This document shows positions 1 through 64,000 of a DNA stretch of 64,000 bases, piece after piece. Each line of letters begins with the position of its first letter. The stretch's first letter is position 1. The notes below the pieces were generated by a model that saw only the letters and a list, made by a program, of their open reading frames with translations, was not told the DNA's origin and searched no databases. Position numbers and translations under genes: made by a program. The DNA lies in NCBI GenBank assembly GCA_033816765.1, contig CM066288.1, positions 2,914,001 through 2,978,000 of the forward strand. The letters run 5' to 3'. Source of the stretch: Nothopassalora personata. Lineage: Eukaryota; Ascomycota; Dothideomycetes; Mycosphaerellales; Mycosphaerellaceae.

Positions 1-349
1 CTATATACTGCGGTAGTATGTGATTAGTCAAAGCTTTGGTGAGGGTTCGCCGCTGACCTTGATGGGAAAGATGTTGTCCGAGTGAACGTCAGCAGCGGTT
101 ATGTCAAGAAATGCTCTCGCCACAAGTGGAGTCTCAACCAGGAACAAGGCAAGGCTTGCACAACCAATGAGAGGTATAGTGTAGAAGTGGGGGCGGCAAT
201 TAATGTCGCTAAGGATGTTTTGCCTGAAGCACTGTAGAGAAGTCGCTGTTTCAACGTTAGCGATACCAATACAGATCTATTATATCGTCTTCACATGATA
301 TACATATTGTTAGCCTCGCCTACGCCCTTCATCTTTGTCAAGCTTTGGC
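1..349. other. No gene recognised
   Basis: I see no convincing coding sequence. The stretch is the 3' flank of the minus-strand coiled-coil gene that ends at 350. Confidence 0.5.
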
Positions 350-1892
350 TCAGAGTGTCGCTTCTCCCTTGCCGGGATGTCGCATGCAGTGATCTGGCAT
401 GTCGCGGTAGAAGTGGGCCATAGTTTCCCAGTGTTTCTGCATCAACAGCATGTGTTGATCTCCTGATATGCCGAATATCCCTGCCTGTATACATTCATGA
501 CCCGTATACTGCTTCCTGCCATGGATTGCCTCGCTAACAGCGCGTGGAGTTGGCACTACCTTGCTTGCGTTCACCTTCAGCTCATCAATGTCTTGCTTCA
601 GCGTAACCTCAGCTGTATGAGCGACTGAGAGTCTTGCTTCCAAGACTGCCAGCTGCTGCTTCAGCTGAGTGGTAGCGATCTCGGCAGTAGACCGTTCAAG
701 AGCCAACTTCCCATTAATACGGACATTCTCACCTCGTTGAGTCGTGATCTTCGCATACGCCGACTCCAGCTTACGCTTATAACTATCGAGCTTGGAGCTC
801 AGCATCTCCCTTTGAGCTTGAGATAACTCAAGAGAGGTTCGTGTTGCATTGAGATCCCGCTGCGTAGGTTCGAGCTCGTCTTTCAGGCTCGCTAGCTGAT
901 TGTGAAGTTCACCGACCTTTGCGCGACGGGCAGCAGCATCAGCTTCGGCCAGCTCCCGAGTGTTCGCGAGAAAGTAGTTCCAGTCCTCTTCATAGCAGAT
1001 CAAGCGTTCCAGGTCTGCATAGACGAGCTCGTGGTTTGTAGAGCGCTGGAGCGAATTCACCCTCGAAAGCAATGCACATTCCTTCTCAGCGGCCCGCGTC
1101 ACAGAGCGATCAGCTTCAGTAGCCTGCTGCTGGAACTTCTCACTTTCATGCTCCAGTCTTGTGATATCAGTAGTACGAGCGTCAAGTTCCTGGCGTAGAG
1201 TCTCCAGCTGCTCTGCTTTCGTAGCCGCCTCCTTTTCAGCCGACTTCTTCTGCTTGCTGAGCTCGTGCATCTTGCTGAGGTCCTTGTTGAAGCCATCTAT
1301 ACATTTTTGCTGGCTCATGAGCTTCTTTCCCAAGTCGGCGTTCAGTGAGCGCAGACGTTGAAACTCGACATCATCGGCATGGCCGTTTGCGTGAAGTCGG
1401 TCCTTGTGCGCGGGCACATCTTGTATCACACTTTGTCGTACCGAGGGCTGCTCTGTGTGTTTCTGAATGTTGTCTAGTAGAAGTTCGTTGCGCGTGGTGC
1501 ACAGTCGCACGTCGTGCACATCCTAATGAAATGAACATTACGCTACCTGTTATCTGGGTGGCCATAGTCAATATTTGATCCGAATGCCCTAAGTTTAGTG
1601 GAGGTGTGCACGACGCGGAACTAACTTCTAGTGAGTTTAGCTTGCCTTGCAGGGTAGCCTTGGCTTGGCGCAGATACTCAATCTCGTCAGTGAGAGCCTC
1701 TATATTTCCAGCGTCGATGCATTTCCTGGTTGAATAATTTCTTGTTGAACGATTTCCGACGTTCTCAATATTTTGCACCAGGATGCTGTTCTGCCGGAAC
1801 ACATCTTCATTCTTGGATACAAGAGTGCTCTTCTCAGATGACAAAGACTCTTTTGAGTCAACATATGCATCATAAGCTAACTTGTCATTCAC
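350..1892 (-). CDS. Coiled-coil protein, two exons
   Basis: Exons 1626-1892 and 350-1522 join across a 103-nt intron (1523-1625) with donor GTTAGT and acceptor CATTAG. The join is in phase 0 and gives 479 residues. Nearly the whole product is charged, heptad-rich sequence (long runs of E, K, Q, L, A) typical of a parallel coiled coil, with no membrane segment or signal peptide. The last ~40 residues are not coiled-coil and are rich in His and Met. I do not recognise the family; a structural or scaffold role is only a guess from the coil. A GTAAGT lies just upstream of the chosen ATG, so another 5' exon is possible. The join is inferred from frame and splice signals. Confidence 0.55.
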
Positions 1893-2897
1893 TTACACCC
1901 GCTACGTAACTGGCAACAGTAGGTGCATGCATCGAAGTGCCCATCATCCAAAGATGCTCTGAAGTAGACGAAACAACGGCGAGAAAAGAGAACGGCAAGC
2001 ACACACAGAACTACCTCCGGAAAGAAGGGAAGATAGCGAGCCCATCATCAATACCATACCGCTGTGAGCAATCTCACCTTGTCCTCCTGCACGCGCCCGA
2101 TTGCAGGTTGCAGCCTACACGAGGAATGATGATCGATCTGAAAGTGACAGGAATCGAGGCATTTCGAGGCCGCGCTTGACCATCGTCGGCGCCGCGTTGG
2201 GAGATGACGAAGAGCGTGATCGAAAGGGAGAGAGTTTCTCTGTATCGACTGCCATCTTATGGGCACAAATCGCTTGAGAAGCATAGGAGAAAGGTTGATA
2301 AATGTGTCCGAAGCGTGAGAAAGAGTTCGGCGCGGACGGTGCACGCGATGCACGTTGTCATCAAAATTCCAGTATCGTCCAGCTAGCCTACCGTCAATAC
2401 TTGATGTGGCTGCCCTAAACTTAATGACGGCATGCAGTGCGACCGTGCAAACGTCTCGTGCGGATGCCATAACTGCCAGAAGATGTCCGATCTCGTTGTT
2501 CCGAATCTCCTCCCCACATGGCATCAGTGAGCACGAGGTTCCGCAGCCGACTGTCGTTGACATGTTGTGTTGTGTTCCTCGCGCGTGGTGGTAGGACATA
2601 TGCTCAAGAGGTCCCTGTGTTTACCCCTGCCACGATCCTTCAGACAAGTCATTGGGGTGCACATGAAGATGCGTGACGAAAGACATTGTCGTTAACGACA
2701 GCCCAGATATGTCCTTACATTAGAGCTTCTCGGATGACATGACCCGCGAGCTACAGAAATCCTGTTTCGGCAGTGCAAGGTAGGTTGCATAGATTGCCAC
2801 AACTTCCGCGTCATCCAGACGCTTCTCTTGTGACAATAAGAGCGAGATGGTTAGGTAGCACGATGCCTCGCGAGGTCGTAAGTCGAAAAGAAGACGT
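1893..2897. other. Intergenic, no gene supported
   Basis: Both strands have short open frames here but none has coding-like composition or a recognisable domain. It separates the coiled-coil gene (minus) from the transcription-factor-like gene (plus) and so includes both upstream regions. Confidence 0.4.
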
Positions 2898-3674
2898 TTG
2901 TCAAGTAGGAATCGGATGACTTCGAAGATTATGGATAGCCATACCGCCGAATCGGTCAATCACAATCCACTCGGAGTCGACAAGGAGGAACCGCAACGAA
3001 GCAATGCGACTAGAGCTCATGCGGACAAAGTCGGCGGGCAAGAATCAGCAAAGGCGGCGGAGACGAAAGCTCGACGCCGGAAATGTCAAGAAACGACTCA
3101 ACGAGCGATGCGCAAGGAACTCCCGGATACTGGCACGTCCTGTCGGAACGATGGGAACGTCGTGTACTCAAGGGCAGCGAGACGTGCTCAAAATGCGGGA
3201 CTGCTCGATGCACGCTGTGCGACACTGCATCGACTCTACTCTCTGCCAGCTTGGGACGACTTGACCGAAGAGGAGCAAGAGAAGTCTCTTCGCGCAATCT
3301 ACGAAGTATGCCGGGTCACTGCTATCATCTACTGCAATGCCGTCATTCTTCCCATCCCAATCAACAACGGCTGGAACGATCGGCATACCGCCAGACTGGT
3401 AGAGCTTCTTACCACCGCTAATTTCGAGAAGTGGCACATCGAAGTGTCAGAACTGCACGTATGGGCGCTCTTGATCGGTGGTGTGGCAGCCCAGAGCACT
3501 GCTCAGAGGCCTTTCTTTGAAAATGCGCTCAAGCGATGGTATGCGGCGCATCGTCGATCGTGGTCAGCCATTACTACAAGTCTCAAGGAGTTCATTTGGT
3601 CGGATCGTGCCTGCAAGGTCGCCGGAGCAACGTTGTTGCATCACGCGCTCTTCGGCTCGAGCGCTGAAATATGA
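2898..3674 (+). CDS. Fungal transcription-factor-like protein (C-terminal domain only)
   Basis: The 258-residue frame has a low-complexity basic N-terminus (residues 1-90). This is followed by a segment (~105-250) that resembles the C-terminal part of the fungal-specific transcription factor region (DUF3468-type): YSLPAWDDLTEEEQE, a helix with ICRL-like VCRVTAIIYCNAVI, then WALLIGGVAAQ and LKEFIWSDRAC. Full-length members have an N-terminal Zn2Cys6 cluster, which is absent here. This is either a divergent protein or a 5'-truncated gene. The start used is the first Met of the frame; MTSKIMDSH a few residues later is equally possible. It lies among decayed genes, so it may itself be a remnant with an open frame by chance. 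The target genes are unknown. Confidence 0.5.
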   Translation: MSSRNRMTSKIMDSHTAESVNHNPLGVDKEEPQRSNATRAHADKVGGQESAKAAETKARRRKCQETTQRAMRKELPDTGTSCRNDGNVVYSRAARRAQNAGLLDARCATLHRLYSLPAWDDLTEEEQEKSLRAIYEVCRVTAIIYCNAVILPIPINNGWNDRHTARLVELLTTANFEKWHIEVSELHVWALLIGGVAAQSTAQRPFFENALKRWYAAHRRSWSAITTSLKEFIWSDRACKVAGATLLHHALFGSSAEI

Positions 3675-4096
3675 CCTAGAGGTAGCACCGACCCTTTCAA
3701 TGATCTCGACTTGTAAGCACAGCTAGGTCTAAACTCTTGGCATTAAGGCGGAGGATCCCGCCCATGATCCTTCGTGCTTTTACAGCATAGGGCTATCAGG
3801 TCGTGGCTTATCATAAGATCACTGTCCGCCTCGACACTCGATCTGCTGGACGCAATTTTCGCATCATGTATGTTCAAATTCAGGTTGAGCAATCGCGACC
3901 ATCTTGTGGGAGCCATTGATGGCTACAAGCTCCAATCAACATGTTCTAAGAGAACAGAAGCGTTCCGCCGTCCCACAGAATGAACTCGGGGATTGTGAGC
4001 AACTAGAGCCGAGACATCTCCTTGGGGTATCTCATCCAGCATTGGTAAAAGCAAAGAGAGATACGAAGTCTTGGCGCGCTTACACCCTTCGACCAG
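3675..4096. other. No gene recognised
   Basis: Nothing is supported here. Part may be a 5' exon or intron of the HExxH-containing remnant that follows. Confidence 0.35.
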
Positions 4097-4600
4097 AGTC
4101 ACGCAGAAGGCACACCTCCAAGCAAATCAGTACTTTTTCAGCGCTTCAAGACGGCAGAGACTCTCGGGCACGAAATAGGCCATGCCATCACTTTTGCTGG
4201 GTCCGGGTGTGCTTGTTGCTGGAACAATGCGCCCTACTACGTCAACAACCTTATTGACGAGAATGGGTTTGACTTCTGCAATGACATCTGGGACGGTATC
4301 TTGATTCCGACTGACAGTGAGGCTGGATACGAGCATGGCACTATGACTTTGTCGCAATGGCCAAGTGGCATAAGGCTCGCTGGTTACAGAGATAGCGACT
4401 GTGGTCACGTATTTGCACACCAATATGAAGCCAAATGAGACTACCCACAGAGTTCCCATCAAGTTTATCGAAAACTTCCTCGAACACATGGTGGAACGAG
4501 GATGTGGATGGCAAAGGTGTGAAAGCGCTAGGGGCGCCCATTGTGGGCACGTGGGTCTTTGGGACTGTCGGCAAGAAAAAGGTGCCTTGTGATGTCGACG
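4097..4600 (+). pseudogene. HExxH metallopeptidase-like gene remnant
   Basis: One plus frame, open from about 4050 to TGA 4436-4438 but without an ATG, reads ETLGHEIGHAITFAGS with HEIGH at 4169-4183, a zincin-type zinc-binding motif. It continues through conserved-looking sequence (NGFDFCNDIWDGI, LSQWPSGIRLAGYR). After the stop, coding-like sequence goes on in other frames: RVPIKFIENF near 4450, then TWWNEDVDGKGVKALGAP near 4500. The layout (HExxH, then a downstream ENxxFGG-like segment and a VPM-like segment) resembles uncharacterised fungal proteins with an HExxH core. The lack of a start, the stop and the frame change suggest a pseudogene; unrecognised introns are the alternative. Confidence 0.45.
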
Positions 4601-4862
4601 TTTCTCTCCGAACTGCGGCATGTTCGCTGCACCCTTCAGACTCTCCAACAAGTCACCGCGACCTGATTCGAGCTTCTCAAAGTCCTCGTCAAGCGAAATT
4701 TTGGTGTCTGGCGCTCGTTCCGTTGCCTTGTTCAGCTGAGCGAACACACCCCTGGGCGGATCCCAAGTTCCAAGGCTAACGTCCTAAGAACTCGTCAGAT
4801 CAAGGCCCTTCAGTTTACTGCCGTGACTCGAATTGGAGACGACGACATTTCTCGGCTGATCT

Positions 4863-5162
4863 TCACTCATCGTTTACCTTCAGCGGGGCCTGGATGACAG
4901 CCTCTTCACCCGAGGAACCCTCGATCGCTGTTCCGCCTTCCCTGGATGCCGCACTGGGTCCGTGCAGACGCCTCTTCTTGTTTGGAAGATCGTCAGCCTC
5001 ATCCTCATCGTCTTCAAGCTCGTTATCTACCACAGCTTGCAAGGCATGACCATCGTTGGGATGGCGTTTCATCCCTTGAAATGCGTCGGGTTGCAGAGCG
5101 CCGTCGGGGTCATAAGCCAGGGTCGCATGCGTGAATCTGTAGTGTTTTCGAGCACACACCAC
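4863..5162 (-). CDS. Small hypothetical protein, acidic/basic low complexity
   Basis: A 99-residue frame opens with MVCARKHYRFTHATLAYDP and then has an acidic stretch (NELEDDEDEADDLP) followed by a basic NKKRRLHG run that could be a nuclear localisation signal. The composition is plausible for a real exon, but there is no domain and the frame may be one exon of a longer, broken gene. It sits between two decayed genes. Confidence is low. Confidence 0.25.
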   Translation of the reverse strand: MVCARKHYRFTHATLAYDPDGALQPDAFQGMKRHPNDGHALQAVVDNELEDDEDEADDLPNKKRRLHGPSAASREGGTAIEGSSGEEAVIQAPLKVNDE

Positions 5163-5731
5163 GCAGCATGTACCTGGAGGTCAGCGGGCAGCCATTTTTG
5201 CTTGCTCAAAGTTTGTTCCCGTGACAAGAATCGAGGAAGAAGTGCATCAGACGGGACGTAGGAGTGAACGTGAAGCTTTAATGCGCGTGGCGTCTGTCCG
5301 TACGCACTCTTGACGCGAAATCGCGGTCCCTCAATATCACACCATTTCTTTCCTCTTTGAGAACGACACCGAACACCATTTCTTCGAGCGCAGCGACGTG
5401 CCTTTACCTCAATCGATCCTCGATATCAACCCACACCCCGTTGACACCAGACTGCGAGGACTTCTCGACCACCCTAACCAGTTTGTACTTCCCTCGGCAT
5501 AGTTGGTAAGGTCCTCGGCCATCCTAGCCACGCTTGTACTAGAATCAGCAAGATGGGGAAAGGGTGCCCGGGGAGGGGAGGGGGGAGCTCCATGGGTTAC
5601 GATCGCCCATGCCTCGCGCTTTTCTCAACACCGAAGTCGACTAATTCCTGCGACATGCTGCATGCCCTCAAGACCCGAACTCAGCATTCTCGACTTCTAT
5701 CTATCTCGTCATTCAGAGCTGAGCAGCGACG
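5163..5731. other. Intergenic, no gene supported
   Basis: No convincing frame. A purine-rich run (about 5553-5590, G/A only) lies about 150 bases before the start of the next remnant and could be a promoter element, but I cannot assign it. Confidence 0.35.
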
Positions 5732-7035
5732 ATGTCTTCAAATGGCTATGCGCTTCGCAAGCCCTACCGACGATCAAACAATGCGTCCGTTTGAGTATTG
5801 AATTCGCGCACCCATGTCGGCACTCCTCGCCAAAGTGCAATATCCGTATCAACAGCCAATAGAAGCCATCGCACTACTGTCTCAGTATTGTGGCTCGCGC
5901 GGTGTTCCGAAGCAGGCCTTTCAGCACAGCGAAGTCCAGATGCCATGTGCGAGTTGTTTATCAACAGTAGTGCTAGGTGTCTGGCCTCAAGCTGATATAG
6001 ATCCGTTGACAGGGCAGCACATCACATTGTCACGGACAGTCGCTTCACCTTCTTCGACAAGTTTAACTCCAGGTTCACTGTTCAGCGGCAGTACTTGGTC
6101 GCGGCTGCAGTACTGCTTACGGCCCTCGTCGACCTGACTCTCGATCTGCATGACTTATTTGCGACGATTCTGCTCGGCTCGCCGCTTGGCGGCGCGACTC
6201 TTGCAGATCTACGTGAGCTCTGGAAAATCAAACACGCAGGTCATCCATAGAGCATTTCAGCAACACTGGCGAGCCGTGCGTAACGGGATTGACGAGCGTG
6301 GCCCGGAGGAGATTATTGCAGAAGATACTGCCTTTATGGCTCCCCTGAGCAGCTCCACCACAACTTCACTGTCGCTGAGGACATATTAATTGACATGCAG
6401 GCCGATACAGCATAAGCAAAGCAGGAAGCGGATATTGCGCAGAGCACCAGGTCTGGCCAAAGTCGAGCTGCAAGTTTCGGGGATCAGGAGCACGACCACC
6501 ATGTTCAACAGCACCGCCTGACTCTCCTGCGAGATGATTTCAGGGGCCTAGCTCTTGATCGAGACCAAGACTCCAGCTGGCCGCTTGCCGAAAGAAGTCC
6601 AAGCAGACAAGCAGTACCTCAAGCTACACAGCAAGCTACTCGAGGCTCGAGGGAAGAGCAGAATGGTTGTCCTTCAAGGCATCGGTGGACACGGCGCCAT
6701 CCGAGAAAGAAAACTTTCAGCACAGCACTCACTACAGCGGTGTGAAGCGCGAGATTAACAACCTGCTCGATGAGCAACAAATCGTGCCGTACAAGCGTAT
6801 GGCTATCCTTGCCAAGGAAATCGCAGTCCTCCAAAAGCTGTTCGACCACCCTCATGATGCGACCGACGAGAACACCGCAGCCGGAGAGGCCAATATGTCG
6901 CAGCACGAGGAAGTGAACGCTGAGCGGGATGGGTTCGACGGATTATATCGACAATGGAAGCTTGAGACGGAGGAGCTAGATCGCGAACGGCTGGTGGGCG
7001 CACCTGGACCAGATTCTGGCAAAGAGGTGGAGTAG
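5732..7035 (+). pseudogene. Broken protein gene, family not recognised
   Basis: From ATG 5732 one frame stays coding-like for ~170 codons but contains in-frame TGA at 5792 and 5993 and ends at TAG 6248. Sequence on both sides of the stops reads naturally, for example FTFFDKFNSRFTVQRQ and LVAAAVLLTALVDLTLDLHD around 6050-6150. Coding character then moves to a second frame (QHWRAVRNGIDERG, ~6270), a third (SPEQLHHNFTVAEDILIDMQ, ~6350, with TAA 6413), and through ~6480-6640 to a last frame that runs clean to TAG 7035. That last part contains a coiled segment (VKREINNLLDEQQIVPYKR; LYRQWKLETEELDRERL). At least three frame changes and three stops point to a decayed gene. Two stops could be CGA-to-TGA changes. 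Introns could explain single breaks, but I find no canonical pairs that repair all of them. Confidence 0.5.
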
Positions 7036-8115
7036 TATGGATGCTCGCTGCATATCAGGAGTACGGGGCTGTCGGATCTCCCCGTGGATGACGATATGTA
7101 AGAGGCGGGAGAGGAAAAATGAAGGGCGCTTGCTTCCACTCTCTCCATCTTTCACCACCTTACGAGAAGTAGTATCCGCTTCTTCTGCCTTCCGAGAATG
7201 CTTCCTGGCGACACGCACTGCAGCATCGTACTGTTGAGGCTCGTAGGCAGGCTTTCTTGATTGAGAATCCTTTGAAACCGGGACATCGAAGTTCTTTAGT
7301 GAATTTCGAGGCTTGATTGTAGATGTGACGCCTGCTTTGGTGAGCGTGTCCTGCGACCAGCGATTGGTGGTGGAGCGTAAGGTCGACGTCGCTAGATTTG
7401 GTCGATCGAAGCCTCTGGCCTCTTTCTGATACCTCGTTGGCTAGTCAGCGCTTGCAGTGTCGATGCGACCCTCGCGGGCGTTGTAATTGCGTCTGGCTCT
7501 CGTCCCTGGTGTCGTGGGTGTCGCGGACTTGGTCCAGCCGATGAGTTCTTTGAATTCTAGCTTTCTGGCCCAGAATCCATCATTGTTTGCTCGGAGATCC
7601 TGAATGACAGAGACGATCAAGGCAAAGGCGCCCTCGTACCGCCATTCCAGGTCGTCGACGTTCGTATAGTACCTGTCTGGGATGTCTCTAGCTCAATGAG
7701 GTGGCGCGCCGAGGCAGCCAGCAGTACTCTCGTGCTTTTGGGGTCTACTGATGTAGCTCCCACCTCGAACACCTTCTCCAACGTTGTCGAATACTCGAAC
7801 TCAGGTGGAAGCTGCGGGCAGCTTACCAAAGCATCGAGCTCCGGCTTCACTCTCCAACCAGCAGGCTCAGTGCCAATGATGTCCTTCAGATGCTCGTAGC
7901 GCACTATCTTGGTCAAGATGTTATGCACTAGAAGAAGTAGAGATGTTGTGGTTCCTTCGGCGTCCACCCAGTCTTGCGTGATGTATCAATCAGTGACGGC
8001 GGTGTAGCGAGGTCCTCTGAGGATCACAACCAGAGCTGCTATCTCAAATGTACCTACCTCCATTGCCCTTGTCGTTCAAGCCGAATGAACATGTGAGAGT
8101 TAAGCTGGAACTCAT
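6976..8115 (-). pseudogene. Conserved-looking hypothetical gene with disrupted frame
   Basis: Exon 1 (8058-8115) begins MSSSLTLTCSFGLNDKG. An 85-nt intron (7973-8057; donor GTAGGT, acceptor GCAAG) joins in phase to exon 2, which continues DWVDAEGTTTSLLLLVHNIL and PELDALVSCPQLPPEFEYS. Near 7690 coding character moves to another frame (DIPDRYYTNVDDLEWRYEG) with no usable GT-AG pair that I can find. It meets TAG at 7441-7443, yet the same frame stays open and coding-like to 6976 (for example KEARGFDRPNLATSTLRSTT). A CTGAC branch-like site and a CAG follow the TAG, so a poor-donor intron is possible there. I favour a gene with one frameshift and perhaps one stop. Its 3' end overlaps the tail of the plus-strand remnant. 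Confidence 0.5.
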
Positions 8116-9751
8116 CGCGCCAGATTTTGGTAATGCGCTAATGTGTCGCGGTTACCGTGGTGTACGTGTGCCTAGGACTGTGCGACTGTAGAAGTGAGGT
8201 TTTGGATTTCGCGCGGGCTGGAAGATTTAACGGAATTTGGAGAAGCGGCGGTGGTCAAAGCTTTCGAGATTTGGCGCGAAGTGAATAGACTCCGCCGCAG
8301 CTCACACGAGTTGTGTTAAGTTCAGGATCAGTCGACCGCACGTCAGAGCTGGTTCGTGGCGAAGAGACAAGTGGTGTCTGCTCGTAGCTCTATATGGAGC
8401 ACTCATGACACTCCTAAGTGGCGATTCTGCTATATACCTGGTCTGCGATGGTGTATTGGTCGTTTGCTCACTCACATACCACAATTCTGCCAATTGCTCG
8501 AAATGCATAGTCTTTTCCAACGGCCTGACATGGTCAAGCAGATGATGGAAAGAAAGGGATGTAAATAGAGCGGGCAATACAAGGTGAGAAAGGAGGTCGA
8601 CATGTGGTCACGAGTAGGCGATAAAAGCCTAACCAGCCTCGACTCTACGCGATCTGTGAAGGCACTGGGCGCAACGTAGAGCCACTATACCACCATCTTC
8701 AGGGTAGAGCCCGAGGCCGAAGCCGACAAAGAAAAGCATCCCCATAGTGACAGGTGCTGTAGCTCAAAAAGGTCATCTAGAATCAACCACGGTGTGAGCA
8801 GTGTTATTTTACGACGCGACCGGAGACTGGCGCAATAGGGTGCCACGCTCTCCGCCCTCGATTGTAGTCGAAGCCTCACACAAGCATCCCGTAGTTGGAC
8901 GCCGTAGCAAACGACTGTACTGTTAGAGTGGCTCACTCTGAAGCAGCAACCAGAAGGCGGACAGGTAGGCTGGCGAGAATGATTCGGCCTTTGTCGTGTT
9001 TGTGATCCAGAGAGCTCGTGACAATGGACTAGCCAGCCTCGGCTTGCAGCTGCATTGAGGCTCTGAAGGGTAGCCAAAACGCGACAACTGCGAGCCAGCC
9101 CACAGCACCCAAGAGGTCGAGTGTGAGATCACTCAGACCTGCAAGGACAAGCATTTCCCAGGTGTTGTGGTCAAGGAGGGTTCGTCTAGAGTCAGGTACA
9201 GCAGCGCTCAACAAAAGTTGAGTCTATATGCTCAGATTGAATAGATTAGGAACCCCAGAGGATAAGTATTGGGCCCGCATGGTGTGCGCGGTGTAGGTGC
9301 TGCAGGGCAAGGATTGGGGTCAGATATGTTGTGGAAGAAGTGGATGTCGATGGTGTGATGTGGTGAAGGCAATAAAGGTGAAGTCGAGTTGGGGTAAAAG
9401 TAGACGTTCAGATGCATTGGGAGTCGGCACTGACCTTCCAAAAAGCGCGCTAGTGACCGAGGAGACGGAGCGTCACGTGGTATGACCCGTCACATTCACT
9501 TACTGTCTTTCCTATTACTTCTGCACATCCATCATTTTCCATCATTTTCCAGATAAATCGAGATGTCGATCTGGTGATAGTATATTCATGTCGAGGTTGT
9601 AGAAAGACAACAATTGTTGCTCGGCATTTCGGAGCCACGTCATCGTCAGCGTGGCTTCGAGGACGGTCACGCTATCAGGTGAATACTCTTTCACGGCTGA
9701 TCTTCTTTCTCCTACTGCGAGCATTGTACCCTTCGACGTCTTCTAGCCATC
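8116..9751. other. Long intergenic stretch with possible coding debris
   Basis: No intact gene. On the minus strand near 9050-9210 a hydrophobic stretch (LVLAGLSDLTLDLLGAVGWL) reads like a membrane-protein fragment but has no supported gene around it. The last few hundred bases are the upstream region of the AIM3-like gene at 9752. An imperfect direct repeat of CATCATTTTCCA occurs near 9531-9552. Confidence 0.35.
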
Positions 9752-10807
9752 ATGGACAAAATGAAAGGTCTCGCCAAGGGCGGTTGGCACCCCAAAGGAG
9801 ATGTTGCGATTAAGAAAGACACTTGGAAATCGGACATCAAAGCGATAGCGACAGGCAAGAAGAAGGACCCCTATGAGGACGCACGGAACCACCGGTCTGC
9901 CCCGTTGTCAAGCCTCCGCGATCCTGACGCCTTTGGACCGCCGCCGAAGACACGAAGTATGGGTGCAGGAGGTGCAGTAAGCCGGACCGGCACCGCTTCG
10001 TCAGCATCTACGGGAACCACGGGTGGACTGGGCGGGCTAGCGGTCGAGAGTGGCTATGCGCAGCGGAAACGTATGGAAGAAGAGGAAGCACGGCAACAAG
10101 CAGAATTGGAAGCAGAAAGAGCGGCACAGGCACGGCGTGAAGAAGGATACCGCAGGGATACCACAGGCCTAAGCACAGCGAATTTGCCAAAGCCACCCAT
10201 GCGGCGACACACACCTGAAAGTGGTGCAGTCAGTCCTGCTCTTCCGCCGCGAGTTCCACCTAGGCAGAACCAGGCGGCCACACCAAGTCTCCCACCAAGG
10301 CAGAATGAGTATCCCGATGAGTACACTCCTGCTCCACCACCGAGCTATGGTGAAGCATTGAGACAGCCGCAGGTCCCAACACCTCAAGCTCTACCGCCTC
10401 GTAATCTATCTCCACGAGATCCTGCTAGCATAAATCAGGGTGCGGCAGCACGGTTAGGACAGGCTGGAGTTTCCGTTCCCGATTTCGGAATCAGTGGTGC
10501 AGGAGATGGTGTTAACATTTCTTCACCACGGAGAGCATACGATCGTGAGCAAGCATCAGGACAGTTGAACGAGCTTCAGCAACGATTTGCTAAGCTTAAT
10601 GCAAGTACGGATGAGCGAGGCAACCCCCTCACGCCAGCAGCATCTGCGAATGCTGCTGGCAAGAAAGCTCCTCCGCCGCCTCCTCCGAAGAAGTCTGGCC
10701 TTGCTCATAGTGCCAGTGTAGGACAGGCTGGTGCCTCAGAATTTTCTGGAACTCAGGCACCAGTACCACCTCCTTTGCCGCTAGCTAGTAAGCCGAATCC
10801 ATCTTGA
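9752..10807 (+). CDS. AIM3-like proline-rich protein
   Basis: Single-exon frame of 351 residues. It opens MDKMKGLAKGGWHPKGDV, then has RDPDAFGPPPK (about residue 56), a short charged coil (RKRMEEEEARQQAELEAERA, ~105-130), several proline-rich PPR/PPRQN blocks (~165-225), a helix QLNELQQRFAKLNA (~270) and C-terminal polyproline KKAPPPPPPKKSG. The GWHPKG start, the DPxxFxPPP motif and the many SH3-ligand-type proline tracts resemble fungal AIM3 (altered inheritance of mitochondria 3). In yeast Aim3 associates with cortical actin patches through SH3 proteins. Function here is inferred from that likeness. The ATG has a good context (gccatcATGg). The next strong gene is a formin, also an actin regulator, but there is no sign of joint regulation. 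Confidence 0.55.
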   Translation: MDKMKGLAKGGWHPKGDVAIKKDTWKSDIKAIATGKKKDPYEDARNHRSAPLSSLRDPDAFGPPPKTRSMGAGGAVSRTGTASSASTGTTGGLGGLAVESGYAQRKRMEEEEARQQAELEAERAAQARREEGYRRDTTGLSTANLPKPPMRRHTPESGAVSPALPPRVPPRQNQAATPSLPPRQNEYPDEYTPAPPPSYGEALRQPQVPTPQALPPRNLSPRDPASINQGAAARLGQAGVSVPDFGISGAGDGVNISSPRRAYDREQASGQLNELQQRFAKLNASTDERGNPLTPAASANAAGKKAPPPPPPKKSGLAHSASVGQAGASEFSGTQAPVPPPLPLASKPNPS

Positions 10808-11064
10808 GAAGACCTTCCATGGTCAATAGCACATGGAGGCATCATGTGCTTTCAATTCGTTGATTGCAAGTATCGGATTCGATGTTACAACTGAGCACGG
10901 TGACTATACACGACGAACTTTGTGCTTCTGTGGTCTGTAGGATGCCTCGTGTGCACTTGGGCTTGTGATAACCATCCGAAACAGCGACACGAAGATAAAT
11001 GGACCACCGCACTTGTGCTCTTGAATTCCGCGTTCACTTGTGGTGCCACTGTAGAGACCGCGTC

Positions 11065-11610
11065 TCAAAGCAACCCATTTGCGACGACAATCAGCATCAG
11101 AACCAAGCAATATGCCGTCACCGGCACGAGGATCCCTCGTTCCTCGTGTCTTTGCCTCCTCATGTGGTTTCCCCACTCGTGGAAGTCTGAGAGGTTGTCC
11201 AGATGTTCGACCTCAAGCTCACAAAGGTTCGAAGCTGTGGTGTTCCTCTGTTCCTCTTCTTCTTCGCCAGGCTCCACCACAAGGCTCATGCTTCGTCCGG
11301 TACCGAGGTGTGACATATTTCGTCCTGTAGCTGACTGGGAAGACTTGGTACCGGATGTGCTCTGTCCGTGCTTCGCCATACGTTTACTGATCAGTTTGAC
11401 GTATCGTAGATCTTGTTCGTGAAGGCTGCGTCGCGAGTGCCGGATCTCGACTAGAGGCTGGCGGTATCGCTGCGACGAGTAGCTCAATCGACGATTCGAG
11501 TTGGCGTGAACATTATCTGGTCGCTTCTCACTAACAGAGCGTGGATCAGCAGAGGACAGTCCCTTCACGAGCCGCAGGATCATACATACTTCAAACCGAG
11601 GAATGACCAA
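11065..11610 (-). CDS. Possible tail-anchored hypothetical protein
   Basis: A 181-residue minus frame has a polar, charged body (Arg/Ser-rich 40-110, then an acidic EPGEEEEEQ run) and ends in a hydrophobic segment, LVPVTAYCLVLMLIVVANGL, right before the stop. That looks like a C-terminal membrane anchor. The first ~30 residues are less convincing, and MAKHGQSTSG further in could be the true start or follow an intron. No family is recognised. A 166-residue frame opposite it has worse composition. Confidence 0.3.
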   Translation of the reverse strand: MVIPRFEVCMILRLVKGLSSADPRSVSEKRPDNVHANSNRRLSYSSQRYRQPLVEIRHSRRSLHEQDLRYVKLISKRMAKHGQSTSGTKSSQSATGRNMSHLGTGRSMSLVVEPGEEEEEQRNTTASNLCELEVEHLDNLSDFHEWGNHMRRQRHEERGILVPVTAYCLVLMLIVVANGLL

Positions 11611-12506
11611 GACCAGGAAATATTCCCGTGCATGCTGATTGCTTTTGTGACGCTGCTGCTACGGCGAAGGTACGGGAAGAGCGCGACGTGTCAAGTGCCC
11701 AACGCATGGACATGTCACGGTCACAGTCGAACATCATGAGGCACATTACATGTTGTTTGCTATCCTGACTGTCTTGCAGCAAACAGACTGTCTTGGGTGG
11801 CAAATAAAAGCCTCCAGCACCAAGGAAAAAAGAATTCTCATAACTGATGGCCCATACGTGGGTGAGTGTGGCAGGCCCGTAGGCCTGCGGATGAGGCGAT
11901 ACTTCTCTGTCGTTTCTCCTCCGTGTATTGTCGTGCCGTTGTATGGTCGGGCAGCAAGCCAAAAAGTCGCCTCTGAATGGCTCACGTGCAAAGTCGGGTA
12001 TGCTATGGCGCTCTTCTCTCCAGGAGGGTGTCACGGCATGCGAAATGTAGCGGCCGTTATCGCAGATGGTCAGTCTCGGGCCTATGAGATTAGAGGCATG
12101 GTTCCTAGCATTCGGTGAGTTAGCGCAATTGACTCGATGAGAGGGCAATAGCCCTGAGCATCATTAATGCGTTCAGAGAGTCGCAGAATGGTGATGTGTA
12201 GAGTGTTGTCGAAAGAGAGTTAAAGCGAAAGAGTGGACTGTGAGAAGACGAAACTGTTGTGGAAGGGCGGACGGGTTTGGACAAACGCGAGTGGTGCGCA
12301 CGGACCTTTCTGCATGTCTGCCGGTCGCCTGCCGCGTCACGCCGGATCACATGCAATGCTTTCATTCACTTCATCGCGGGGTCGATGCTCGCAGACACGA
12401 AGTTCAAGCCGCTCAAGTAGCGAAGGCAGACTAGGCGCCGTACAAATATCCCGAGTACCTTATCGCGCATTTTGGCTCCGCATCTCGAGCACAACCTGCC
12501 TCAGCC
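11611..12506. other. Intergenic, no gene supported
   Basis: Several overlapping frames on both strands, none with a domain or convincing composition. The last part is the upstream region of the remnant starting at 12507. Confidence 0.35.
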
Positions 12507-13697
12507 ATGGCTCATCTGCCAGGAACCGACTACAATAATCCCGTGGCAGAGGCCGATGCGCCACTCCCCAAAGGTCAAACGCCGACTCATATAGCAGAGA
12601 AAGACTCGGATACTGCCTTCTATTGTATCCTCTTCGCCCAATATGGTTGCGACGGTCTTTGGCCATCTCTGTGCAGCAAGGAGAGTCTGATCGAATTCCT
12701 CGCACGCAAGGCCAAGCACCGCAGCATCAAGGATACTTCTGCGTGGACGCCCAATTTCCATGCCGGAGAATCAAAGAGGAGAGTCCAGGCACACGTTACT
12801 CCGTACCTCATGTACTAGTACATCTGACAGAGGGACAGTTACCACAATACCAGACTCCACAATCCAAACAGACTCCGACTTTGGTCTCCATCGCTACTAC
12901 TTCGTCCGCGAGCGGCATCACTACCTCATCCGCGACCGATACCACTCCATCATCCGATCCGCTGTCAGAGGATCCATCCCTCAACCTAGAGACAAAGAAG
13001 CGCTCGGCGACTGAACCGCTTGGCGAGTCTTAGACACCAGAGAAACTCAGCAAACTCGACCAACCCCCACCCTTCGCTAAAGCAGCGCTTGGATCGCTCG
13101 ATGCCGCCATCGACCACAAGAAGCGATTCGAGTCCGACGCACTACCCGGTCACCTAGCTTCCGAGACGGCGATGGTGTAGCAACAGAGGACGAGTTCGAG
13201 CCGCCTCCTCACGCCAGCGACACACCCTCCGAGCCAAACCACGCCGAAGTGCTGCCATCACACGCCGACAAGTCTATCATCCCACCACCGACGGTATTTT
13301 CGACCTTTCTGAGCCGCAACATCGGCAAAAGGGCCTTGACGCATATCCCCAGATCACGAGCCAGGATGCGCCAGACGAAAAGGACTTGCTCATACGCCAG
13401 CTGCACAGCGAAAACACTGAGCTTCGGGCTACGCTGGAAGGTAAAGACGACGAGGCTAAGCATCTCAAGCAGGCGAAGCAGCAAGCTCATGATCAAGCCA
13501 CGTGCTTGCAGCAGACCATGAGCGCCCAAAGCATGGGAAACGCGGACTCGCCGGACAACGTTGCCGCAGCTGAGAAGAGGTCCAAAGATCTGGAGACCAA
13601 GCTGTCGAAAGTGGAGTTCTACGGGATATGGCTTCACCTAGTCGAGCATGTGGTTGCCCGCAGCCTTCACGAAAAGGGCTTTGAGAAATTTTTTTAG
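12507..13697 (+). pseudogene. Broken gene with C-terminal coiled coil
   Basis: Starts MAHLPGTDYNNPVAEADAPL with a good ATG, and reads cleanly (FLARKAKHRSIKDTSAW) until a TAG just after 12800. Coding-like sequence resumes in another frame: a Thr/Ser-rich linker to ETKKRSATEPLGES, then an in-frame TAG near 13031, directly followed by natural sequence (TPEKLSKLDQPPPFAKAALG). Further frame changes occur near 13130 and 13290. The last frame (DGIFDLSEPQHRQKG to 13697) ends in a coiled coil (IRQLHSENTELRATLEGKDD). The repeated pattern of coding sequence on both sides of a stop suggests decay rather than introns. Family unknown. Confidence 0.5.
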
Positions 13698-13980
13698 AAG
13701 CCATTGCAACACGTAAAGGCATGATGGTTAATCGGTAAACACAACCCAGGGGCCCATCTACCTCCATAGGCAGGTCCCGTAGCATTCAATTCATCCAGCG
13801 CTAGACCACTGCACACGGCCGCTACCTTACGAGAGAAACTCTAAACGCCATCGCTCCAACGCTCAGACCTATCGCCAGCGAAAGCAACCCACAGCCAGCC
13901 ATTCAGGCAGCTCATTATGGTATGTACATACAGTTCATCGCTCATCCATGCGCCTTTGCACCCCTGAAATTCAATCCAAT

Positions 13981-16900
13981 CTACCCATCTTTTGCAGAGC
14001 CCTCCGAGGCCGTAGGACTAGGCGGCACAACAACAGTGGTAGGCAGCGGAAGCGCTGGCTCCGCACCTGACTCTTCCTCGATGGTACCGTCCACGGCAAT
14101 GTGTCCCTTCTCGGCCTCTTCGGCGATGCTTTGTGCAGCGGTATCGGTGCTGGTGCCCTGCGCGCGTCGTCTGGCTCGCCGTTGCGCTCTCTCATCGTTG
14201 GCACTCTCGCGTCGTCTCCGGACTCGTAGTGAATCTCCATTGGAAGGGACTTCACTTACCCCACCATCCCCATCGGTGCTCATTTCACTTCCACGCAGAC
14301 CCTGCAGCAAGCTAGCGGCACGATCCGCGACATCCTCGCCTTCAGAGGCAGGCTCAGCGGTGCTTGTGCCTTCTCCAGCTTCGTTTGTGGCTGTAGGACT
14401 GAGCAGACCTGTCTCGCCTTCTACATTTTCGCCAGTCTCGGGGATTTCTTGGCCTGATGCGACGCGGACTTGGTGACGGTCCTTCAGGCGAGCTCGGCGC
14501 CGGCGATCGCGAGTATCTCTTGTCTGCGGTGCAGCAGCACGCAGCTTCTCCATGAGCGCGTCCATGGCTCCTGTACTGGGGCTAGAGGGTGCATCACTGA
14601 CACTGGTAGCAGCGTATGCTTTCTGGCCTTGCATTTGCTTTCGGCGCATGTTCTCTTCGTTCCGGCGCCAGGCCTCTTCAAGTAGGAGGTTCTTCTCGTG
14701 CGATTTCTGCAACAGTGGTTAGCAAGACATTGTCTCTCGTCAATTAAGTTCCGTCTGTGTCTCACCTTATACTCTTGCAAGAAGTTTGCAAGTTTGGAGA
14801 AGAATTCCCGTCTTGCGTTGTCATCCTTGTTGTCGTCGCCGAAGAATGTAAGAATATCATCGTAGACTCTGCCCATCTCGTCAAGATAAAGCTGCATTTG
14901 CTCCGCCTTCCGCCGTGCCTCCTTCATACTGCGCTGAACAACTTGGCTGACACGATCTTCGGGATGAAACTTCTTCGGGTCGCTCAAGCTTCCTCTGTCA
15001 AGACTGGCTTGGACATTGTTGACATTGTCAATATACTTCTTTGCGTCGCCTTGCAGCTGCTCGATGTTGATCTTCTGCGCGGTCATGACGCCAGCGATGT
15101 CCTCGGTGAAGCCTTCGAACTGTGGATACTGCTTGCGGACCACACGCTCGACATAGTCCATCAAGGTCTGTTCGTTGTTGGTGTCCTTGACCATGCCAAG
15201 GCGAGCCAAGGAAGAAAGCTTGAAGCCAACAGCCTGCTTGTTGTTGTCGTTCATGAAGTTACCGATGTCCAAGATGAGACCAAAGACTGGCATGAGCTTG
15301 ACAGAGTCACGAAGCGACTCCGAAACGTTGACGACCTGTTTGAGCTTGTTGGAGATTTCATCATAGTCGGTCTCGTAGTTTCGACTCAGCGCAAGCGCAC
15401 GCATTCTGGCCTTCCAGTAATGATGCAGCTCGTATGCAGTGTAGAGGTAGATCTGATCCTCGCGAGTAAGTTCGGCCGGGTCCTGTTCGCGCGACGTCTT
15501 AAGTGCGTCAGGGCCGGTCCAGTCCTTGCTGTACGGCGCCAACAGCTTAGCAACATTGTCAGGAATGGTGCAAAGTTGTTCGTGCTGCAGGAAGTCGAGG
15601 ACGGTGCTGTTTTCCAAAATCTCCTTGTCACAGTGTATGATCATACGCGTGATCTCGTCAGCATCCAGAGTAGAGAATTTGGCCAAGCTGATCTGCATGG
15701 TGTGCATAAGATCTCGGCTGATGACCTGCTTCTTATCGCTCTTAGCCTGTCCGCTGCCTTTGCCGAGGATTTTGATTTCTTTTGCGCCGAACAACTTCTC
15801 GATCTCATCGAGGATGCCCTTCTTGGACAGCTCTCGATATTTCTCCTCCTTGCTCTCCGCTGTTGGCATGTGCGATGCCCACGCGGTGATCTCGGGCGAG
15901 TCGACCTTCTCCCAATGCAACGCCTTTAGCTTCTTCTTGGGGCGCGGTGCTATCGGCCCAATCGATCCAGGTGCTCCAGTGTAGATTGGCTTGGGTAGGA
16001 AACCTCCATGCTTGGCGCCAGGAAGTGGTGGCGCTCCTGGTGGCGGCGGTGGGGGTGGACCGCCATTCGTGAAGCCAGGAGCACCAGAACCAGGAGGTGG
16101 CGGCGGCGGCGGAGGAGGTGGTGCTGCTCCACCAAATCCAGGCATACCAGGCAGAGGTGGAGGTGGCGGAGGCGCATTGTTGGAAAAGCCCGGCATGGGT
16201 GGCGGAGGGGGTGCATTGTTTGAGAAACCAGGCATTGGCGGTGGAGGTCCGCCATCAAATCCTGAAGGCATTGGTGGAGCTGGAGGAGGAGCTGGGCCTT
16301 CAAACTTGTCCCTAGGCTGATCCATGCTCTCGCTGGTAGGCGTCATGGGGCTCTCGCTTTCCAAGCTAGGATGGCTAGGCCCTGTAGTGATACCATCGCC
16401 TTCATCATCGCTTGCATCAAGTCGTTGCGTTTTGCTGGTAAGTTCAGAGAGCATTCCCTGTTGGGCTTGTGCAACAGAGCTGGGGACCTTCGGCCGCTTC
16501 ATCTCTACCAACCTTGGCTTCTCGTAGACTGTGTCATCGTCGCCGATGTCATTCTCGTCCTCCTCGCTGACCGCAGCTTCGTGGTTTAGCGTCTTCACGA
16601 TTGGCTTGCGCTGGATGGCACTTCTTGCTCTTGGCGCAGTGGTGCCCATGAACTGCATCTGTGCATCCATGTTCTCTGCATCCATGCCAGCGCCCTCCAT
16701 CTTCTCGCGAAGCTCTCTAAGCTTGTCGCTAGGATTGAACTGCTGCCAAACTTTGCCCTCCAGTTTCGCCTGTGTCTTCGCGCGCTCGAGCTGCATCTCA
16801 AGTCGGTCCATGAGTCGTTCTCGATTAAGGATACCTTGCATCGCGGCAGGGTCGACCTGCTCGCCATTCTTGCCATTCTGCTTCTTATGCGAGTCTGCAA

Positions 16901-19292
16901 TATCTTGAGCATCTCGCAGCATGAGGTACAACTCTCGGGTCTCGAGCTCACTGCGCTGCAAGTCTTGGGCACGTACCCTTTGCAAGTCCGCAAGTTCTGC
17001 CTTGAAAGCTTCTGTCTGGCGGGCTTGGAGGTCAATGACGGCTGCCTGCTCCTCAAGCTGCTTCTGAAGCTTGGCGACTAGTCCCTCTGCCCCCATCTCG
17101 ACCTTCGAGGCCATTTCGTCACGTTCTGCGATAGCCGCATCGGCGATGAGCTTTGCCTCGTGGGCTGCTTCCCGTGCCTGTCGAGCTTCTGAATCTGTGT
17201 ACAGCTTGTCCATCAAGCTTTGCACCGAGAAGTTCAAAGACTGTTTCAAGTCCATATCGGGCAGCCTTCGATCCATGGCCACATACGAAAGCATGCTTTC
17301 AACGAGTTGAAAGAGCTTGAGCCGATCCTCGCCCTCATTATCGCGGATGAGGAGAAGATGCTGCAGCGCGGAGATGAAGTAATCTGTCTCCTTGCTGCCC
17401 GCCAGTCGTTGCTGAATGGCTTCAACGATGTGAACGGGATCGTTCAAATCCTTGCCCTCGCCTTCCATGCTTTCGTGCATAGAGCTGCCTTCTCGTTCTT
17501 GCAAGTCTTCATAGTCGATAGCCTCGTTCGTCCGATAGCGTTCGATCTGCTTGTCAATGACTTCGTACTGGAAGTCTTCCATCTTCTTCAAGATGCGCTT
17601 CAGGCCGCAAGCCACGAACTGTGCTCGGAGATGGCACCGTAGGTGCAGGTCTCTGTCCGGTGCATCGACAATTGAGTTGACCAGGAAGAGCGAAGTCACA
17701 GCATATTCCATGAGCAGATTCTCCATACCAATGCCGCCGCTCCGTACTTCGTCTGACGCTCCGACGAGCGAGCCCATCTTGCCTCGTCCATCAATGGTGA
17801 CTTCAACAATGCGCATCCACGCATCGAATCGACCATTTTCTCCCTGCTGTGCTTTGAGGTGATCCAACGCTTGAAGTACCTTCAAATGGCCTTTCCCATC
17901 TGCCCAGTGGCATAAGAAGGTCAACAATTCTGAAACCAGCTTTCTCGTGTTCAGTCTTGGTGATGTCAAGGAAGCACCCAACGCCATCACAATCGTATCG
18001 TGCTGGAGAGCGTCGTCGGCGCCATATTTGTTGTTCATGAGAGCTTTGAGACATTTCACAATATCGTACTCGCGGTCCAGGTCCCTTTCGGTAGTTGAGC
18101 CTGCTGCTGGTGCAGGACCAGATCCTTGTCTTTTGTTCAACTTTCCGAGCGTGTTTGTCAGAGCAATCTGGCCCTGCGCTTCCACGAACTCTTTCACCCA
18201 CGCGATGGGCTGTGTTCGCAAGCTGACTGATAAGCTCTGCAGTTGTTTCGGCGAAATGGTGTTCTCCAGGATTCGCTTGACATACCACTGTGGGCTGCCT
18301 TCTTCGTCGATTCTGCTGTAGTCTGCCCACCCGTTGCTGTGGTTGTTGTTGTAGTTGTAGTTGTTGTGACTGCCATGCTGGCTTATAATCGTATTCCGCG
18401 CCATGCTGCGCTTCTTCTGCTCACCTTGCCATTCCGCCAGTCTGTCTTGGTGGACCAAGGTCCACTTCTTGCTTATAGGATATGCCTCCATTTGTCTTCG
18501 TGCTTGCTCTGGTAGACTCTTCCAACCACGCTTCAGCATCAACTCCAAGAATTCCTTCTCAATAACCTTTTCATCCTTCGGTCGATGCAGAATGAAGCCG
18601 TCCGGCGTGAATGAAGCCTGGCTTGAGAAAGCAGAAGGGTTTTGTGAGTTGAGGTAGTGCTGATGCCGGTCCCGTTCCTGTGTGGTTGCTTGCCCTAGCT
18701 GTGGTAAGTGTGCAAAGTCACCCGTTGCGAAAGACGCTTGACTGGCGTTCCCTTGCAGATACTGTTGTCGGCCGTGTGAGGAATTCGATCGTATACTGCC
18801 GTGGTCGCTGGAGTTTCGCGACTGGGCGTAGCCACCATTGAGAGTCGTGGCATCGGCCTCGAACGCACGACCCGTACCTGCACGTGCGACAGCACTATGT
18901 TTGGGAGGAACAGGCGGTCCGCCATTTGCGTCGAAAGCGGGATACTGGTGAAAGTCACCGCCGCCTTTGTTCAGGTGGTGTGGCAGCGGTTCCCGCCGCG
19001 AGACCGGCCTGTCCGCATGATTCACCAGCAACGGCGGCCGGTCGCTGGACGTCGAGTCGTAGGGTATCGACGTGATGACCCCCGCCTGCATAGCAAGGCC
19101 ATTATGATCTGCCGCCTGCTGCTGCTGCCTCCGGTATTCCTCCTGCTCGACCGTCGAGATGGAGCTCCGGTGCGAGTGTCGCGATGCATTGTCCGGCAGC
19201 GCGGGTGCATCACTGTTTCCTTTGTTCTTGTTCCGCGAGAAGAAGCTCTTCCCGCCGCTGGACTGGCGCGCTGCCTTGTCGCTGGAGAACAT
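13981..19292 (-). CDS. sepA: Formin, SepA/Bni1 type
   Basis: Exons 14766-19292 and 13981-14706 join in phase 0 across a 59-nt intron (14707-14765; GTGAGA...TTGCAG), giving 1750 residues, close to Aspergillus SepA. Order: basic Ser/Asn-rich N-terminus; GTPase-binding/FH3 region ~240-680; coiled coil ~700-860; FH1 with proline runs separated by PGFSNNAPPPP-type units ~990-1110; FH2 ~1120-1500, opening KLKALHWEKVDSPEITAW and containing the NFMNDNN segment; DAD-like MDALMEKLRAA followed by basic RDRRRRARLK ~1554-1575. Formins nucleate and elongate actin cables; this type drives polar growth and septation and is released from autoinhibition by Rho GTPases. Poly-Asn codons near residue 320 form a short trinucleotide repeat. 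Without splicing, the exon 1 frame would read an unrelated tail. Confidence 0.95.
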
Positions 19293-20381
19293 GTCGCCGT
19301 CCTTGTGTGCACGCGTATATCTCCTCCACTACCACCACCCAGCGCTCCACGGCGCCCACTCGACTGAGTGTGGCCAGCCCGTGCTCGCTCCTCCTTTCCT
19401 ACTGCAATATTGCCCGAGTCGCTCTGCTCTACTCTGCTCGGCCGCTGCCCGCAGTATGGTATGCCGTCCACCATCGACCGACCATGTGCACTCCTGGCAC
19501 TGCTTGCCGCTCCGCTCTCGCGCCGCCGCTTGTTCAGTTGGTTACGACGGTTGCACTCCCACAACGTACCTTCGGACTGCACGTCTCGGCGATCCCGCTC
19601 CCAGGCTCTGTTGTCGTCTGTTTCGTCTACTGCGCGGATGTCGTGCATATACAGATCATGTATATGAGGTGGTGATAAGATGCGCGCGCTTCACCGTTGG
19701 TTTGGTGTCGCTCTCCAGGTTTCCAGTTTCAGAGTGGATCGAAAGCTATGGACCCGCACGGAGACGTGATGCAAAGCCCCTTGTTCCCCTCGTAGCCTAC
19801 CTCGTAGTCGTACTAGTACATGGCTTGGGCTTGTTTTGACTGCGTTCTAAGTAATATTCGACGGGGCCTGGCCTAACTGTTAGCTTGCCCAGTGCCGTGC
19901 TATAAGTTCTAGATAATCCGTCTTTAAAAATCGTTAGCTATCGAAGGGGCCCTGCTTACTTGCCAACTATTCATCAGCGAGCGTCCTTCAATATTTAACT
20001 AAGAATCATGGCGCGAAATAAGCGAATAGTCAAATCACCGTCCTTCCACACTTCCGAGAGAATGGCAACCGTGCTATGGATTAAACTTCGACGGCTCAAC
20101 TTCCTTTATACAAATAAACACAACCACGACATCTGAACTCAGGAGAAGACGAAGCAGGTGAAAAGGGTCATTACAGCGTATTGATGGCTCTGGAATGACG
20201 CGCATAGTCTGGTTTCTTACTAACGCAGATATTGTGGGCGAACACTTTTGCTTGCCACCACACCTCCGCGTCGGCATCGTGGCCAGCCAATCCTGGTATG
20301 TCATTCTATCTGACATGTGTTGATCGACAGCAGCACAAACATGTGCTCAAGTACAGCTAGCAACAGGTTCCTTCTGCCTCC
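19293..20381. other. Formin upstream region and Hus1 3' flank
   Basis: No gene supported. Several plus-strand frames at 19.2-19.8 kb are shadows over the formin 5' end and leader. The region 19850-20060 is relatively AT-rich. Confidence 0.4.
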
Positions 20382-21473
20382 TCATGTCGCGTAGGATGAT
20401 ATGTAGTAGGTCAACACAGAGTCCGAATCGCTACCAGTCTCCGGGTCGGTGAGAAACACGTACAGTACCAAAGCATGCTCATGGCAAAAACATGCAATGA
20501 CTCTCCCTCCCAGGCGACCAACGCTAAGCACTCTCCCCCAGTCTCTGCCCTCCACTCTCACAGTGGCCCATCCTTCATCACTCTGGCCAGCAGCATCACC
20601 CAACGCTTTCATCCTTGTGCTGGGATGGTTCGCAAGTCCTTCTTCACCATCCGCCACCTGACTAGGATCCAGTTCGGGATTCTCAAGACTGGTCCACAGA
20701 CTGCTAATCCGCATGGCATCAGTGTTGAGAGCTAGCTTCAGGCAACCGTGCGCATTGGCACTCAGCTCTAGCTTCGGTCCAGATGCGGCGCTGTTGAAGC
20801 CTGCGCGGGTTGTAGCCTTGCCCGAAAAAGCAAGCTTGGTGAAGCGATCACTGATACCCTTCAGCTGCATCAGATTCGGTAGCGTGAGGTGTACATCGGG
20901 GTCGCGACATCGTGGCTCGTGCAAACCGTCCACTGAGGCTGGAGCCAGCACGCGTACAGGCACATCCTGGGTGATGGTAACTTCCCGTTCTGTAAAGCGT
21001 CCGAAGAATTCTTCGCTTTGCTCGCTGGCGCCGTAGCCACTGACATCCGACTCTGCATTGCCCGGATAGCCGTTCGAACCTGTGGGGGCACTGCTGGTCA
21101 TCGCTTGGGTTGTAATTGTCAGGGATAGCAGAGGTATGTTGTCTTTCTTGGTGAGGCGAATGTTGGCAGAGGTGGCCTGGCCATGCTGGGCACTCTTCAA
21201 AGCTCGCTGGAGCGGCGCAAGCGGTACCTCTAGATTGATCGTGTTGTTCTCGGCTGCCGACTGGATTGTGTAGTCTTCCTTGTCAAAGATCGTCTCTATC
21301 AACAACACCGACCATACCTGACTGCCTTGCTCTGGGATGACTGTGAAGCGCGCAAACTCCTCATCCAGCCGCAACCAGGCGATATGGCCCAGCGTGGCAA
21401 GTGACGCGGTTAACTTCGTGAAAGTGGAAATGTTTCGTATACTCGCCTTGAAACGCATGATGTCGGCCGTCAC
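20382..21473 (-). CDS. hus1: Hus1-type checkpoint clamp subunit
   Basis: A 363-residue single-exon protein. The first block, MRFKASIRNISTFTKLTAS, then WLRLDEEFARFTVIPEQG and VWSVLLIETIFDKEDYTIQS, matches the Hus1/Mec3 family, as do INLEVPLAPLQRALKSA and LTKKDNIPLLSLTI. The C-terminal ALVLYVFLTD...VLTYYISSY is also typical. Hus1 forms the 9-1-1 ring with Rad9 and Rad1, a PCNA-like clamp loaded at damaged DNA to activate the ATR/Mec1 checkpoint in the nucleus. The start may be the first Met or the Met at residue 6 (MRFKAS), which is where the family usually begins. It is divergent from the F-box gene, with a ~520-bp shared upstream region. Confidence 0.9.
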   Translation of the reverse strand: MTADIMRFKASIRNISTFTKLTASLATLGHIAWLRLDEEFARFTVIPEQGSQVWSVLLIETIFDKEDYTIQSAAENNTINLEVPLAPLQRALKSAQHGQATSANIRLTKKDNIPLLSLTITTQAMTSSAPTGSNGYPGNAESDVSGYGASEQSEEFFGRFTEREVTITQDVPVRVLAPASVDGLHEPRCRDPDVHLTLPNLMQLKGISDRFTKLAFSGKATTRAGFNSAASGPKLELSANAHGCLKLALNTDAMRISSLWTSLENPELDPSQVADGEEGLANHPSTRMKALGDAAGQSDEGWATVRVEGRDWGRVLSVGRLGGRVIACFCHEHALVLYVFLTDPETGSDSDSVLTYYISSYAT

Positions 21474-21992
21474 GCTCAGCAGCCTGATGTATGCGATAAG
21501 CTGTGTGCAAACAGAATCATGCTGTATGCTTCATGTTCAAATGCGAGCTCATGGACGCGTCGTGTTGGTTTCGAACACATAGACGACAGCACAGGTAGTG
21601 ATGACAAAGTCTGTTCGTGGAGTCTGAACACGGCTGTCAACAAATGCATGCGTGGTGCATGTCCCAGGAGATGGGAAAGGTGAATGATACATTGAGTGCA
21701 GACTCATCAGACCAGGCGAAGAGCTGTCAGCGTGCCGCACGTGCCCTGCTGCACGAGCGAGCTTAGCGCCGATCGCCTGATGCAGGGTTCCTCCCGTCCG
21801 CGCTTGCAGCTCGAGCCTCGAGGTGCTTAACCCGAATCAAACAATCGCGACAAGTCATCTTCGAGTTCGCTGCCTACTCTGCTCTGCTCTCCTCCCACCT
21901 GCATCACCTGTTGCATTCCACCATCTCGACTGCTGGAGACTGCCCATCACCCATAGAGATCCTTCGGCGCCAGTGCGTCATACGTCCGCAGC
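21474..21992. promoter_or_regulatory. Divergent upstream region between hus1 and F-box gene
   Basis: 519 bp between two divergently transcribed start codons, so it must contain both promoters. I do not identify specific elements. The stretch just before 21993 is C/T-rich, as is common upstream of fungal start sites. Confidence 0.45.
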
Positions 21993-24089
21993 ATGGCGGG
22001 TCCGAAGCGACGTTCGTCCCGCCAGATGGCCAGTCGCAAGCGGTCCATCTACGTCGATCCCGAGACCGAGGACGAGTTCGCAGCCGACACGGAGGAAGAC
22101 TACGAGCCGGAAGAGCCAACACTACGGCCACCGAAGAAGCGCAAGACTGTGTCCCGCAAGTCCAAGCCGCAGACTCGAAGTCGAGCGAAGAGCAAGCCGG
22201 CAAACAGGCCATTGAAGTCGGTCTTCAAGGTCGGCAAGCCTCGCAAGCCGAATACCAAGGCAGCACCCGAGAAGAAGGAGTTTTCGGGACCGAGCGACAA
22301 CAAGATACCCGACTGGACTTCACTACCGGTCGACATCCTTCGAGACATATTCATATTCGCATCACACCCGATCCACGAGCAGACAACCGAAGCGACTGCA
22401 AATGTGTCGTGGCTATTCAAGACAGCGAGGGGACTGAAGAATCGTGCATTGGCTGGCCCTGCGCTCGAGGCATACTATCGATCACCATCACTGCTCAGTA
22501 ACCTCCAACCATGGCACTTCTTGGATCTGCTGCGCATGCCCAAGGACAAGCGGTACATGGACTACAACGTCAAGACCCATAACTTGAGCATAGATGTGAG
22601 GCGACTGGCATATTGCGCGCACAATCGGCCTTCCTTCGATCTAGGTCCATTGGTTGCTGAGCTGCCACGTCTCGAGCACATGGAAATCTTGCACCCGCAG
22701 CACGAGCCTCCATTCCGGCCGTTGAAGATTGCACGATGGACTTTTGCACCGCTAGAGCTGTTCAAGATCATGGAAGAGCACAACATTCGTTTAAAGAGCT
22801 GGCGCTGGTCGCGAGACATGATACCCAAGAACGCTTTCCTCGATCTGTACAACATGATGGACGTGGCGCATCGAGGCAAAACTTTCAGCCGCTTGGAGAA
22901 GTTGGTCGTGTGCGGCTTCAACTACGAAGACAGCTCCGAGCCTACAGATCCCGAGAATACTGGAGACCGAGACGATACCCCTCTGCCACCCGGACTTGCA
23001 ACATCCATCAAACAGTTGCCTGCGCTCAAAGATGTGACATTCATTACTTGCGACATTGTCATGAATAAGTTTCTGCTACGTCTACCAACGAACCTTCAGC
23101 GTCTCGAGCTGAGCAACTGCCTCGAAATCACCAGCGAAATGCTGCGTGGCTACTTCAGCACATCAAGTTCACACCTCAAGGAACTCGTGTTGAACAACAA
23201 CGCTGCGCTGAACTTGAGCTTCCTGACTGGCCTGAAGGGGTCATGCACACGACTAGAAGTGTTGAAGATGGACTTTCACTACTACAGTGAGAAGGTCATT
23301 ATCAACGATGCTGAAGCGCTGTATGATGAGCTACTATCTGAAGATGAGGTACCGACTTGGCCATCGACATTGAGGCATATCGAGCTTGTGCACGCACAGA
23401 AGTGGACGCCAGAGGCCGCTCAGAACCTCTTCCGCTCGCTGATAGAAGCGGCGCCAGATCTACCCGACCTGCGCTGTCTCATACTACATGCACACATCAA
23501 CATCCCATGGCGAGACAGAGTCGGCTTCCGCGATCAGTGGATCGAGCGACTACGGCGGGTGTACTTGCGCGACACCAAAGAACCTTCCAAGGAGCTAGGG
23601 TCACTACGTCAGTTCCTTCTGTGGAAGCAGGCACAGGAACAGAGGACAAGCGACCGCATTGAGCTTGACAACGACGATTCGGACGTCGACATGCCTGCTA
23701 GCTTTAGGAAGGCGTCCCACGTCCCGATCTCGCCACACAAGCCAACCGGAGATGCTGATGTGTACTCCGGTTCTGATGTTCCAACCAGCAAAAGGCGTCA
23801 GCCACGTCGCAGTGCTCGTGTCGCGGAAAGCCAGGTTTCGCAGGCCGAGAAGTCTACTTCACCAGAAGTCGACTCGGAATCTGAGGACGAGAGTTCGACG
23901 GAGGACTGGCGAAAGCAGCCGGAGAAGTTCATACAAGGGCTGTGCGACGTCGTCGATATACGCATCGACAACCAGCGTCCGCGAGAGAATCAGTGGACCG
24001 AGGGCGACTTCCTTGACAGCGAGGTCAGTGGCGACGAAGACTGGAGGGAAGGCGCGAGCGACGAAGAAGAGGAAAGGTATGCTTGGTGA
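21993..24089 (+). CDS. F-box / leucine-rich-repeat protein
   Basis: 698-residue single exon. The N-terminal ~100 residues are basic and low complexity (PKKRKTVSRKSKPQTRSRAK), likely nuclear targeting. An F-box-like motif follows, IPDWTSLPVDILRDIFIFAS (about 104-125). A long region with irregular leucine-rich repeats follows (for example LEKLVVCGFNY, LQRLELSNCLEITSEML, LKELVLNNNAALNLSFL; ~200-480). The C-terminal ~150 residues are Ser/acidic, ending DEDWREGASDEEEERYAW, with an RRQPRRSARVAE basic patch. F-box proteins recruit substrates to SCF ubiquitin ligases through Skp1. The substrate is unknown. The start ATG (gcATGGCGGG) is the first in the frame. Confidence 0.85.
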   Translation: MAGPKRRSSRQMASRKRSIYVDPETEDEFAADTEEDYEPEEPTLRPPKKRKTVSRKSKPQTRSRAKSKPANRPLKSVFKVGKPRKPNTKAAPEKKEFSGPSDNKIPDWTSLPVDILRDIFIFASHPIHEQTTEATANVSWLFKTARGLKNRALAGPALEAYYRSPSLLSNLQPWHFLDLLRMPKDKRYMDYNVKTHNLSIDVRRLAYCAHNRPSFDLGPLVAELPRLEHMEILHPQHEPPFRPLKIARWTFAPLELFKIMEEHNIRLKSWRWSRDMIPKNAFLDLYNMMDVAHRGKTFSRLEKLVVCGFNYEDSSEPTDPENTGDRDDTPLPPGLATSIKQLPALKDVTFITCDIVMNKFLLRLPTNLQRLELSNCLEITSEMLRGYFSTSSSHLKELVLNNNAALNLSFLTGLKGSCTRLEVLKMDFHYYSEKVIINDAEALYDELLSEDEVPTWPSTLRHIELVHAQKWTPEAAQNLFRSLIEAAPDLPDLRCLILHAHINIPWRDRVGFRDQWIERLRRVYLRDTKEPSKELGSLRQFLLWKQAQEQRTSDRIELDNDDSDVDMPASFRKASHVPISPHKPTGDADVYSGSDVPTSKRRQPRRSARVAESQVSQAEKSTSPEVDSESEDESSTEDWRKQPEKFIQGLCDVVDIRIDNQRPRENQWTEGDFLDSEVSGDEDWREGASDEEEERYAW

Positions 24090-25118
24090 TGGCTGTGGAC
24101 GAAGTGCATGCAAGACATGTTGCTGGTGTTGCTACAGAGGAGCTAGTATGTCACGGCATAATGAACATGACTGGACATGGGCTGCATGATGGATTGAAAC
24201 GAGGACGGATGCGGACAGCGGCTACGATCGACTGTACGATAGGTGGCGCTTGATCGCAGAGAAACAGCACTACTGTCTTGAATGAGAATGACGAGATGCC
24301 AGGCGCCATGATTGCCCTGCTTGTCAATTGGTAGCGTGACATTCTTCTTAAGCAGAGAATGTTTCACACTTGCACCTCGCTCGATCGCCCCTTCTTGCGA
24401 TGTCTACTAGCAACAAAGACATCTACTCTCAATTCAGCCGCAACGACGACCATTCGAGCAGTCTTACGACCAGTCTATTCCTCCTGCAGCCGGTTTTATC
24501 AGCGCGGCAAGAGTCTCGACGCGTCGTCGGACGGTGTCAATCCTGCTGGATGTTATCTCCTGCGTCGAGCGGCCAACGTGGTGCCTACCGCATCATCTTA
24601 AGTATGTTGATACTGCCAACATCTCCTGGGACTGTGTTACATGCCCAGCACGGCGGTCGGGACGACTATCGTTGCGCTCGCTGTTCGTCTTCCAAGGTGG
24701 CCGACTTTTCCATCACCATCGTCTCTCGGACGAGAGAGCATGACGTTACGCGACAAGATGCGAGCGGATATTAAGCAGAGAACCGGTGCTTCTGCGACCC
24801 AGACTGCTTGAAGAACGAGTTCTGAACGTATTCTCGTTTCCACTGTTGCAGCAAGCGAGACGCGTGTGTCAGCAATACCAATACCTCCTTCCCACGCACA
24901 GAAGAAAGCGGGACTCGGCTGACATCACACAGACCTGCAAGCCACAGCCACCTTCACATAATCAAGAACTAGACTAACTCCATGTGGAGTTTAGGTCAAG
25001 TTTCGCACATTACGGACTCAAGAGCGCGTCTAGGACTGCTTACTGAAGAATTAGACATCTTTTCACCGGGAGCGACTACGACTCCCAAAGAGCCTACTTG
25101 AATCGCCGCTGATCGCTC
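24090..25118. other. Intergenic, no gene supported
   Basis: Contains the 3' flank of the F-box gene and the upstream region of the BTB gene. Short frames at 24.36-24.98 kb have no coding character. The last 100 bases before 25119 may be leader. Confidence 0.4.
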
Positions 25119-27479
25119 ATGCCCAACAACGTCGCCCAGGTAGAAACGGACGCTGACATACGCATATCAAATCTAGAGCTCGATTTCGATCATGATGCTT
25201 CTGGAAGCAACAGAGCAGGGGCTGTCGGTGGTGATACGGACTCGGCTAAGACGTCTGCCCAGATGGCGTCGTCTGCAGACAAAACACCACTCATCGCCCA
25301 TCCTCACCGATACGGCGAAAGTATAGGACAGTCGGACTCTATTCCGCCGCATCTCACTCGATCTGGCAAGTTCAACTCGGTCCAAGAAGGGCTACTATGC
25401 GTGCCTGAAGCCGGCCAGAGTCATGTAAGACGACCTGTACAACCTTCCATCTTGGATCGGGATACATCGCTAAATACATTCGAGGGATCTGCTTCAACAT
25501 CATATTACTACGAACCTCAGGGTGAATTGCTACAAGAGAGACGTGATCAGCGTCCATCACGAGGAGACTTCACCATTCCGCAGCCAGTGGGGAGATCGGA
25601 CTTTACTTCGGATTTCACCACGGACAATCTCAACAAGAACGACGGCTTTGCCATACCGCGAAGGCCTTCCGGGCATACTACCACAGTGGCAGGAGCCAAA
25701 AGAAAGTCGTCATCAGATCTGCCGACAGAGGCCTCGACGTCAGCTAACAAGCGCGCGATGCGAACCATGTCAGAGTCCGGAGATGAGGCTATGTCGCCTC
25801 AGGATGGCCAAACACCAGCAGAGAGTGTTCCTTCGCAGGGTGGTCCTGGAGACCGTAGTCGCAGTGATGCAAGTACACCGGACCTCAGGCCTCGCGCTCA
25901 CACTGTGACCTTCGAGTCGATGAGACCTCCTTTGAGCATTGGAGGGCTAGGCGTTGGCGCAAGACGCAGCGTGACAGATCCGAATGCGTCGATGCTACTG
26001 CCAGCTCGTAAAGTCTTCCCTATCCAGATAGGAGACAAGCTGTTCAGACTATCTGGAGCTAGCATATCTAGTGATGGTAAGCTTGCTCGGGCAGCATCCA
26101 AGATATATGAACCAATACTGACCACATTAGCTCCATCATATTTTTCGCAGTTCTTCGAAGAACAGCTACGGCAGAGCGAAGGTGCCGACAATGTACGAAC
26201 GCTATACATCGACAGAGATCCGGCGACTTTTGAAGACATAGCACTCCATCTCCAGGGCTACCATATCGAGCCCAAAGATGGACCACATTTCGTCAAGCTA
26301 TTCGCCGATGCGCAATTCTTCAGCCTACCGCGACTTACCGCACAGCTCTTCTCTTCCACAATCTATATCCGAATCGGCGAATCGGAGTTCCAAATACCTC
26401 GAGACCTTTTCAGCAATCCCGGCGACTCGCCCAACTACTTCTCGCTCGGGTTTTCGGCGTTCTTTACCACTCCAAATGATGTATTCCCTGGGCTGACAGA
26501 ACGATCACTTTTACGACCGCCTTCGATCTTGCCGCCTAGCGTACCTGGTCGATCTGCAAAGACATTTGCCGACCTTCTTCACTTCATCAAAGGCTATCCA
26601 GTAGAGATTCGGAGCGATGAGCATCGCGCAGAACTGCTCCGCGATGCTCGATACTACCACCTCAAAGGTCTGGAGCAGCGCATCATACCCCACACTATCT
26701 CCTACAATCTGGCAAGGAGGCGAACAGAAATCCTGATACGTTTGGAAGATATCCGACAGTCAGGCATATCGCTCATGGCAGATGGCACTCATGACCCCGG
26801 CTCAACAGCACCATCGCCCACAAGTACTACGACATCCCATAACGGACCCAAGGGGCCCGGATGGGTTTACTACCAGAGACCATATGTCGATACCGAAGCA
26901 TATAGCTTGATCATCGAGATTACAGGCGAGGAGAACACTTTCCTGTCAGTTGAGCCACGCGGGTCACTCCCAAACGCCCGGATGTGCCGCGCGACGTTCT
27001 TCAGGCAAACACTCTCCCGGATCACAAGCCTCTTCAACGTCATCGCAAACAAGATGAACCTCCCAGTAACGCAGCCCCTGGGCCTCATGATGATGGAGCG
27101 CGGCGCAGAACTTGGCAGCTTCCCAGCCAGCCCCTCCAACACCGGCATGAGCGAAGAGCGGGTGAAATGTCGGATTGGCGCGGATGCGGATGTTTCTGTC
27201 GACGGTCGGAGGTGGACCCCTACTGGGGACGAGAGTGATGACCAGGAAGACGATAGCACTGCAACGACAAGGAGTAAGAAGCGTAAACAGAACGAAGATG
27301 ATGGCGGTGAAGGCGAGGAGTGGATCGTGCGAAAGGCGCAGTGGCGATTGAGGGTGCAGCCGGTGAGTGGTGGTGCCCAAAGTGGGAGAAGTGGTATGGA
27401 AATCATATTGGGTGCTGTCAAGGTTGAGGCTTTTAGTTCTGAGCGAGGGAGGAATGAGGAGAGAGGCTTCTTGAGTTGA
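25119..27479 (+). CDS. BTB/POZ (T1-like) domain protein
   Basis: 786-residue single exon. Residues 1-290 are Ser-rich and disordered. Around 300 comes a T1-type BTB fold: FPIQIGDKLFRLSGASISSD, a PSYFSQFFEEQ segment and VRTLYIDRDPATFEDIALHL. A second related unit follows at ~415 (YIRIGESEFQIPRDLFSNPG, then FADLLHFIKGYPVEIRSDE and LLRDARYYHLKGLEQRI). The C-terminal third has a conserved-looking YVDTEAYSLIIEITGEENTF segment, an acidic run and KKRKQNEDDGGEGEEW. This arrangement matches the fungal family that includes yeast YLR108C/YDR132C, of unknown function; BTB domains generally mediate dimerisation or Cul3 binding. Nuclear location is possible from the KKRK patch. Confidence 0.85.
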   Translation: MPNNVAQVETDADIRISNLELDFDHDASGSNRAGAVGGDTDSAKTSAQMASSADKTPLIAHPHRYGESIGQSDSIPPHLTRSGKFNSVQEGLLCVPEAGQSHVRRPVQPSILDRDTSLNTFEGSASTSYYYEPQGELLQERRDQRPSRGDFTIPQPVGRSDFTSDFTTDNLNKNDGFAIPRRPSGHTTTVAGAKRKSSSDLPTEASTSANKRAMRTMSESGDEAMSPQDGQTPAESVPSQGGPGDRSRSDASTPDLRPRAHTVTFESMRPPLSIGGLGVGARRSVTDPNASMLLPARKVFPIQIGDKLFRLSGASISSDGKLARAASKIYEPILTTLAPSYFSQFFEEQLRQSEGADNVRTLYIDRDPATFEDIALHLQGYHIEPKDGPHFVKLFADAQFFSLPRLTAQLFSSTIYIRIGESEFQIPRDLFSNPGDSPNYFSLGFSAFFTTPNDVFPGLTERSLLRPPSILPPSVPGRSAKTFADLLHFIKGYPVEIRSDEHRAELLRDARYYHLKGLEQRIIPHTISYNLARRRTEILIRLEDIRQSGISLMADGTHDPGSTAPSPTSTTTSHNGPKGPGWVYYQRPYVDTEAYSLIIEITGEENTFLSVEPRGSLPNARMCRATFFRQTLSRITSLFNVIANKMNLPVTQPLGLMMMERGAELGSFPASPSNTGMSEERVKCRIGADADVSVDGRRWTPTGDESDDQEDDSTATTRSKKRKQNEDDGGEGEEWIVRKAQWRLRVQPVSGGAQSGRSGMEIILGAVKVEAFSSERGRNEERGFLS

Positions 27480-28743
27480 GGTGCAGTCGTACCTTTGATG
27501 CCTGGACAGGTCGAGGGCAGTTCTCGTAAGGCTCCCTCGGGATCCTGACAGCGGGGCCCTCCTTGTTTGGCGTCTCTGCGGAGTGATGCACGCCCACGGG
27601 GTATTCGTTGCGCACATTTACACCATCGTTCCTTCCTGCTGGGCTTTCGTTGTGAACATGGCAGGACACCTCTCGATGTCTCATATCGGACCTACTTCGC
27701 ACGTGTTCCGTCGACAGGGCCGGGAGGGCACAGCCGAGAGGGGGCTGTGGAGATCAGCGGTGGGTGGAATGTGAAGTTGTGAACCACCGAATCACAACAC
27801 GCCAATGCAAGTCAATTGTCATCCTTGTTTTGACCTCGCCCTGGCAACCGCTCCTGCCTCCGTAATTACAACGAGGGTGGTGCCTGCACGATGCCCTTGC
27901 TCTGGCGGTTAACTCACCGTAGCGCACAGCAAGCGTCAAGCCACAACAAGTCTTGTATTGAATCGAGCCCCGCTGAAGTGATGGGAGGAGAGCCGCTGCG
28001 GTGAGCTGGACCTTGGGAAGGAGAAGCGCTCGTGCAGCATGCCACTGTCACCATGTGATGATCGTCGGTGCCACGTCGACGCTCATGCACCGCGAAAAGG
28101 CGAAATAACATATTAATTGCAGCCAAGGGTTTCAACTTTCGACAGAAATGGCTGTGGCATGGCAACGGCAGCTACCAATGCGGCAGAGTGGTATATCAGA
28201 TTCTCCTCAGCTCGCCTGCTCGCACCAAGACATCCTTGTCAGTTCCTTCCCAAACCCCTGCCATGCTTTCCTCGAGCGTAATCTCGACATCACAGCGGCT
28301 TTACTGTAGCGTTCGCGCCGATGAGGCAATCGTTGTTCTTGCGCACCACTATTGAGCGTTGCGCTCCATGTCTCCTATACGCTGTCCATTGTCTGAACGC
28401 GATATAGCATCATAGTCCGCGGGTGATAAGCACGTGTCCCGAACCGAGGGCGGCTCTGGACTCGCGAGATCCCGCGTCTACATGGGGAAGGAAGGACCCC
28501 GTACGGATTGCGCAACCGTCGGTAGCTGGCGAGCGTGCAGGAACCTTGTCCATACGTTTGTTTCCCAGCCTCTGTTCACTGACCGATTCCCTCATTACTC
28601 TGCGCTCGACCCCAGTCGAGTCGTTGCACACGAAGCGGACAACGATGGCGTGGTAGGCAGGACATGTTCTGGGAATCGTTGGAGACCAATTGAGCTGCGG
28701 TTGGAAAGACCCACTCGACGTACTGTAGCAGTCGCTGGACTGC
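27480..28743. other. Intergenic, upstream region of CBM48-type gene
   Basis: 1.26 kb without a supported gene. Plus-strand frames at 28.4-28.8 kb end just after the 28744 start and may be upstream ORFs or chance. I see no repeat or RNA gene. Confidence 0.4.
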
Positions 28744-30339
28744 ATGACCGGCATGGACCCCGAAGCGCTCGTCACCTTTTTGTTCAGAGCACCGCCTGAG
28801 GTCCGGACAGTGGAGCTTGTGGGATCTTGGGACAACTTCAACCAGCCATATCGCATGCACCATGATCGACGGCGGGGTAATGGCTTCTGGTCAGGTTGCT
28901 TCAAATTCCAGAATATCATCTTCGACGGAGAGGAGTTCCAATGGAGGAAGCCACGAAGCGGAGGCCTGAGGCAGGGCGGAACATATTGGTATTACTACCG
29001 GCTCAACTATGAGATCGACGCATACGATGACAGGCAGCAATACACGACTAGCTGCCCACTGTTACCCGGTCAGGCTGTGAACATCATCGAGGTCCCATAC
29101 GAGATGATCGAGCCTCCAGCACGCTGTCACAGCGCGTACGGAGTGACTGAGGACATTGCTGGTAGTCTTGCGAATGTTGGCGAAGGCAAGACGCTGGATC
29201 CAGCTCAGAAGATGGCTGCTCTGGCGCCGCCGCCCATCTCGAAGGTGCACAGTCGCTGCCTGTCTGACGAGGCACTTGACGGTCGGCTGGAAAATCAGAA
29301 TGGACCAGTGATTGTAGTCGACGAGGTAGTGTCGCCAGTCTCCACGGCACATCACGAAGCACTAGAAGGGTCATGCGACAGCAGCATGTCGCATTATCTG
29401 CCGGCAAAGGATGATGTCTCTCGGCCTGTTTCTGCCTCCTCAACGCGGAGTGCTCAAAGGGCAGCTGGCAGTGCCATATCTGGTACATTCGACCTGGGAC
29501 CGTTGGAGTACTCGGATAAACGCGAGGATGGCGGACTTCCAAGCTTTCCCTACCCAAGTGATCTCGGGCCTACTCCTTTGGGACCGGACGAAGCTCTTCA
29601 AGCTGCATTGTTTACGTCTGGCGATGTAACAGCACACGCGTGTCTCACACAGAGCAACAAGGAGCTTGACGAAGAAGCGTGCAAGCAGGTGAGACGAAGT
29701 TCCGAGCTCAGTCTAGGACCCATGTCTGTGCAGAACGTTCAGTTCTACGGCTCACGTCCTGGAACTAGCTTGACGGAGGACCCAGAACAGCACCGACCTC
29801 GAATGTACTCCTTACCGAACATGGAGATACGAGATCGCCTTGACGAGAGCTCGCCGGTGTCCCCGACATCATGTTACTCTCATCGTGCTTCGGAAGATGT
29901 TGATGAGAACCCCACGCCTGATGGCGACGGCGCGGTGTTCGATCTACTCTCGCCGACGTTCACGGCTTCCACTGTCGACACGGACGAGCATGATACGCCA
30001 TTCAGGTTCTCGTCGCAGAGATCAAGCGGCAGCAGTGATGCCGCCACAGAGGACGATCTTGAAGCTCTAAGGGCGAATGCGGACCGGCCCTGGTCGGCGA
30101 ACGTCACAGCAAACAATCGATCACACCCACGCTTACTGCCAGCAACATTCATCAACTACTCCCTGCCAAGTCTGGCCTCGGAAAGCAACCATTCCCTGAC
30201 GAAGACCATCACGATGTCACCATCACAACGGCAGACGCCTCGATCGGAGCCGGAAGTACACATACCGATACCGGACATCTTCAATGAGGGTGAAGGGAGA
30301 TCCATGGCAGAAGACATCTTCAGCGAGCTCGGCTTTTGA
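28744..30339 (+). CDS. AMPK/CBM48-type glycogen-binding domain protein
   Basis: 531-residue single exon. Residues ~8-110 look like an E-set carbohydrate-binding module of the AMPK-beta/CBM48 type: VTFLFRAPPEVRTVELVGSW, DNFNQPYRM, then GFWSGCFKF and GGTYWYYYRLNYEID. The Trp of GSWDNF is at the position of a ligand-contacting residue in this family. The remainder (~130-531) is disordered, Ser/Pro/acidic, without a catalytic domain, so it is likely an adaptor or regulator rather than an enzyme. In fungi such proteins are often uncharacterised. The start could be Met1 or Met4 (MDPEAL). Confidence 0.75.
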   Translation: MTGMDPEALVTFLFRAPPEVRTVELVGSWDNFNQPYRMHHDRRRGNGFWSGCFKFQNIIFDGEEFQWRKPRSGGLRQGGTYWYYYRLNYEIDAYDDRQQYTTSCPLLPGQAVNIIEVPYEMIEPPARCHSAYGVTEDIAGSLANVGEGKTLDPAQKMAALAPPPISKVHSRCLSDEALDGRLENQNGPVIVVDEVVSPVSTAHHEALEGSCDSSMSHYLPAKDDVSRPVSASSTRSAQRAAGSAISGTFDLGPLEYSDKREDGGLPSFPYPSDLGPTPLGPDEALQAALFTSGDVTAHACLTQSNKELDEEACKQVRRSSELSLGPMSVQNVQFYGSRPGTSLTEDPEQHRPRMYSLPNMEIRDRLDESSPVSPTSCYSHRASEDVDENPTPDGDGAVFDLLSPTFTASTVDTDEHDTPFRFSSQRSSGSSDAATEDDLEALRANADRPWSANVTANNRSHPRLLPATFINYSLPSLASESNHSLTKTITMSPSQRQTPRSEPEVHIPIPDIFNEGEGRSMAEDIFSELGF

Positions 30340-32673
30340 GCTGCGCCGAGCGGGACCTATTCAGCAACAAGATATCTTTACTTGCATTCAGCATCACGGA
30401 CATTGCAGCGAGCGAGCAAAGCGAGGCGCGGACTGTTAATCTATTGGAGTGATACCACCGGAGGATAACTTTTGAATAGCGAGCAAGGAGTTCGGGAAGA
30501 TACACATTGGCCAAGCTTGATGACGTCCTGGCGATAGCTAAACTGGCATATATCAATTGCTGTACATAGATACGATACCATGAAAATATAAGTGAAGTGC
30601 AATACCAAGCTGGTCCCTACGATCACGTGTGATGCATCCGACCGTCGTACAACGTGGAAGACATCCACGAAGGCAAAAAGACAGGCGCCTCTGTCCGCAC
30701 TGCTGGGCACAACGTACCACTGGCTTGGAACAGGCACTATCTGTAGGTCATCAAGCCGGAGGCACCCATCACCTATGCCAGCGAGCGAGCAACAAGCCAT
30801 TGTCGCGCTCAATGACCGATGAACCACACACAATCAGAGGGGCTTGTCGAGAGTGAGCATTATATAGCTGAGCATTCTCCCACGGGCAGATCCTCAAGCA
30901 CTCCATGGGATTCTTCACAATCACACGCAATAAATGCCTGGCTTTGATGAAGATATGCACATTTCACAAAAGTGTTTTCGCGCTCCCTTCAGCCATCATC
31001 GTCGACACAATGGCAAAGTGGTCTTGGAACAAGTAGACTAGGGACACATACTGTACATAGCCTGCCTGGCCCCACAACGCCGAATGGGTGTTTGATACGG
31101 CAGGCAGCTCTTGGCAATTTCCAAGCTAGAACCTATCCTATCCGTGCCAACGACGATGATTCTTTCTACTGCTGCAGGAGAGCTAGCTGCTCGCTCTGTC
31201 CGTAGCAGCTCAGACCACAAACGAGCTAGCTCATGCTGACGACGACGCGGGGAAGAATTAAAGTATCCCATCCCAGCCTTGCTTCCTTCGTGCTGCTGGG
31301 CGGCGAGAAGTCTGGCATATGACTGACTTTGGGGACTCTGACTCTCACTCAGTAGTCAAGGCAAGCAAGGGACCACCAAGATGGAGGGTTGATCGATTGT
31401 CAGCGCATACTTCCTCATGTACCCGGCCTATCTGACAATAGGCACCGCTTGTCGCAATGGCTTGCAAATTATTAATTATTATAGGCCTCTCTGATCCTTC
31501 TTTTCCGTCCATGGCTCTGGATCCAGGTCGTGAGCTCCTGCCATCATATCATCGCGGCCATGGATGATTGTCTTGATTTTTTTTCTTCTTTCATCTTGTG
31601 TTCACCAACAGAGGAAACCAAACCATGCCTGACGAGCTGTGACGATAGCAATTGGCAAGGTGCATTCAGTCAGCTTCGACTTGGGCGGGAGACATCTAGC
31701 GATAGTCACTCCTCGTGCCTGCAATCAACGGGGCATCTTCACCCGGACCGTGATGGAAGCGGCGGAACTGTCTGGTGCCTAGCTAGCTGTTTCGGCAGTT
31801 AAGACTGGTTTTTCGACCCACTTGCCGTCCTATGTGATTGCCCTCTCGTGTGTCTTTCCCACACCCGCAGATCGTCAAGACAGCCGTGATCGTTTTGCCT
31901 TTTGCTTCTGCTATAGCCTCTATCCAGGCCGGAGCGTCTTTACTTCACATTCTGCCCACAGAGCTACTCTCTGCTTTTCGCCTGTTACCATTGTCCAAAT
32001 TGAAGGTATAAATGCCACGAGAACTCACCCCCCCCCCTTTCGACAGTTGCTACTGTCGCGATGGCGAGGTAGTACCAGGAACTGCCGCCTTCAACGCTTG
32101 TGTCGACGGTTTGTTTGATCGAGACAAGATCGATCCGTCGGTCCAGATATGCTGGCCATTGTGGTGACAGTGATTCTTTTGCTCTTTCGTCCCCGGTTGC
32201 ATCTCGTCGCAAGCCTATATCCTCGTCCACAGGTCAGCTGTTCGTCCTTACCGCTCAGGACTCAGCCCGTAGTCTCTGCTCAACCCCGGGCCTCTGCTCA
32301 ACATGATGACCTAGGTAAAGGACTCGATCTCAACGTCTCTCATTAAAACTCAACTTCGACTTCAACCACGTCATCTCCAAGCATCTCAATGCTAGATTGA
32401 TACCAATAATCATACACTGCTCACTCGTCCACGTGAGCGAACACAACCGGCCTCCGCCGCTACATGTCTGCAGCAGCTCAACGCCCGAAATGCTAAGATT
32501 TCGTCCATGCATAGCCCCCATTTAAAGCAGCGCTAGGCCACCATATGCCCCGCAAATCAATGTACCCACCCTTTCAATCACCTTGAGCGCCTCTGTACAT
32601 GCCAGTCCCAATCTTGCCTTCATGTTCTGCGTTCACTCTATCCAGGCGTATACTCATCTTTCATCGGGTTCTG
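30340..32673. other. 2.3-kb intergenic stretch, no gene supported
   Basis: Short frames occur on both strands, but none has a domain or coding-like composition. An AT-rich palindrome-like run (ttattaattattataa) lies near 31470-31485, and a (C)9 run near 32029-32037. It contains the 3' ends of the CBM48-type gene (plus) and the NIPA gene (minus), which converge. A long non-coding RNA cannot be excluded. Confidence 0.4.
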
Positions 32674-34133
32674 TCACCGCCTCGGCTTATCGAAAATTTT
32701 CGCGCCTGCTCTTGCAGTTTCTGATCCGACTGTGCCTGTATTTCTGGGCGCGTTGAAGGAATCGCTCTGGCCATTGCCGTTCATCACGACCCGCCTGCCG
32801 TTCACTTCGTCGAAGCTTGTTCGTTTTTGATTCCATTGCGATGTGTCCTCGTCGCTGTCTTCGGCCAGCTCGCCTAACGAGTTCGCCTCTAGGTCGTAAC
32901 TATGTACCAGCGCTTCTCCTTCCCTGCCGAAGCCTTGCTGTTGTCTTTGCCCTTTTGGACTCCGTAAACTCCAGCTGCTGCTCCTTCTGTGGTATCCCAC
33001 ATCTTCACTCCTTCTGGCTTGCATGCTCAACCTCGTCTGCAGCCCCGTGATGCCATCTGTCGGGATTCCATCGACTTCGTGGTATTCGCCTCGTCGGTCT
33101 CTGATGCCCAGGTTCTCACCATCAGGGTCTTCGCGGGAAAGATTGAGGAGGTAGACACCAGTAAAGATCGTCAGGAAGCCGCAGAGGAGGGAAATCGTGT
33201 TGACGGCATCGGAGGTGTTGAAGCCGCGGAAGAGGATGAATGAGGCGATAAGTGTGCAGGTCGTGAAAGTCACGTAGTACAGCGGGTTCACACTGTGATT
33301 CTCGTCAGTCATCCCAGGCTAGCGATGCAGGAATCCGGCACGGCTCACATATTCGTATTGAACTGACTCAGCGCCTTGTTGAAGTAGTTCATCTGTGTCA
33401 TGATGCAGACAATGACCACCGTCACGAAGACATACGTCGAGGGATGGCTGAACTGATTGTTCCCTCCGAGGGTCAACTTGACCGCAATGCCGAAGCCTTT
33501 GATGGCCATGATTGAAATCGAGCCAACACTGGAGCAGATGCTGAGATATATCATCGGATTCTTCTTTCCATACACCGGCGCAACCTTGTAAATCATGACA
33601 ATCGCAAAGATGGTGACAATCGTACAATACGTGAGGAAGCCTGGAAATCGTTAGCCGAACACATCCTATCCTTTGCCTCCAACCACCAACGTATCTCCGC
33701 ACATACCAAGCTGCATAGCATAATGCAACAACTCATCAATATTCTCCAACTCCTTGTCCGGCGGCGCATGCAACACAATCACGACACTGCCCACCAAACA
33801 AATCGCACACCCCACGCGTCCCAGTATCCCCAGCTTCTCTCCCAAGAAATAACTCCCCAGCACCGCTCCAATCAGCACGGACAGCGCGCCCAACGGCGTC
33901 ACCAGAATCGCCGGCGCGAACGCATAAGCGGAAAAATTGCAAATCTCGCCCACGACCATCGTGAGAATGCCAGCCCACCACACGGGGTTTTTGAGGTATG
34001 CGAACCCCTCCCCTTCGAAGCCATGGCGCTCGGCGGCGGCGTTGAGGCCCTTTTTGGTTATTACGAAGGAGGCGCCGATGCCGAGGGTCGAGGTGACGGC
34101 TAGGGCGAGACCGATGTATTTTTCTTCTATCAT
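32674..34133 (-). CDS. NIPA-family magnesium transporter
   Basis: Three exons (33707-34133, 33349-33640, 32674-33292) with introns of 66 nt (GTATGT...TTCCAG) and 56 nt (GTGAGC...CACAG) join in frame to 445 residues. It starts MIEEKYIGLALAVTSTLGIG and contains the family blocks ASFVITKKGLNAA, WWAGILTMVVGEICNFSAYA, APAILVTPLGALSVLIGAVL, the joined NTNIVNPLYYVTFTT and LLCGFLTIFTGVYLLNLSR. Eight to nine membrane helices are visible up to ~300. The rest is a polar cytosolic tail (Ser/Arg-rich). NIPA proteins (DUF803) move Mg2+ across plasma or endosomal membranes in animals. The exon 2/3 junction creates the conserved N-x-VNPLYY motif, which supports the splice choice. Confidence 0.92.
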
Positions 34134-34971
34134 CGTCGGGAAGTGCGCAGGCGCGGGCGCGTGTGGGCGGTTCTTGGGGGGTGTGCGATGCGACTGCGCC
34201 TAGGGCATGATCATCGTCTGGCTGGTGGCTGGTGGTTGGTGGTTGGTGGTTGGTGGCTGGGGCGCGTGGCGTGCAGCGTGCGGTGTACAGTATTGTACTG
34301 TAGGGAGTGGTCGTTGTCGCTGGAAGGCAAGGCGAGGCGTCTGTCGATGTCAATGTCGATCTCGTCGGGTGTAGATTGAGAGGACGTGAAAGGGAGGACT
34401 CGATGCGTGCCGGCGCTGCATGCCAGCCAGGGATGTGCTACGTAAGAGGAGGTGGGTACACGTCGCCGGTCAGCACTATTTTGAGCGCCGGACCCTTTGA
34501 AGAAAAAAAGCTTAGCGAAGCGGTTCCTGGATCCGGGATATAATATCTTCTTATTATCCATGTCACACAGAGCACTCACTTCAATCATGTGGTGGCCGTG
34601 ACGATGCGCAGTCGTCAGCATGTCCACGATGCCTCGGGTGCAGGATACAACGTCCATCTCCATTCTCCACCTGGCGTCATCGAGACCTATTGTCACAAGC
34701 TTTCACAATATCTAGTGCAACAACTCTTTTCAACGTCCAGCAATCAACGAAACGTATCAACATTGGTATGAACTTCTTGCTGTGCATTCTGCAGATCTAT
34801 CTACCTGGAACAATTATGTCTCCTTGGCCATCATCATCATCCTAATCCCATACACCTTGTCCCCGGAGAGCGCCTGCGCCTGCTTGAACGCTTTCACCAA
34901 ATCCCTACTCATAACTCATGTCTCATGTCTCATGTCCCATGTCCATGCTCGTCTACGTCTTCAGGACCCAT
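34134..34971. other. Upstream region of NIPA gene and 3' flank of hsp104
   Basis: 838 bp without a supported gene. At about 34221-34260 there is a short tandem repeat of a GGTTGGT-type 7-mer (five or so units), which on the sense strand of the NIPA gene is a C/A-rich leader or promoter tract. A (ATG)n-like run tctcatgtctcatgtcccatg lies at 34920-34940. Confidence 0.45.
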
Positions 34972-37773
34972 TTACTCCTCATACAGGTCCATGTCGCCGC
35001 CATCGCCGTGAAGCTCCTCGACAGCATCTTCCTCATCCCACATCTCCTCGTCATCATCTTCAAGATCGCTCTCGCCGTGGTTGGGAAGGACGACAATGTG
35101 ACCATCCTCAATTTCGACACGAGCATTCTCACCGTCCCGGACAGCACCTCTGAGGATAAGCACAGCCAGACGGTTGAGAACTTCCTTTTCGATGAGTCGC
35201 TGCAGTGGACGAGCACCATATGCGGGCGAGTAGCCAGCTTCTCCCAGATAATCTTTAACCTCGTCTGACAGAACAATTTTGACGTTTCTGCCATTGCCTT
35301 GGAGTCGCTTCTGTATCTCGTCTAGTCGAACGTCCACAATCTTCCGAATCTCCTTCTTTGTAAGTCGGTTGAAGATGACAATACTGGAGATACGGTTGAG
35401 GAACTCCGGCAGGAAGTAGTTCCGGAGAGCCTGCATCACGAGCTCCTTGGTCGTGGGGTCGATGCGGCCATCTGCTGCGTTGGGCCTGCTAAGGTATTCG
35501 GCTCCCAAGTTGGACGTCATGACGACGATGCAGTTCTTGGCATCGACAACACGACCTTGTCCGTCAGTGATACGACCGTCGTCCATGAGCTGTAGCAGGA
35601 CGGTCAAGACTTCCTTGGCGGCCTTCTCGACTTCGTCGAATAGCAGGATGCTGAATGGCTTGCGGCGAAGAGCTTCAGTGAGCTGACCACCAGCATCGTG
35701 ACCGACATATCCTGGTGGAGCACCAATCATACGTGACAGCGAGTGTCGCTCCTGGTACTCTGACATGTCGAACCGGATCATCGCCTTTGGATCGTCAAAC
35801 AAGAACTCGGCAAGCGCCTTGGTGAGCAACGTCTTACCAGTACCTGATGGACCGCAGAAGAGGAATGATGGAGGTTGACCAGGGTTGGCGAGGCCAGATC
35901 GCTGTAATCTGATCGAGTTTGCCACAGCTGTGACGGCCTCCTTCTGACCGACGACTTGATGGCTGAGAACCTTCTCCATTTGAAGCAGCTTCTCCTTCTC
36001 GGTGGTCTTCAGTCTAGTCACTGGGATACCGGTCCAGCGAGCGACGATTTCATTGATCTGATCAGGTCCAACGGCGTCTGCGACCAGTGAATGCTCGCCA
36101 CTGGCCGCCAGACGTACTGCTTCCTCTTTGTCGGCCACAGCCTTTGCCTTCTCGAGCTCATCGATGCGCTGCTCGACGTTGGGAATGGCATAGTATTTGA
36201 GATCGGATGCTGTCTGGAGATCACGAGTTCGCTCGGCCTCGAGTTGCTTATTGCGGAGTTGGTCGAGCTTGATCTTGGCTTCTTGAATCTCCTTCGATCT
36301 GCTCTTCTCGCTCTCGTACTTCTCGCGTAGAGGCTTGAGTTCTTCTTCGATGTTCGCCTTCTCTGCGCGAGCTTCACGAAGTCGTGCTTGTGATGCTTCA
36401 TCCTTCTCGCGATCAAGAGCGTGGATCTCAATTTCGAGTTGACGAAGCTTGCGCTCCATGTTGTCGAGAATCTCAGGTTGCGATTCGCGTGCCACACGCA
36501 CTGCCGCTGCTGCTTCATCGACCAAGTCAACGGCAGAGTCGGGTAGTCGTCGTTGCGTGAGATAGCGTGCAGCAAGTGTCGCAGCCGAAACGATGGCACC
36601 ATCAAGGATAGTGACACCGTGGTGGACTTCATACTTCTCCTTCAGACCACGCAGAATGGAAATTGTCTCCGGGATCGAAGGCTCTTTGACCAGGACCTGT
36701 TGGAAACGACGTTCGAAGGCCTGATCCTTTTCGATGTACTTCCTGTACTCGGCGAGGGTTGTCGCACCGATGCAGTGAAGTTGACCACGCGCCAGCATTG
36801 GCTTGAGCAAGTTGGCTGCGTCCATACCGCCCTCGCCTGACGAGCCGGCGCCCATTAGCAAGTGAATCTCGTCGACAAAGAGCACGATCATCTCCTTGCT
36901 ATCCTCGATCTCCTTTAGGACGCCCTTCATGCGCTCTTCGAACTCTCCTCGGTATTTGGAGCCAGCGACGAGTGCACCGACGTCGAGCGACAGAAGCTTG
37001 CATGCTGCAAGACCTGCTGGTACATCTGCGTCGACAATTCTTCGTGCGAGGCCTTCGACGACAGTCGTCTTTCCGACACCAGGCTCACCGATCAAGACTG
37101 GGTTATTCTTCGTCCGCCTTGACAGGATTCTGATGACTCTCCTGATCTCCTCCTCTCGCCCAATGACAGGATCAATCTTGCCTTCTCTTGCCATTGCCGT
37201 CATATCGATGGTGAACTTCTTGAGGTTCTCGTGCTCCTCCTCTGCATCTGCAGTCTTACTGTCCACTCGCTTTGTGCCGCGAATCGCCTGGACCGCATCT
37301 TGAACGGTCTTCGGATTCGGCACGTTGGCTTCCGCGAGACACTTCTTGATTGTGTCATCCTGTACGAGCGTCTGGATGAGGTGGTCGACTGCAATGTAGG
37401 AGTCCTTCTGCGTCTTCGATAATTCGTTCGCGCTGCGAAGGACTTTCGAGAAGGAAGGCGACACCGAAATGTTCTCTGGCGGTGGGTCTTGTGAAGGTGT
37501 CCGCACGAGGACTCTGTTCAGTGATCGCTCTAGTAGTTGTGGGTCACCGTGTGCTCGTTCGATGACCTGCTTGAACAGTGGTGCTGAGCTCGCTGCATGT
37601 GATGCATGTGCTGAATTGTTCTGTTGGTCCTTCGACGGGTCTGGCAGTGGGTCTATGAGGGCCACCGCCAAGTGTATGGGCAGCATCTGAGAGTGTGCAT
37701 GCTGCTGTGCGATGTCTTGTGCGTCTGACAACGCCTGAGTGGCCTTGTCGGTGAAGGACATTCCCTGCGCCAT
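34972..37773 (-). CDS. hsp104: Hsp104/ClpB disaggregase
   Basis: 933-residue single exon. N domain (1-160, [20 protein letters not shown]), first AAA+ module with Walker A GEPGVGKT (~229), Walker [17 protein letters not shown], a coiled middle domain (~415-540) and the second AAA+ module with Walker A GPSGTGKT (~643) and [10 protein letters not shown]. The acidic C-terminus ends [10 protein letters not shown], as in cytosolic fungal Hsp104/Hsp98 rather than mitochondrial Hsp78, and no presequence is seen. It forms a hexamer that extracts proteins from aggregates with Hsp70/Hsp40 and gives acquired heat tolerance. A heat-shock-element-like site lies ~230 bp upstream of the ATG. Confidence 0.96.
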
Positions 37774-38545
37774 ATTTGCGAGACGTCCTCTGACGGCTTG
37801 TGTGTTGAAGTAGTAGTTGTCGTAGAAAAGGTGTGCGAGAAGTGAAGGATGTATATGTTCGCTCGCTTGAGCACTTACGATATGTGGTTCGCACTATGCA
37901 ATTGAGTTGTGACAGTGGAGAGGAAAACGTTGAACCAGGAGGTGTAACAGGAATTATGTACGTTTGAGGCCCAAAGATGCTGGCATGCACGAGCTGCATC
38001 GTGAAGCCTCTAGAAGACAGCGGGAGCGCGCGTCATACGCTAGTCTGTTCTGGTATAGTCCCCGGCTGCCGCCCTCGCCAAGCCTGGCAGAGGCACGTGA
38101 GCGGTGGATGATGTTTCAGACAGTCTCTGCGCGAACTACGCTTTCGAGGATATGGACCTAGGCAGGGCAATGCTGTACAGTCAGTCATGGGCTACAGCAG
38201 ACTCACGACTCAATACGACAGTGTCGCGCACTTCACCATCAGGAAGACCATACGCCAACGAGTGTATCACGATCTCATCGCACAAGACACCAGCATCACG
38301 CCACCTTCCGGATGCTTCGCTGGGATCCATACTGTCGGCACACGTCTCCACCGCATCTCACGACTCTGCACGCACGCCCCGCTACGTGGAAGCACCGATC
38401 GCGAGACACATTATGAGTGCCATGTCATGCTGCGATGTCTTGGCTTGTGGTATGTATGCTTTGTTGGTATCTCAGAAACTACTCGCAAATCTGTGCTACA
38501 GTACCTATGAGCATGCTGTGCGCATTTCTTGTCGCCGTCGTTGGA
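37774..38545. other. hsp104 upstream region and GH43 3' flank
   Basis: No gene is supported. It contains the hsp104 promoter, including a heat-shock-element-like site at 38002-38016, and the 3' untranslated side of the GH43 gene. Confidence 0.45.
38002..38016. promoter_or_regulatory. Heat-shock-element-like site upstream of hsp104
   Basis: Three contiguous 5-bp units tGAAg-cCTCt-aGAAg fit the nGAAn-nTTCn-nGAAn consensus with one mismatch in the middle unit. The distance (~230 bp) and position upstream of hsp104 are reasonable for Hsf1 control, but a single imperfect site can occur by chance. Confidence 0.4.
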
Positions 38546-39635
38546 TTATACGAGGACAGGCCAATAATCTATGAAGTTGATTTTGTTCCATCCAAACTGT
38601 TTTTGGCTGTCGGCGTATCCGATGCTAGTGTTGACTAGTGAGCAAAAGTGTCAGTATGGCCATCAAGTTCTTTGGGGATCGTGGAGACATCAGACTCACC
38701 GTAGTGATATACCATGATCCAGCCATGTTCTGGATCGTGGTATACGGATTGGCCTCCTCCTCCATAGATGTCACCATGGGATGCGAGGATTGTTGTTCCA
38801 CCACCACTGCGACAAGGTGCTCTACTCTTATCCTCCTATGCGGCATCAGTAAGAGTCTGTTTCTTCTGGGGCAAAGACTTACGAATCCGCTGTTCGGGCT
38901 TGTGGACCTGCAGACCTTGACGTGATACTCTGCTCCCGCTGAAGCTGGGCTTGTGTCGAAGCTGCAGCACTGGCCCGCCGAGAAGAACAGATAGTAGTAG
39001 TTGTCGTTCTTGATGAGCGAAGGGCCTTCCACCTTGTGAAGACCAGCTGGATCATACGCGACCTGGACCGATGGACCGGAGATCTTAGTAGGCGGGTCAG
39101 CCATTGGGACTTGATAAAGGTCGTCCCAGAACGATCCGAATGTGATGCGATAGACGCCGTCGTCATTCAGCAAGCTGGCGTCGATGGCATTGTATGCAGA
39201 GCCTTCTTGAGAGGTGATGCCCACGCTTCCCACATCGGTGAACGTTCCACAGTCCATCGACGGTGATGTGGCCAAGCCAATTCCACTGTCCTGGTATCCG
39301 AAGGCGCTGACACTGTAATAGACGTAGTACGTGTCGCCTACCAGACTGACATCCGGAGCCCACAGATCACTGCCTGGGTTGCCGTGCTTTCTCACTGTCG
39401 AGTTCGCTGTCAGCATCTTGCACGCGAAAGTCCATGGTCCGGTGATGTCAGGCGCGGTATGTATCGAGATCAGCCCTCCTGTTGAGAATCTGAAGTATGT
39501 GCCATCGCTGCCGCGGATAACTGATGGATCGTGAGTATCGACGCAATCGCCAGTGCACGCTCCCGGGTTGGGGTACTGTGCCTGAGCCAAGCCAGAGAGT
39601 GAGCCCAGGGCCAGCAGAGCGGTCTTGTATAGCAT
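38546..39635 (-). CDS. Secreted GH43 endo-arabinanase
   Basis: Three exons (38883-39635, 38700-38835, 38546-38634) with introns of 47 nt (GTAAGT...CATAG) and 65 nt (GTGAGT...CACTAG) join in frame to 325 residues, the usual size of fungal AbnA. A signal peptide ([19 protein letters not shown]) precedes the mature start [12 protein letters not shown]. The GH43 five-blade propeller motifs are present: HDPSVIRG with catalytic Asp ~36, a YNAIDASLL segment with the pKa-tuning Asp ~152 and KVEGPSLI with the acid Glu ~203. The exon 2 block [19 protein letters not shown] is typical. It cleaves alpha-1,5-arabinan side chains of pectin outside the cell, fitting a plant-associated lifestyle. Reading through intron 1 would give a false 336-residue frame. 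Confidence 0.93.
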
Positions 39636-40696
39636 CGTCCGGAAGATCTGTACAATGGAAGATGGAAACCAACGGGCGGAAAAGTAACGACCCTTATACC
39701 GTACGGCCGCGGCGAGGAAGAAGACCTTCGTCTTACAGTCAACCTTCAGCTTCGGTCGTAGTCCAATCTATCCCCTGTTCTAGCCAACCGGAGGTTAAAG
39801 GAGCCTCTTAAACACTATAGGTTATGTTGCGAGGCCTTGGCAGCAGAATATATAACACCGTGGTCCGCAATTATTGATATTGTGGTCGAAGAGGCCGGTG
39901 TGTGTACTGTACACACAGCCTACATGAAACATTGTACGAAGACGGGTGCCGCCTTCGCCGTACAGCTGTATCGTCTAGGCCAAGTGGGCGCAGCTGCGAG
40001 CGCGGTGGGAATAATTTAAGCATAGTTCCACTGCAATCTGGCAGATCCCAGCCGAGTCTCGTGGAAAATAGTCATTTTGCCGCGAATGAGACTGGGGGAC
40101 CTGGCCCTGCTCAGCGACACGAGGTCCATACTTTCCGGCTGCAGCCCATTCTTGCTGACCTGGCAGATCGACCGTCGTGCAACTCCTCGTTGATCAATCA
40201 TCGCAATTTGCCTTAGAAGCTCGCTTGGAGGAAGTTGTGGAGGCCCGAGTGTCGTCGTGGAGGACAGGTGGCAAAAGCAATGTACAGGGAAGAAGGGCGG
40301 AAGTGAGTTTGAAGTTTCATGTTTCATTTTCTGGCTGCCTGAACCGTGTTTGGTGTTTGTGCCTGCCGAGGTGGCCTTGGCCCGACTTCACGATTCACGC
40401 TGGGAATCGGAACTTCGCGTCTGTATCCATCTCCAATCAAGGTGCATCAAAGTTATCCATCAAGCGCGGCAAGGTACTATATGCAATGCCGATGCGCTCT
40501 GATATAACGTGCTCTTTGTCGCGTGCAAGGGCTATGCTTCAAGACACCGTTGCTGAGCAAGAGGCTGGACGACAGGAGGCGCGTGAGCCTACGAGACGTG
40601 TCAGTGGGTGAGGATCCTGCAGTCAATGGTGTTTACTTACATGCAGGTGCCATAGTCTTTGGTCCAGTGTCCGGTGCGATGTGCTGATGGCGTCGT
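39636..40696. other. Upstream region of GH43 gene; no gene supported
   Basis: About 1.06 kb. A TATA-like tataacacc lies near 39849. Short plus-strand frames have no domain. The region separates two minus-strand genes. Confidence 0.4.
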
Positions 40697-41617
40697 TCAG
40701 AAGGTGCCCTGCTTCTTGCCAAAGAAGAACACAAGGAGGATGCAGCAGACAACGCAGAATTGGAGTCTGTGAGACGCGTCAGCGGTTGAAGGGGGCCCAC
40801 TTGATGCCGGTGAAAGGGGGGGAACACTCACGCGAAGCTGGTATAGCCTCTCAAACGTGGTGCGTCGTTGTTGTTGTTGTTGTTGTTGTTGTTGCCACCT
40901 TGCTGGTAGACCTGCGCGCGCTCCCAGGCGAGGTCCTTGCCAACGTGCGCGATCTCCTGACGCAGAAGGGCAGCCTCGTTCTCGGCGGCCGTGCGGGTTG
41001 CGATGACTGCCTGCTATCAGTGATGAATGTGGTGGGTGAAGAGGTTGGAAGGCTTACTGGGCTTGATGTATTCGCGCAGACCCAGGGCTACATCGAGCTC
41101 AGGCATCACGCCAAGAACCGAGTGGTCGACGACAGTGAAGGCCTTCTCACCCAACTGTGCTGGGCCCTCAACACTCTGGCAAAAGAACAAAGTTAGCTAT
41201 AACCAAGAACCTCGTGGCAGCGCTTCAGCGACTCGTGTTAAGTAGGGGACACGGCGCGCATCTCAAACAACAATGCCACGCTTCGGTACTTACCTCACGA
41301 CGTTGTCCGGCCTCTTGGATCTCTTGGCCGATTGCTCGGATCATCTGCTCTGCGGCGCTGCCACCGCCCATGTCCTCTGTGATGGTGCGATGGACCTCAC
41401 CTGCCATGGTGAAGTAGTGCAGTGAGTGTACCTCGTCCTCGACTAGGGTTCCCACGACCACCAGATTCTTGATCTGGTAGTATCTTGGACACAACGGTTG
41501 GTTGAGGTTCTTGACGGCCTGGCGGGTGGCACCGACTGTGTCGCCGGCGCCGTAGAGGGCGAGCACTTTCTGGTACTCGACAGCAGCAGCGCCTGGTGGC
41601 GGCGGAGCGAAAGACAT
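40697..41617 (-). CDS. Tail-anchored hypothetical protein, four exons
   Basis: Exons 41294-41617, 41058-41175, 40832-41006 and 40697-40766 join through introns of 118, 51 and 65 nt (donors GTAAGT, GTAAGC, GTGAGT; acceptors all CAG) to 228 residues. It opens MSFAPPPPGAAAVEYQKVL and has an Arg/Glu helix region (EDMGGGSAAEQMIRAIGQEI). Exon 3 encodes TRTAAENEAALLRQEIAHVG and a run of nine Asn from (AAC)9. The last exon adds a C-terminal hydrophobic segment, LQFCVVCCILLVFFFG, ending KKQGTF. This is the layout of a tail-anchored membrane protein with a cytosolic domain. I do not recognise the family. All four joins keep frame, which supports the model. Confidence 0.75.
40867..40893. repeat. (GTT)9 microsatellite coding for poly-Asn
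   Basis: Nine GTT units on the plus strand read as (AAC)9 in the sense of the tail-anchored protein gene, a length-variable coding repeat that keeps frame. Confidence 0.95.
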
Positions 41618-42406
41618 CTTCGATCTCGTGGTTGGCTGTGATATGTGGTGAAGTAGAAAAGAAGCTGTTGAGAGAAGTTAGGGACGGAAGAGAGGGTGTC
41701 AAGGAGGTTGTCAAGAGGAAGAGCTTTACGGACGAAGGTGAAAATATGAGTGTGCGTTTGGTGCCTGGCCAACCAAGGAACCTTTTTCACTCTGGCCTCA
41801 TTTCGCTCACCTGAAACGACACTGGTCATGCGTGTACGTCAGCACAAACGCTGCGGTAAAGATGAAAGACGTTCTTGAACGCGAATCCACGGAACCAAGG
41901 CTCACACAGCACGAGTCGAATATTCGCCCAGCAGCATGGTCTACGAAGGATGGCTCAACGCCCGATATTATGGCCCTCATGGTCTATATCATGACTCTTG
42001 GCGTATACACAGCATCATGCAGGCTCAGATGGCCGTTGATTGATGAGTCACCAGGGCAGCGTAAGTTGCTGCAGCCCCTGGCGACAGATCTCGACTAGAT
42101 CGTGTTGCCCTGCATGACAGCCACTCACAGCGGTCCATTTGCGAACTCGGACCACCAGACCGAGATTTGCATTGACCATCATGCGTTGAACAGCCACCTG
42201 GAGATGGCAGACTGAGGTGAAGTAAGCGGCGGAACATCACTCATGTCCTTGAACGAAGGTCACGCCAAGCATACCACCAGTTGCGAGTCCACGTCGTTCC
42301 GGTGCCATCCGAGCCAACAGCGAGTGACCATCACGACCATTCGTATGTTCCAGTAGCACCTAATCGAAGGCCTTCGCTGAAATGACGATACACACAGCTT
42401 GCAACA
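41618..42406. other. Divergent upstream region, no gene supported
   Basis: 789 bp between the minus-strand tail-anchored gene and the plus-strand F-box-like gene, so it must contain both promoters. I recognise no specific element. Confidence 0.45.
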
Positions 42407-42970
42407 ATGGCCTCAGTCCTCGGCCTCGTCCAGGAGGCTATCCCAACCATGACCACTCTCGAGCTACAATACCTCAAAGGGCTGATTCTCATGCAGCTTG
42501 AGTCCAGGCCGTCGGCTGAGTGCCTGCTCCTCAGGGTTCCTCGCGAGCTACGCGACCGTATCTACTTCTTCGTCGCCGTGGCCAGCATCACCGACCCCAG
42601 CAACAAAAGCGACAAGCCAGTCTCCGGCCTGTCCGGGGCTTGCAAGCAGACTCGGATCGAGTTCGATGACATTATCTACAGCAGCAAGATCATCAAGATA
42701 GAATACTACGAAAGCGCGAGTTTCAAGTGGAAGGTCGTTGATGAGCCGAAGATCATCAGAGCTCTGCTCAGTGGTAAGATTCCCTCTTTCTTCTGTCAAC
42801 CCACCAGCTACGATACGCGGACGGCATTGCGACAGCAGGTAGAGGGCGATAGCAAGTGGGGACATAAGGGCCTCGAGGGGGTTATGGGCTTGGTCACGGC
42901 AGACGAGGGTGGTGGTTTGTACAAATTCAGAGTGTCACGGGAGGAGCTACGAGAGGCGTTGACGGCATGA
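42407..42970 (+). CDS. F-box-like hypothetical protein
   Basis: 187-residue single exon, MASVLGLVQEAIPTMTTLEL. The block LLLRVPRELRDRIYFFVAV (~60-78) is the short F-box-like motif (LxxLPxELRxxIY) seen in many small dothideomycete proteins, followed by SGACKQTRIEFDDIIYSS, the usual CRQxxxE-type motif. The rest has no known domain. Function is unknown; many such proteins are lineage-specific and expanded. Confidence 0.7.
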   Translation: MASVLGLVQEAIPTMTTLELQYLKGLILMQLESRPSAECLLLRVPRELRDRIYFFVAVASITDPSNKSDKPVSGLSGACKQTRIEFDDIIYSSKIIKIEYYESASFKWKVVDEPKIIRALLSGKIPSFFCQPTSYDTRTALRQQVEGDSKWGHKGLEGVMGLVTADEGGGLYKFRVSREELREALTA

Positions 42971-43200
42971 AGCGCGCAGATCACCTCTAATCAATGCGGT
43001 CGAGGTACGCGGCGCCAAAGGGGCGATGGGTGGCTTGGGCGGTCAGACGGACGGTGGTTTGTCTAAAGCGAGCACATGAAAATCGGACACTGCACGAAGC
43101 GCAACGAGCGGCACACTCCAAGAGGTAAAAGTGTCTCAGCCACGGTCCTTGCCTTTCGACTAATATCACTATAGTAATACAGTATGAGGGCGTTCAAGCG

Positions 43201-44901
43201 CTACTCGAATGGCGAGAACTTCTCCAGCCATTTCAACGCGTCAATTTGCTCCGCCTCCAGGATCTCCCGATGCCTCTTACTTCTCACTCTGATTACACAC
43301 TCGGACGTTTGCGGTCTCATATTGAAACCATCCGTATACGCGAAGATGTCATACCGTCTGCCCTCAACTGGTAAGATATCATATGCCCATAAGAGCTTGC
43401 CCAACGCAACGAAAAGACTGTTACTCGCTAGATCGGCGCCGGGGCATATTCTTCGACCCCACCCGAACGAAGAGTGGCCTGATTTCGCTGGATGCACTCG
43501 CTCCCCCAGGTATAGCTGCTTTTCGATACCGAGTTGCCTACGCTCAGGATCAGACAGAAAGCGTATAGGGTCGAAGCGGTGTGGATCGGGATAGTACTCC
43601 TCGTTGAGGTTAATTGCCCAGTTATTGCCCAGGATTGTAGTGCCAGCAGGTATATAATACCTTTCATAGACGTCGCTCTCGGTCGATGCATGCGGTGTGC
43701 CGCCGAGCACAGCTACAGGTCGCCATCGCAAAGTCTCCTTGACCAAAGCTCGAAGGTACGGCAAATGTGGCTCATCTTCAAAGGTAGGACTTCTGTGATC
43801 ACCAACGACAGCATCCAGCTCACTCTGTGCTGCCCTCAGCACGCTCGGATGCGTCACTAATCCCAAAAATGCAGAGCACAGAGTACTCGCCGTCGTGTCC
43901 GAGCCTGCACCAAATAGCGAAGCAGGAATGTACGAGAAGTGCTTCTCGCTGAGCGGGACTTTTTCCCTCTCCCTCAACTCCAGTAGCATCTTACACAGAC
44001 TATCAGGCACCGCTCGAGGGCTTCCACTCTCCTTGGCCTCTCGTATTTCGGCTTCCACCATTCCCAACAGCGCCAAATTCGCCTCTCCTTCCGACCTCCC
44101 CATTCCCTGCACCTCCGTCTTCCACCTCGCTACCCAAGCAGGTAACCTGGCCAGAATCGGAAACGTCTCAGCCAAGAACTTGCCCGGAATATTCAGACCC
44201 GCCATATATTGCATGAACCTGAACCTGTCTTTGATGACCTGCGCCTCCAAGGAATCAATACGGTGGCCATAAGCGACGCAGAAAACAATACTACTCGTAA
44301 ATCGCTCCAGCTCCTTCTCCAAGGCCCCAGGGTTTCCCAACAAAGCACAACACAACCTCACCGCTTCAGCTTCCTGTGTCGGCTTATACAACTTCAGCGC
44401 CGACGGATTCAGAGCCTGATGCAACAACTTCCTCCTCACACTCCAGCCCTGGCCATACGGCTGCGTCAGAATACTAGCATTGCCATTGTAGACCTCTCCC
44501 ATCACGACCATGCGAGGGCGAGACGAGAACTTTGAGCTTCGCTTCTCCATCAACTCCACAGCTACATTCGGATCCGAAATGACCAACGTCGGCTTGCGGC
44601 CAATCCAGATTGTGAAGATGGGACCGTACCGTTTCGACCATTGTTGTAATTGAAGCCAGGGCTTGGATCTTGGGAGGGAGAGTTTGTTGCCTATGAAGGG
44701 GAGTGGGAGAGGGCCAGGAGGGAGGTAGAGCCAGATGTAGAAGTCTTGTAAGAAGATGATGAGGGGGACGAGGAGGAGTGTGAGAATGACAATCAATAAC
44801 GGGTGAGTTGGGACGCTTGGAAGGATGGCGAGGGCCATGGCATTGGTATGACTGCGCGAAGGACGGCAAGACTGTGATGTTGGACGGTCCTGGCATATCA
44901 A
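43201..44901 (-). CDS. Cytochrome P450 monooxygenase
   Basis: Single-exon frame of 566 residues. The likely start is the inner MALAILPSVPTHPLL (ATG at 44836-44838), which puts the membrane anchor (LLIVILTLLLVPLIIFLQDF) near the N-terminus; then the hinge LPPGPLPLPFIGNKL. I-helix oxygen-binding motif GAGSDTTAS (~332), ExxR as ETLRWRP (~388), heme-binding FGWGRRICPGADLA with the axial Cys (~480). All key residues are present, so the enzyme should be active. The general layout is of CYP2-clan fungal P450s of unknown substrate; I cannot name the family. A transposon complex begins ~170 bp upstream of the ATG, so its original promoter has been displaced. Confidence 0.95.
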   Translation of the reverse strand: MICQDRPTSQSCRPSRSHTNAMALAILPSVPTHPLLIVILTLLLVPLIIFLQDFYIWLYLPPGPLPLPFIGNKLSLPRSKPWLQLQQWSKRYGPIFTIWIGRKPTLVISDPNVAVELMEKRSSKFSSRPRMVVMGEVYNGNASILTQPYGQGWSVRRKLLHQALNPSALKLYKPTQEAEAVRLCCALLGNPGALEKELERFTSSIVFCVAYGHRIDSLEAQVIKDRFRFMQYMAGLNIPGKFLAETFPILARLPAWVARWKTEVQGMGRSEGEANLALLGMVEAEIREAKESGSPRAVPDSLCKMLLELREREKVPLSEKHFSYIPASLFGAGSDTTASTLCSAFLGLVTHPSVLRAAQSELDAVVGDHRSPTFEDEPHLPYLRALVKETLRWRPVAVLGGTPHASTESDVYERYYIPAGTTILGNNWAINLNEEYYPDPHRFDPIRFLSDPERRQLGIEKQLYLGERVHPAKSGHSSFGWGRRICPGADLASNSLFVALGKLLWAYDILPVEGRRYDIFAYTDGFNMRPQTSECVIRVRSKRHREILEAEQIDALKWLEKFSPFE

Positions 44902-45002
44902 GGTTCATCTTCGCACGTGCAGCTCTCGGGAGCTCGGCAATTGCAGGCAAAACATTGCCGTGAAGCTGCAGCAAGGTAGACGTCAAGGTAAGAAGAGCTT
45001 GT

Positions 45003-45010
45003 GGATTATG
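45003..45010. other. Target-site duplication, left copy (GGATTATG)
   Basis: GGATTATG here recurs at 60894-60901. The two copies lie 20 and 19 bases outside the shared GTATCTC of the inverted repeats, as expected of an 8-bp target duplication. Confidence 0.75.
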
Positions 45011-45254
45011 GCGGAAGCCTGGAGGTGTAGGTATCTCAATATTCACATTCGAGGTGTCGACATCCGAGGTGTCGACATCCGAGGTGTCTGCTTTCACGTA
45101 ACGAGGTGTCTACAATCCACGTGTCGAGGTATCTACAATCGAGCTCTCTACATTCGACATTCGAAATTCGACATTCGAGATTCGACATGCCGTAAATATA
45201 CTAGGAGCCGCCAAGATTGGCCAAAATTAGCTGCTCCTAGTATATTTATAGCAT
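45011..45254 (+). repeat. Left terminal inverted repeat
   Basis: About 244 bp whose reverse complement is at 60671-60893. The outer part (from GTATCTCAATATTCAC, 45031) has several copies of a CGAGGTGTCGACAT-like subterminal motif and is not RIP-depleted of CA/TG. The inner part is a palindrome (TAAATATACTAGGAGC ... GCTCCTAGTATATTTA). Differences from the right copy are mostly single bases. Confidence 0.85.
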
Positions 45255-45630
45255 CGTGAACTTCTAAGGAGCAGCTTAGGTTATTAATCGTAGATTTCTA
45301 AGGAGCTGCTTATTAACCGTAAACTTCTAAGGAGCTGCTTATTAACCGTGAACTTTTAAGGAGCTACTTAAGTTATTAACCGTAAACATACAAGGAGCTA
45401 CTTAAGTTATTAACCGTGAACTTAACCGTAAACTTCTAAGGAGCTACTTAAGTTAGTAACCGTAAACATATAAGGAGCTGCTTAAGTTATTAACCGTAAA
45501 TATATAAGGAGCTACTTAAGTTATTAACCGTAAACATATAAGGAGCTACTTAAGTTGTTAACCGTAAACTTCTACGGAGCTACTTATTAACCGTAAACAT
45601 ATAAGGAGCTACTAGTCCTCGCTGTTCCTT
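45255..45630. repeat. Tandem array of the CCGTAAAC...AAGGAGC motif
   Basis: About eleven imperfect units of 29-45 bp, each with (C)CGTAAAC then TTCTAAGGAGCTACTT or ACATATAAGGAGCTACTT and often AAGTTATTAA. The same core appears in reverse orientation in the array at 52510-52880. Confidence 0.85.
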
Positions 45631-46922
45631 ATATGTTTATACACTTATAAACTTTTTAGGAGCACTACCGCTATTCTTAGGTAGCTCGAATATATTAGAC
45701 GGTGAACTTTTAAGGAGTAGCTCTAATATATCGATGCTAAACTTTTAAGGAGCACGATACCGTAAACATTTAAGGAGTAGCCCTAATGTCTTAAGTAGAT
45801 CTTATCGAAGATAGAACATAGATGTATAAGATTAAGACTAAGACAAGAACGATTAAGTAGAGAGCCGTATAGCGTAGGCAGTATTGTCGTTATAATACAC
45901 TTAAGACGATACAGTAGAAAAAACAACCTAGCACCTATAATCTAAACACACCTACTAGTGTGCCCGAAACGACGGTAGCGAGTATACGGACCGACACCAC
46001 CTATAGTAACACGATATACTACCTCGTAAGGCGTACCCTTATAGGGACGGCATAGTAGTAAGCGCAGCTTACCGGCGTCGGTATCTTGAACCTTACTAGC
46101 TAAGGCCTACCTCGCGAGGTTACTTAACGCTAGACCCGAGCTAGTACCCCCTAAGCGACTAATCTCCCTCTCCTATAGCTATAAATACGTTAGCTATTAA
46201 CCTTAAGCAGCATTGTAAGTTAAGAGTTAAGAAGACATTAACACCTTAAGTCTTAAGAAGCTAAGAGTTAAGATGCTATATTAGCTCGTATAAATAGAAA
46301 GACGTACCTCGTCCGACATAGACATAGGCGTGCTAGCATTTAGCCGGCGATACTTACTAGGCTTGCCCTTAGGGCGACTAGGGATGCTATTATTAGCGCC
46401 GACATTTACAAAACGGTCGCCGCGGCGACGTATAGTAATCTTAGGTACCGTACCGGTAGTGTTTCTACCGCCGGTAGAGGGCGTAGTCGTGTTGCTACTA
46501 CTGCTACTAGTGTTAGTATTAGTAGTGCTATAGTAACATGTTAGCGATAAGTTCTTAAGATTAATACGGAGTTAAGATCATAAGCTAAGCTTACTAAGAG
46601 TAAGACTTACGTAGGAGTAGAAGATAGGCCGGTAGCGCCCTCGTTATAGTTAGTGTTACTACGCATGTATAGTTAGTACTCGCTTAAGGACTACTTAATG
46701 CTTATCGAAAGCTTAGCGACATAAGACTTATAAGTCCTCGCCGCTACTAAAGTTATCTACCTAGAAGCCGCTAGTGTCGCTATCTACCTAGAAGCCGCTA
46801 GTGTCGCCGCCGCCGCCGCCAAAGTCGTCGTCGTCTTAGCTAGAGCACAATATTAGCATAAATTCTTCGCGAGTCGAGAGCTTAAGTCGAGAGCTTAAGT
46901 CGAGCTTAACTTAAGAATAGAA
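45631..46922. other. RIP-degraded sequence, no gene recognised
   Basis: TA-rich, CA/TG-poor DNA inside the transposon. A (CTA)/(GTT)-type low-complexity run is at 46490-46530 and CGCCGCCGCCGC near 46805. Pre-RIP content not identifiable by eye. Confidence 0.5.
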
Positions 46923-47250
46923 GACTAAAGACGTATATAATTAGGCCGTTACCTTATAGCTCGAAAGCCGGAGCGGCATCTTACTACCATTACTACTACT
47001 AGGTAGGCGCGGTAGGTAATAGTACGGACTTACGAGTAGCCTTAGAGGCGCGCTTCTTACGTAGGGCCTTGTTACTAGTAGACTTACGAGCGGCCTTAGA
47101 GGCGAGTTGCTTACGTAGGGCCTTACTACTAGTAGACTTACGAGCGACCTTAGAGGCGAGCTACTTACGGGCACGGGTAAAGGCAGCGGAGCGTCTTAAT
47201 AGTGCGGTCGCGCGAGCCCTAGCGCGGGCGCGGACGGTACGGGCGAAGTC
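46923..47250 (-). pseudogene. Basic protein relic with histone H3-tail-like repeats
   Basis: Read on the minus strand, one frame gives an Arg/Ala-rich lead (RTVRARARARATALLRRSAA), then from 47172 to 47026 tandem 18-residue units: ARK[stop]LASKVARKS, STSSKALRKQLASKA, ARKSTSNKALRKKRASKA, TRKS. The second unit differs from histone H3 residues 7-28 at three of 22 positions (G12S, G13S, P16L). Each change is a GGT-to-AGT or CCA-to-CTA type change, as RIP would produce, and the stop TAG stands where H3 has Gln (CAG). After SVLLPTAPT the frame has a run of TAG/TAA stops, likely former Gln codons. It is not expressed as such now. Confidence 0.65.
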
Positions 47251-48157
47251 GCTAAAGATATATTAGTATACTACGGTAAATAATAAGGCCGGAATTAGAA
47301 CTTATAGCGAGCTATTGTAATAGAAGAAGTCGCTACTATAAAACTATTAGCCTTACTTAATCTTAACAAGTAGCCTACTCTTAAGCATAGCTTAAGAGCT
47401 GTAGACCGAAGACTAAAGACTAAAGACTAAAGACTAAAGACATACTCGAGGAGGGAGAAGAGGAAGGGAGGGCTCGGTCTAGCCAAGCCCGGCGTAAAGA
47501 AGCGAGGCATCGTTACTTATTATATCGTTAGTGTAGTTCTTATGCTTATAGTAATGTTACGGATAGTTGTAAGAGGGTGTATGTAATAAGTTAGTAGGAA
47601 AGAAAGAGAAAGTAAAAGAGGAAGGCTACTCGAAGGTTAATCTCTCGCCTCTATTGTACCCGACTTGTGCCTATCGTATTGTCTACGATATGTGAAGTTA
47701 TATTGTCTAGCTATTGTCTAACAATTCACCTACTATTGTTACTAGGCTTAGCGCTCTTTAATAAGTGGGTCTTCGAGAGATTATGTCCTAAGGCCGTCGA
47801 AACACGCTACGATAGTAAACTCATATAATCCCGGGCATGTAACGAGCGTACGCTATTACTGTATCGAGTGTCCGGAGTGTGTAGAAGGTAGGGTAGCGAT
47901 AAATAGATAGGTAGCAAGCTATAAATGCTAAGAAACGCCGAAGTACTAGTCGGTAATACTGTTTCTTAAGCTATTGCTTAAGATTAGTAACATGAACATA
48001 CTAGGAGCCGTATAAGTAGGCTATTAAGTCCGTGTCGAAGTGTCGAAGTGTCGAGGTGTCGAAGTAGTAGGTGTAAAGAAATAGCTCCTAGAGCGCGGCT
48101 CGTACTATCGATAAGGTAGGTGCGTAACTACAATAGGTAACCCGGTATCTATAATAT

Positions 48158-48210
48158 AAACATATAAGGAGCACGTTAGATAGGTGATCTAACGTGCTCC
48201 TTATATGTTT
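48158..48210. repeat. Perfect hairpin, 24-bp arms
   Basis: Arms at 48158-48181 and 48187-48210 are exact reverse complements around a 5-base loop (AGGTG). Each arm carries the AAACATATAAGGAGC core. Confidence 0.95.
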
Positions 48211-48529
48211 ACCGTAAAGTAATAAGGAAACAGCTCGCTATAAAGCGCACCGGCGAGTAAGCGAGTAAGCGATAAAGCATAACATATTATAAGGCAGGTG
48301 CTATCGAATAGCTACTATTACTCCTTATATGTTTATAGATACGTCCTTAAGGTGCTCCTTATATATTCACGACTACTAGTTAAGCTACTCCTTATATGTT
48401 TATAGCTACATCCTTAAGGTACTCCTTGTATATTTACGACTGTGTAAGGGAAATTAGACTAGCTTATATAGCGAGAGCCGTAAGATATAGGCACATTCGA
48501 GATTGAGAGAAGTCCTTATTTTCTAGGGA

Positions 48530-48592
48530 GCCGTAAACATATAAGGAGCACGTCTAAAACGTGTAAATAGCGTGCTCCTAGTATGTTCACCG
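48530..48592. repeat. Imperfect hairpin of the core motif
   Basis: GCCGTAAACATATAAGGAGCACG is followed 20-odd bases later by CGTGCTCCTAGTATGTTCACCG, an inverted, slightly diverged copy. Confidence 0.85.
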
Positions 48593-49559
48593 CTCTATAG
48601 AGAAATAAGAAGCTCGCGAGGCTATAGAAACACCTCCATTATTCGACTAACACTATCGCATTAGTAACGTCGCTATATTAGCTCCTTAAAAGTACATAGA
48701 ACACGCTACTCGCCTACCCCCTACTACCGTTATAGTTCTTAGAGCCCTTAGTCTTACGGTTGTTACTACGTTATCTTAGTCTCCTTAGCGAGCTTAATAT
48801 AGCGCCTACAGCAACTATCTAATTAGCCCTCGAAGTACTAGCTAGGCGTCGTGTTAGTTATAAGTTCGTATTATCCTCGGTGGACTCCTACTGCCGCTAT
48901 ATAACTACTTACGATACGATAGGCTCTTACTATAGCTATAGCTACTAGGTCTCTTACCGCTAGATCTCCTATTACTATATATGTTGCTATAGCATATTAT
49001 CTTACGGTAGAGGGTCTTACTAAGAGCCTTAAACCGACTCTAACTACGGCCGTAAGGTAGTATTATCTAATAGGTCGTCGAATGCCGTGAAGTTACGAAA
49101 CAACTCGTCTTCTAGGTCCGCTACGGCCTCCTACTCTAACGGCATCGCCTAAGATGCAACATCCTACTACATAATAACATCCTACTACGATACAACATCC
49201 TACTACGATACAACGTCCTACTACGATGCTTCCTACTACGATACTCTAATGTTACTTATAACTCCTTTACCTAGCTACGAGGCCGATAGTAGGAACGGAT
49301 CTCTATAGTCTAGTGCTAGATCTCCTCGATAGTAGGGATATAAAGGTTTCGTGTACATCGCGACTAGTCTAGATATGCACTTTAGGCACATGTAATAGCG
49401 GCATGTGGTTCGATACCGGACAACTTAGCTATCATTCTAGCTATTAGCATATATTAGGCACTCGGCATCTAGATCGGAGTCGCTATATGCGCGTAGGCGT
49501 AGCTACGCCTACGGGAGTATAGGAGCTAGACTAGCTAGGCTAGACGAACTACTACTATT

Positions 49560-51005
49560 AATAGATAACGACCTCTCTAGCTCTTAGCTCGTAGGCCGTT
49601 TCTTAGTGGATATAGATGTAGATGTAGATACAGTTCTAGATCTAGATGTAGCAGTATTATCCTACTTAAGGGGCCTAAGTAGTTTCTATATAACCTTCTT
49701 TATAGCATTCGCCGCTATAGCGCTACTCTCTCTATTACGAGGCGTTACATAGAGTAACGACTCGAGTCTACCTACCCGCATATGTGCCTTAAAGGTAGCG
49801 TCGTCGATAAAGTCACTAATAGGAAAAGTAGCCTTATGATCTACTACCTCTTAGGATGCTACTTCTCGGGCTGTAGCCTCTTGTTCCTACGGTAGTAGGG
49901 GCGGAGCCCTAAAGTTCCTAGGTAATAATAGCGCCGGTTCGACTAGTTTCGTAGGTTAATCCTACATTAACTATATAGGATAATTATTATCGGATTATAA
50001 GTCCTCGTCCTACTACATAAATAAGCTGTCCTCGGCTTCGGCGGCGTAGTTACGCATGTTACGCATGCCGCTAATACTATCCGGTGTAGCACTCCTCTCG
50101 TTTATCTTCTTCTTAGTCGCATCCTTGCCGAGGCTATTGTTATCGAAGACCTCGTAAACCTCCCGGATAAGGATAACGATAAGCTTTAGACACTAGACGC
50201 CGCTTCGAGGATAATCGAATGTATAGCTAAGCGAGTCTATCTCGCTAGACTTAAGCAACGACGGCCTTAGACGTACGGGCTAGTTACTACGGCTATTAAT
50301 GCTCTAGGCAAGATAGTAGGCGTAGTGTAGCTTATCTATCATCTCTTACATATCGTACTTCTCTTTAATAAGATATTTAAACAGCCACTTAGGCCTATCG
50401 AGCTCGGGCTACTAGCGGAACATTGGTATAAAGATATCTTAGAACTCTTAGATATACTATACACCTGTTTAAACGGGCTCGCTATAAGTTAGGAAGCGAG
50501 AGCCTTCATTCGATAAGATAGAAACCGTAAATAAGGTACAGTTAAATCGTATCGCCGGTCGTACGGTCTACTTGCCCTTACCCTTGCCCTTCGCACGAGA
50601 TATATATTATAACCCGGCTTTAAGCATATCGTCCTTATTATCCGAATAAAGGTACCTCTTTATAGGCTACGGAGCATTAGGATGTATCGGATCGAACATA
50701 GCATTAGGGATTGGCCTTTCCTAGCTTTTATACTGTTTCTTCTTCTCTTTCTCGGCCCTGCCTAAGTTATAAAAAACGTCCTCTAGGCTAGCGTACGCCC
50801 TAGCTCGGCTACTACCTAATACGGTCGCTAATGCAGTCCTTATCGGTGCACTGCTCGCTAGCGGATTGCTTTAAGCTACGGCGTTGTCGTCCGTTATAGG
50901 GTTTAATATAGAGTCGCCCGGAGCTAGCCTCTCGCTACCGTATACGGCGTAGAACTTATCGCCTACTTTAAACCTATACCTATCGTTAGTATAGAATTGA
51001 GGCAT
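49560..51005 (-). pseudogene. Second transposon-encoded protein relic
   Basis: ATG at 51003-51005 opens MPQFYTNDRYRFKVGDKFYA and stays coding-like for ~450 codons on the minus strand, broken by TAA/TAG stops that would be Gln (CAA/CAG) before RIP. Readable segments include LEDVFYNLGRAEKEKKKQYK, MFDPIHPNAP, KDDMLKAGL, PKWLFKYLIKEKYDM and IVILIREVYEVFDNNSLGK. I do not recognise the family. It lies directly downstream of the transposase relic in the same orientation, so both were probably part of one autonomous element. Confidence 0.6.
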
Positions 51006-52352
51006 GTTTAACGTCGGTAGATGGGATCGATGCGGATAAGATCGATACGGATGACTAGAGATAGTTAACGATAAAGACAAGGTGTTTAATTTAAAAGTGC
51101 GATGTAGCTCTATTACGATTAGGATTTATTCGGCACGCTAGTAACAACCCTTAACTAGCGTAGCGATGTAGCGATATAGACAACGACTATGTTAGTCGTC
51201 TATAGCGGCTCGTTAGTAGCGGTAAATATAGATTTTAGGCGGTCGGATAGTTATAGCTCCTCGCTGTCTCTTAGCCGCTTAAACTTAGCGAGCTCTCTAC
51301 TACCTAATAGGAACGTAGCTATTACCCGACGTAGCTTACGATATGCGAGGAAGTATATACGGATAGATCCATTCGTAGGGTCGTTACCGCGCTTAGTTCC
51401 ATCTAGCTCGCGGGGAAAGTTAAGCATCTCGAGGGCATTCTAACACTATAATAGTGTTGCCGGCGGTAAGTAGGCTTTAAGGTCGAATTGCCGCGTATAG
51501 TTCTACTAGTGCTAAATCTATAGATAGTTAGTGTCGATTAGCCTACCTATATCGCGGGCTCCGCCGAATAGCTTAGGGTAACGATATAGTAGCTCTAGTG
51601 TCCCTAAATAATGCGACTCCGCGTTAGCCTAGTACCGTACGTAGTGTATGTTCTAGTGTTCGATAAAATTAGTAATAGTTGCACGGATAATAGGTATGTA
51701 TACTATAAGGAAGGCTACACGATTAGCCTTGTAATCTAGGTCGTACTAGCCTTTATCCTTAATCTTACCGAATACATCGCGCTACGTATTAAGCGCACCT
51801 AAATAGAACGGCGTTAGCTATACTCGAACTTATAATTCGGTTTAACGCACCCTTCGCGACTTCGCTATTCTAGTGCTCGACGGTATTGTTCCCTTTACTT
51901 ATAGTATACTAGAAGCACTAGGAGAAGTTAAGAGGTTACCCTTTAAATAGTTCCCGCAATTCGAGGTAGGCGTTTGTAAGCATCGTTGTCTTAATACCCT
52001 TATTAGACCGTACGACTCTTAGCTAAAAGCCTCTCTTAGTTATCTCCTTAAGGTACTACGAGAACGTAGAGAACTTTGTCTTAGCTAGGTTACTAATATA
52101 GGCCTAGATAATTATTCGCAAGAACATATCGATATAGACGTAGATCTAGATGCTAAAGAATAGCTTAAGCTTATAATAGGCGTCGATCGACTAGACATTA
52201 TTCGAGCTTATAGCTACTAGGCGACTATAGGCGGGTTGGAATCTTAGTTCCCTTAGCTTACGGGCGCGAAATAGCGTAGCGTTAATCTCGCGGGCAATGC
52301 GGTAGATACGGTCCCTATAAGATAGGAATGTTAGCGAGTTCTCTAAATTATG

Positions 52353-52412
52353 CGTGAACATACTAGGAGTAGCTAAAATCGGCCGATTTTAGCTACTCCT
52401 AGTATGTTCACG
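52353..52412. repeat. Perfect 60-bp palindrome
   Basis: Arms 52353-52382 and 52383-52412 are exact reverse complements with no loop; they contain GTGAACATACTAGGAGTAGC and its inverse. It lies within the transposase relic. Confidence 0.95.
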
Positions 52413-52509
52413 TATGCCGTGCCCTACGGTATCTAGAGGTAGGCGCTTAGATGCACTCGTTTAGACCGTAGCATCTACGATGCCGGGGCGCTAATAGCTA
52501 CGATACGGA

Positions 52510-52880
52510 CGGCTCTACTCCTTAAAAGTTTATAGTAGTATGTCGTGCTCCTTAAATGTTTACGGTGTCGTGCTCCTTAAAAGTTTACGGTAGTAGTATC
52601 GTGCTCCTTAAATGTTTACGGTATCGTACTCCTAGAATGTTTACGGTGTCGTGCTCCTTAAAAGTTCACGGTAGTAGTATCGTGCTCCTTAAATGTTTAC
52701 GGTATCGTGCTCCTAGAATGTTTACGGTATCGTACTCCTAGAATGTTTACGGTATCGTGCTCCTAGAATGTTCACCGTGCCGTATCGTGCTCCTTAAAAG
52801 TCTAGGACGAGCGTATCGTACTCCTTAGAAGTATAGGGTGCGGCGTATCGTGCTCCTTAGAAGTCTAGGGTGCGGTGTAT
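52510..52880. repeat. Tandem array of the core motif, inverted orientation
   Basis: About twelve units of 25-31 bp such as TCGTGCTCCTTAAATGTTTA followed by CGGTA or CGGTAGTAG; the last units diverge to CTTAGAAGTCTAGGGTGCGG. This is the reverse complement of the core of the 45255-45630 array. Confidence 0.9.
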
Positions 52881-53187
52881 CGTGCCGTAGGTAAGTCGCC
52901 CTAGTAGCATATAATTGTACGAAGTTGGCGGTGTTTCTCGCGCTCTTATTAGCCTACGCTTTTATACGCGCAATAGACGTTCTAGTAGGCGTAGTAACGG
53001 TGTTCCTACACTCTTCGCCGTAGGCTAATAAGAATAGAGAGAACTCTAATAACAACGGCCGGTTACTACGCTACGAATGAGGCTCTACTATAGGCTCTAC
53101 TATAGGCTCTACTATAGGCTTTAGCGATACGACTCGTAAGGACGCGCGTAGAATAACGCGCATATTGCGCGAGGCGGTGCGTAGCAT

Positions 53188-53240
53188 GCTAAACATACGA
53201 GGAGCCGCGAAGGTTGCCTACTCCTTATATGTTTATAGGG
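53188..53240. repeat. Hairpin of the core motif
   Basis: GCTAAACATACGAGGAGCCG and the inverted CTACTCCTTATATGTTTATAG flank a short spacer, interrupting the transposase relic after its NRFISRYVVSLAMP segment. Confidence 0.8.
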
Positions 53241-53441
53241 GGTAATAGGCATAGCGAGAGAGACAACGTACCTACTAATAAATCGATTGTTCCTACGAAG
53301 GTAGTTCGCAATAGCACGATACCTACTATTATATGTTACACTAGACGACATTACTACCTTAAGGGTGTCGCGTATAGTAGCTTCAATTTCCTCCTTGTTC
53401 TCTAGTAGTATACGTCGTAGTAGGCCTATTGACTTACGTAG

Positions 53442-53446
53442 ACGAC
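53442..53446. other. 5-bp target duplication (ACGAC), left copy
   Basis: ACGAC immediately before the LTR; the second copy is 60174-60178. Rejoining the flanks at this site restores the reading frame of the interrupted transposase relic. Confidence 0.9.
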
Positions 53447-53643
53447 TGTTAAGGGGATGTCGCAATGTATAGCACGCCCACGACCTGCCAGTCGTAGATG
53501 AACTAATTCTTGCCTTTTGTTCAAGACGCATCGCGCGTCGCAAGGTGTACTCATGCGTGTCACGTGCGGCTTGGCAGCCGGTCGCGACCGCATGTCACAT
53601 GCAAGGCCACATGTAGGGGTTAGCCACTGGGCTGCCCCTTACA
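53447..53643 (-). repeat. LTR (3' LTR in element sense)
   Basis: 197 bp, matching 59977-60173 at every base I compared. Imperfect terminal inverted repeats TGTTAAGGGG / CCCCTTACA. Confidence 0.97.
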
Positions 53644-53647
53644 ATTG

Positions 53648-53658
53648 CCTCCCCTCCC
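53648..53658 (-). other. Polypurine tract
   Basis: GGGAGGGGAGG on the element strand, four bases before the 3' LTR; the normal site for priming plus-strand DNA synthesis. Confidence 0.8.
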
Positions 53659-53816
53659 GTGCGAGCTGTCCTCAGCTCGCTAGTTGCTACGTAGAGGCTC
53701 CTATGTACTTCCAGAACCATAGTTGCTGTGCGGCCCACATGCGGGTTGCGTGCGTGTCGTCATGTAGGTGTAGGTGAGTGAGGCTTGGTTGCCATGCCGA
53801 CGCAGCTGGTTAGGGG

Positions 53817-53824
53817 CATAAAAC
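53817..53824 (+). promoter_or_regulatory. TATA-like box of the antisense gene
   Basis: CATAAAAC, ~125 bp before the ATG at 53948, followed by a C/T-rich tract and an (ATC)7-like run just before the start. This is a common arrangement for a fungal promoter and suggests that the antisense gene has its own promoter inside the element. Confidence 0.4.
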
Positions 53825-53947
53825 TCCAGCCCAACCCAGCCCTTTCTCAGCACGCTCCCCAGCTCATCACCTTCGCCACACCACCACCACGCACCCGCAC
53901 CGCACCATCATCGCAAGCGCCTCGCCAGCATCATCATCATCATCATC

Positions 53948-54718
53948 ATGTCGGCCGTGCCCTCCTCGCCGCCATTCTCTGGCCGCTCCGCCTCCTCCAG
54001 CAGCACCAGCAGCGACAGCACCACCAGCGCCGCAGAAGACGAGCGCCGCCAGGCGGCTCTGGTGCGCGACGCACCCAGAACGCCTGGTGGTCGCAAGCGA
54101 CCAGCATCACCCTCGCAGCCACCAACGCCCTCGCCAGCCACCAAGCTCTCGCAGAGAATCAACATGTGCATGCGGTGCCTCCCGTACTTCGTCAGGGGTA
54201 AGTCTCCACGCGCGTCGCCTGCGATTCGCATGCTAACCACTTGCTAGACGAGGCCGATGACTGTGATAGTGTCACCACCGGCGAGCTCCTGAAGAAGTGT
54301 GGCCGCTGCAGGCGCAGCAAACACAGCTGCGTGCCCAACACCAGCCACGCCATCGCCTCGCTGGTGAGCCGCCTGCGCGCCGCGCGGTCCCAGCGCGACT
54401 TCCTCACGGCCATGATGGGCCAGGCGCCCACAGACCTCCAGCAGCAGGAGCTGGTGGAGCAGATCCGCCTGTGTGCCCAGCTGGGCAACGACATCAAGGA
54501 GGTAAGTCGCTGCTTCGCTCGTGCGAGTCGACTGCTACTCGCGGGGGAGGGCTCTAGTGCGTCCCCTGTGCTTCGGCTGACCCTTCCTATAGGCCATCAG
54601 GCAGTTCAATGCCTACAAGCACAAGCGTGCCGGGGAGACCCGCATGCGTGCCTCCGCCGCCGCCGCCACCACTGCCGACCAGGCATTCTTGCCTGAGTCA
54701 CTGCGTGACGACAACTGA
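53948..54718 (+). CDS. Antisense six-cysteine zinc-cluster-like protein carried by the chromovirus
   Basis: Exons 53948-54197, 54248-54501 and 54593-54718, with introns of 50 nt (GTAAGT...GCTAG) and 91 nt (GTAAGT...CTATAG, CTGAC branch site), join in frame to 209 residues on the strand opposite gag-pol, between pol and the 3' LTR. The N-terminal ~65 residues are Ser/Pro-rich. Then follow six cysteines, C-x2-C-x11-C-x11-C-x2-C-x6-C: MCMRCLPYFV in exon 1 and DDCD, KKCGRCRRSKHSCVP in exon 2. The last three match half of a Zn2Cys6 cluster (CxxCRRxKxxC). A helical stretch (FLTAMMGQAPTDLQQQELVE, IRLCAQLGNDIKEAIRQFNA across the exon 2/3 join) ends in an Ala-rich tail. Introns in the antisense sense show that it is transcribed separately. 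Function unknown; a nucleic-acid-binding role is inferred. Confidence 0.8.
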
Positions 54719-54852
54719 GGCGCTCGCCTCACACGCTGCTCGCGGGCTCCTCGCCTGCTACCACTCTGCGTGGCCCCTGGTGGGCGCGCCACTCTTCAGC
54801 TTTTGTTTTGTTTATAGTTGAGAAAAGTTTTGTTTGTGCTCCAGTGCCAGTC

Positions 54853-57800
54853 TCATTTGCTTCTCCTTGACGCCTCATAGCCGGCTACCATGCGATCCGC
54901 ATTCGCGAGGCCCTCCGCCGGTTCCCAGCTGTTGTACTCCTCTGGCCAGTCCTTCCACTGGACTAGATACTGCAGCTTGCCCTTGCGCTTACGCCTATCC
55001 AGCACTGCCTCTACCTCATACTCTCCGTCCTCATTAGCTAGAGGGGGTACGGGTCCATCCTCATCGCTACCGATATACGGCTCGAGGAGAGAGACATGGA
55101 AGACGTTGTGGAGCCCTGAGTCGGCTGGTAGCGCTAGGCGGTACGCCTGCGAACCGACAGCGTCCGTAATGCGGTATGGGCCGATGAACTTCGGACCCAT
55201 CTTCTTCTTTGGCACTGCCAACTTGAGGTTCTTCGTTGACAACAGGACTAAGTCACCTACGCGGTAGGTCTTGGCTTGGTGGGTCTTGTTGTAGTAGCGA
55301 GCCTGGCTTTCTGCTGCAGCCTTCCATCGCTCCTCGAGTGTAGCGCGTAGTTTTCGCATGCGACTCGCAGCTGTTACCGCTGCTGGTACTTCCCCCCCCT
55401 GGGTCTCGTCTCGAGATCCAGTTGGTGCAGGGGCAATCTCAGGTCGCCAACCGTGCGCTATTTCGAACGGACTCATCCGCAGTGTTGGGTGGATGCTGTT
55501 ATTAGCTGCGAATTCAGCAACTGCAAGCCACTCAGCCCACTCAGTTTGATTGTCACTGCAGTAACAACGAAGGTATTGTTCGAGGGTTTGGTTTGCCCTC
55601 TCAGTTTGGCCGTCAGTCTGAGGGTGAAAGGCCGTGGATAGCTTGCGCTTCACACGCGCCTCGAAGCAGAAGTCACTCCAAAACTGACTAGTGAAGACCG
55701 GACCTCGGTCGCTCACTATGCCTGACGGGACACCATAGTGTCGCACGACTTCGTCTCGCAGGAGCCTCGCAAGCTCCACGGCTGTGCAAGTCTTCGTCGT
55801 CGGGATGTACAAGCTCATTTTTGAGTAGCGATCGACTATCACTAGGATCGCATCATACATGCAACCGGCTCGCGTGCTTGGAGGTAGGTCCGTAATGAAA
55901 TCCATGGTGATTTCCTGCCACGGTCGCTCCGGTCTAGGAAGCGGTTGCAGCTCGCCGTAGGGTCGATGGCGCCTCGCCTTCGAACCCTGGCAGGTTCTGC
56001 AGGCTTGGACGTATTGTTTCACGTCCGTGCTAAGTGAGTCCCACCAATAATTACGTCGCAACAGCTCTTCAGTCTTGGTCCTTCCAAAGTGACCCGCGAG
56101 GACGTCGTCGTGGTGCATGCGAATCAGATGCGACCTGATTGCGTGATCCCTGGGTACCACGATCGCGTCTCCGCAGTACACAAGGTCATCCTTCACATGC
56201 CATCCCTTGGCGTCCCTCGCGCTTGGCGCCTGCGCCAAGCATGCGACACACTGGTCGTCTTGCTGCTGCGCGATCTTCATCAAGAGTGGGATCAACTCAC
56301 CCGTCGAGCTGTAAGCTTGACCCTGTATCACTGCAGCGCACACTGCTGCTGGTAAAGACGGCTTGTCTTGATGGGGAAGGTCACCTCTCCGCATTGCCAT
56401 CGCCGCGCCTATGTCGCCCTGCATCGCCTCGCAGGTGGCAAGCACGCGCTTCACCGTCGGCTCGCTTGTCCCTTCCAGAGACTCCTTCCAGAAAGACAGC
56501 TTACTTTGCAAGGTAGGCAGCAAGTTCGAAGTTTGTTGCGTTATGGCTGCGTAGTCACTGCGTCTCGAAGGCGCGTCGGCTGGGTTAGTCTTACCCGGCC
56601 GATGCTCCACTACAAAATCAAAAGACTGCAGGAACGTAGCCCATCGAGCTTGCCGCCCATTCAGCTGCTTTACTGTCATGAAGCCCTGTAGGTTAGCGTG
56701 GTCGACTAGCACTCGCACCGCATGCGTAGCGCCCTCCAAGTATGGCCTCCAATGCTTGAAAGCCTCAACCACTGCAAGTAGCTCCTGATCGTGCGTCTCG
56801 TAGTTGCACTCAGCTGGTATCATCTTGCGTGAATAGAACGCGATGGGATGCCACTCAGCACCAAACAATTGGGATATGATACCTGCGATCGCGAAACCTG
56901 AGGCATCCGTCTCGACTCGCGTGCGCAGCGCAGGATCGAAGTGCCTAAGTATTGGTGCACCTAAGAATCCGGCCTTAAGCTGTCGAAACGCCTGCTCTTC
57001 GCTTAAGGTCCACGTGAGAGGGCCGTGCTTCTTGCCGTCCTTGGATCCCTTTAGCAGGTCCGTTAGGGGCTTGCAGACCCTTGAGTATCCTTCTATAAAA
57101 CGCCGGTAGAAGTTGCAAAACCCAAGGAAGGACTGGACCTCATGAAAGGTCGTAGGTGTAGGCCATTCCTCGATAGCGGCTACCCTGCTCCTGTCCATCG
57201 ACACGCCTGCGGCGCTCACGACAAACCCAAGGAACTCTGCACTCTCCTGGAAGAAGTGACACTTCTTAGGGTTTGCGAACAGGGCAAACTTTCGTAGCCT
57301 CTCCAGCACCGCGCGTACGGCTCGCACGTGTGCCTCACGCGTCTCGCTGTAGATGAGGATATCATCTAGGTAGACCACGCAAATGTCATCAACTAAGCCG
57401 GTCAGCGCCTTGTTGATATACCCTTGAAAGGTTGCCGGTGCGTTGGTTAACCCGAACGGCATCACCAGGTACTCGTAGTGTCCGTATCGCGTGCGAAACG
57501 CAGTCTTCCACTCATCGCCTCGCTTAATAGGGATACGATGGTAGGCGTCCTTCAAATCGATTGTAGTGAAGAACCTGGAACCTGATAGCCTATCTAGCGT
57601 CTCGCTGATTAGGGGCAGGGGGTATCGGTTCTTCACTGTAATCTCATTCAGGCCTCTGTAATCAACACAGAGCCTAAGAGTGCCATTCTTCTTTGGCACG
57701 AACAGGATAGGCGCACCCGCCTCGCTTGCGGACCGCCTAATCCACCCCTTCTCCATTGCTTGCGCAAGGTACTCCTTCAAGGCCTCCAACTCAGTCAAGG

Positions 57801-58824
57801 ACTGGTGGTACAGCGGCTTGAAAGGGGGTTTCTTTCCTTCAACGAGATCAATCGCATGCTCAACCCCGTCGGGCATCTTGCGCTTCGCCTGCTCGTTAGG
57901 TGCGTATACATCTCGGAAGTCTGCAAATTCTTCAGGCCACGAGGGGCCCTCTCCTTCAGGTACTGCTGCAGCAATAGCCCGAACACTCATCGCATAAACC
58001 TGCTTTGAGCTCTCGAGATCCTCAAGGAACTCGCGTGCGTCACGCTGCTGAACCGCAGGCGTCTCTGCACCGTAGTACCACTGGTCATCCTTATCGGCCT
58101 TCACTATCCGATTACGATGCCGCCAGGGTCTACCCAAAATCACTGATGGCCTACCCATAGGCACCGCGTAGCAGATGGCGTCACTCACGCGCTCTACTCC
58201 CGCGTCATCAGCGAGTCGCAGCCGAACCGCAAAGGCGCCGTAGCAATACCCTGGGTCATGCGCATACGACTCTAACTTCGGCAGCCTTGCCCCATCAATG
58301 GGTTGCATTTGATGTCGGAGTACATACTCATACGACACTAGGCTGAGATCCGCACAGTCATCCAGGAGAAACGTGGCCTCGCGAAAGCCCTCACGAGTCT
58401 CGACTGCGCCTCGCAAGTGACGCGCTGGACACGCATCCACTCGCCTCAAGGGGTCGACTTCAGGAAAACTCGGACTCAGGAGCGACCCACTTATGGTCCT
58501 CTGCCTTTTCCCTGGTCGCTGCGATGGACACACATCCACTCGCCTCAAGGGGTCGACTTCAGGAAAACTCGGACTCAGGAGCGACCCACTTATGGTCCTC
58601 TGCCTTTTCCCTGGTCGCTGCGATGGACACACATCCACTCGCCTCAAGGGGTCGACTTCAGGAAAACTCGGACTCAGGAGCGACCCACTTCTGGTCCTCT
58701 GCCTTTTCCCTGGTCGCTGCGATGGACACACATCCACTCGCCTCAAGGGGTCGACTTCAGGAAAACTCGGACTCAGGAGCGACCCACTTCTGGTCCTCTG
58801 CCTTTTCCCTGGTCGCTGCCCTTC
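54853..58824 (-). CDS. pol: Chromovirus Pol polyprotein
   Basis: Frame open from 58824 to the stop at 54853, in -1 relative to gag, so it is probably made by frameshifting. The translated frame from the first near-start (58746) is 1297 residues. Order: repeated 33-residue linker (1-100); protease-like region with FLLDDCADLSLVSYEYV (~125-140) where the usual Asp-Ser/Thr-Gly is Asp-Asp-Cys; RT with VVYLDDILIYS (~459); RNase H with VETDASGFAIAGIISQ (~609); integrase zinc finger (HHDD..GHFG..C..CQG, ~872-905); DDE core (ITMDFITDLP, DRGPVFTSQFW, HPQTDGQTERANQTLEQY); C-terminal chromodomain (YLVQWKDWPEEYNSWEP, ~1262-1280). No premature stops. Chromodomains in such integrases can direct insertion to H3K9-methylated chromatin. 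Confidence 0.95.
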   Translation of the reverse strand, partial: EGQRPGKRQRTRSGSLLSPSFPEVDPLRRVDVCPSQRPGKRQRTRSGSLLSPSFPEVDPLRRVDVCPSQRPGKRQRTISGSLLSPSFPEVDPLRRVDVCPSQRPGKRQRTISGSLLSPSFPEVDPLRRVDACPARHLRGAVETREGFREATFLLDDCADLSLVSYEYVLRHQMQPIDGARLPKLESYAHDPGYCYGAFAVRLRLADDAGVERVSDAICYAVPMGRPSVILGRPWRHRNRIVKADKDDQWYYGAETPAVQQRDAREFLEDLESSKQVYAMSVRAIAAAVPEGEGPSWPEEFADFRDVYAPNEQAKRKMPDGVEHAIDLVEGKKPPFKPLYHQSLTELEALKEYLAQAMEKGWIRRSASEAGAPILFVPKKNGTLRLCVDYRGLNEITVKNRYPLPLISETLDRLSGSRFFTTIDLKDAYHRIPIKRGDEWKTAFRTRYGHYEYLVMPFGLTNAPATFQGYINKALTGLVDDICVVYLDDILIYSETREAHVRAVRAVLERLRKFALFANPKKCHFFQESAEFLGFVVSAAGVSMDRSRVAAIEEWPTPTTFHEVQSFLGFCNFYRRFIEGYSRVCKPLTDLLKGSKDGKKHGPLTWTLSEEQAFRQLKAGFLGAPILRHFDPALRTRVETDASGFAIAGIISQLFGAEWHPIAFYSRKMIPAECNYETHDQELLAVVEAFKHWRPYLEGATHAVRVLVDHANLQGFMTVKQLNGRQARWATFLQSFDFVVEHRPGKTNPADAPSRRSDYAAITQQTSNLLPTLQSKLSFWKESLEGTSEPTVKRVLATCEAMQGDIGAAMAMRRGDLPHQDKPSLPAAVCAAVIQGQAYSSTGELIPLLMKIAQQQDDQCVACLAQAPSARDAKGWHVKDDLVYCGDAIVVPRDHAIRSHLIRMHHDDVLAGHFGRTKTEELLRRNYWWDSLSTDVKQYVQACRTCQGSKARRHRPYGELQPLPRPERPWQEITMDFITDLPPSTRAGCMYDAILVIVDRYSKMSLYIPTTKTCTAVELARLLRDEVVRHYGVPSGIVSDRGPVFTSQFWSDFCFEARVKRKLSTAFHPQTDGQTERANQTLEQYLRCYCSDNQTEWAEWLAVAEFAANNSIHPTLRMSPFEIAHGWRPEIAPAPTGSRDETQGGEVPAAVTAASRMRKLRATLEERWKAAAESQARYYNKTHQAKTYRVGDLVLLSTKNLKLAVPKKKMGPKFIGPYRITDAVGSQAYRLALPADSGLHNVFHVSLLEPYIGSDEDGPVPPLANEDGEYEVEAVLDRRKRKGKLQYLVQWKDWPEEYNSWEPAEGLANADRMVAGYEASRRSK
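58428..58819. repeat. 99-bp tandem repeat at the gag-pol junction (about 4 copies)
   Basis: The unit CTCGCCTCAAGGGGTCGACT recurs at 58441, 58540, 58639 and 58738, a strict 99-bp (33-codon) period. The copies are nearly identical (TTATGG or TTCTGG variants). Being a multiple of three, copy-number change keeps the pol frame. Each copy encodes QRPGKRQRTISGSLLS in the pol frame and contains a GGGAAAA on the element strand. Confidence 0.97.
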
Positions 58825-59957
58825 TCAGTCAGAGCCTTCGCAGCGTCTACCCTGCGAACCGCTTGCGCGCCACGGTCCTTCCACAGGTGCCTGTTCGGGC
58901 AATCCGTCTTAATGTGACCCTTCTTATGGCATCCATAGCACTCCGCTTTGGTCCTATCAAAGGTCACAGACGATCCGCCGGCGTCCCGCTGGTAACTCGC
59001 ACCCGGGTCGCGCGACGCCTGACTATGCTTCTGCTGCTTCGAGCCACGATCGCTTCGCCCTTGGTCGCCCTCAGTCTCTCGCCTGCGGCGACCATGCTGC
59101 CCGCGGTCGTGCCCTCCGCTGCCACGCTCCGTGCTTTCAATGCGCGAAGCCAGGATCACCAGTTCCTCTCTGGTTGTTGGGATGTCATGAAACTTGACGA
59201 TTGCGGACCGCAGGCCAGGCGCAAGCTTAGCGAGCATATGTCGCACGCGTTGCGCCTCCGTATAGTCCCCCAACTGATCCTCCATGACATCCAGCTCAGT
59301 CGCAAACTGACGCACTGTCTGGTTGTCCTTCTGTTTCACCGCCTCATACTCCAACATCACGTTGAGCACGCGGTTCACAGGATCACCGCATGCGTCTCGA
59401 CAGAACTCCTCAAAGTCCTGGTATGTATACCCTTTAAGGTCAAGGACGCTATGGTTGGCGTGCCATCGCTCACTTGCCTCTCCGCTTAGGTACATAACCC
59501 CATACAGGACCTTTGACTCGTTCGTCGCATACGTGCCGCCTGAGAGGGCAAAGACAAGAGAGAGCTCCCTTAGGAATACCCGTGCTTTCTTGATCGAGTC
59601 CCCTCTAAAAGGCGTAGGTTCTTTGAGACGCAAACGTGTCGCATGCGATGCGACCGCGCCTCGAGCTGCGATATCATCGTCAGTTACTACAGATGGAGGA
59701 GGGGGAGGGGGAGTAGGGGATAGTTCTCCGCCGGATTCGCCCTGAGGGTCCGCCGGCGGCACGCTTGCGTCCCGCAAGATCTCCAACTGTTCAATCTCCC
59801 TCTGTATCTCCTTCTCCTCAACCTCTGCCCGAAGGGCATCCCTCCTTGCGACTAAGGCTGCACGCCTCGCTTGTTGCTGGGCCCTAGGGCTCAGGGGAGC
59901 CGCAAGCGTAGCGCTGCTGTCGTCGCGTTCGGACTCCATGGCGTGTATGGATTGCAA
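58773..59957 (-). CDS. gag: Chromovirus Gag
   Basis: 394 residues. N-terminal coiled stretch (QQQARRAALVARRDALRAEV), Pro-rich linker, then a Ty3-type capsid region (~100-245; FRGDSIKKARVFLRELSLVF, YLSGEASERWHANHSVLDLK, VLNVMLEYEAVKQKDNQTVR) and a basic linker. A CCHC zinc knuckle, CYGCHKKGHIKTDCPNR (~341-357), binds RNA during packaging. It ends in GKGRGPEVGRS, inside the first copy of the 99-bp repeat. A second in-frame Met (MESERD, residue 7) has a better context (gccATGGAG). Confidence 0.93.
   Translation of the reverse strand: MQSIHAMESERDDSSATLAAPLSPRAQQQARRAALVARRDALRAEVEEKEIQREIEQLEILRDASVPPADPQGESGGELSPTPPPPPPSVVTDDDIAARGAVASHATRLRLKEPTPFRGDSIKKARVFLRELSLVFALSGGTYATNESKVLYGVMYLSGEASERWHANHSVLDLKGYTYQDFEEFCRDACGDPVNRVLNVMLEYEAVKQKDNQTVRQFATELDVMEDQLGDYTEAQRVRHMLAKLAPGLRSAIVKFHDIPTTREELVILASRIESTERGSGGHDRGQHGRRRRETEGDQGRSDRGSKQQKHSQASRDPGASYQRDAGGSSVTFDRTKAECYGCHKKGHIKTDCPNRHLWKDRGAQAVRRVDAAKALTEKGSDQGKGRGPEVGRS
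58803..58809 (-). other. Candidate -1 frameshift heptamer GGGAAAA
   Basis: In the gag frame the site reads caG GGA AAA ggc, an X-XXY-YYZ heptamer about 28 bases before the gag stop, and a slip of one base back enters the pol frame, which opens at 58824. The family of -1 slippery sites is well known from retroelements; use here is inferred. Confidence 0.6.
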
Positions 59958-59964
59958 CGAAGAG

Positions 59965-59976
59965 AAGAATTAGAAC
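59965..59976 (-). other. Candidate self-priming primer-binding site
   Basis: Directly next to the LTR the element strand reads GTTCTAATTCTTC rather than the TGG of a tRNA-type site. Its CTAATTCTT (59965-59973) is complementary to AAGAATTAG inside the LTR (60033-60041), as in Tf1-type elements that prime with their own RNA 5' end. Confidence 0.5.
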
Positions 59977-60173
59977 TGTTAAGGGGATGTCGCAATGTAT
60001 AGCACGCCCACGACCTGCCAGTCGTAGATGAACTAATTCTTGCCTTTTGTTCAAGACGCATCGCGCGTCGCAAGGTGTACTCATGCGTGTCACGTGCGGC
60101 TTGGCAGCCGGTCGCGACCGCATGTCACATGCAAGGCCACATGTAGGGGTTAGCCACTGGGCTGCCCCTTACA
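59977..60173 (-). repeat. LTR (5' LTR in element sense)
   Basis: 197 bp, the partner of 53447-53643. Confidence 0.97.
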
Positions 60174-60178
60174 ACGAC
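60174..60178. other. 5-bp target duplication (ACGAC), right copy
   Basis: Matches 53442-53446. Confidence 0.9.
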
Positions 60179-60515
60179 GGTATTGCCTAAGCGTTACCGT
60201 GTAGCTATCCTACTATAGCATCCTTACTATAGTCCTATTACTAAGCGCAGAGTACCTCTAGAAGTTATATTCGATCTTTCTACGTAGTCGCGCTTCCTAC
60301 CATTTATCGAACTTAGTACGTATGTTTAGTTTGCTTATGCCCTATTGCTCGAGTCTACGCTTTAGGGTAGGCAGGGTGATATAGGCGCCGCGATTGTAGC
60401 GTAGATGTAGGACAATATCGCGATAGGTACGGTAGGGGAGTAGGTTAGCGATTTCTTCGCGAAATGGCTCGAGGTTAATAGGTAGCTTTCCGCGGACGCT
60501 AGCGACGATAGGCAT
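60179..60515 (-). pseudogene. Integrase-core transposase relic, 5' part
   Basis: ATG 60513-60515 opens MPIVASVRGKLPINLEPFRE and continues EIANLLPYRTYRDIVLHLRY, then LPTLKRRLEQ, a helix-turn-helix-like N-terminal region of the fungal integrase-core family. Stops (after RLEQ, KFDKW and others) fall where Trp or Gln is expected. The frame runs into the chromovirus at the ACGAC duplication and resumes at 53446 with RLRKSIGLLRR. RIP is milder here than at 45-53 kb: CA and TG are still present. Confidence 0.75.
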
Positions 60516-60670
60516 AGTAGCGATGTGTTGTGTTCGTGTTCTCGTAGGTCGCTGCTGCTGTGCGGGTGCTCGTAAACGGTAATAGTCGTGTAAAGAGGGA
60601 TAGGCGTATAAAGAGGTTATTGTTATTACTAAGATTCGAGGTCCTATCTAGTCACATAATGTAGATGACT

Positions 60671-60893
60671 ATGCCGTAAACATACTAGGAGCAGCTAATA
60701 TTGGCCAGTTTTGGCGGCTCCTAGTATGTTTACGGCATGTCGAATGTCGATTGTAGATACCTCGAATGTGGAGACCTCGAATGTGGACACCTCGATACGT
60801 GGATTGTAGACACCTCGTTACGTGGATTGTAGACACCTCGAATGTCGACACCTCGAATGTGAATATTGAGATACTACCACTTCTAGGGCACCA
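60671..60893 (-). repeat. Right terminal inverted repeat
   Basis: About 223 bp, the inverted partner of 45011-45254. Inner palindrome GCCGTAAACATACTAGGAGC with its inverse (60673-60737), then five or so CCTCGAATGTNGACA-like units out to GTGAATATTGAGATAC. Confidence 0.85.
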
Positions 60894-60901
60894 GGATTAT
60901 G
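60894..60901. other. Target-site duplication, right copy (GGATTATG)
   Basis: Second copy of the 8-bp sequence at 45003-45010. Confidence 0.75.
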
Positions 60902-61291
60902 CATGCTGCTCCGTGTTTCGTTTCAGGCTAGAGAAGATACTGCATATGTACCACGAGTCATAGGTATGCTGCTGCCGCTGGGGCTGCATTTCATATCCTC
61001 CATGCATTTGGGCCTCGCTCTGATCGGGATTCGTAATTTGTCTTAGTCTAATCAAGTCTCTCTGTGCTCTTGAATTCATACCGGAGCATCAATCGTGATG
61101 TCGTGTCGTGATTTCGTGTCGTGATGTCGCGTGGTGAAGTAATTCGAAAGTCGTGTGGCGAAGTTGTGCTGAGGCTGCTGTGTTGTAATCTTGTGCTGAA
61201 GATGTTTTGTGCTGAAGATGTTTTGCTTCGTTCTTATGACCTGAAATTGTGACACAGGTCTGACCCTGTGTGAGTTGATAGATCGTGACTT
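60902..61291. other. 3' flank of the UIM protein gene
   Basis: 390 bp with normal base composition. A run of CGTGATGTCGTGT-type direct repeats lies at 61093-61135. It was probably contiguous with the P450 upstream region before the transposon inserted. Confidence 0.45.
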
Positions 61292-62473
61292 TCATCCCTC
61301 GTTCTCCCCTGCGCCGTTCTCGCCGTTTTGGTCGTTGATTTGATTTCCATTGGCTTGATTCTCTGGCTGCTGCGAAGATGCTCTGATTGCCTGACGCATT
61401 GCTTCGTCTTCGCCGACATGACCGTTGTGCTCACGGGCTCGTGCTTCCTCGTTGCCTCCATATCCAGCTGGCTGTCTGAAGCGGTCTCTCAACTCCGCGG
61501 AGCTGGTGGCAGGCCGGCCTGGGAGCGATATTTGACCTCCGGTGCTGGCGTTGCGGCTAGGATCACGGCGTGAAGGTGCCTCAGGAGGGCGGTTGTCCCA
61601 AGGCTGCCAATGCCAGGAGCTGCGGGAGGCGTTATCATCTTCGTCGTTATCGTCAAGTCCTGGGATATTGGTGCGGCTGTTGAATTTGCCGTCGCTGAAG
61701 AGATTGCCACCAAGGTGGCGTCTGGGTCCACCAAGACCACCGGTCATCGGGAAGTCCTGGTCAGAGCCTCTGCTGCGCGTCTTGCTTTTGCCTCCAGAAG
61801 ACGACTTGGATTTATTGGGGCTTTTTTTCGTCGATGGTCCGCCACCGTCGTTGCCGCCAGCTTTGCGCTTTGCTGCAGATCTCATTGACGGTGGCGGTCC
61901 CATCGGCTCCTTGTCACGGACGAACAAATCCTCCTCACTTTCATAGGTGGAGTCTTCGGAGGTATCAGAATTGACCTCAACATCACCGAGGTCGATGCCT
62001 GCGGTCTGTACAGCGACCGTGCGTGCAGTGCGTCTCTTTCGGCGGCGGCGGACTTTACTTGCCTTCCACTTTTTGGCATCCTCAAACCATGATTGCCATT
62101 GCCTGTTGGGTGGATCTTCAAGTTCTTGCTCAAGCAGGCGAAGTTGATCATAATCGGACTCATTGAGGTAGCGCCAAGCATCGTGGAGGAATTGCATCTG
62201 CAGACGCTCCTTCTCCGCACCCTTGGTCGCTCTGAAGACTTTGATATCGAAGTGCGGCAGCCAAACGACCTCTCCTAACATTGGCTCGCGCCTGGTAGGA
62301 CCTCCGGTGGACAGCTTGAAGAGGCCAATCTCAACGGTGCCGTCCTCATCCACCTCGGCCTCTGCAACAGGCTGATACCAGACTTTAGTCCAGTCGCAAC
62401 CGCGATAGCCCACGTGCAGACGGCCAAAAAGCGCATTCTTTTTCTTGTCGAACAAGATGGCGGAGTGTGCCAT
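61292..62473 (-). CDS. Hypothetical protein with a C-terminal UIM-like motif
   Basis: 393-residue single exon. A compact N-terminal region (1-135; MAHSAILFDKKKNALFGRLH, WYQPVAEAEVDEDGTVEIGL, WLPHFDIKVFRATKGAEKER) is followed by a basic patch (RRRRKRRTAR, nuclear localisation likely) and a long disordered Ser/Gly/Lys region. Near the C-terminus GEDEAMRQAIRASSQQ (~350-366) fits the ubiquitin-interacting motif (acidic run, then phi-x-x-Ala-x-x-x-Ser). The tail is Asn/Gln/Glu-rich. I do not recognise the N-terminal domain. A role in ubiquitin-dependent nuclear processes is possible but inferred only from the motif. Confidence 0.7.
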   Translation of the reverse strand: MAHSAILFDKKKNALFGRLHVGYRGCDWTKVWYQPVAEAEVDEDGTVEIGLFKLSTGGPTRREPMLGEVVWLPHFDIKVFRATKGAEKERLQMQFLHDAWRYLNESDYDQLRLLEQELEDPPNRQWQSWFEDAKKWKASKVRRRRKRRTARTVAVQTAGIDLGDVEVNSDTSEDSTYESEEDLFVRDKEPMGPPPSMRSAAKRKAGGNDGGGPSTKKSPNKSKSSSGGKSKTRSRGSDQDFPMTGGLGGPRRHLGGNLFSDGKFNSRTNIPGLDDNDEDDNASRSSWHWQPWDNRPPEAPSRRDPSRNASTGGQISLPGRPATSSAELRDRFRQPAGYGGNEEARAREHNGHVGEDEAMRQAIRASSQQPENQANGNQINDQNGENGAGENEG

Positions 62474-62838
62474 AGTGAGAAGATGAAGGGTGTGGGAATA
62501 TTTGTGTGTACGTCAGACTTCTGCAGCAGTGTCAGTAATATGATTTGCCGTGCCTAGCAGCAACTTTACATGGTTGTCGGTGATGCTTCAAGGCACATGA
62601 GCCAGCGTTGTCTATTCTTGTAGGCTGTGGAGGTGCATGAGGTGTTATGCAAGTACGTACAAGGTGATGGTAGGTGGTAGTTGGAAGAGAGGCTGGATGT
62701 GGTGGTGTCGTTGACAGAGAGAAGTAGAGATGGGAATAGTGCTTATATGCCAGCGTTTGTTGCTAGCTTGTGATAGCTCTACAACTTCGCAGCTTGACGT
62801 GAGGCCGCAGCTGAGATCAGTAGGAGCACGTGAAAGTT
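62474..62838. other. Upstream region of the UIM protein gene
   Basis: 365 bp between the start of the UIM gene and the stop of the monooxygenase gene, both minus strand. No element recognised. Confidence 0.4.
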
Positions 62839-64000
62839 TCACAGCCTGGCGCTCTGGAATGAAGCCACAACTGAGGGATAAGTATTGTAAGCATGTGCTT
62901 CAGCATCGTGGCCAAGAATATCAGGATCACGCGCGATCTTAACCGAGTCGGGATTTTTCTTCAGGCTGTCGAAATCGGCCTAGCATCTATCAGCATGGTA
63001 CGGATGCGAGCGTGTGCCAACTAAATACACACCTTATGCCACCTGTCGCGTGTGCTCTCGCCAGTCTTCTGTGCTTTACAGACTCTATCATACCTGATCT
63101 TCTCGTAGGCTCTCAGTGCATCTGTCACATGCTGCTTTCCACTAAGCTGCAGGCAGACTGCTAAACACACGCCATCTTCCATAGCTTGTGAAGCTCCTTG
63201 GATGGATGTGGGTAGGAACGGGTGTGCAGCATCTCCAATCAGGGCTATACGAGCCCGTGGCGATATCCAAGTAGGCAGGGGATCACGATATACCAGTTTC
63301 CAGTCTACAAGCTTCTCAGGAGGCGTCATTCGCACCAAAGCATGGGTGATGGGGTCCCATCCTTCCAAGATACGGCATGCGTCATCGCGGTCGCCTGGCT
63401 CTGACCAGCCTTCGTCCACATCGCGTGTGTCCTTGTGGGTGAAGACCCAACTAAACTCCTTGCCGCCTTTGACTGCAGCTGCGATGAAGTGGATGTCGGG
63501 TCCTATCCAGCAGACATGAGAATCACCATGTATCACGAGGTCTTTTGTCAGGTCGTTCTTCGCGATGTCTTCACTGCTCATCCATGCCCTGTACACAGCA
63601 TAACCGCTTGGCTTGGGCTTGTCGTCGTAGCCAAGCACAAGTGCCCTGGCTTTTGATCTAACGCCGTCTGCACCCAGCACGATGTCTCCCATGACACGTT
63701 CGCCGTTGGATATGACGCCGGCCTCTTTGTCATTCTCACAGTACTCGGTGACTTGCTGTCCAAGTCGAATGTCTACACCCTGTGCAATGGCATGGTCGTA
63801 GATGATCTGGTGAATCTCTCCTCGGTGCCCATTGTACTTGTTACCCCACAGCTGATTCTCGTGACCCCAATACTGGTCGGTGATGTGCTCCCCGGTCCAC
63901 ATGCGGATCTCGAATTTGTCCGTATTGTGGCAAATGGGTTGCAATTTCTCCTTGACTCCCGGCCATCGCTCGAAGATCCTACCCGAGTTTGAGCCGAAGG
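62839..64000 (-). CDS. FAD-dependent monooxygenase (salicylate-hydroxylase-like), partial
   Basis: Two exons visible: 63033 to beyond 64000, and 62839-62979, joined in phase 0 over a 53-nt intron (GTGTGT...GCTAG). The window lacks the N-terminal GxGxxG FAD-binding start. Visible parts include the DG motif GADGVRSKAR, WKLVYRDPLPTWISPRARIA and the second FAD motif LIGDAAHPFLPTSIQGASQA, then RWHK joined to ADFDSLKKNPDSV and a typical C-terminus (ILGHDAEAHAYNTY). The family hydroxylates aromatic substrates using NAD(P)H. Reading into the intron would end the protein at WHKVCI. The frame is open through the right edge. Confidence 0.9.

Follow-up and report, generated by a model that had tools for sequence, protein, structure and literature searches.

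Antisense genes carried by LTR retrotransposons have been described in fungi and in plants. The fungal example is brtn, the antisense gene of Boty-like elements (Zhao et al. 2011, Virology 417:248, cited in PMC8365987, PMC7264820 and PMC4227169), which occur in Botrytis cinerea and Sclerotinia sclerotiorum (PMC4227169, PMC7264820), and a transcript similar to BRTN is recorded from Monilinia (PMC5987419). A 2020 review of antisense additional genes in plants, which also notes Boty, describes what antisense extra genes do in LTR retrotransposons as still unknown (PMC7264820). The plant genes Grande gene23 and those of RIRE2, Retand and PvRetro13 have the same position and orientation as the gene described here, and the Grande gene has its own upstream promoter and a nuclear product; the plant ORFs differ in their hosts and in having no clear similarity to database proteins, and no zinc cluster is mentioned among them in the available text of that review (PMC7264820). 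The word 'antisense' is absent from the searchable text of two fungal LTR surveys (PMC3248453, PMC5445492). A literature search for antisense genes of zinc-cluster type carried by fungal LTR elements, or for self-regulation by them, gave nothing closer among the results listed, most subscription journals lying outside that search. HBZ of HTLV-1 has a spliced form and its product regulates the provirus; it shares with the present case an antisense gene started at the 3' end, while protein and element are unrelated and the analogy is functional only. The antisense promoter of retroviral genes such as HBZ lies in the 3' LTR (PMC7264820). The initial annotation of the locus knew of no zinc-cluster version in fungal chromoviruses; antisense genes in fungal chromoviruses have been known since brtn in 2011, and it is the introns, the cysteine module, the selection evidence and the genomic context that appear new here.

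The window analysed was a stretch of 64,000 nucleotides from Nothopassalora personata, which contains a Ty3/Gypsy LTR retrotransposon whose sense strand is the minus strand. The LTRs of this element are identical over 200 bp (53445–53644 and 59975–60174). The features of the element and its antisense gene, in window coordinates, are:

53442–53446, no strand: left copy of the target-site duplication ACGAC, from the flanking bases
53447–53643, minus strand: 3' LTR, TG...CA unit, within the 200 bp identical to 59975–60174
53644–53947, plus strand: leader and putative promoter region of the antisense gene, with the TATA-like CATAAAA at 53818–53824
53648–53658, minus strand: putative polypurine tract adjoining the 3' LTR (CCTCCCCTCCC on the plus strand)
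53948–54197, plus strand: exon 1, with the ATG, a Ser/Pro-rich N-terminus and the first two cysteines
54198–54247, plus strand: intron 1, 50 bp, GTAAGT...CTAAC...TAG, kept in the older copies L064 and L066
54248–54501, plus strand: exon 2, with the other four cluster cysteines, the basic KCGRCRRSKHSC and a probably helical tail (helices from a low-confidence model only)
54502–54592, plus strand: intron 2, 91 bp, GTAAGT...CTGAC...TAG
54593–54718, plus strand: exon 3, the last exon of the short form, with the scar left by deletion of 167 bp that the long form retains
54853–58746, minus strand: pol open frame, 1297 aa, with RT, RNase H, integrase, SH3 and chromodomain (Pfam)
58773–59957, minus strand: gag open frame, 394 aa, with the CCHC knuckle CYGCHKKGHIKTDC read by eye
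59977–60173, minus strand: 5' LTR, by identity to the 3' LTR
60174–60178, no strand: right copy of the target-site duplication ACGAC, from the flanking bases

All five domains of the window pol scored above their Pfam cut-offs. The chromodomain at the integrase C-terminus (PF00385, 57.2 bits against a cut-off of 25.1) identifies the element as a chromovirus, and the additional gene lies between pol and the 3' LTR, opposite gag-pol, in the position of antisense additional ORFs. A chromodomain gag-pol with one additional antisense gene between pol and the 3' LTR is also the layout of Boty (PMC4227169, PMC7264820). The start of the window pol frame contains 99-bp in-frame tandem repeats (58323–58916), and the pol open frames of several other copies have lengths of 1257, 1290, 1323 and 1356, in steps of 33 aa. 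Two inverted repeat arms (45018–45262 and 60663–60887), 86–90% complementary and approximately 15.4 kb apart, enclose the element and perhaps represent an older element into which others inserted. Irregular tandem arrays of short units (such as CTCCTTAAATGTTTACGG, on one or the other strand) were seen within AT-rich sequence at 45247–45605 and 52543–52785.

Joining the three exons of the antisense gene (53948–54197, 54248–54501 and 54593–54718) gave a single frame of 209 aa, while retention of intron 1 would stop the protein after 99 codons. The re-derived exons and frame bore out the coordinates, strand and exon junctions of the initial annotation, together with its C-x2-C-x11-C-x11-C-x2-C-x6-C pattern and its TATA-like box; the CTGAC branch site that it proposed is present in intron 2, and intron 1 has CTAAC. 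A gene-model rule requiring a GTRAGT donor, a CTRAY branch site and a YAG acceptor, fixed after the gene had been seen, recovered the 209-aa two-intron ORF on the plus strand of the LTR–pol region and no comparable two-intron ORF on the minus strand. Applied to both strands of 300 dinucleotide shuffles, 600 strands in all, the rule yielded no comparable model. The G+C content of the coding sequence was 60, 58 and 83% at codon positions 1, 2 and 3, with 58–63% in the introns. This contrast between codon positions was never matched when the coding bases were shuffled 10,000 times. The third-position value of 0.83 compares with 0.63 for gag and 0.62 for pol of the same element. Synonymous codon choice scored against the gag and pol table of the element gave 0.098 for the true frame and 0.138 for one reverse frame. 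The length of the ORF is unconvincing taken alone, because the same GC-rich stretch also holds minus-strand ORFs of 101 and 110 aa. The introns can persist since the genomic RNA of the element is the opposite strand, on which they are not splice signals, and the expectation that antisense introns outlast retrotransposition is sound by established biology. The search for precisely spliced retrocopies at junctions 1 and 2 used exact patterns in which RIP changes were tolerated at a subset of bases, and gave no matches.

The host genome, 54.5 Mb in 40 contigs, was searched for copies of the gene. These searches used the gene as query, so that copies without it are invisible to the counts that follow. 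A DNA search, in which 40 of 312 candidates were scored, gave 23 near-identical copies of a short form (the window included), two near-identical copies of a long form and 15 loci at 88–91% identity. A protein search gave 201 matches; among those listed, at least 94 places had stop codons, nearly all TAG, within the second-exon match. A further search gave at least 34 other places close to the RIP-mutated copy L064. The initial annotation had regarded absence of the ORF from other copies as evidence against the gene, and the 25 near-identical copies and at least 94 stop-broken places are the reverse of such an absence. The 15 diverged loci carried, per approximately 1.7 kb, 121–181 differences that were C>T in CA or G>A in TG, consistent with RIP, with 4–11 other C>T or G>A changes and 3–9 changes of any other type. 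The small number of differences outside RIP indicates that the family is young beneath it, and dN/dS within the family is therefore uninformative, as the copies differ at a handful of sites apart from RIP.

The three-exon gene of the window is not the ancestral form. Both near-identical copies without RIP that carry the long form (L014 and L015) have four exons, and approximately 167 extra bases in the last exon are found in these two, in all 15 RIP-mutated loci (L016–L030, five of the alignments read base by base) and in both copies of an older subfamily; all 17 RIP-mutated copies inspected thus have the longer four-exon form. The long form of L014 encodes 245 aa, has three introns and ends with the same stop and the same last residues as the short form. 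Its third intron is 59 bp long (GTGAGT...CTAAC...CAG), so that the 167-bp loss of the short form comprises this intron and 108 coding bp (36 codons), with the frame kept. As the long form is found in copies without RIP, in RIP-mutated copies and in the older subfamily, the short form is derived: it arose by in-frame loss, has since multiplied to no fewer than 23 copies and accounts for 23 of the 25 near-identical ones. Individual copies do decay, as seen from a 1-bp deletion in exon 2 of L015 and a 91-bp deletion in L009. The latter equals intron 2 in length and was considered as a spliced copy; it lies at 54184–54274, where it takes out intron 1 and coding sequence on its flanks. The young copies L006, L007 and L009 share a deletion of approximately 62 bp just past the antisense stop (window 54724–54786).

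The older, RIP-mutated subfamily is represented by L064 (contig C5) and L066 (C6), and both keep all three introns. L064 was considered as an intron-less copy; its shortness results from a private, frame-breaking 80-bp deletion in exon 1. The selection test was a simple binomial on these two loci in one comparison with L014, excluding C>T and G>A changes, and the expected synonymous share of 18.9% was obtained from the codons of this gene with a 2:1 weighting of transitions. Ten of the 20 remaining coding differences shared by L064 and L066 were synonymous (P=0.0016), and the 20 fell 2, 8 and 10 at codon positions 1, 2 and 3. At codons 2 and 197 it is L014 itself that departs from the RIP-mutated main-family copies; omitting these codons gave 9 of 18 synonymous (P=0.0028). 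The coding indels common to both loci were one of −3 bp and one of +3 bp, and the introns contained four shared differences in 200 sites. The initial annotation had offered selection or very recent acquisition as reasons for an undamaged gene. The first is supported by the synonymous excess and by the two shuffling tests (0 of 600 strands and 0 of 10,000 GC3 shuffles); the second is contradicted, because the older RIP-mutated subfamily already possesses the gene with its three ancestral introns. It can be held with high confidence that the antisense gene is a real protein gene, and it is very probably under purifying selection and older than the current burst.

The cysteines of the window protein are spaced by 2, 11, 11, 2 and 6 residues. 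The spacing of the Zn(II)2Cys6 family is C-x2-C-x6-C-x5..12-C-x2-C-x6..8-C, from which the window protein departs, and in these fungal regulators the cysteine cluster is followed by a long charged stretch. The protein resembles them in its six cysteines, arranged as two C-x2-C-xn-C halves and accompanied by basic residues; it differs in its 11-residue first loop, in having the basic residues in the second half, in having no further recognised domain and in being carried by a transposon. No match to Pfam Zn_clus (PF00172, cut-off 21 bits) was obtained. The description of the protein as zinc-cluster-like therefore stands for the six-cysteine pattern, as a resemblance only. The PDB gave no match for the window protein and the viral contigs no relative of it, while a structure model of exon 2 alone was of low confidence (pLDDT 62.5).

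A second six-cysteine family, DUF3716 (PF12511), has a similar spacing (C-x2-C-x10-C-x10-C-x2-C-x8-C in L035) and was found antisense in a Copia LTR element. It did not match the window protein at an E-value of 10, and none of the 38 places in the genome matched by its model was a listed copy of the window family when compared by eye. Of the 36 lower-scoring matches, the 18 compared (L033–L050) are related repeats, L035 at 74%. At C11:446190-453298 (L036 and L051), 176-bp terminal direct repeats bound a RIP-mutated 7.1-kb element with a Copia RT (RVT_2, 96 bits) on one strand and DUF3716 on the other, between the RT and the far repeat; the DUF3716 match scored 22.5 bits (cut-off 22), and 27.2 bits in the genome-wide search. 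Two stop-free matches 3.7 kb apart (L031 and L032, C13:778985-779140 and 782846-782989) are possibly host genes. A literature search, with most subscription journals outside it, found no paper containing the word DUF3716.

Antisense six-cysteine genes were also found in other element families of the same genome. A search with the SH3_Tf2-1 profile, in which 150 of 1542 candidates were scored, gave further Gypsy groups with long intact pol frames, and nine representatives (L052–L060) were picked by open-frame length and read downstream of pol. In five of the nine (L053, L056, L058, L059 and L060) an uninterrupted antisense ORF encodes 167–213 aa from the chosen start, with at least six patterned cysteines and a charged tail that is probably helical by our own reading, coiled-coil matches being below cut-off. 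A chromodomain above the Pfam cut-off was present in exactly these five; among the other four it was below cut-off in two and absent in two. No antisense six-cysteine ORF was seen in those four, in one of which (L055) the stretch is taken by the gag of another element and is uninformative, and intron-containing genes are possible in all four. L061 was added as a sixth representative with both pol and the antisense gene.

Three of the proteins (L056, L059 and L060) have the spacing C-x2-C-x6-C-x8-C-x2-C-x6-C, exactly that of Zn(II)2Cys6 proteins, followed by a long charged stretch as in the fungal regulators. L053 has a longer first loop (13 residues) and L058 a longer second loop, each with an adjacent cysteine pair that makes the count ambiguous. 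Scores against Zn_clus were below cut-off for L058, L060 and L056 (11.4, 8.4 and 7.7 bits) and absent for L053 and L059; the L059 protein gave non-significant matches only in the PDB (best E 0.13). The loop lengths of the window protein lie near the range of these proteins, and its 11-residue first loop lies within it, given the 13 residues of L053. Alignment of the window protein with the other families using hhalign covered 14 columns, at a score reached by 1 of 150 full shuffles and by 37 of 150 shuffles with the cysteines fixed, so that it does not exceed the cysteine-fixed background.

The antisense proteins are far more divergent than the sequences around them. Over the last 330 bp of pol the six families are 81–97% identical (15 pairs) and over the R/U5 of the LTR 92–100% (10 pairs, L056 left out), whereas their antisense proteins are 25–53% identical, or 23–53% when two gag-only families are included. 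L053 and L061, for instance, are 96% identical in the pol tail and alike at all 163 R/U5 bases compared, but 34% identical in the antisense protein, and among L053, L059 and L061 antisense identities of 32–39% stand beside pol tails and R/U5 at 94–100%. For the antisense genes of L056 and L059, dN was 0.50 and dS 1.88, and many other pairs were saturated. Because synonymous divergence between the antisense genes is high or not computable, block exchange by recombination appears to fit better than fast evolution alone. In L056 and L059 the antisense gene and the pol 3' end overlap tail to tail within coding sequence (pol-sense coordinates 341–456 and 398–456, respectively).

The gag-only elements, L062 (C2:1333000-1335200) and L063 (C4:2869300-2871500), have LTRs and an antisense six-cysteine gene and no pol; a 347-aa gag frame ends beside the end of the antisense gene. 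Over 1192 aligned bases including gag they are 97% identical, while their antisense proteins are 39% identical. A search with the L059 antisense protein, in which 150 of 791 candidates were scored, was compared with the SH3 search taking every listed row that had no more than one stop (61) and 44 chosen rows of the latter. An SH3 match of pol on the opposite strand lay within 1.5 kb of 41 of the 61. Among the other 20, 17 were stop-free and fell by identity and frame length into the L062 and L063 groups, of which L062 and L063 themselves were read, and three had no pol SH3 match among the rows used. The end of the window pol gave no DNA match to the pol of the other antisense-bearing families. 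L065, a related pol lineage next to L054 that looks RIP-mutated, yielded no antisense homologue at the DNA level over 2.4 kb, nor any cysteine motif. The pol of the eight other antisense-bearing families is, as we take it, reminiscent of Boty, and their antisense genes are likelier relatives of BRTN than the window gene.

In the eight representatives (L053, L056 and L058–L063), TGTTACGG lies 65–95 bp upstream of the antisense ATG. It was taken as the putative start of the LTR, from 3' LTRs alone, because a purine-rich tract precedes it; its distance from the ATG would place the antisense promoter at the 3' LTR or within it. The U3 regions are rich in repeated words. Repeated 6-base words exceeded all 500 dinucleotide shuffles in seven of the eight, with L058 reached by one; for 7-base words L053 was reached by 1, L063 by 22 and the other six by none of 500. 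The U3 of L056 contains a tandem duplication, and that of L063 was ended at the locus end for the word counts and shortened for the correlation test. The words are largely family-specific: TGATCA occurs seven times in L059 and once in L063, ACGACC five times in L053 only, and CGTCGC six times in L060 and twice in L058, while CAGATC occurs across families (eight times in L056, five in L062, two in L063, one in L061). It is possible that the repeated words form arrays of binding sites. Antisense protein identity and U3 word similarity across the eight families showed no significant correlation (p 0.07–0.15). In the LTR of the window element, word repetition is no greater than in shuffled sequence, its level being reached by 96 of 500 shuffles at k=6 and by 241 of 500 at k=7, and the binding-site argument therefore cannot be extended to it.

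The gene structure, its retention in copies, the frame-preserving indels, the synonymous excess and the same layout in other families are observations. The best explanation for them as a whole, to which we give an even chance, is a spliced antisense accessory gene encoding a small DNA-binding regulator of its own element; DNA-binding self-regulation as such is put slightly below even. A promoter between the 3' LTR and the ATG would drive a transcript away from the LTR, converging on pol, and splicing would join the exons. The predicted product begins with a Ser/Pro-rich segment containing a basic patch, continues with a six-cysteine zinc-cluster-like module that may bind zinc, and ends in a probably helical tail. 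This protein would most likely re-enter the nucleus and bind DNA or chromatin, and may there regulate in trans the expression or integration of its own element family.

A tentative extension, possible rather than probable, is that an antisense gene for a zinc-cluster DNA-binding protein and a U3 with its iterated targets form an exchangeable identity cassette by which each family controls itself. Recombination would swap the cassette between families while pol and LTR R/U5 stay near-identical, gag-only parasites would keep it, the window gene would be an intron-bearing version in a separate pol lineage and the Copia DUF3716 gene perhaps a third. The pairing of an own protein with an own site would resemble plasmid replication iterons and phage immunity repressors. 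As a self-regulator the cassette is the most promising reading and draws mainly on the other families, where support is partial.

It is also conceivable, if unlikely, that the protein targets the host, countering heterochromatin, RIP or RNA silencing and diversifying with the host and rival elements. The low identity of the antisense proteins of L053, L059 and L061 between near-identical flanks is what would be expected of a conflict factor, and the genome is rich in RIP-mutated copies; however, the gene did not protect the family that carries it against RIP, as the at least 94 stop-broken places and at least 34 others near the RIP-mutated L064 make plain. Distinctly unlikely is a product that is the antisense transcript itself, pairing with the genomic RNA and tuning silencing or copy number with the ORF incidental. 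Given its position, such a transcript would be the complement of the genomic RNA in its 3' part, and regulation based on dsRNA has been proposed for such antisense genes (PMC7264820, available text). Against this stand the synonymous excess and the two shared in-frame indels, the in-frame loss of 36 codons together with a whole intron, the GC3 bias and the larger synonymous than non-synonymous divergence between other antisense genes (L056 and L059).

A captured host gene riding as a passenger is very unlikely. Three ancestral introns and a GC3 well above those of gag and pol do resemble a cellular gene, but the signs of selection span two subfamilies, the presence of counterparts in other families suggests that such elements carry the gene as a regular component, and no host paralogue was seen among the matches listed, which were filled by element copies. 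That the ORF and its splice signals arose by chance because the region is GC-rich is hardly credible, since the other long ORFs on both strands, the youth of the copies and a codon-usage score that does not single out the frame are outweighed by the 600 shuffled strands, the codon-position bias, the third intron lying in frame in the ancestral form and the synonymous excess.

RIP can be used as a filter in arguing that an antisense extra gene is a selected protein gene. Eight more natural variants are available in the genome of N. personata, several of them between near-identical flanks and two in minimal elements consisting of LTR, gag, antisense gene and LTR, and most of the eight adjoin family-specific repeated words; with matched flanks and repeated words together, the function of these genes is directly testable. 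The separate regulation of co-resident families might be explained by these antisense genes.
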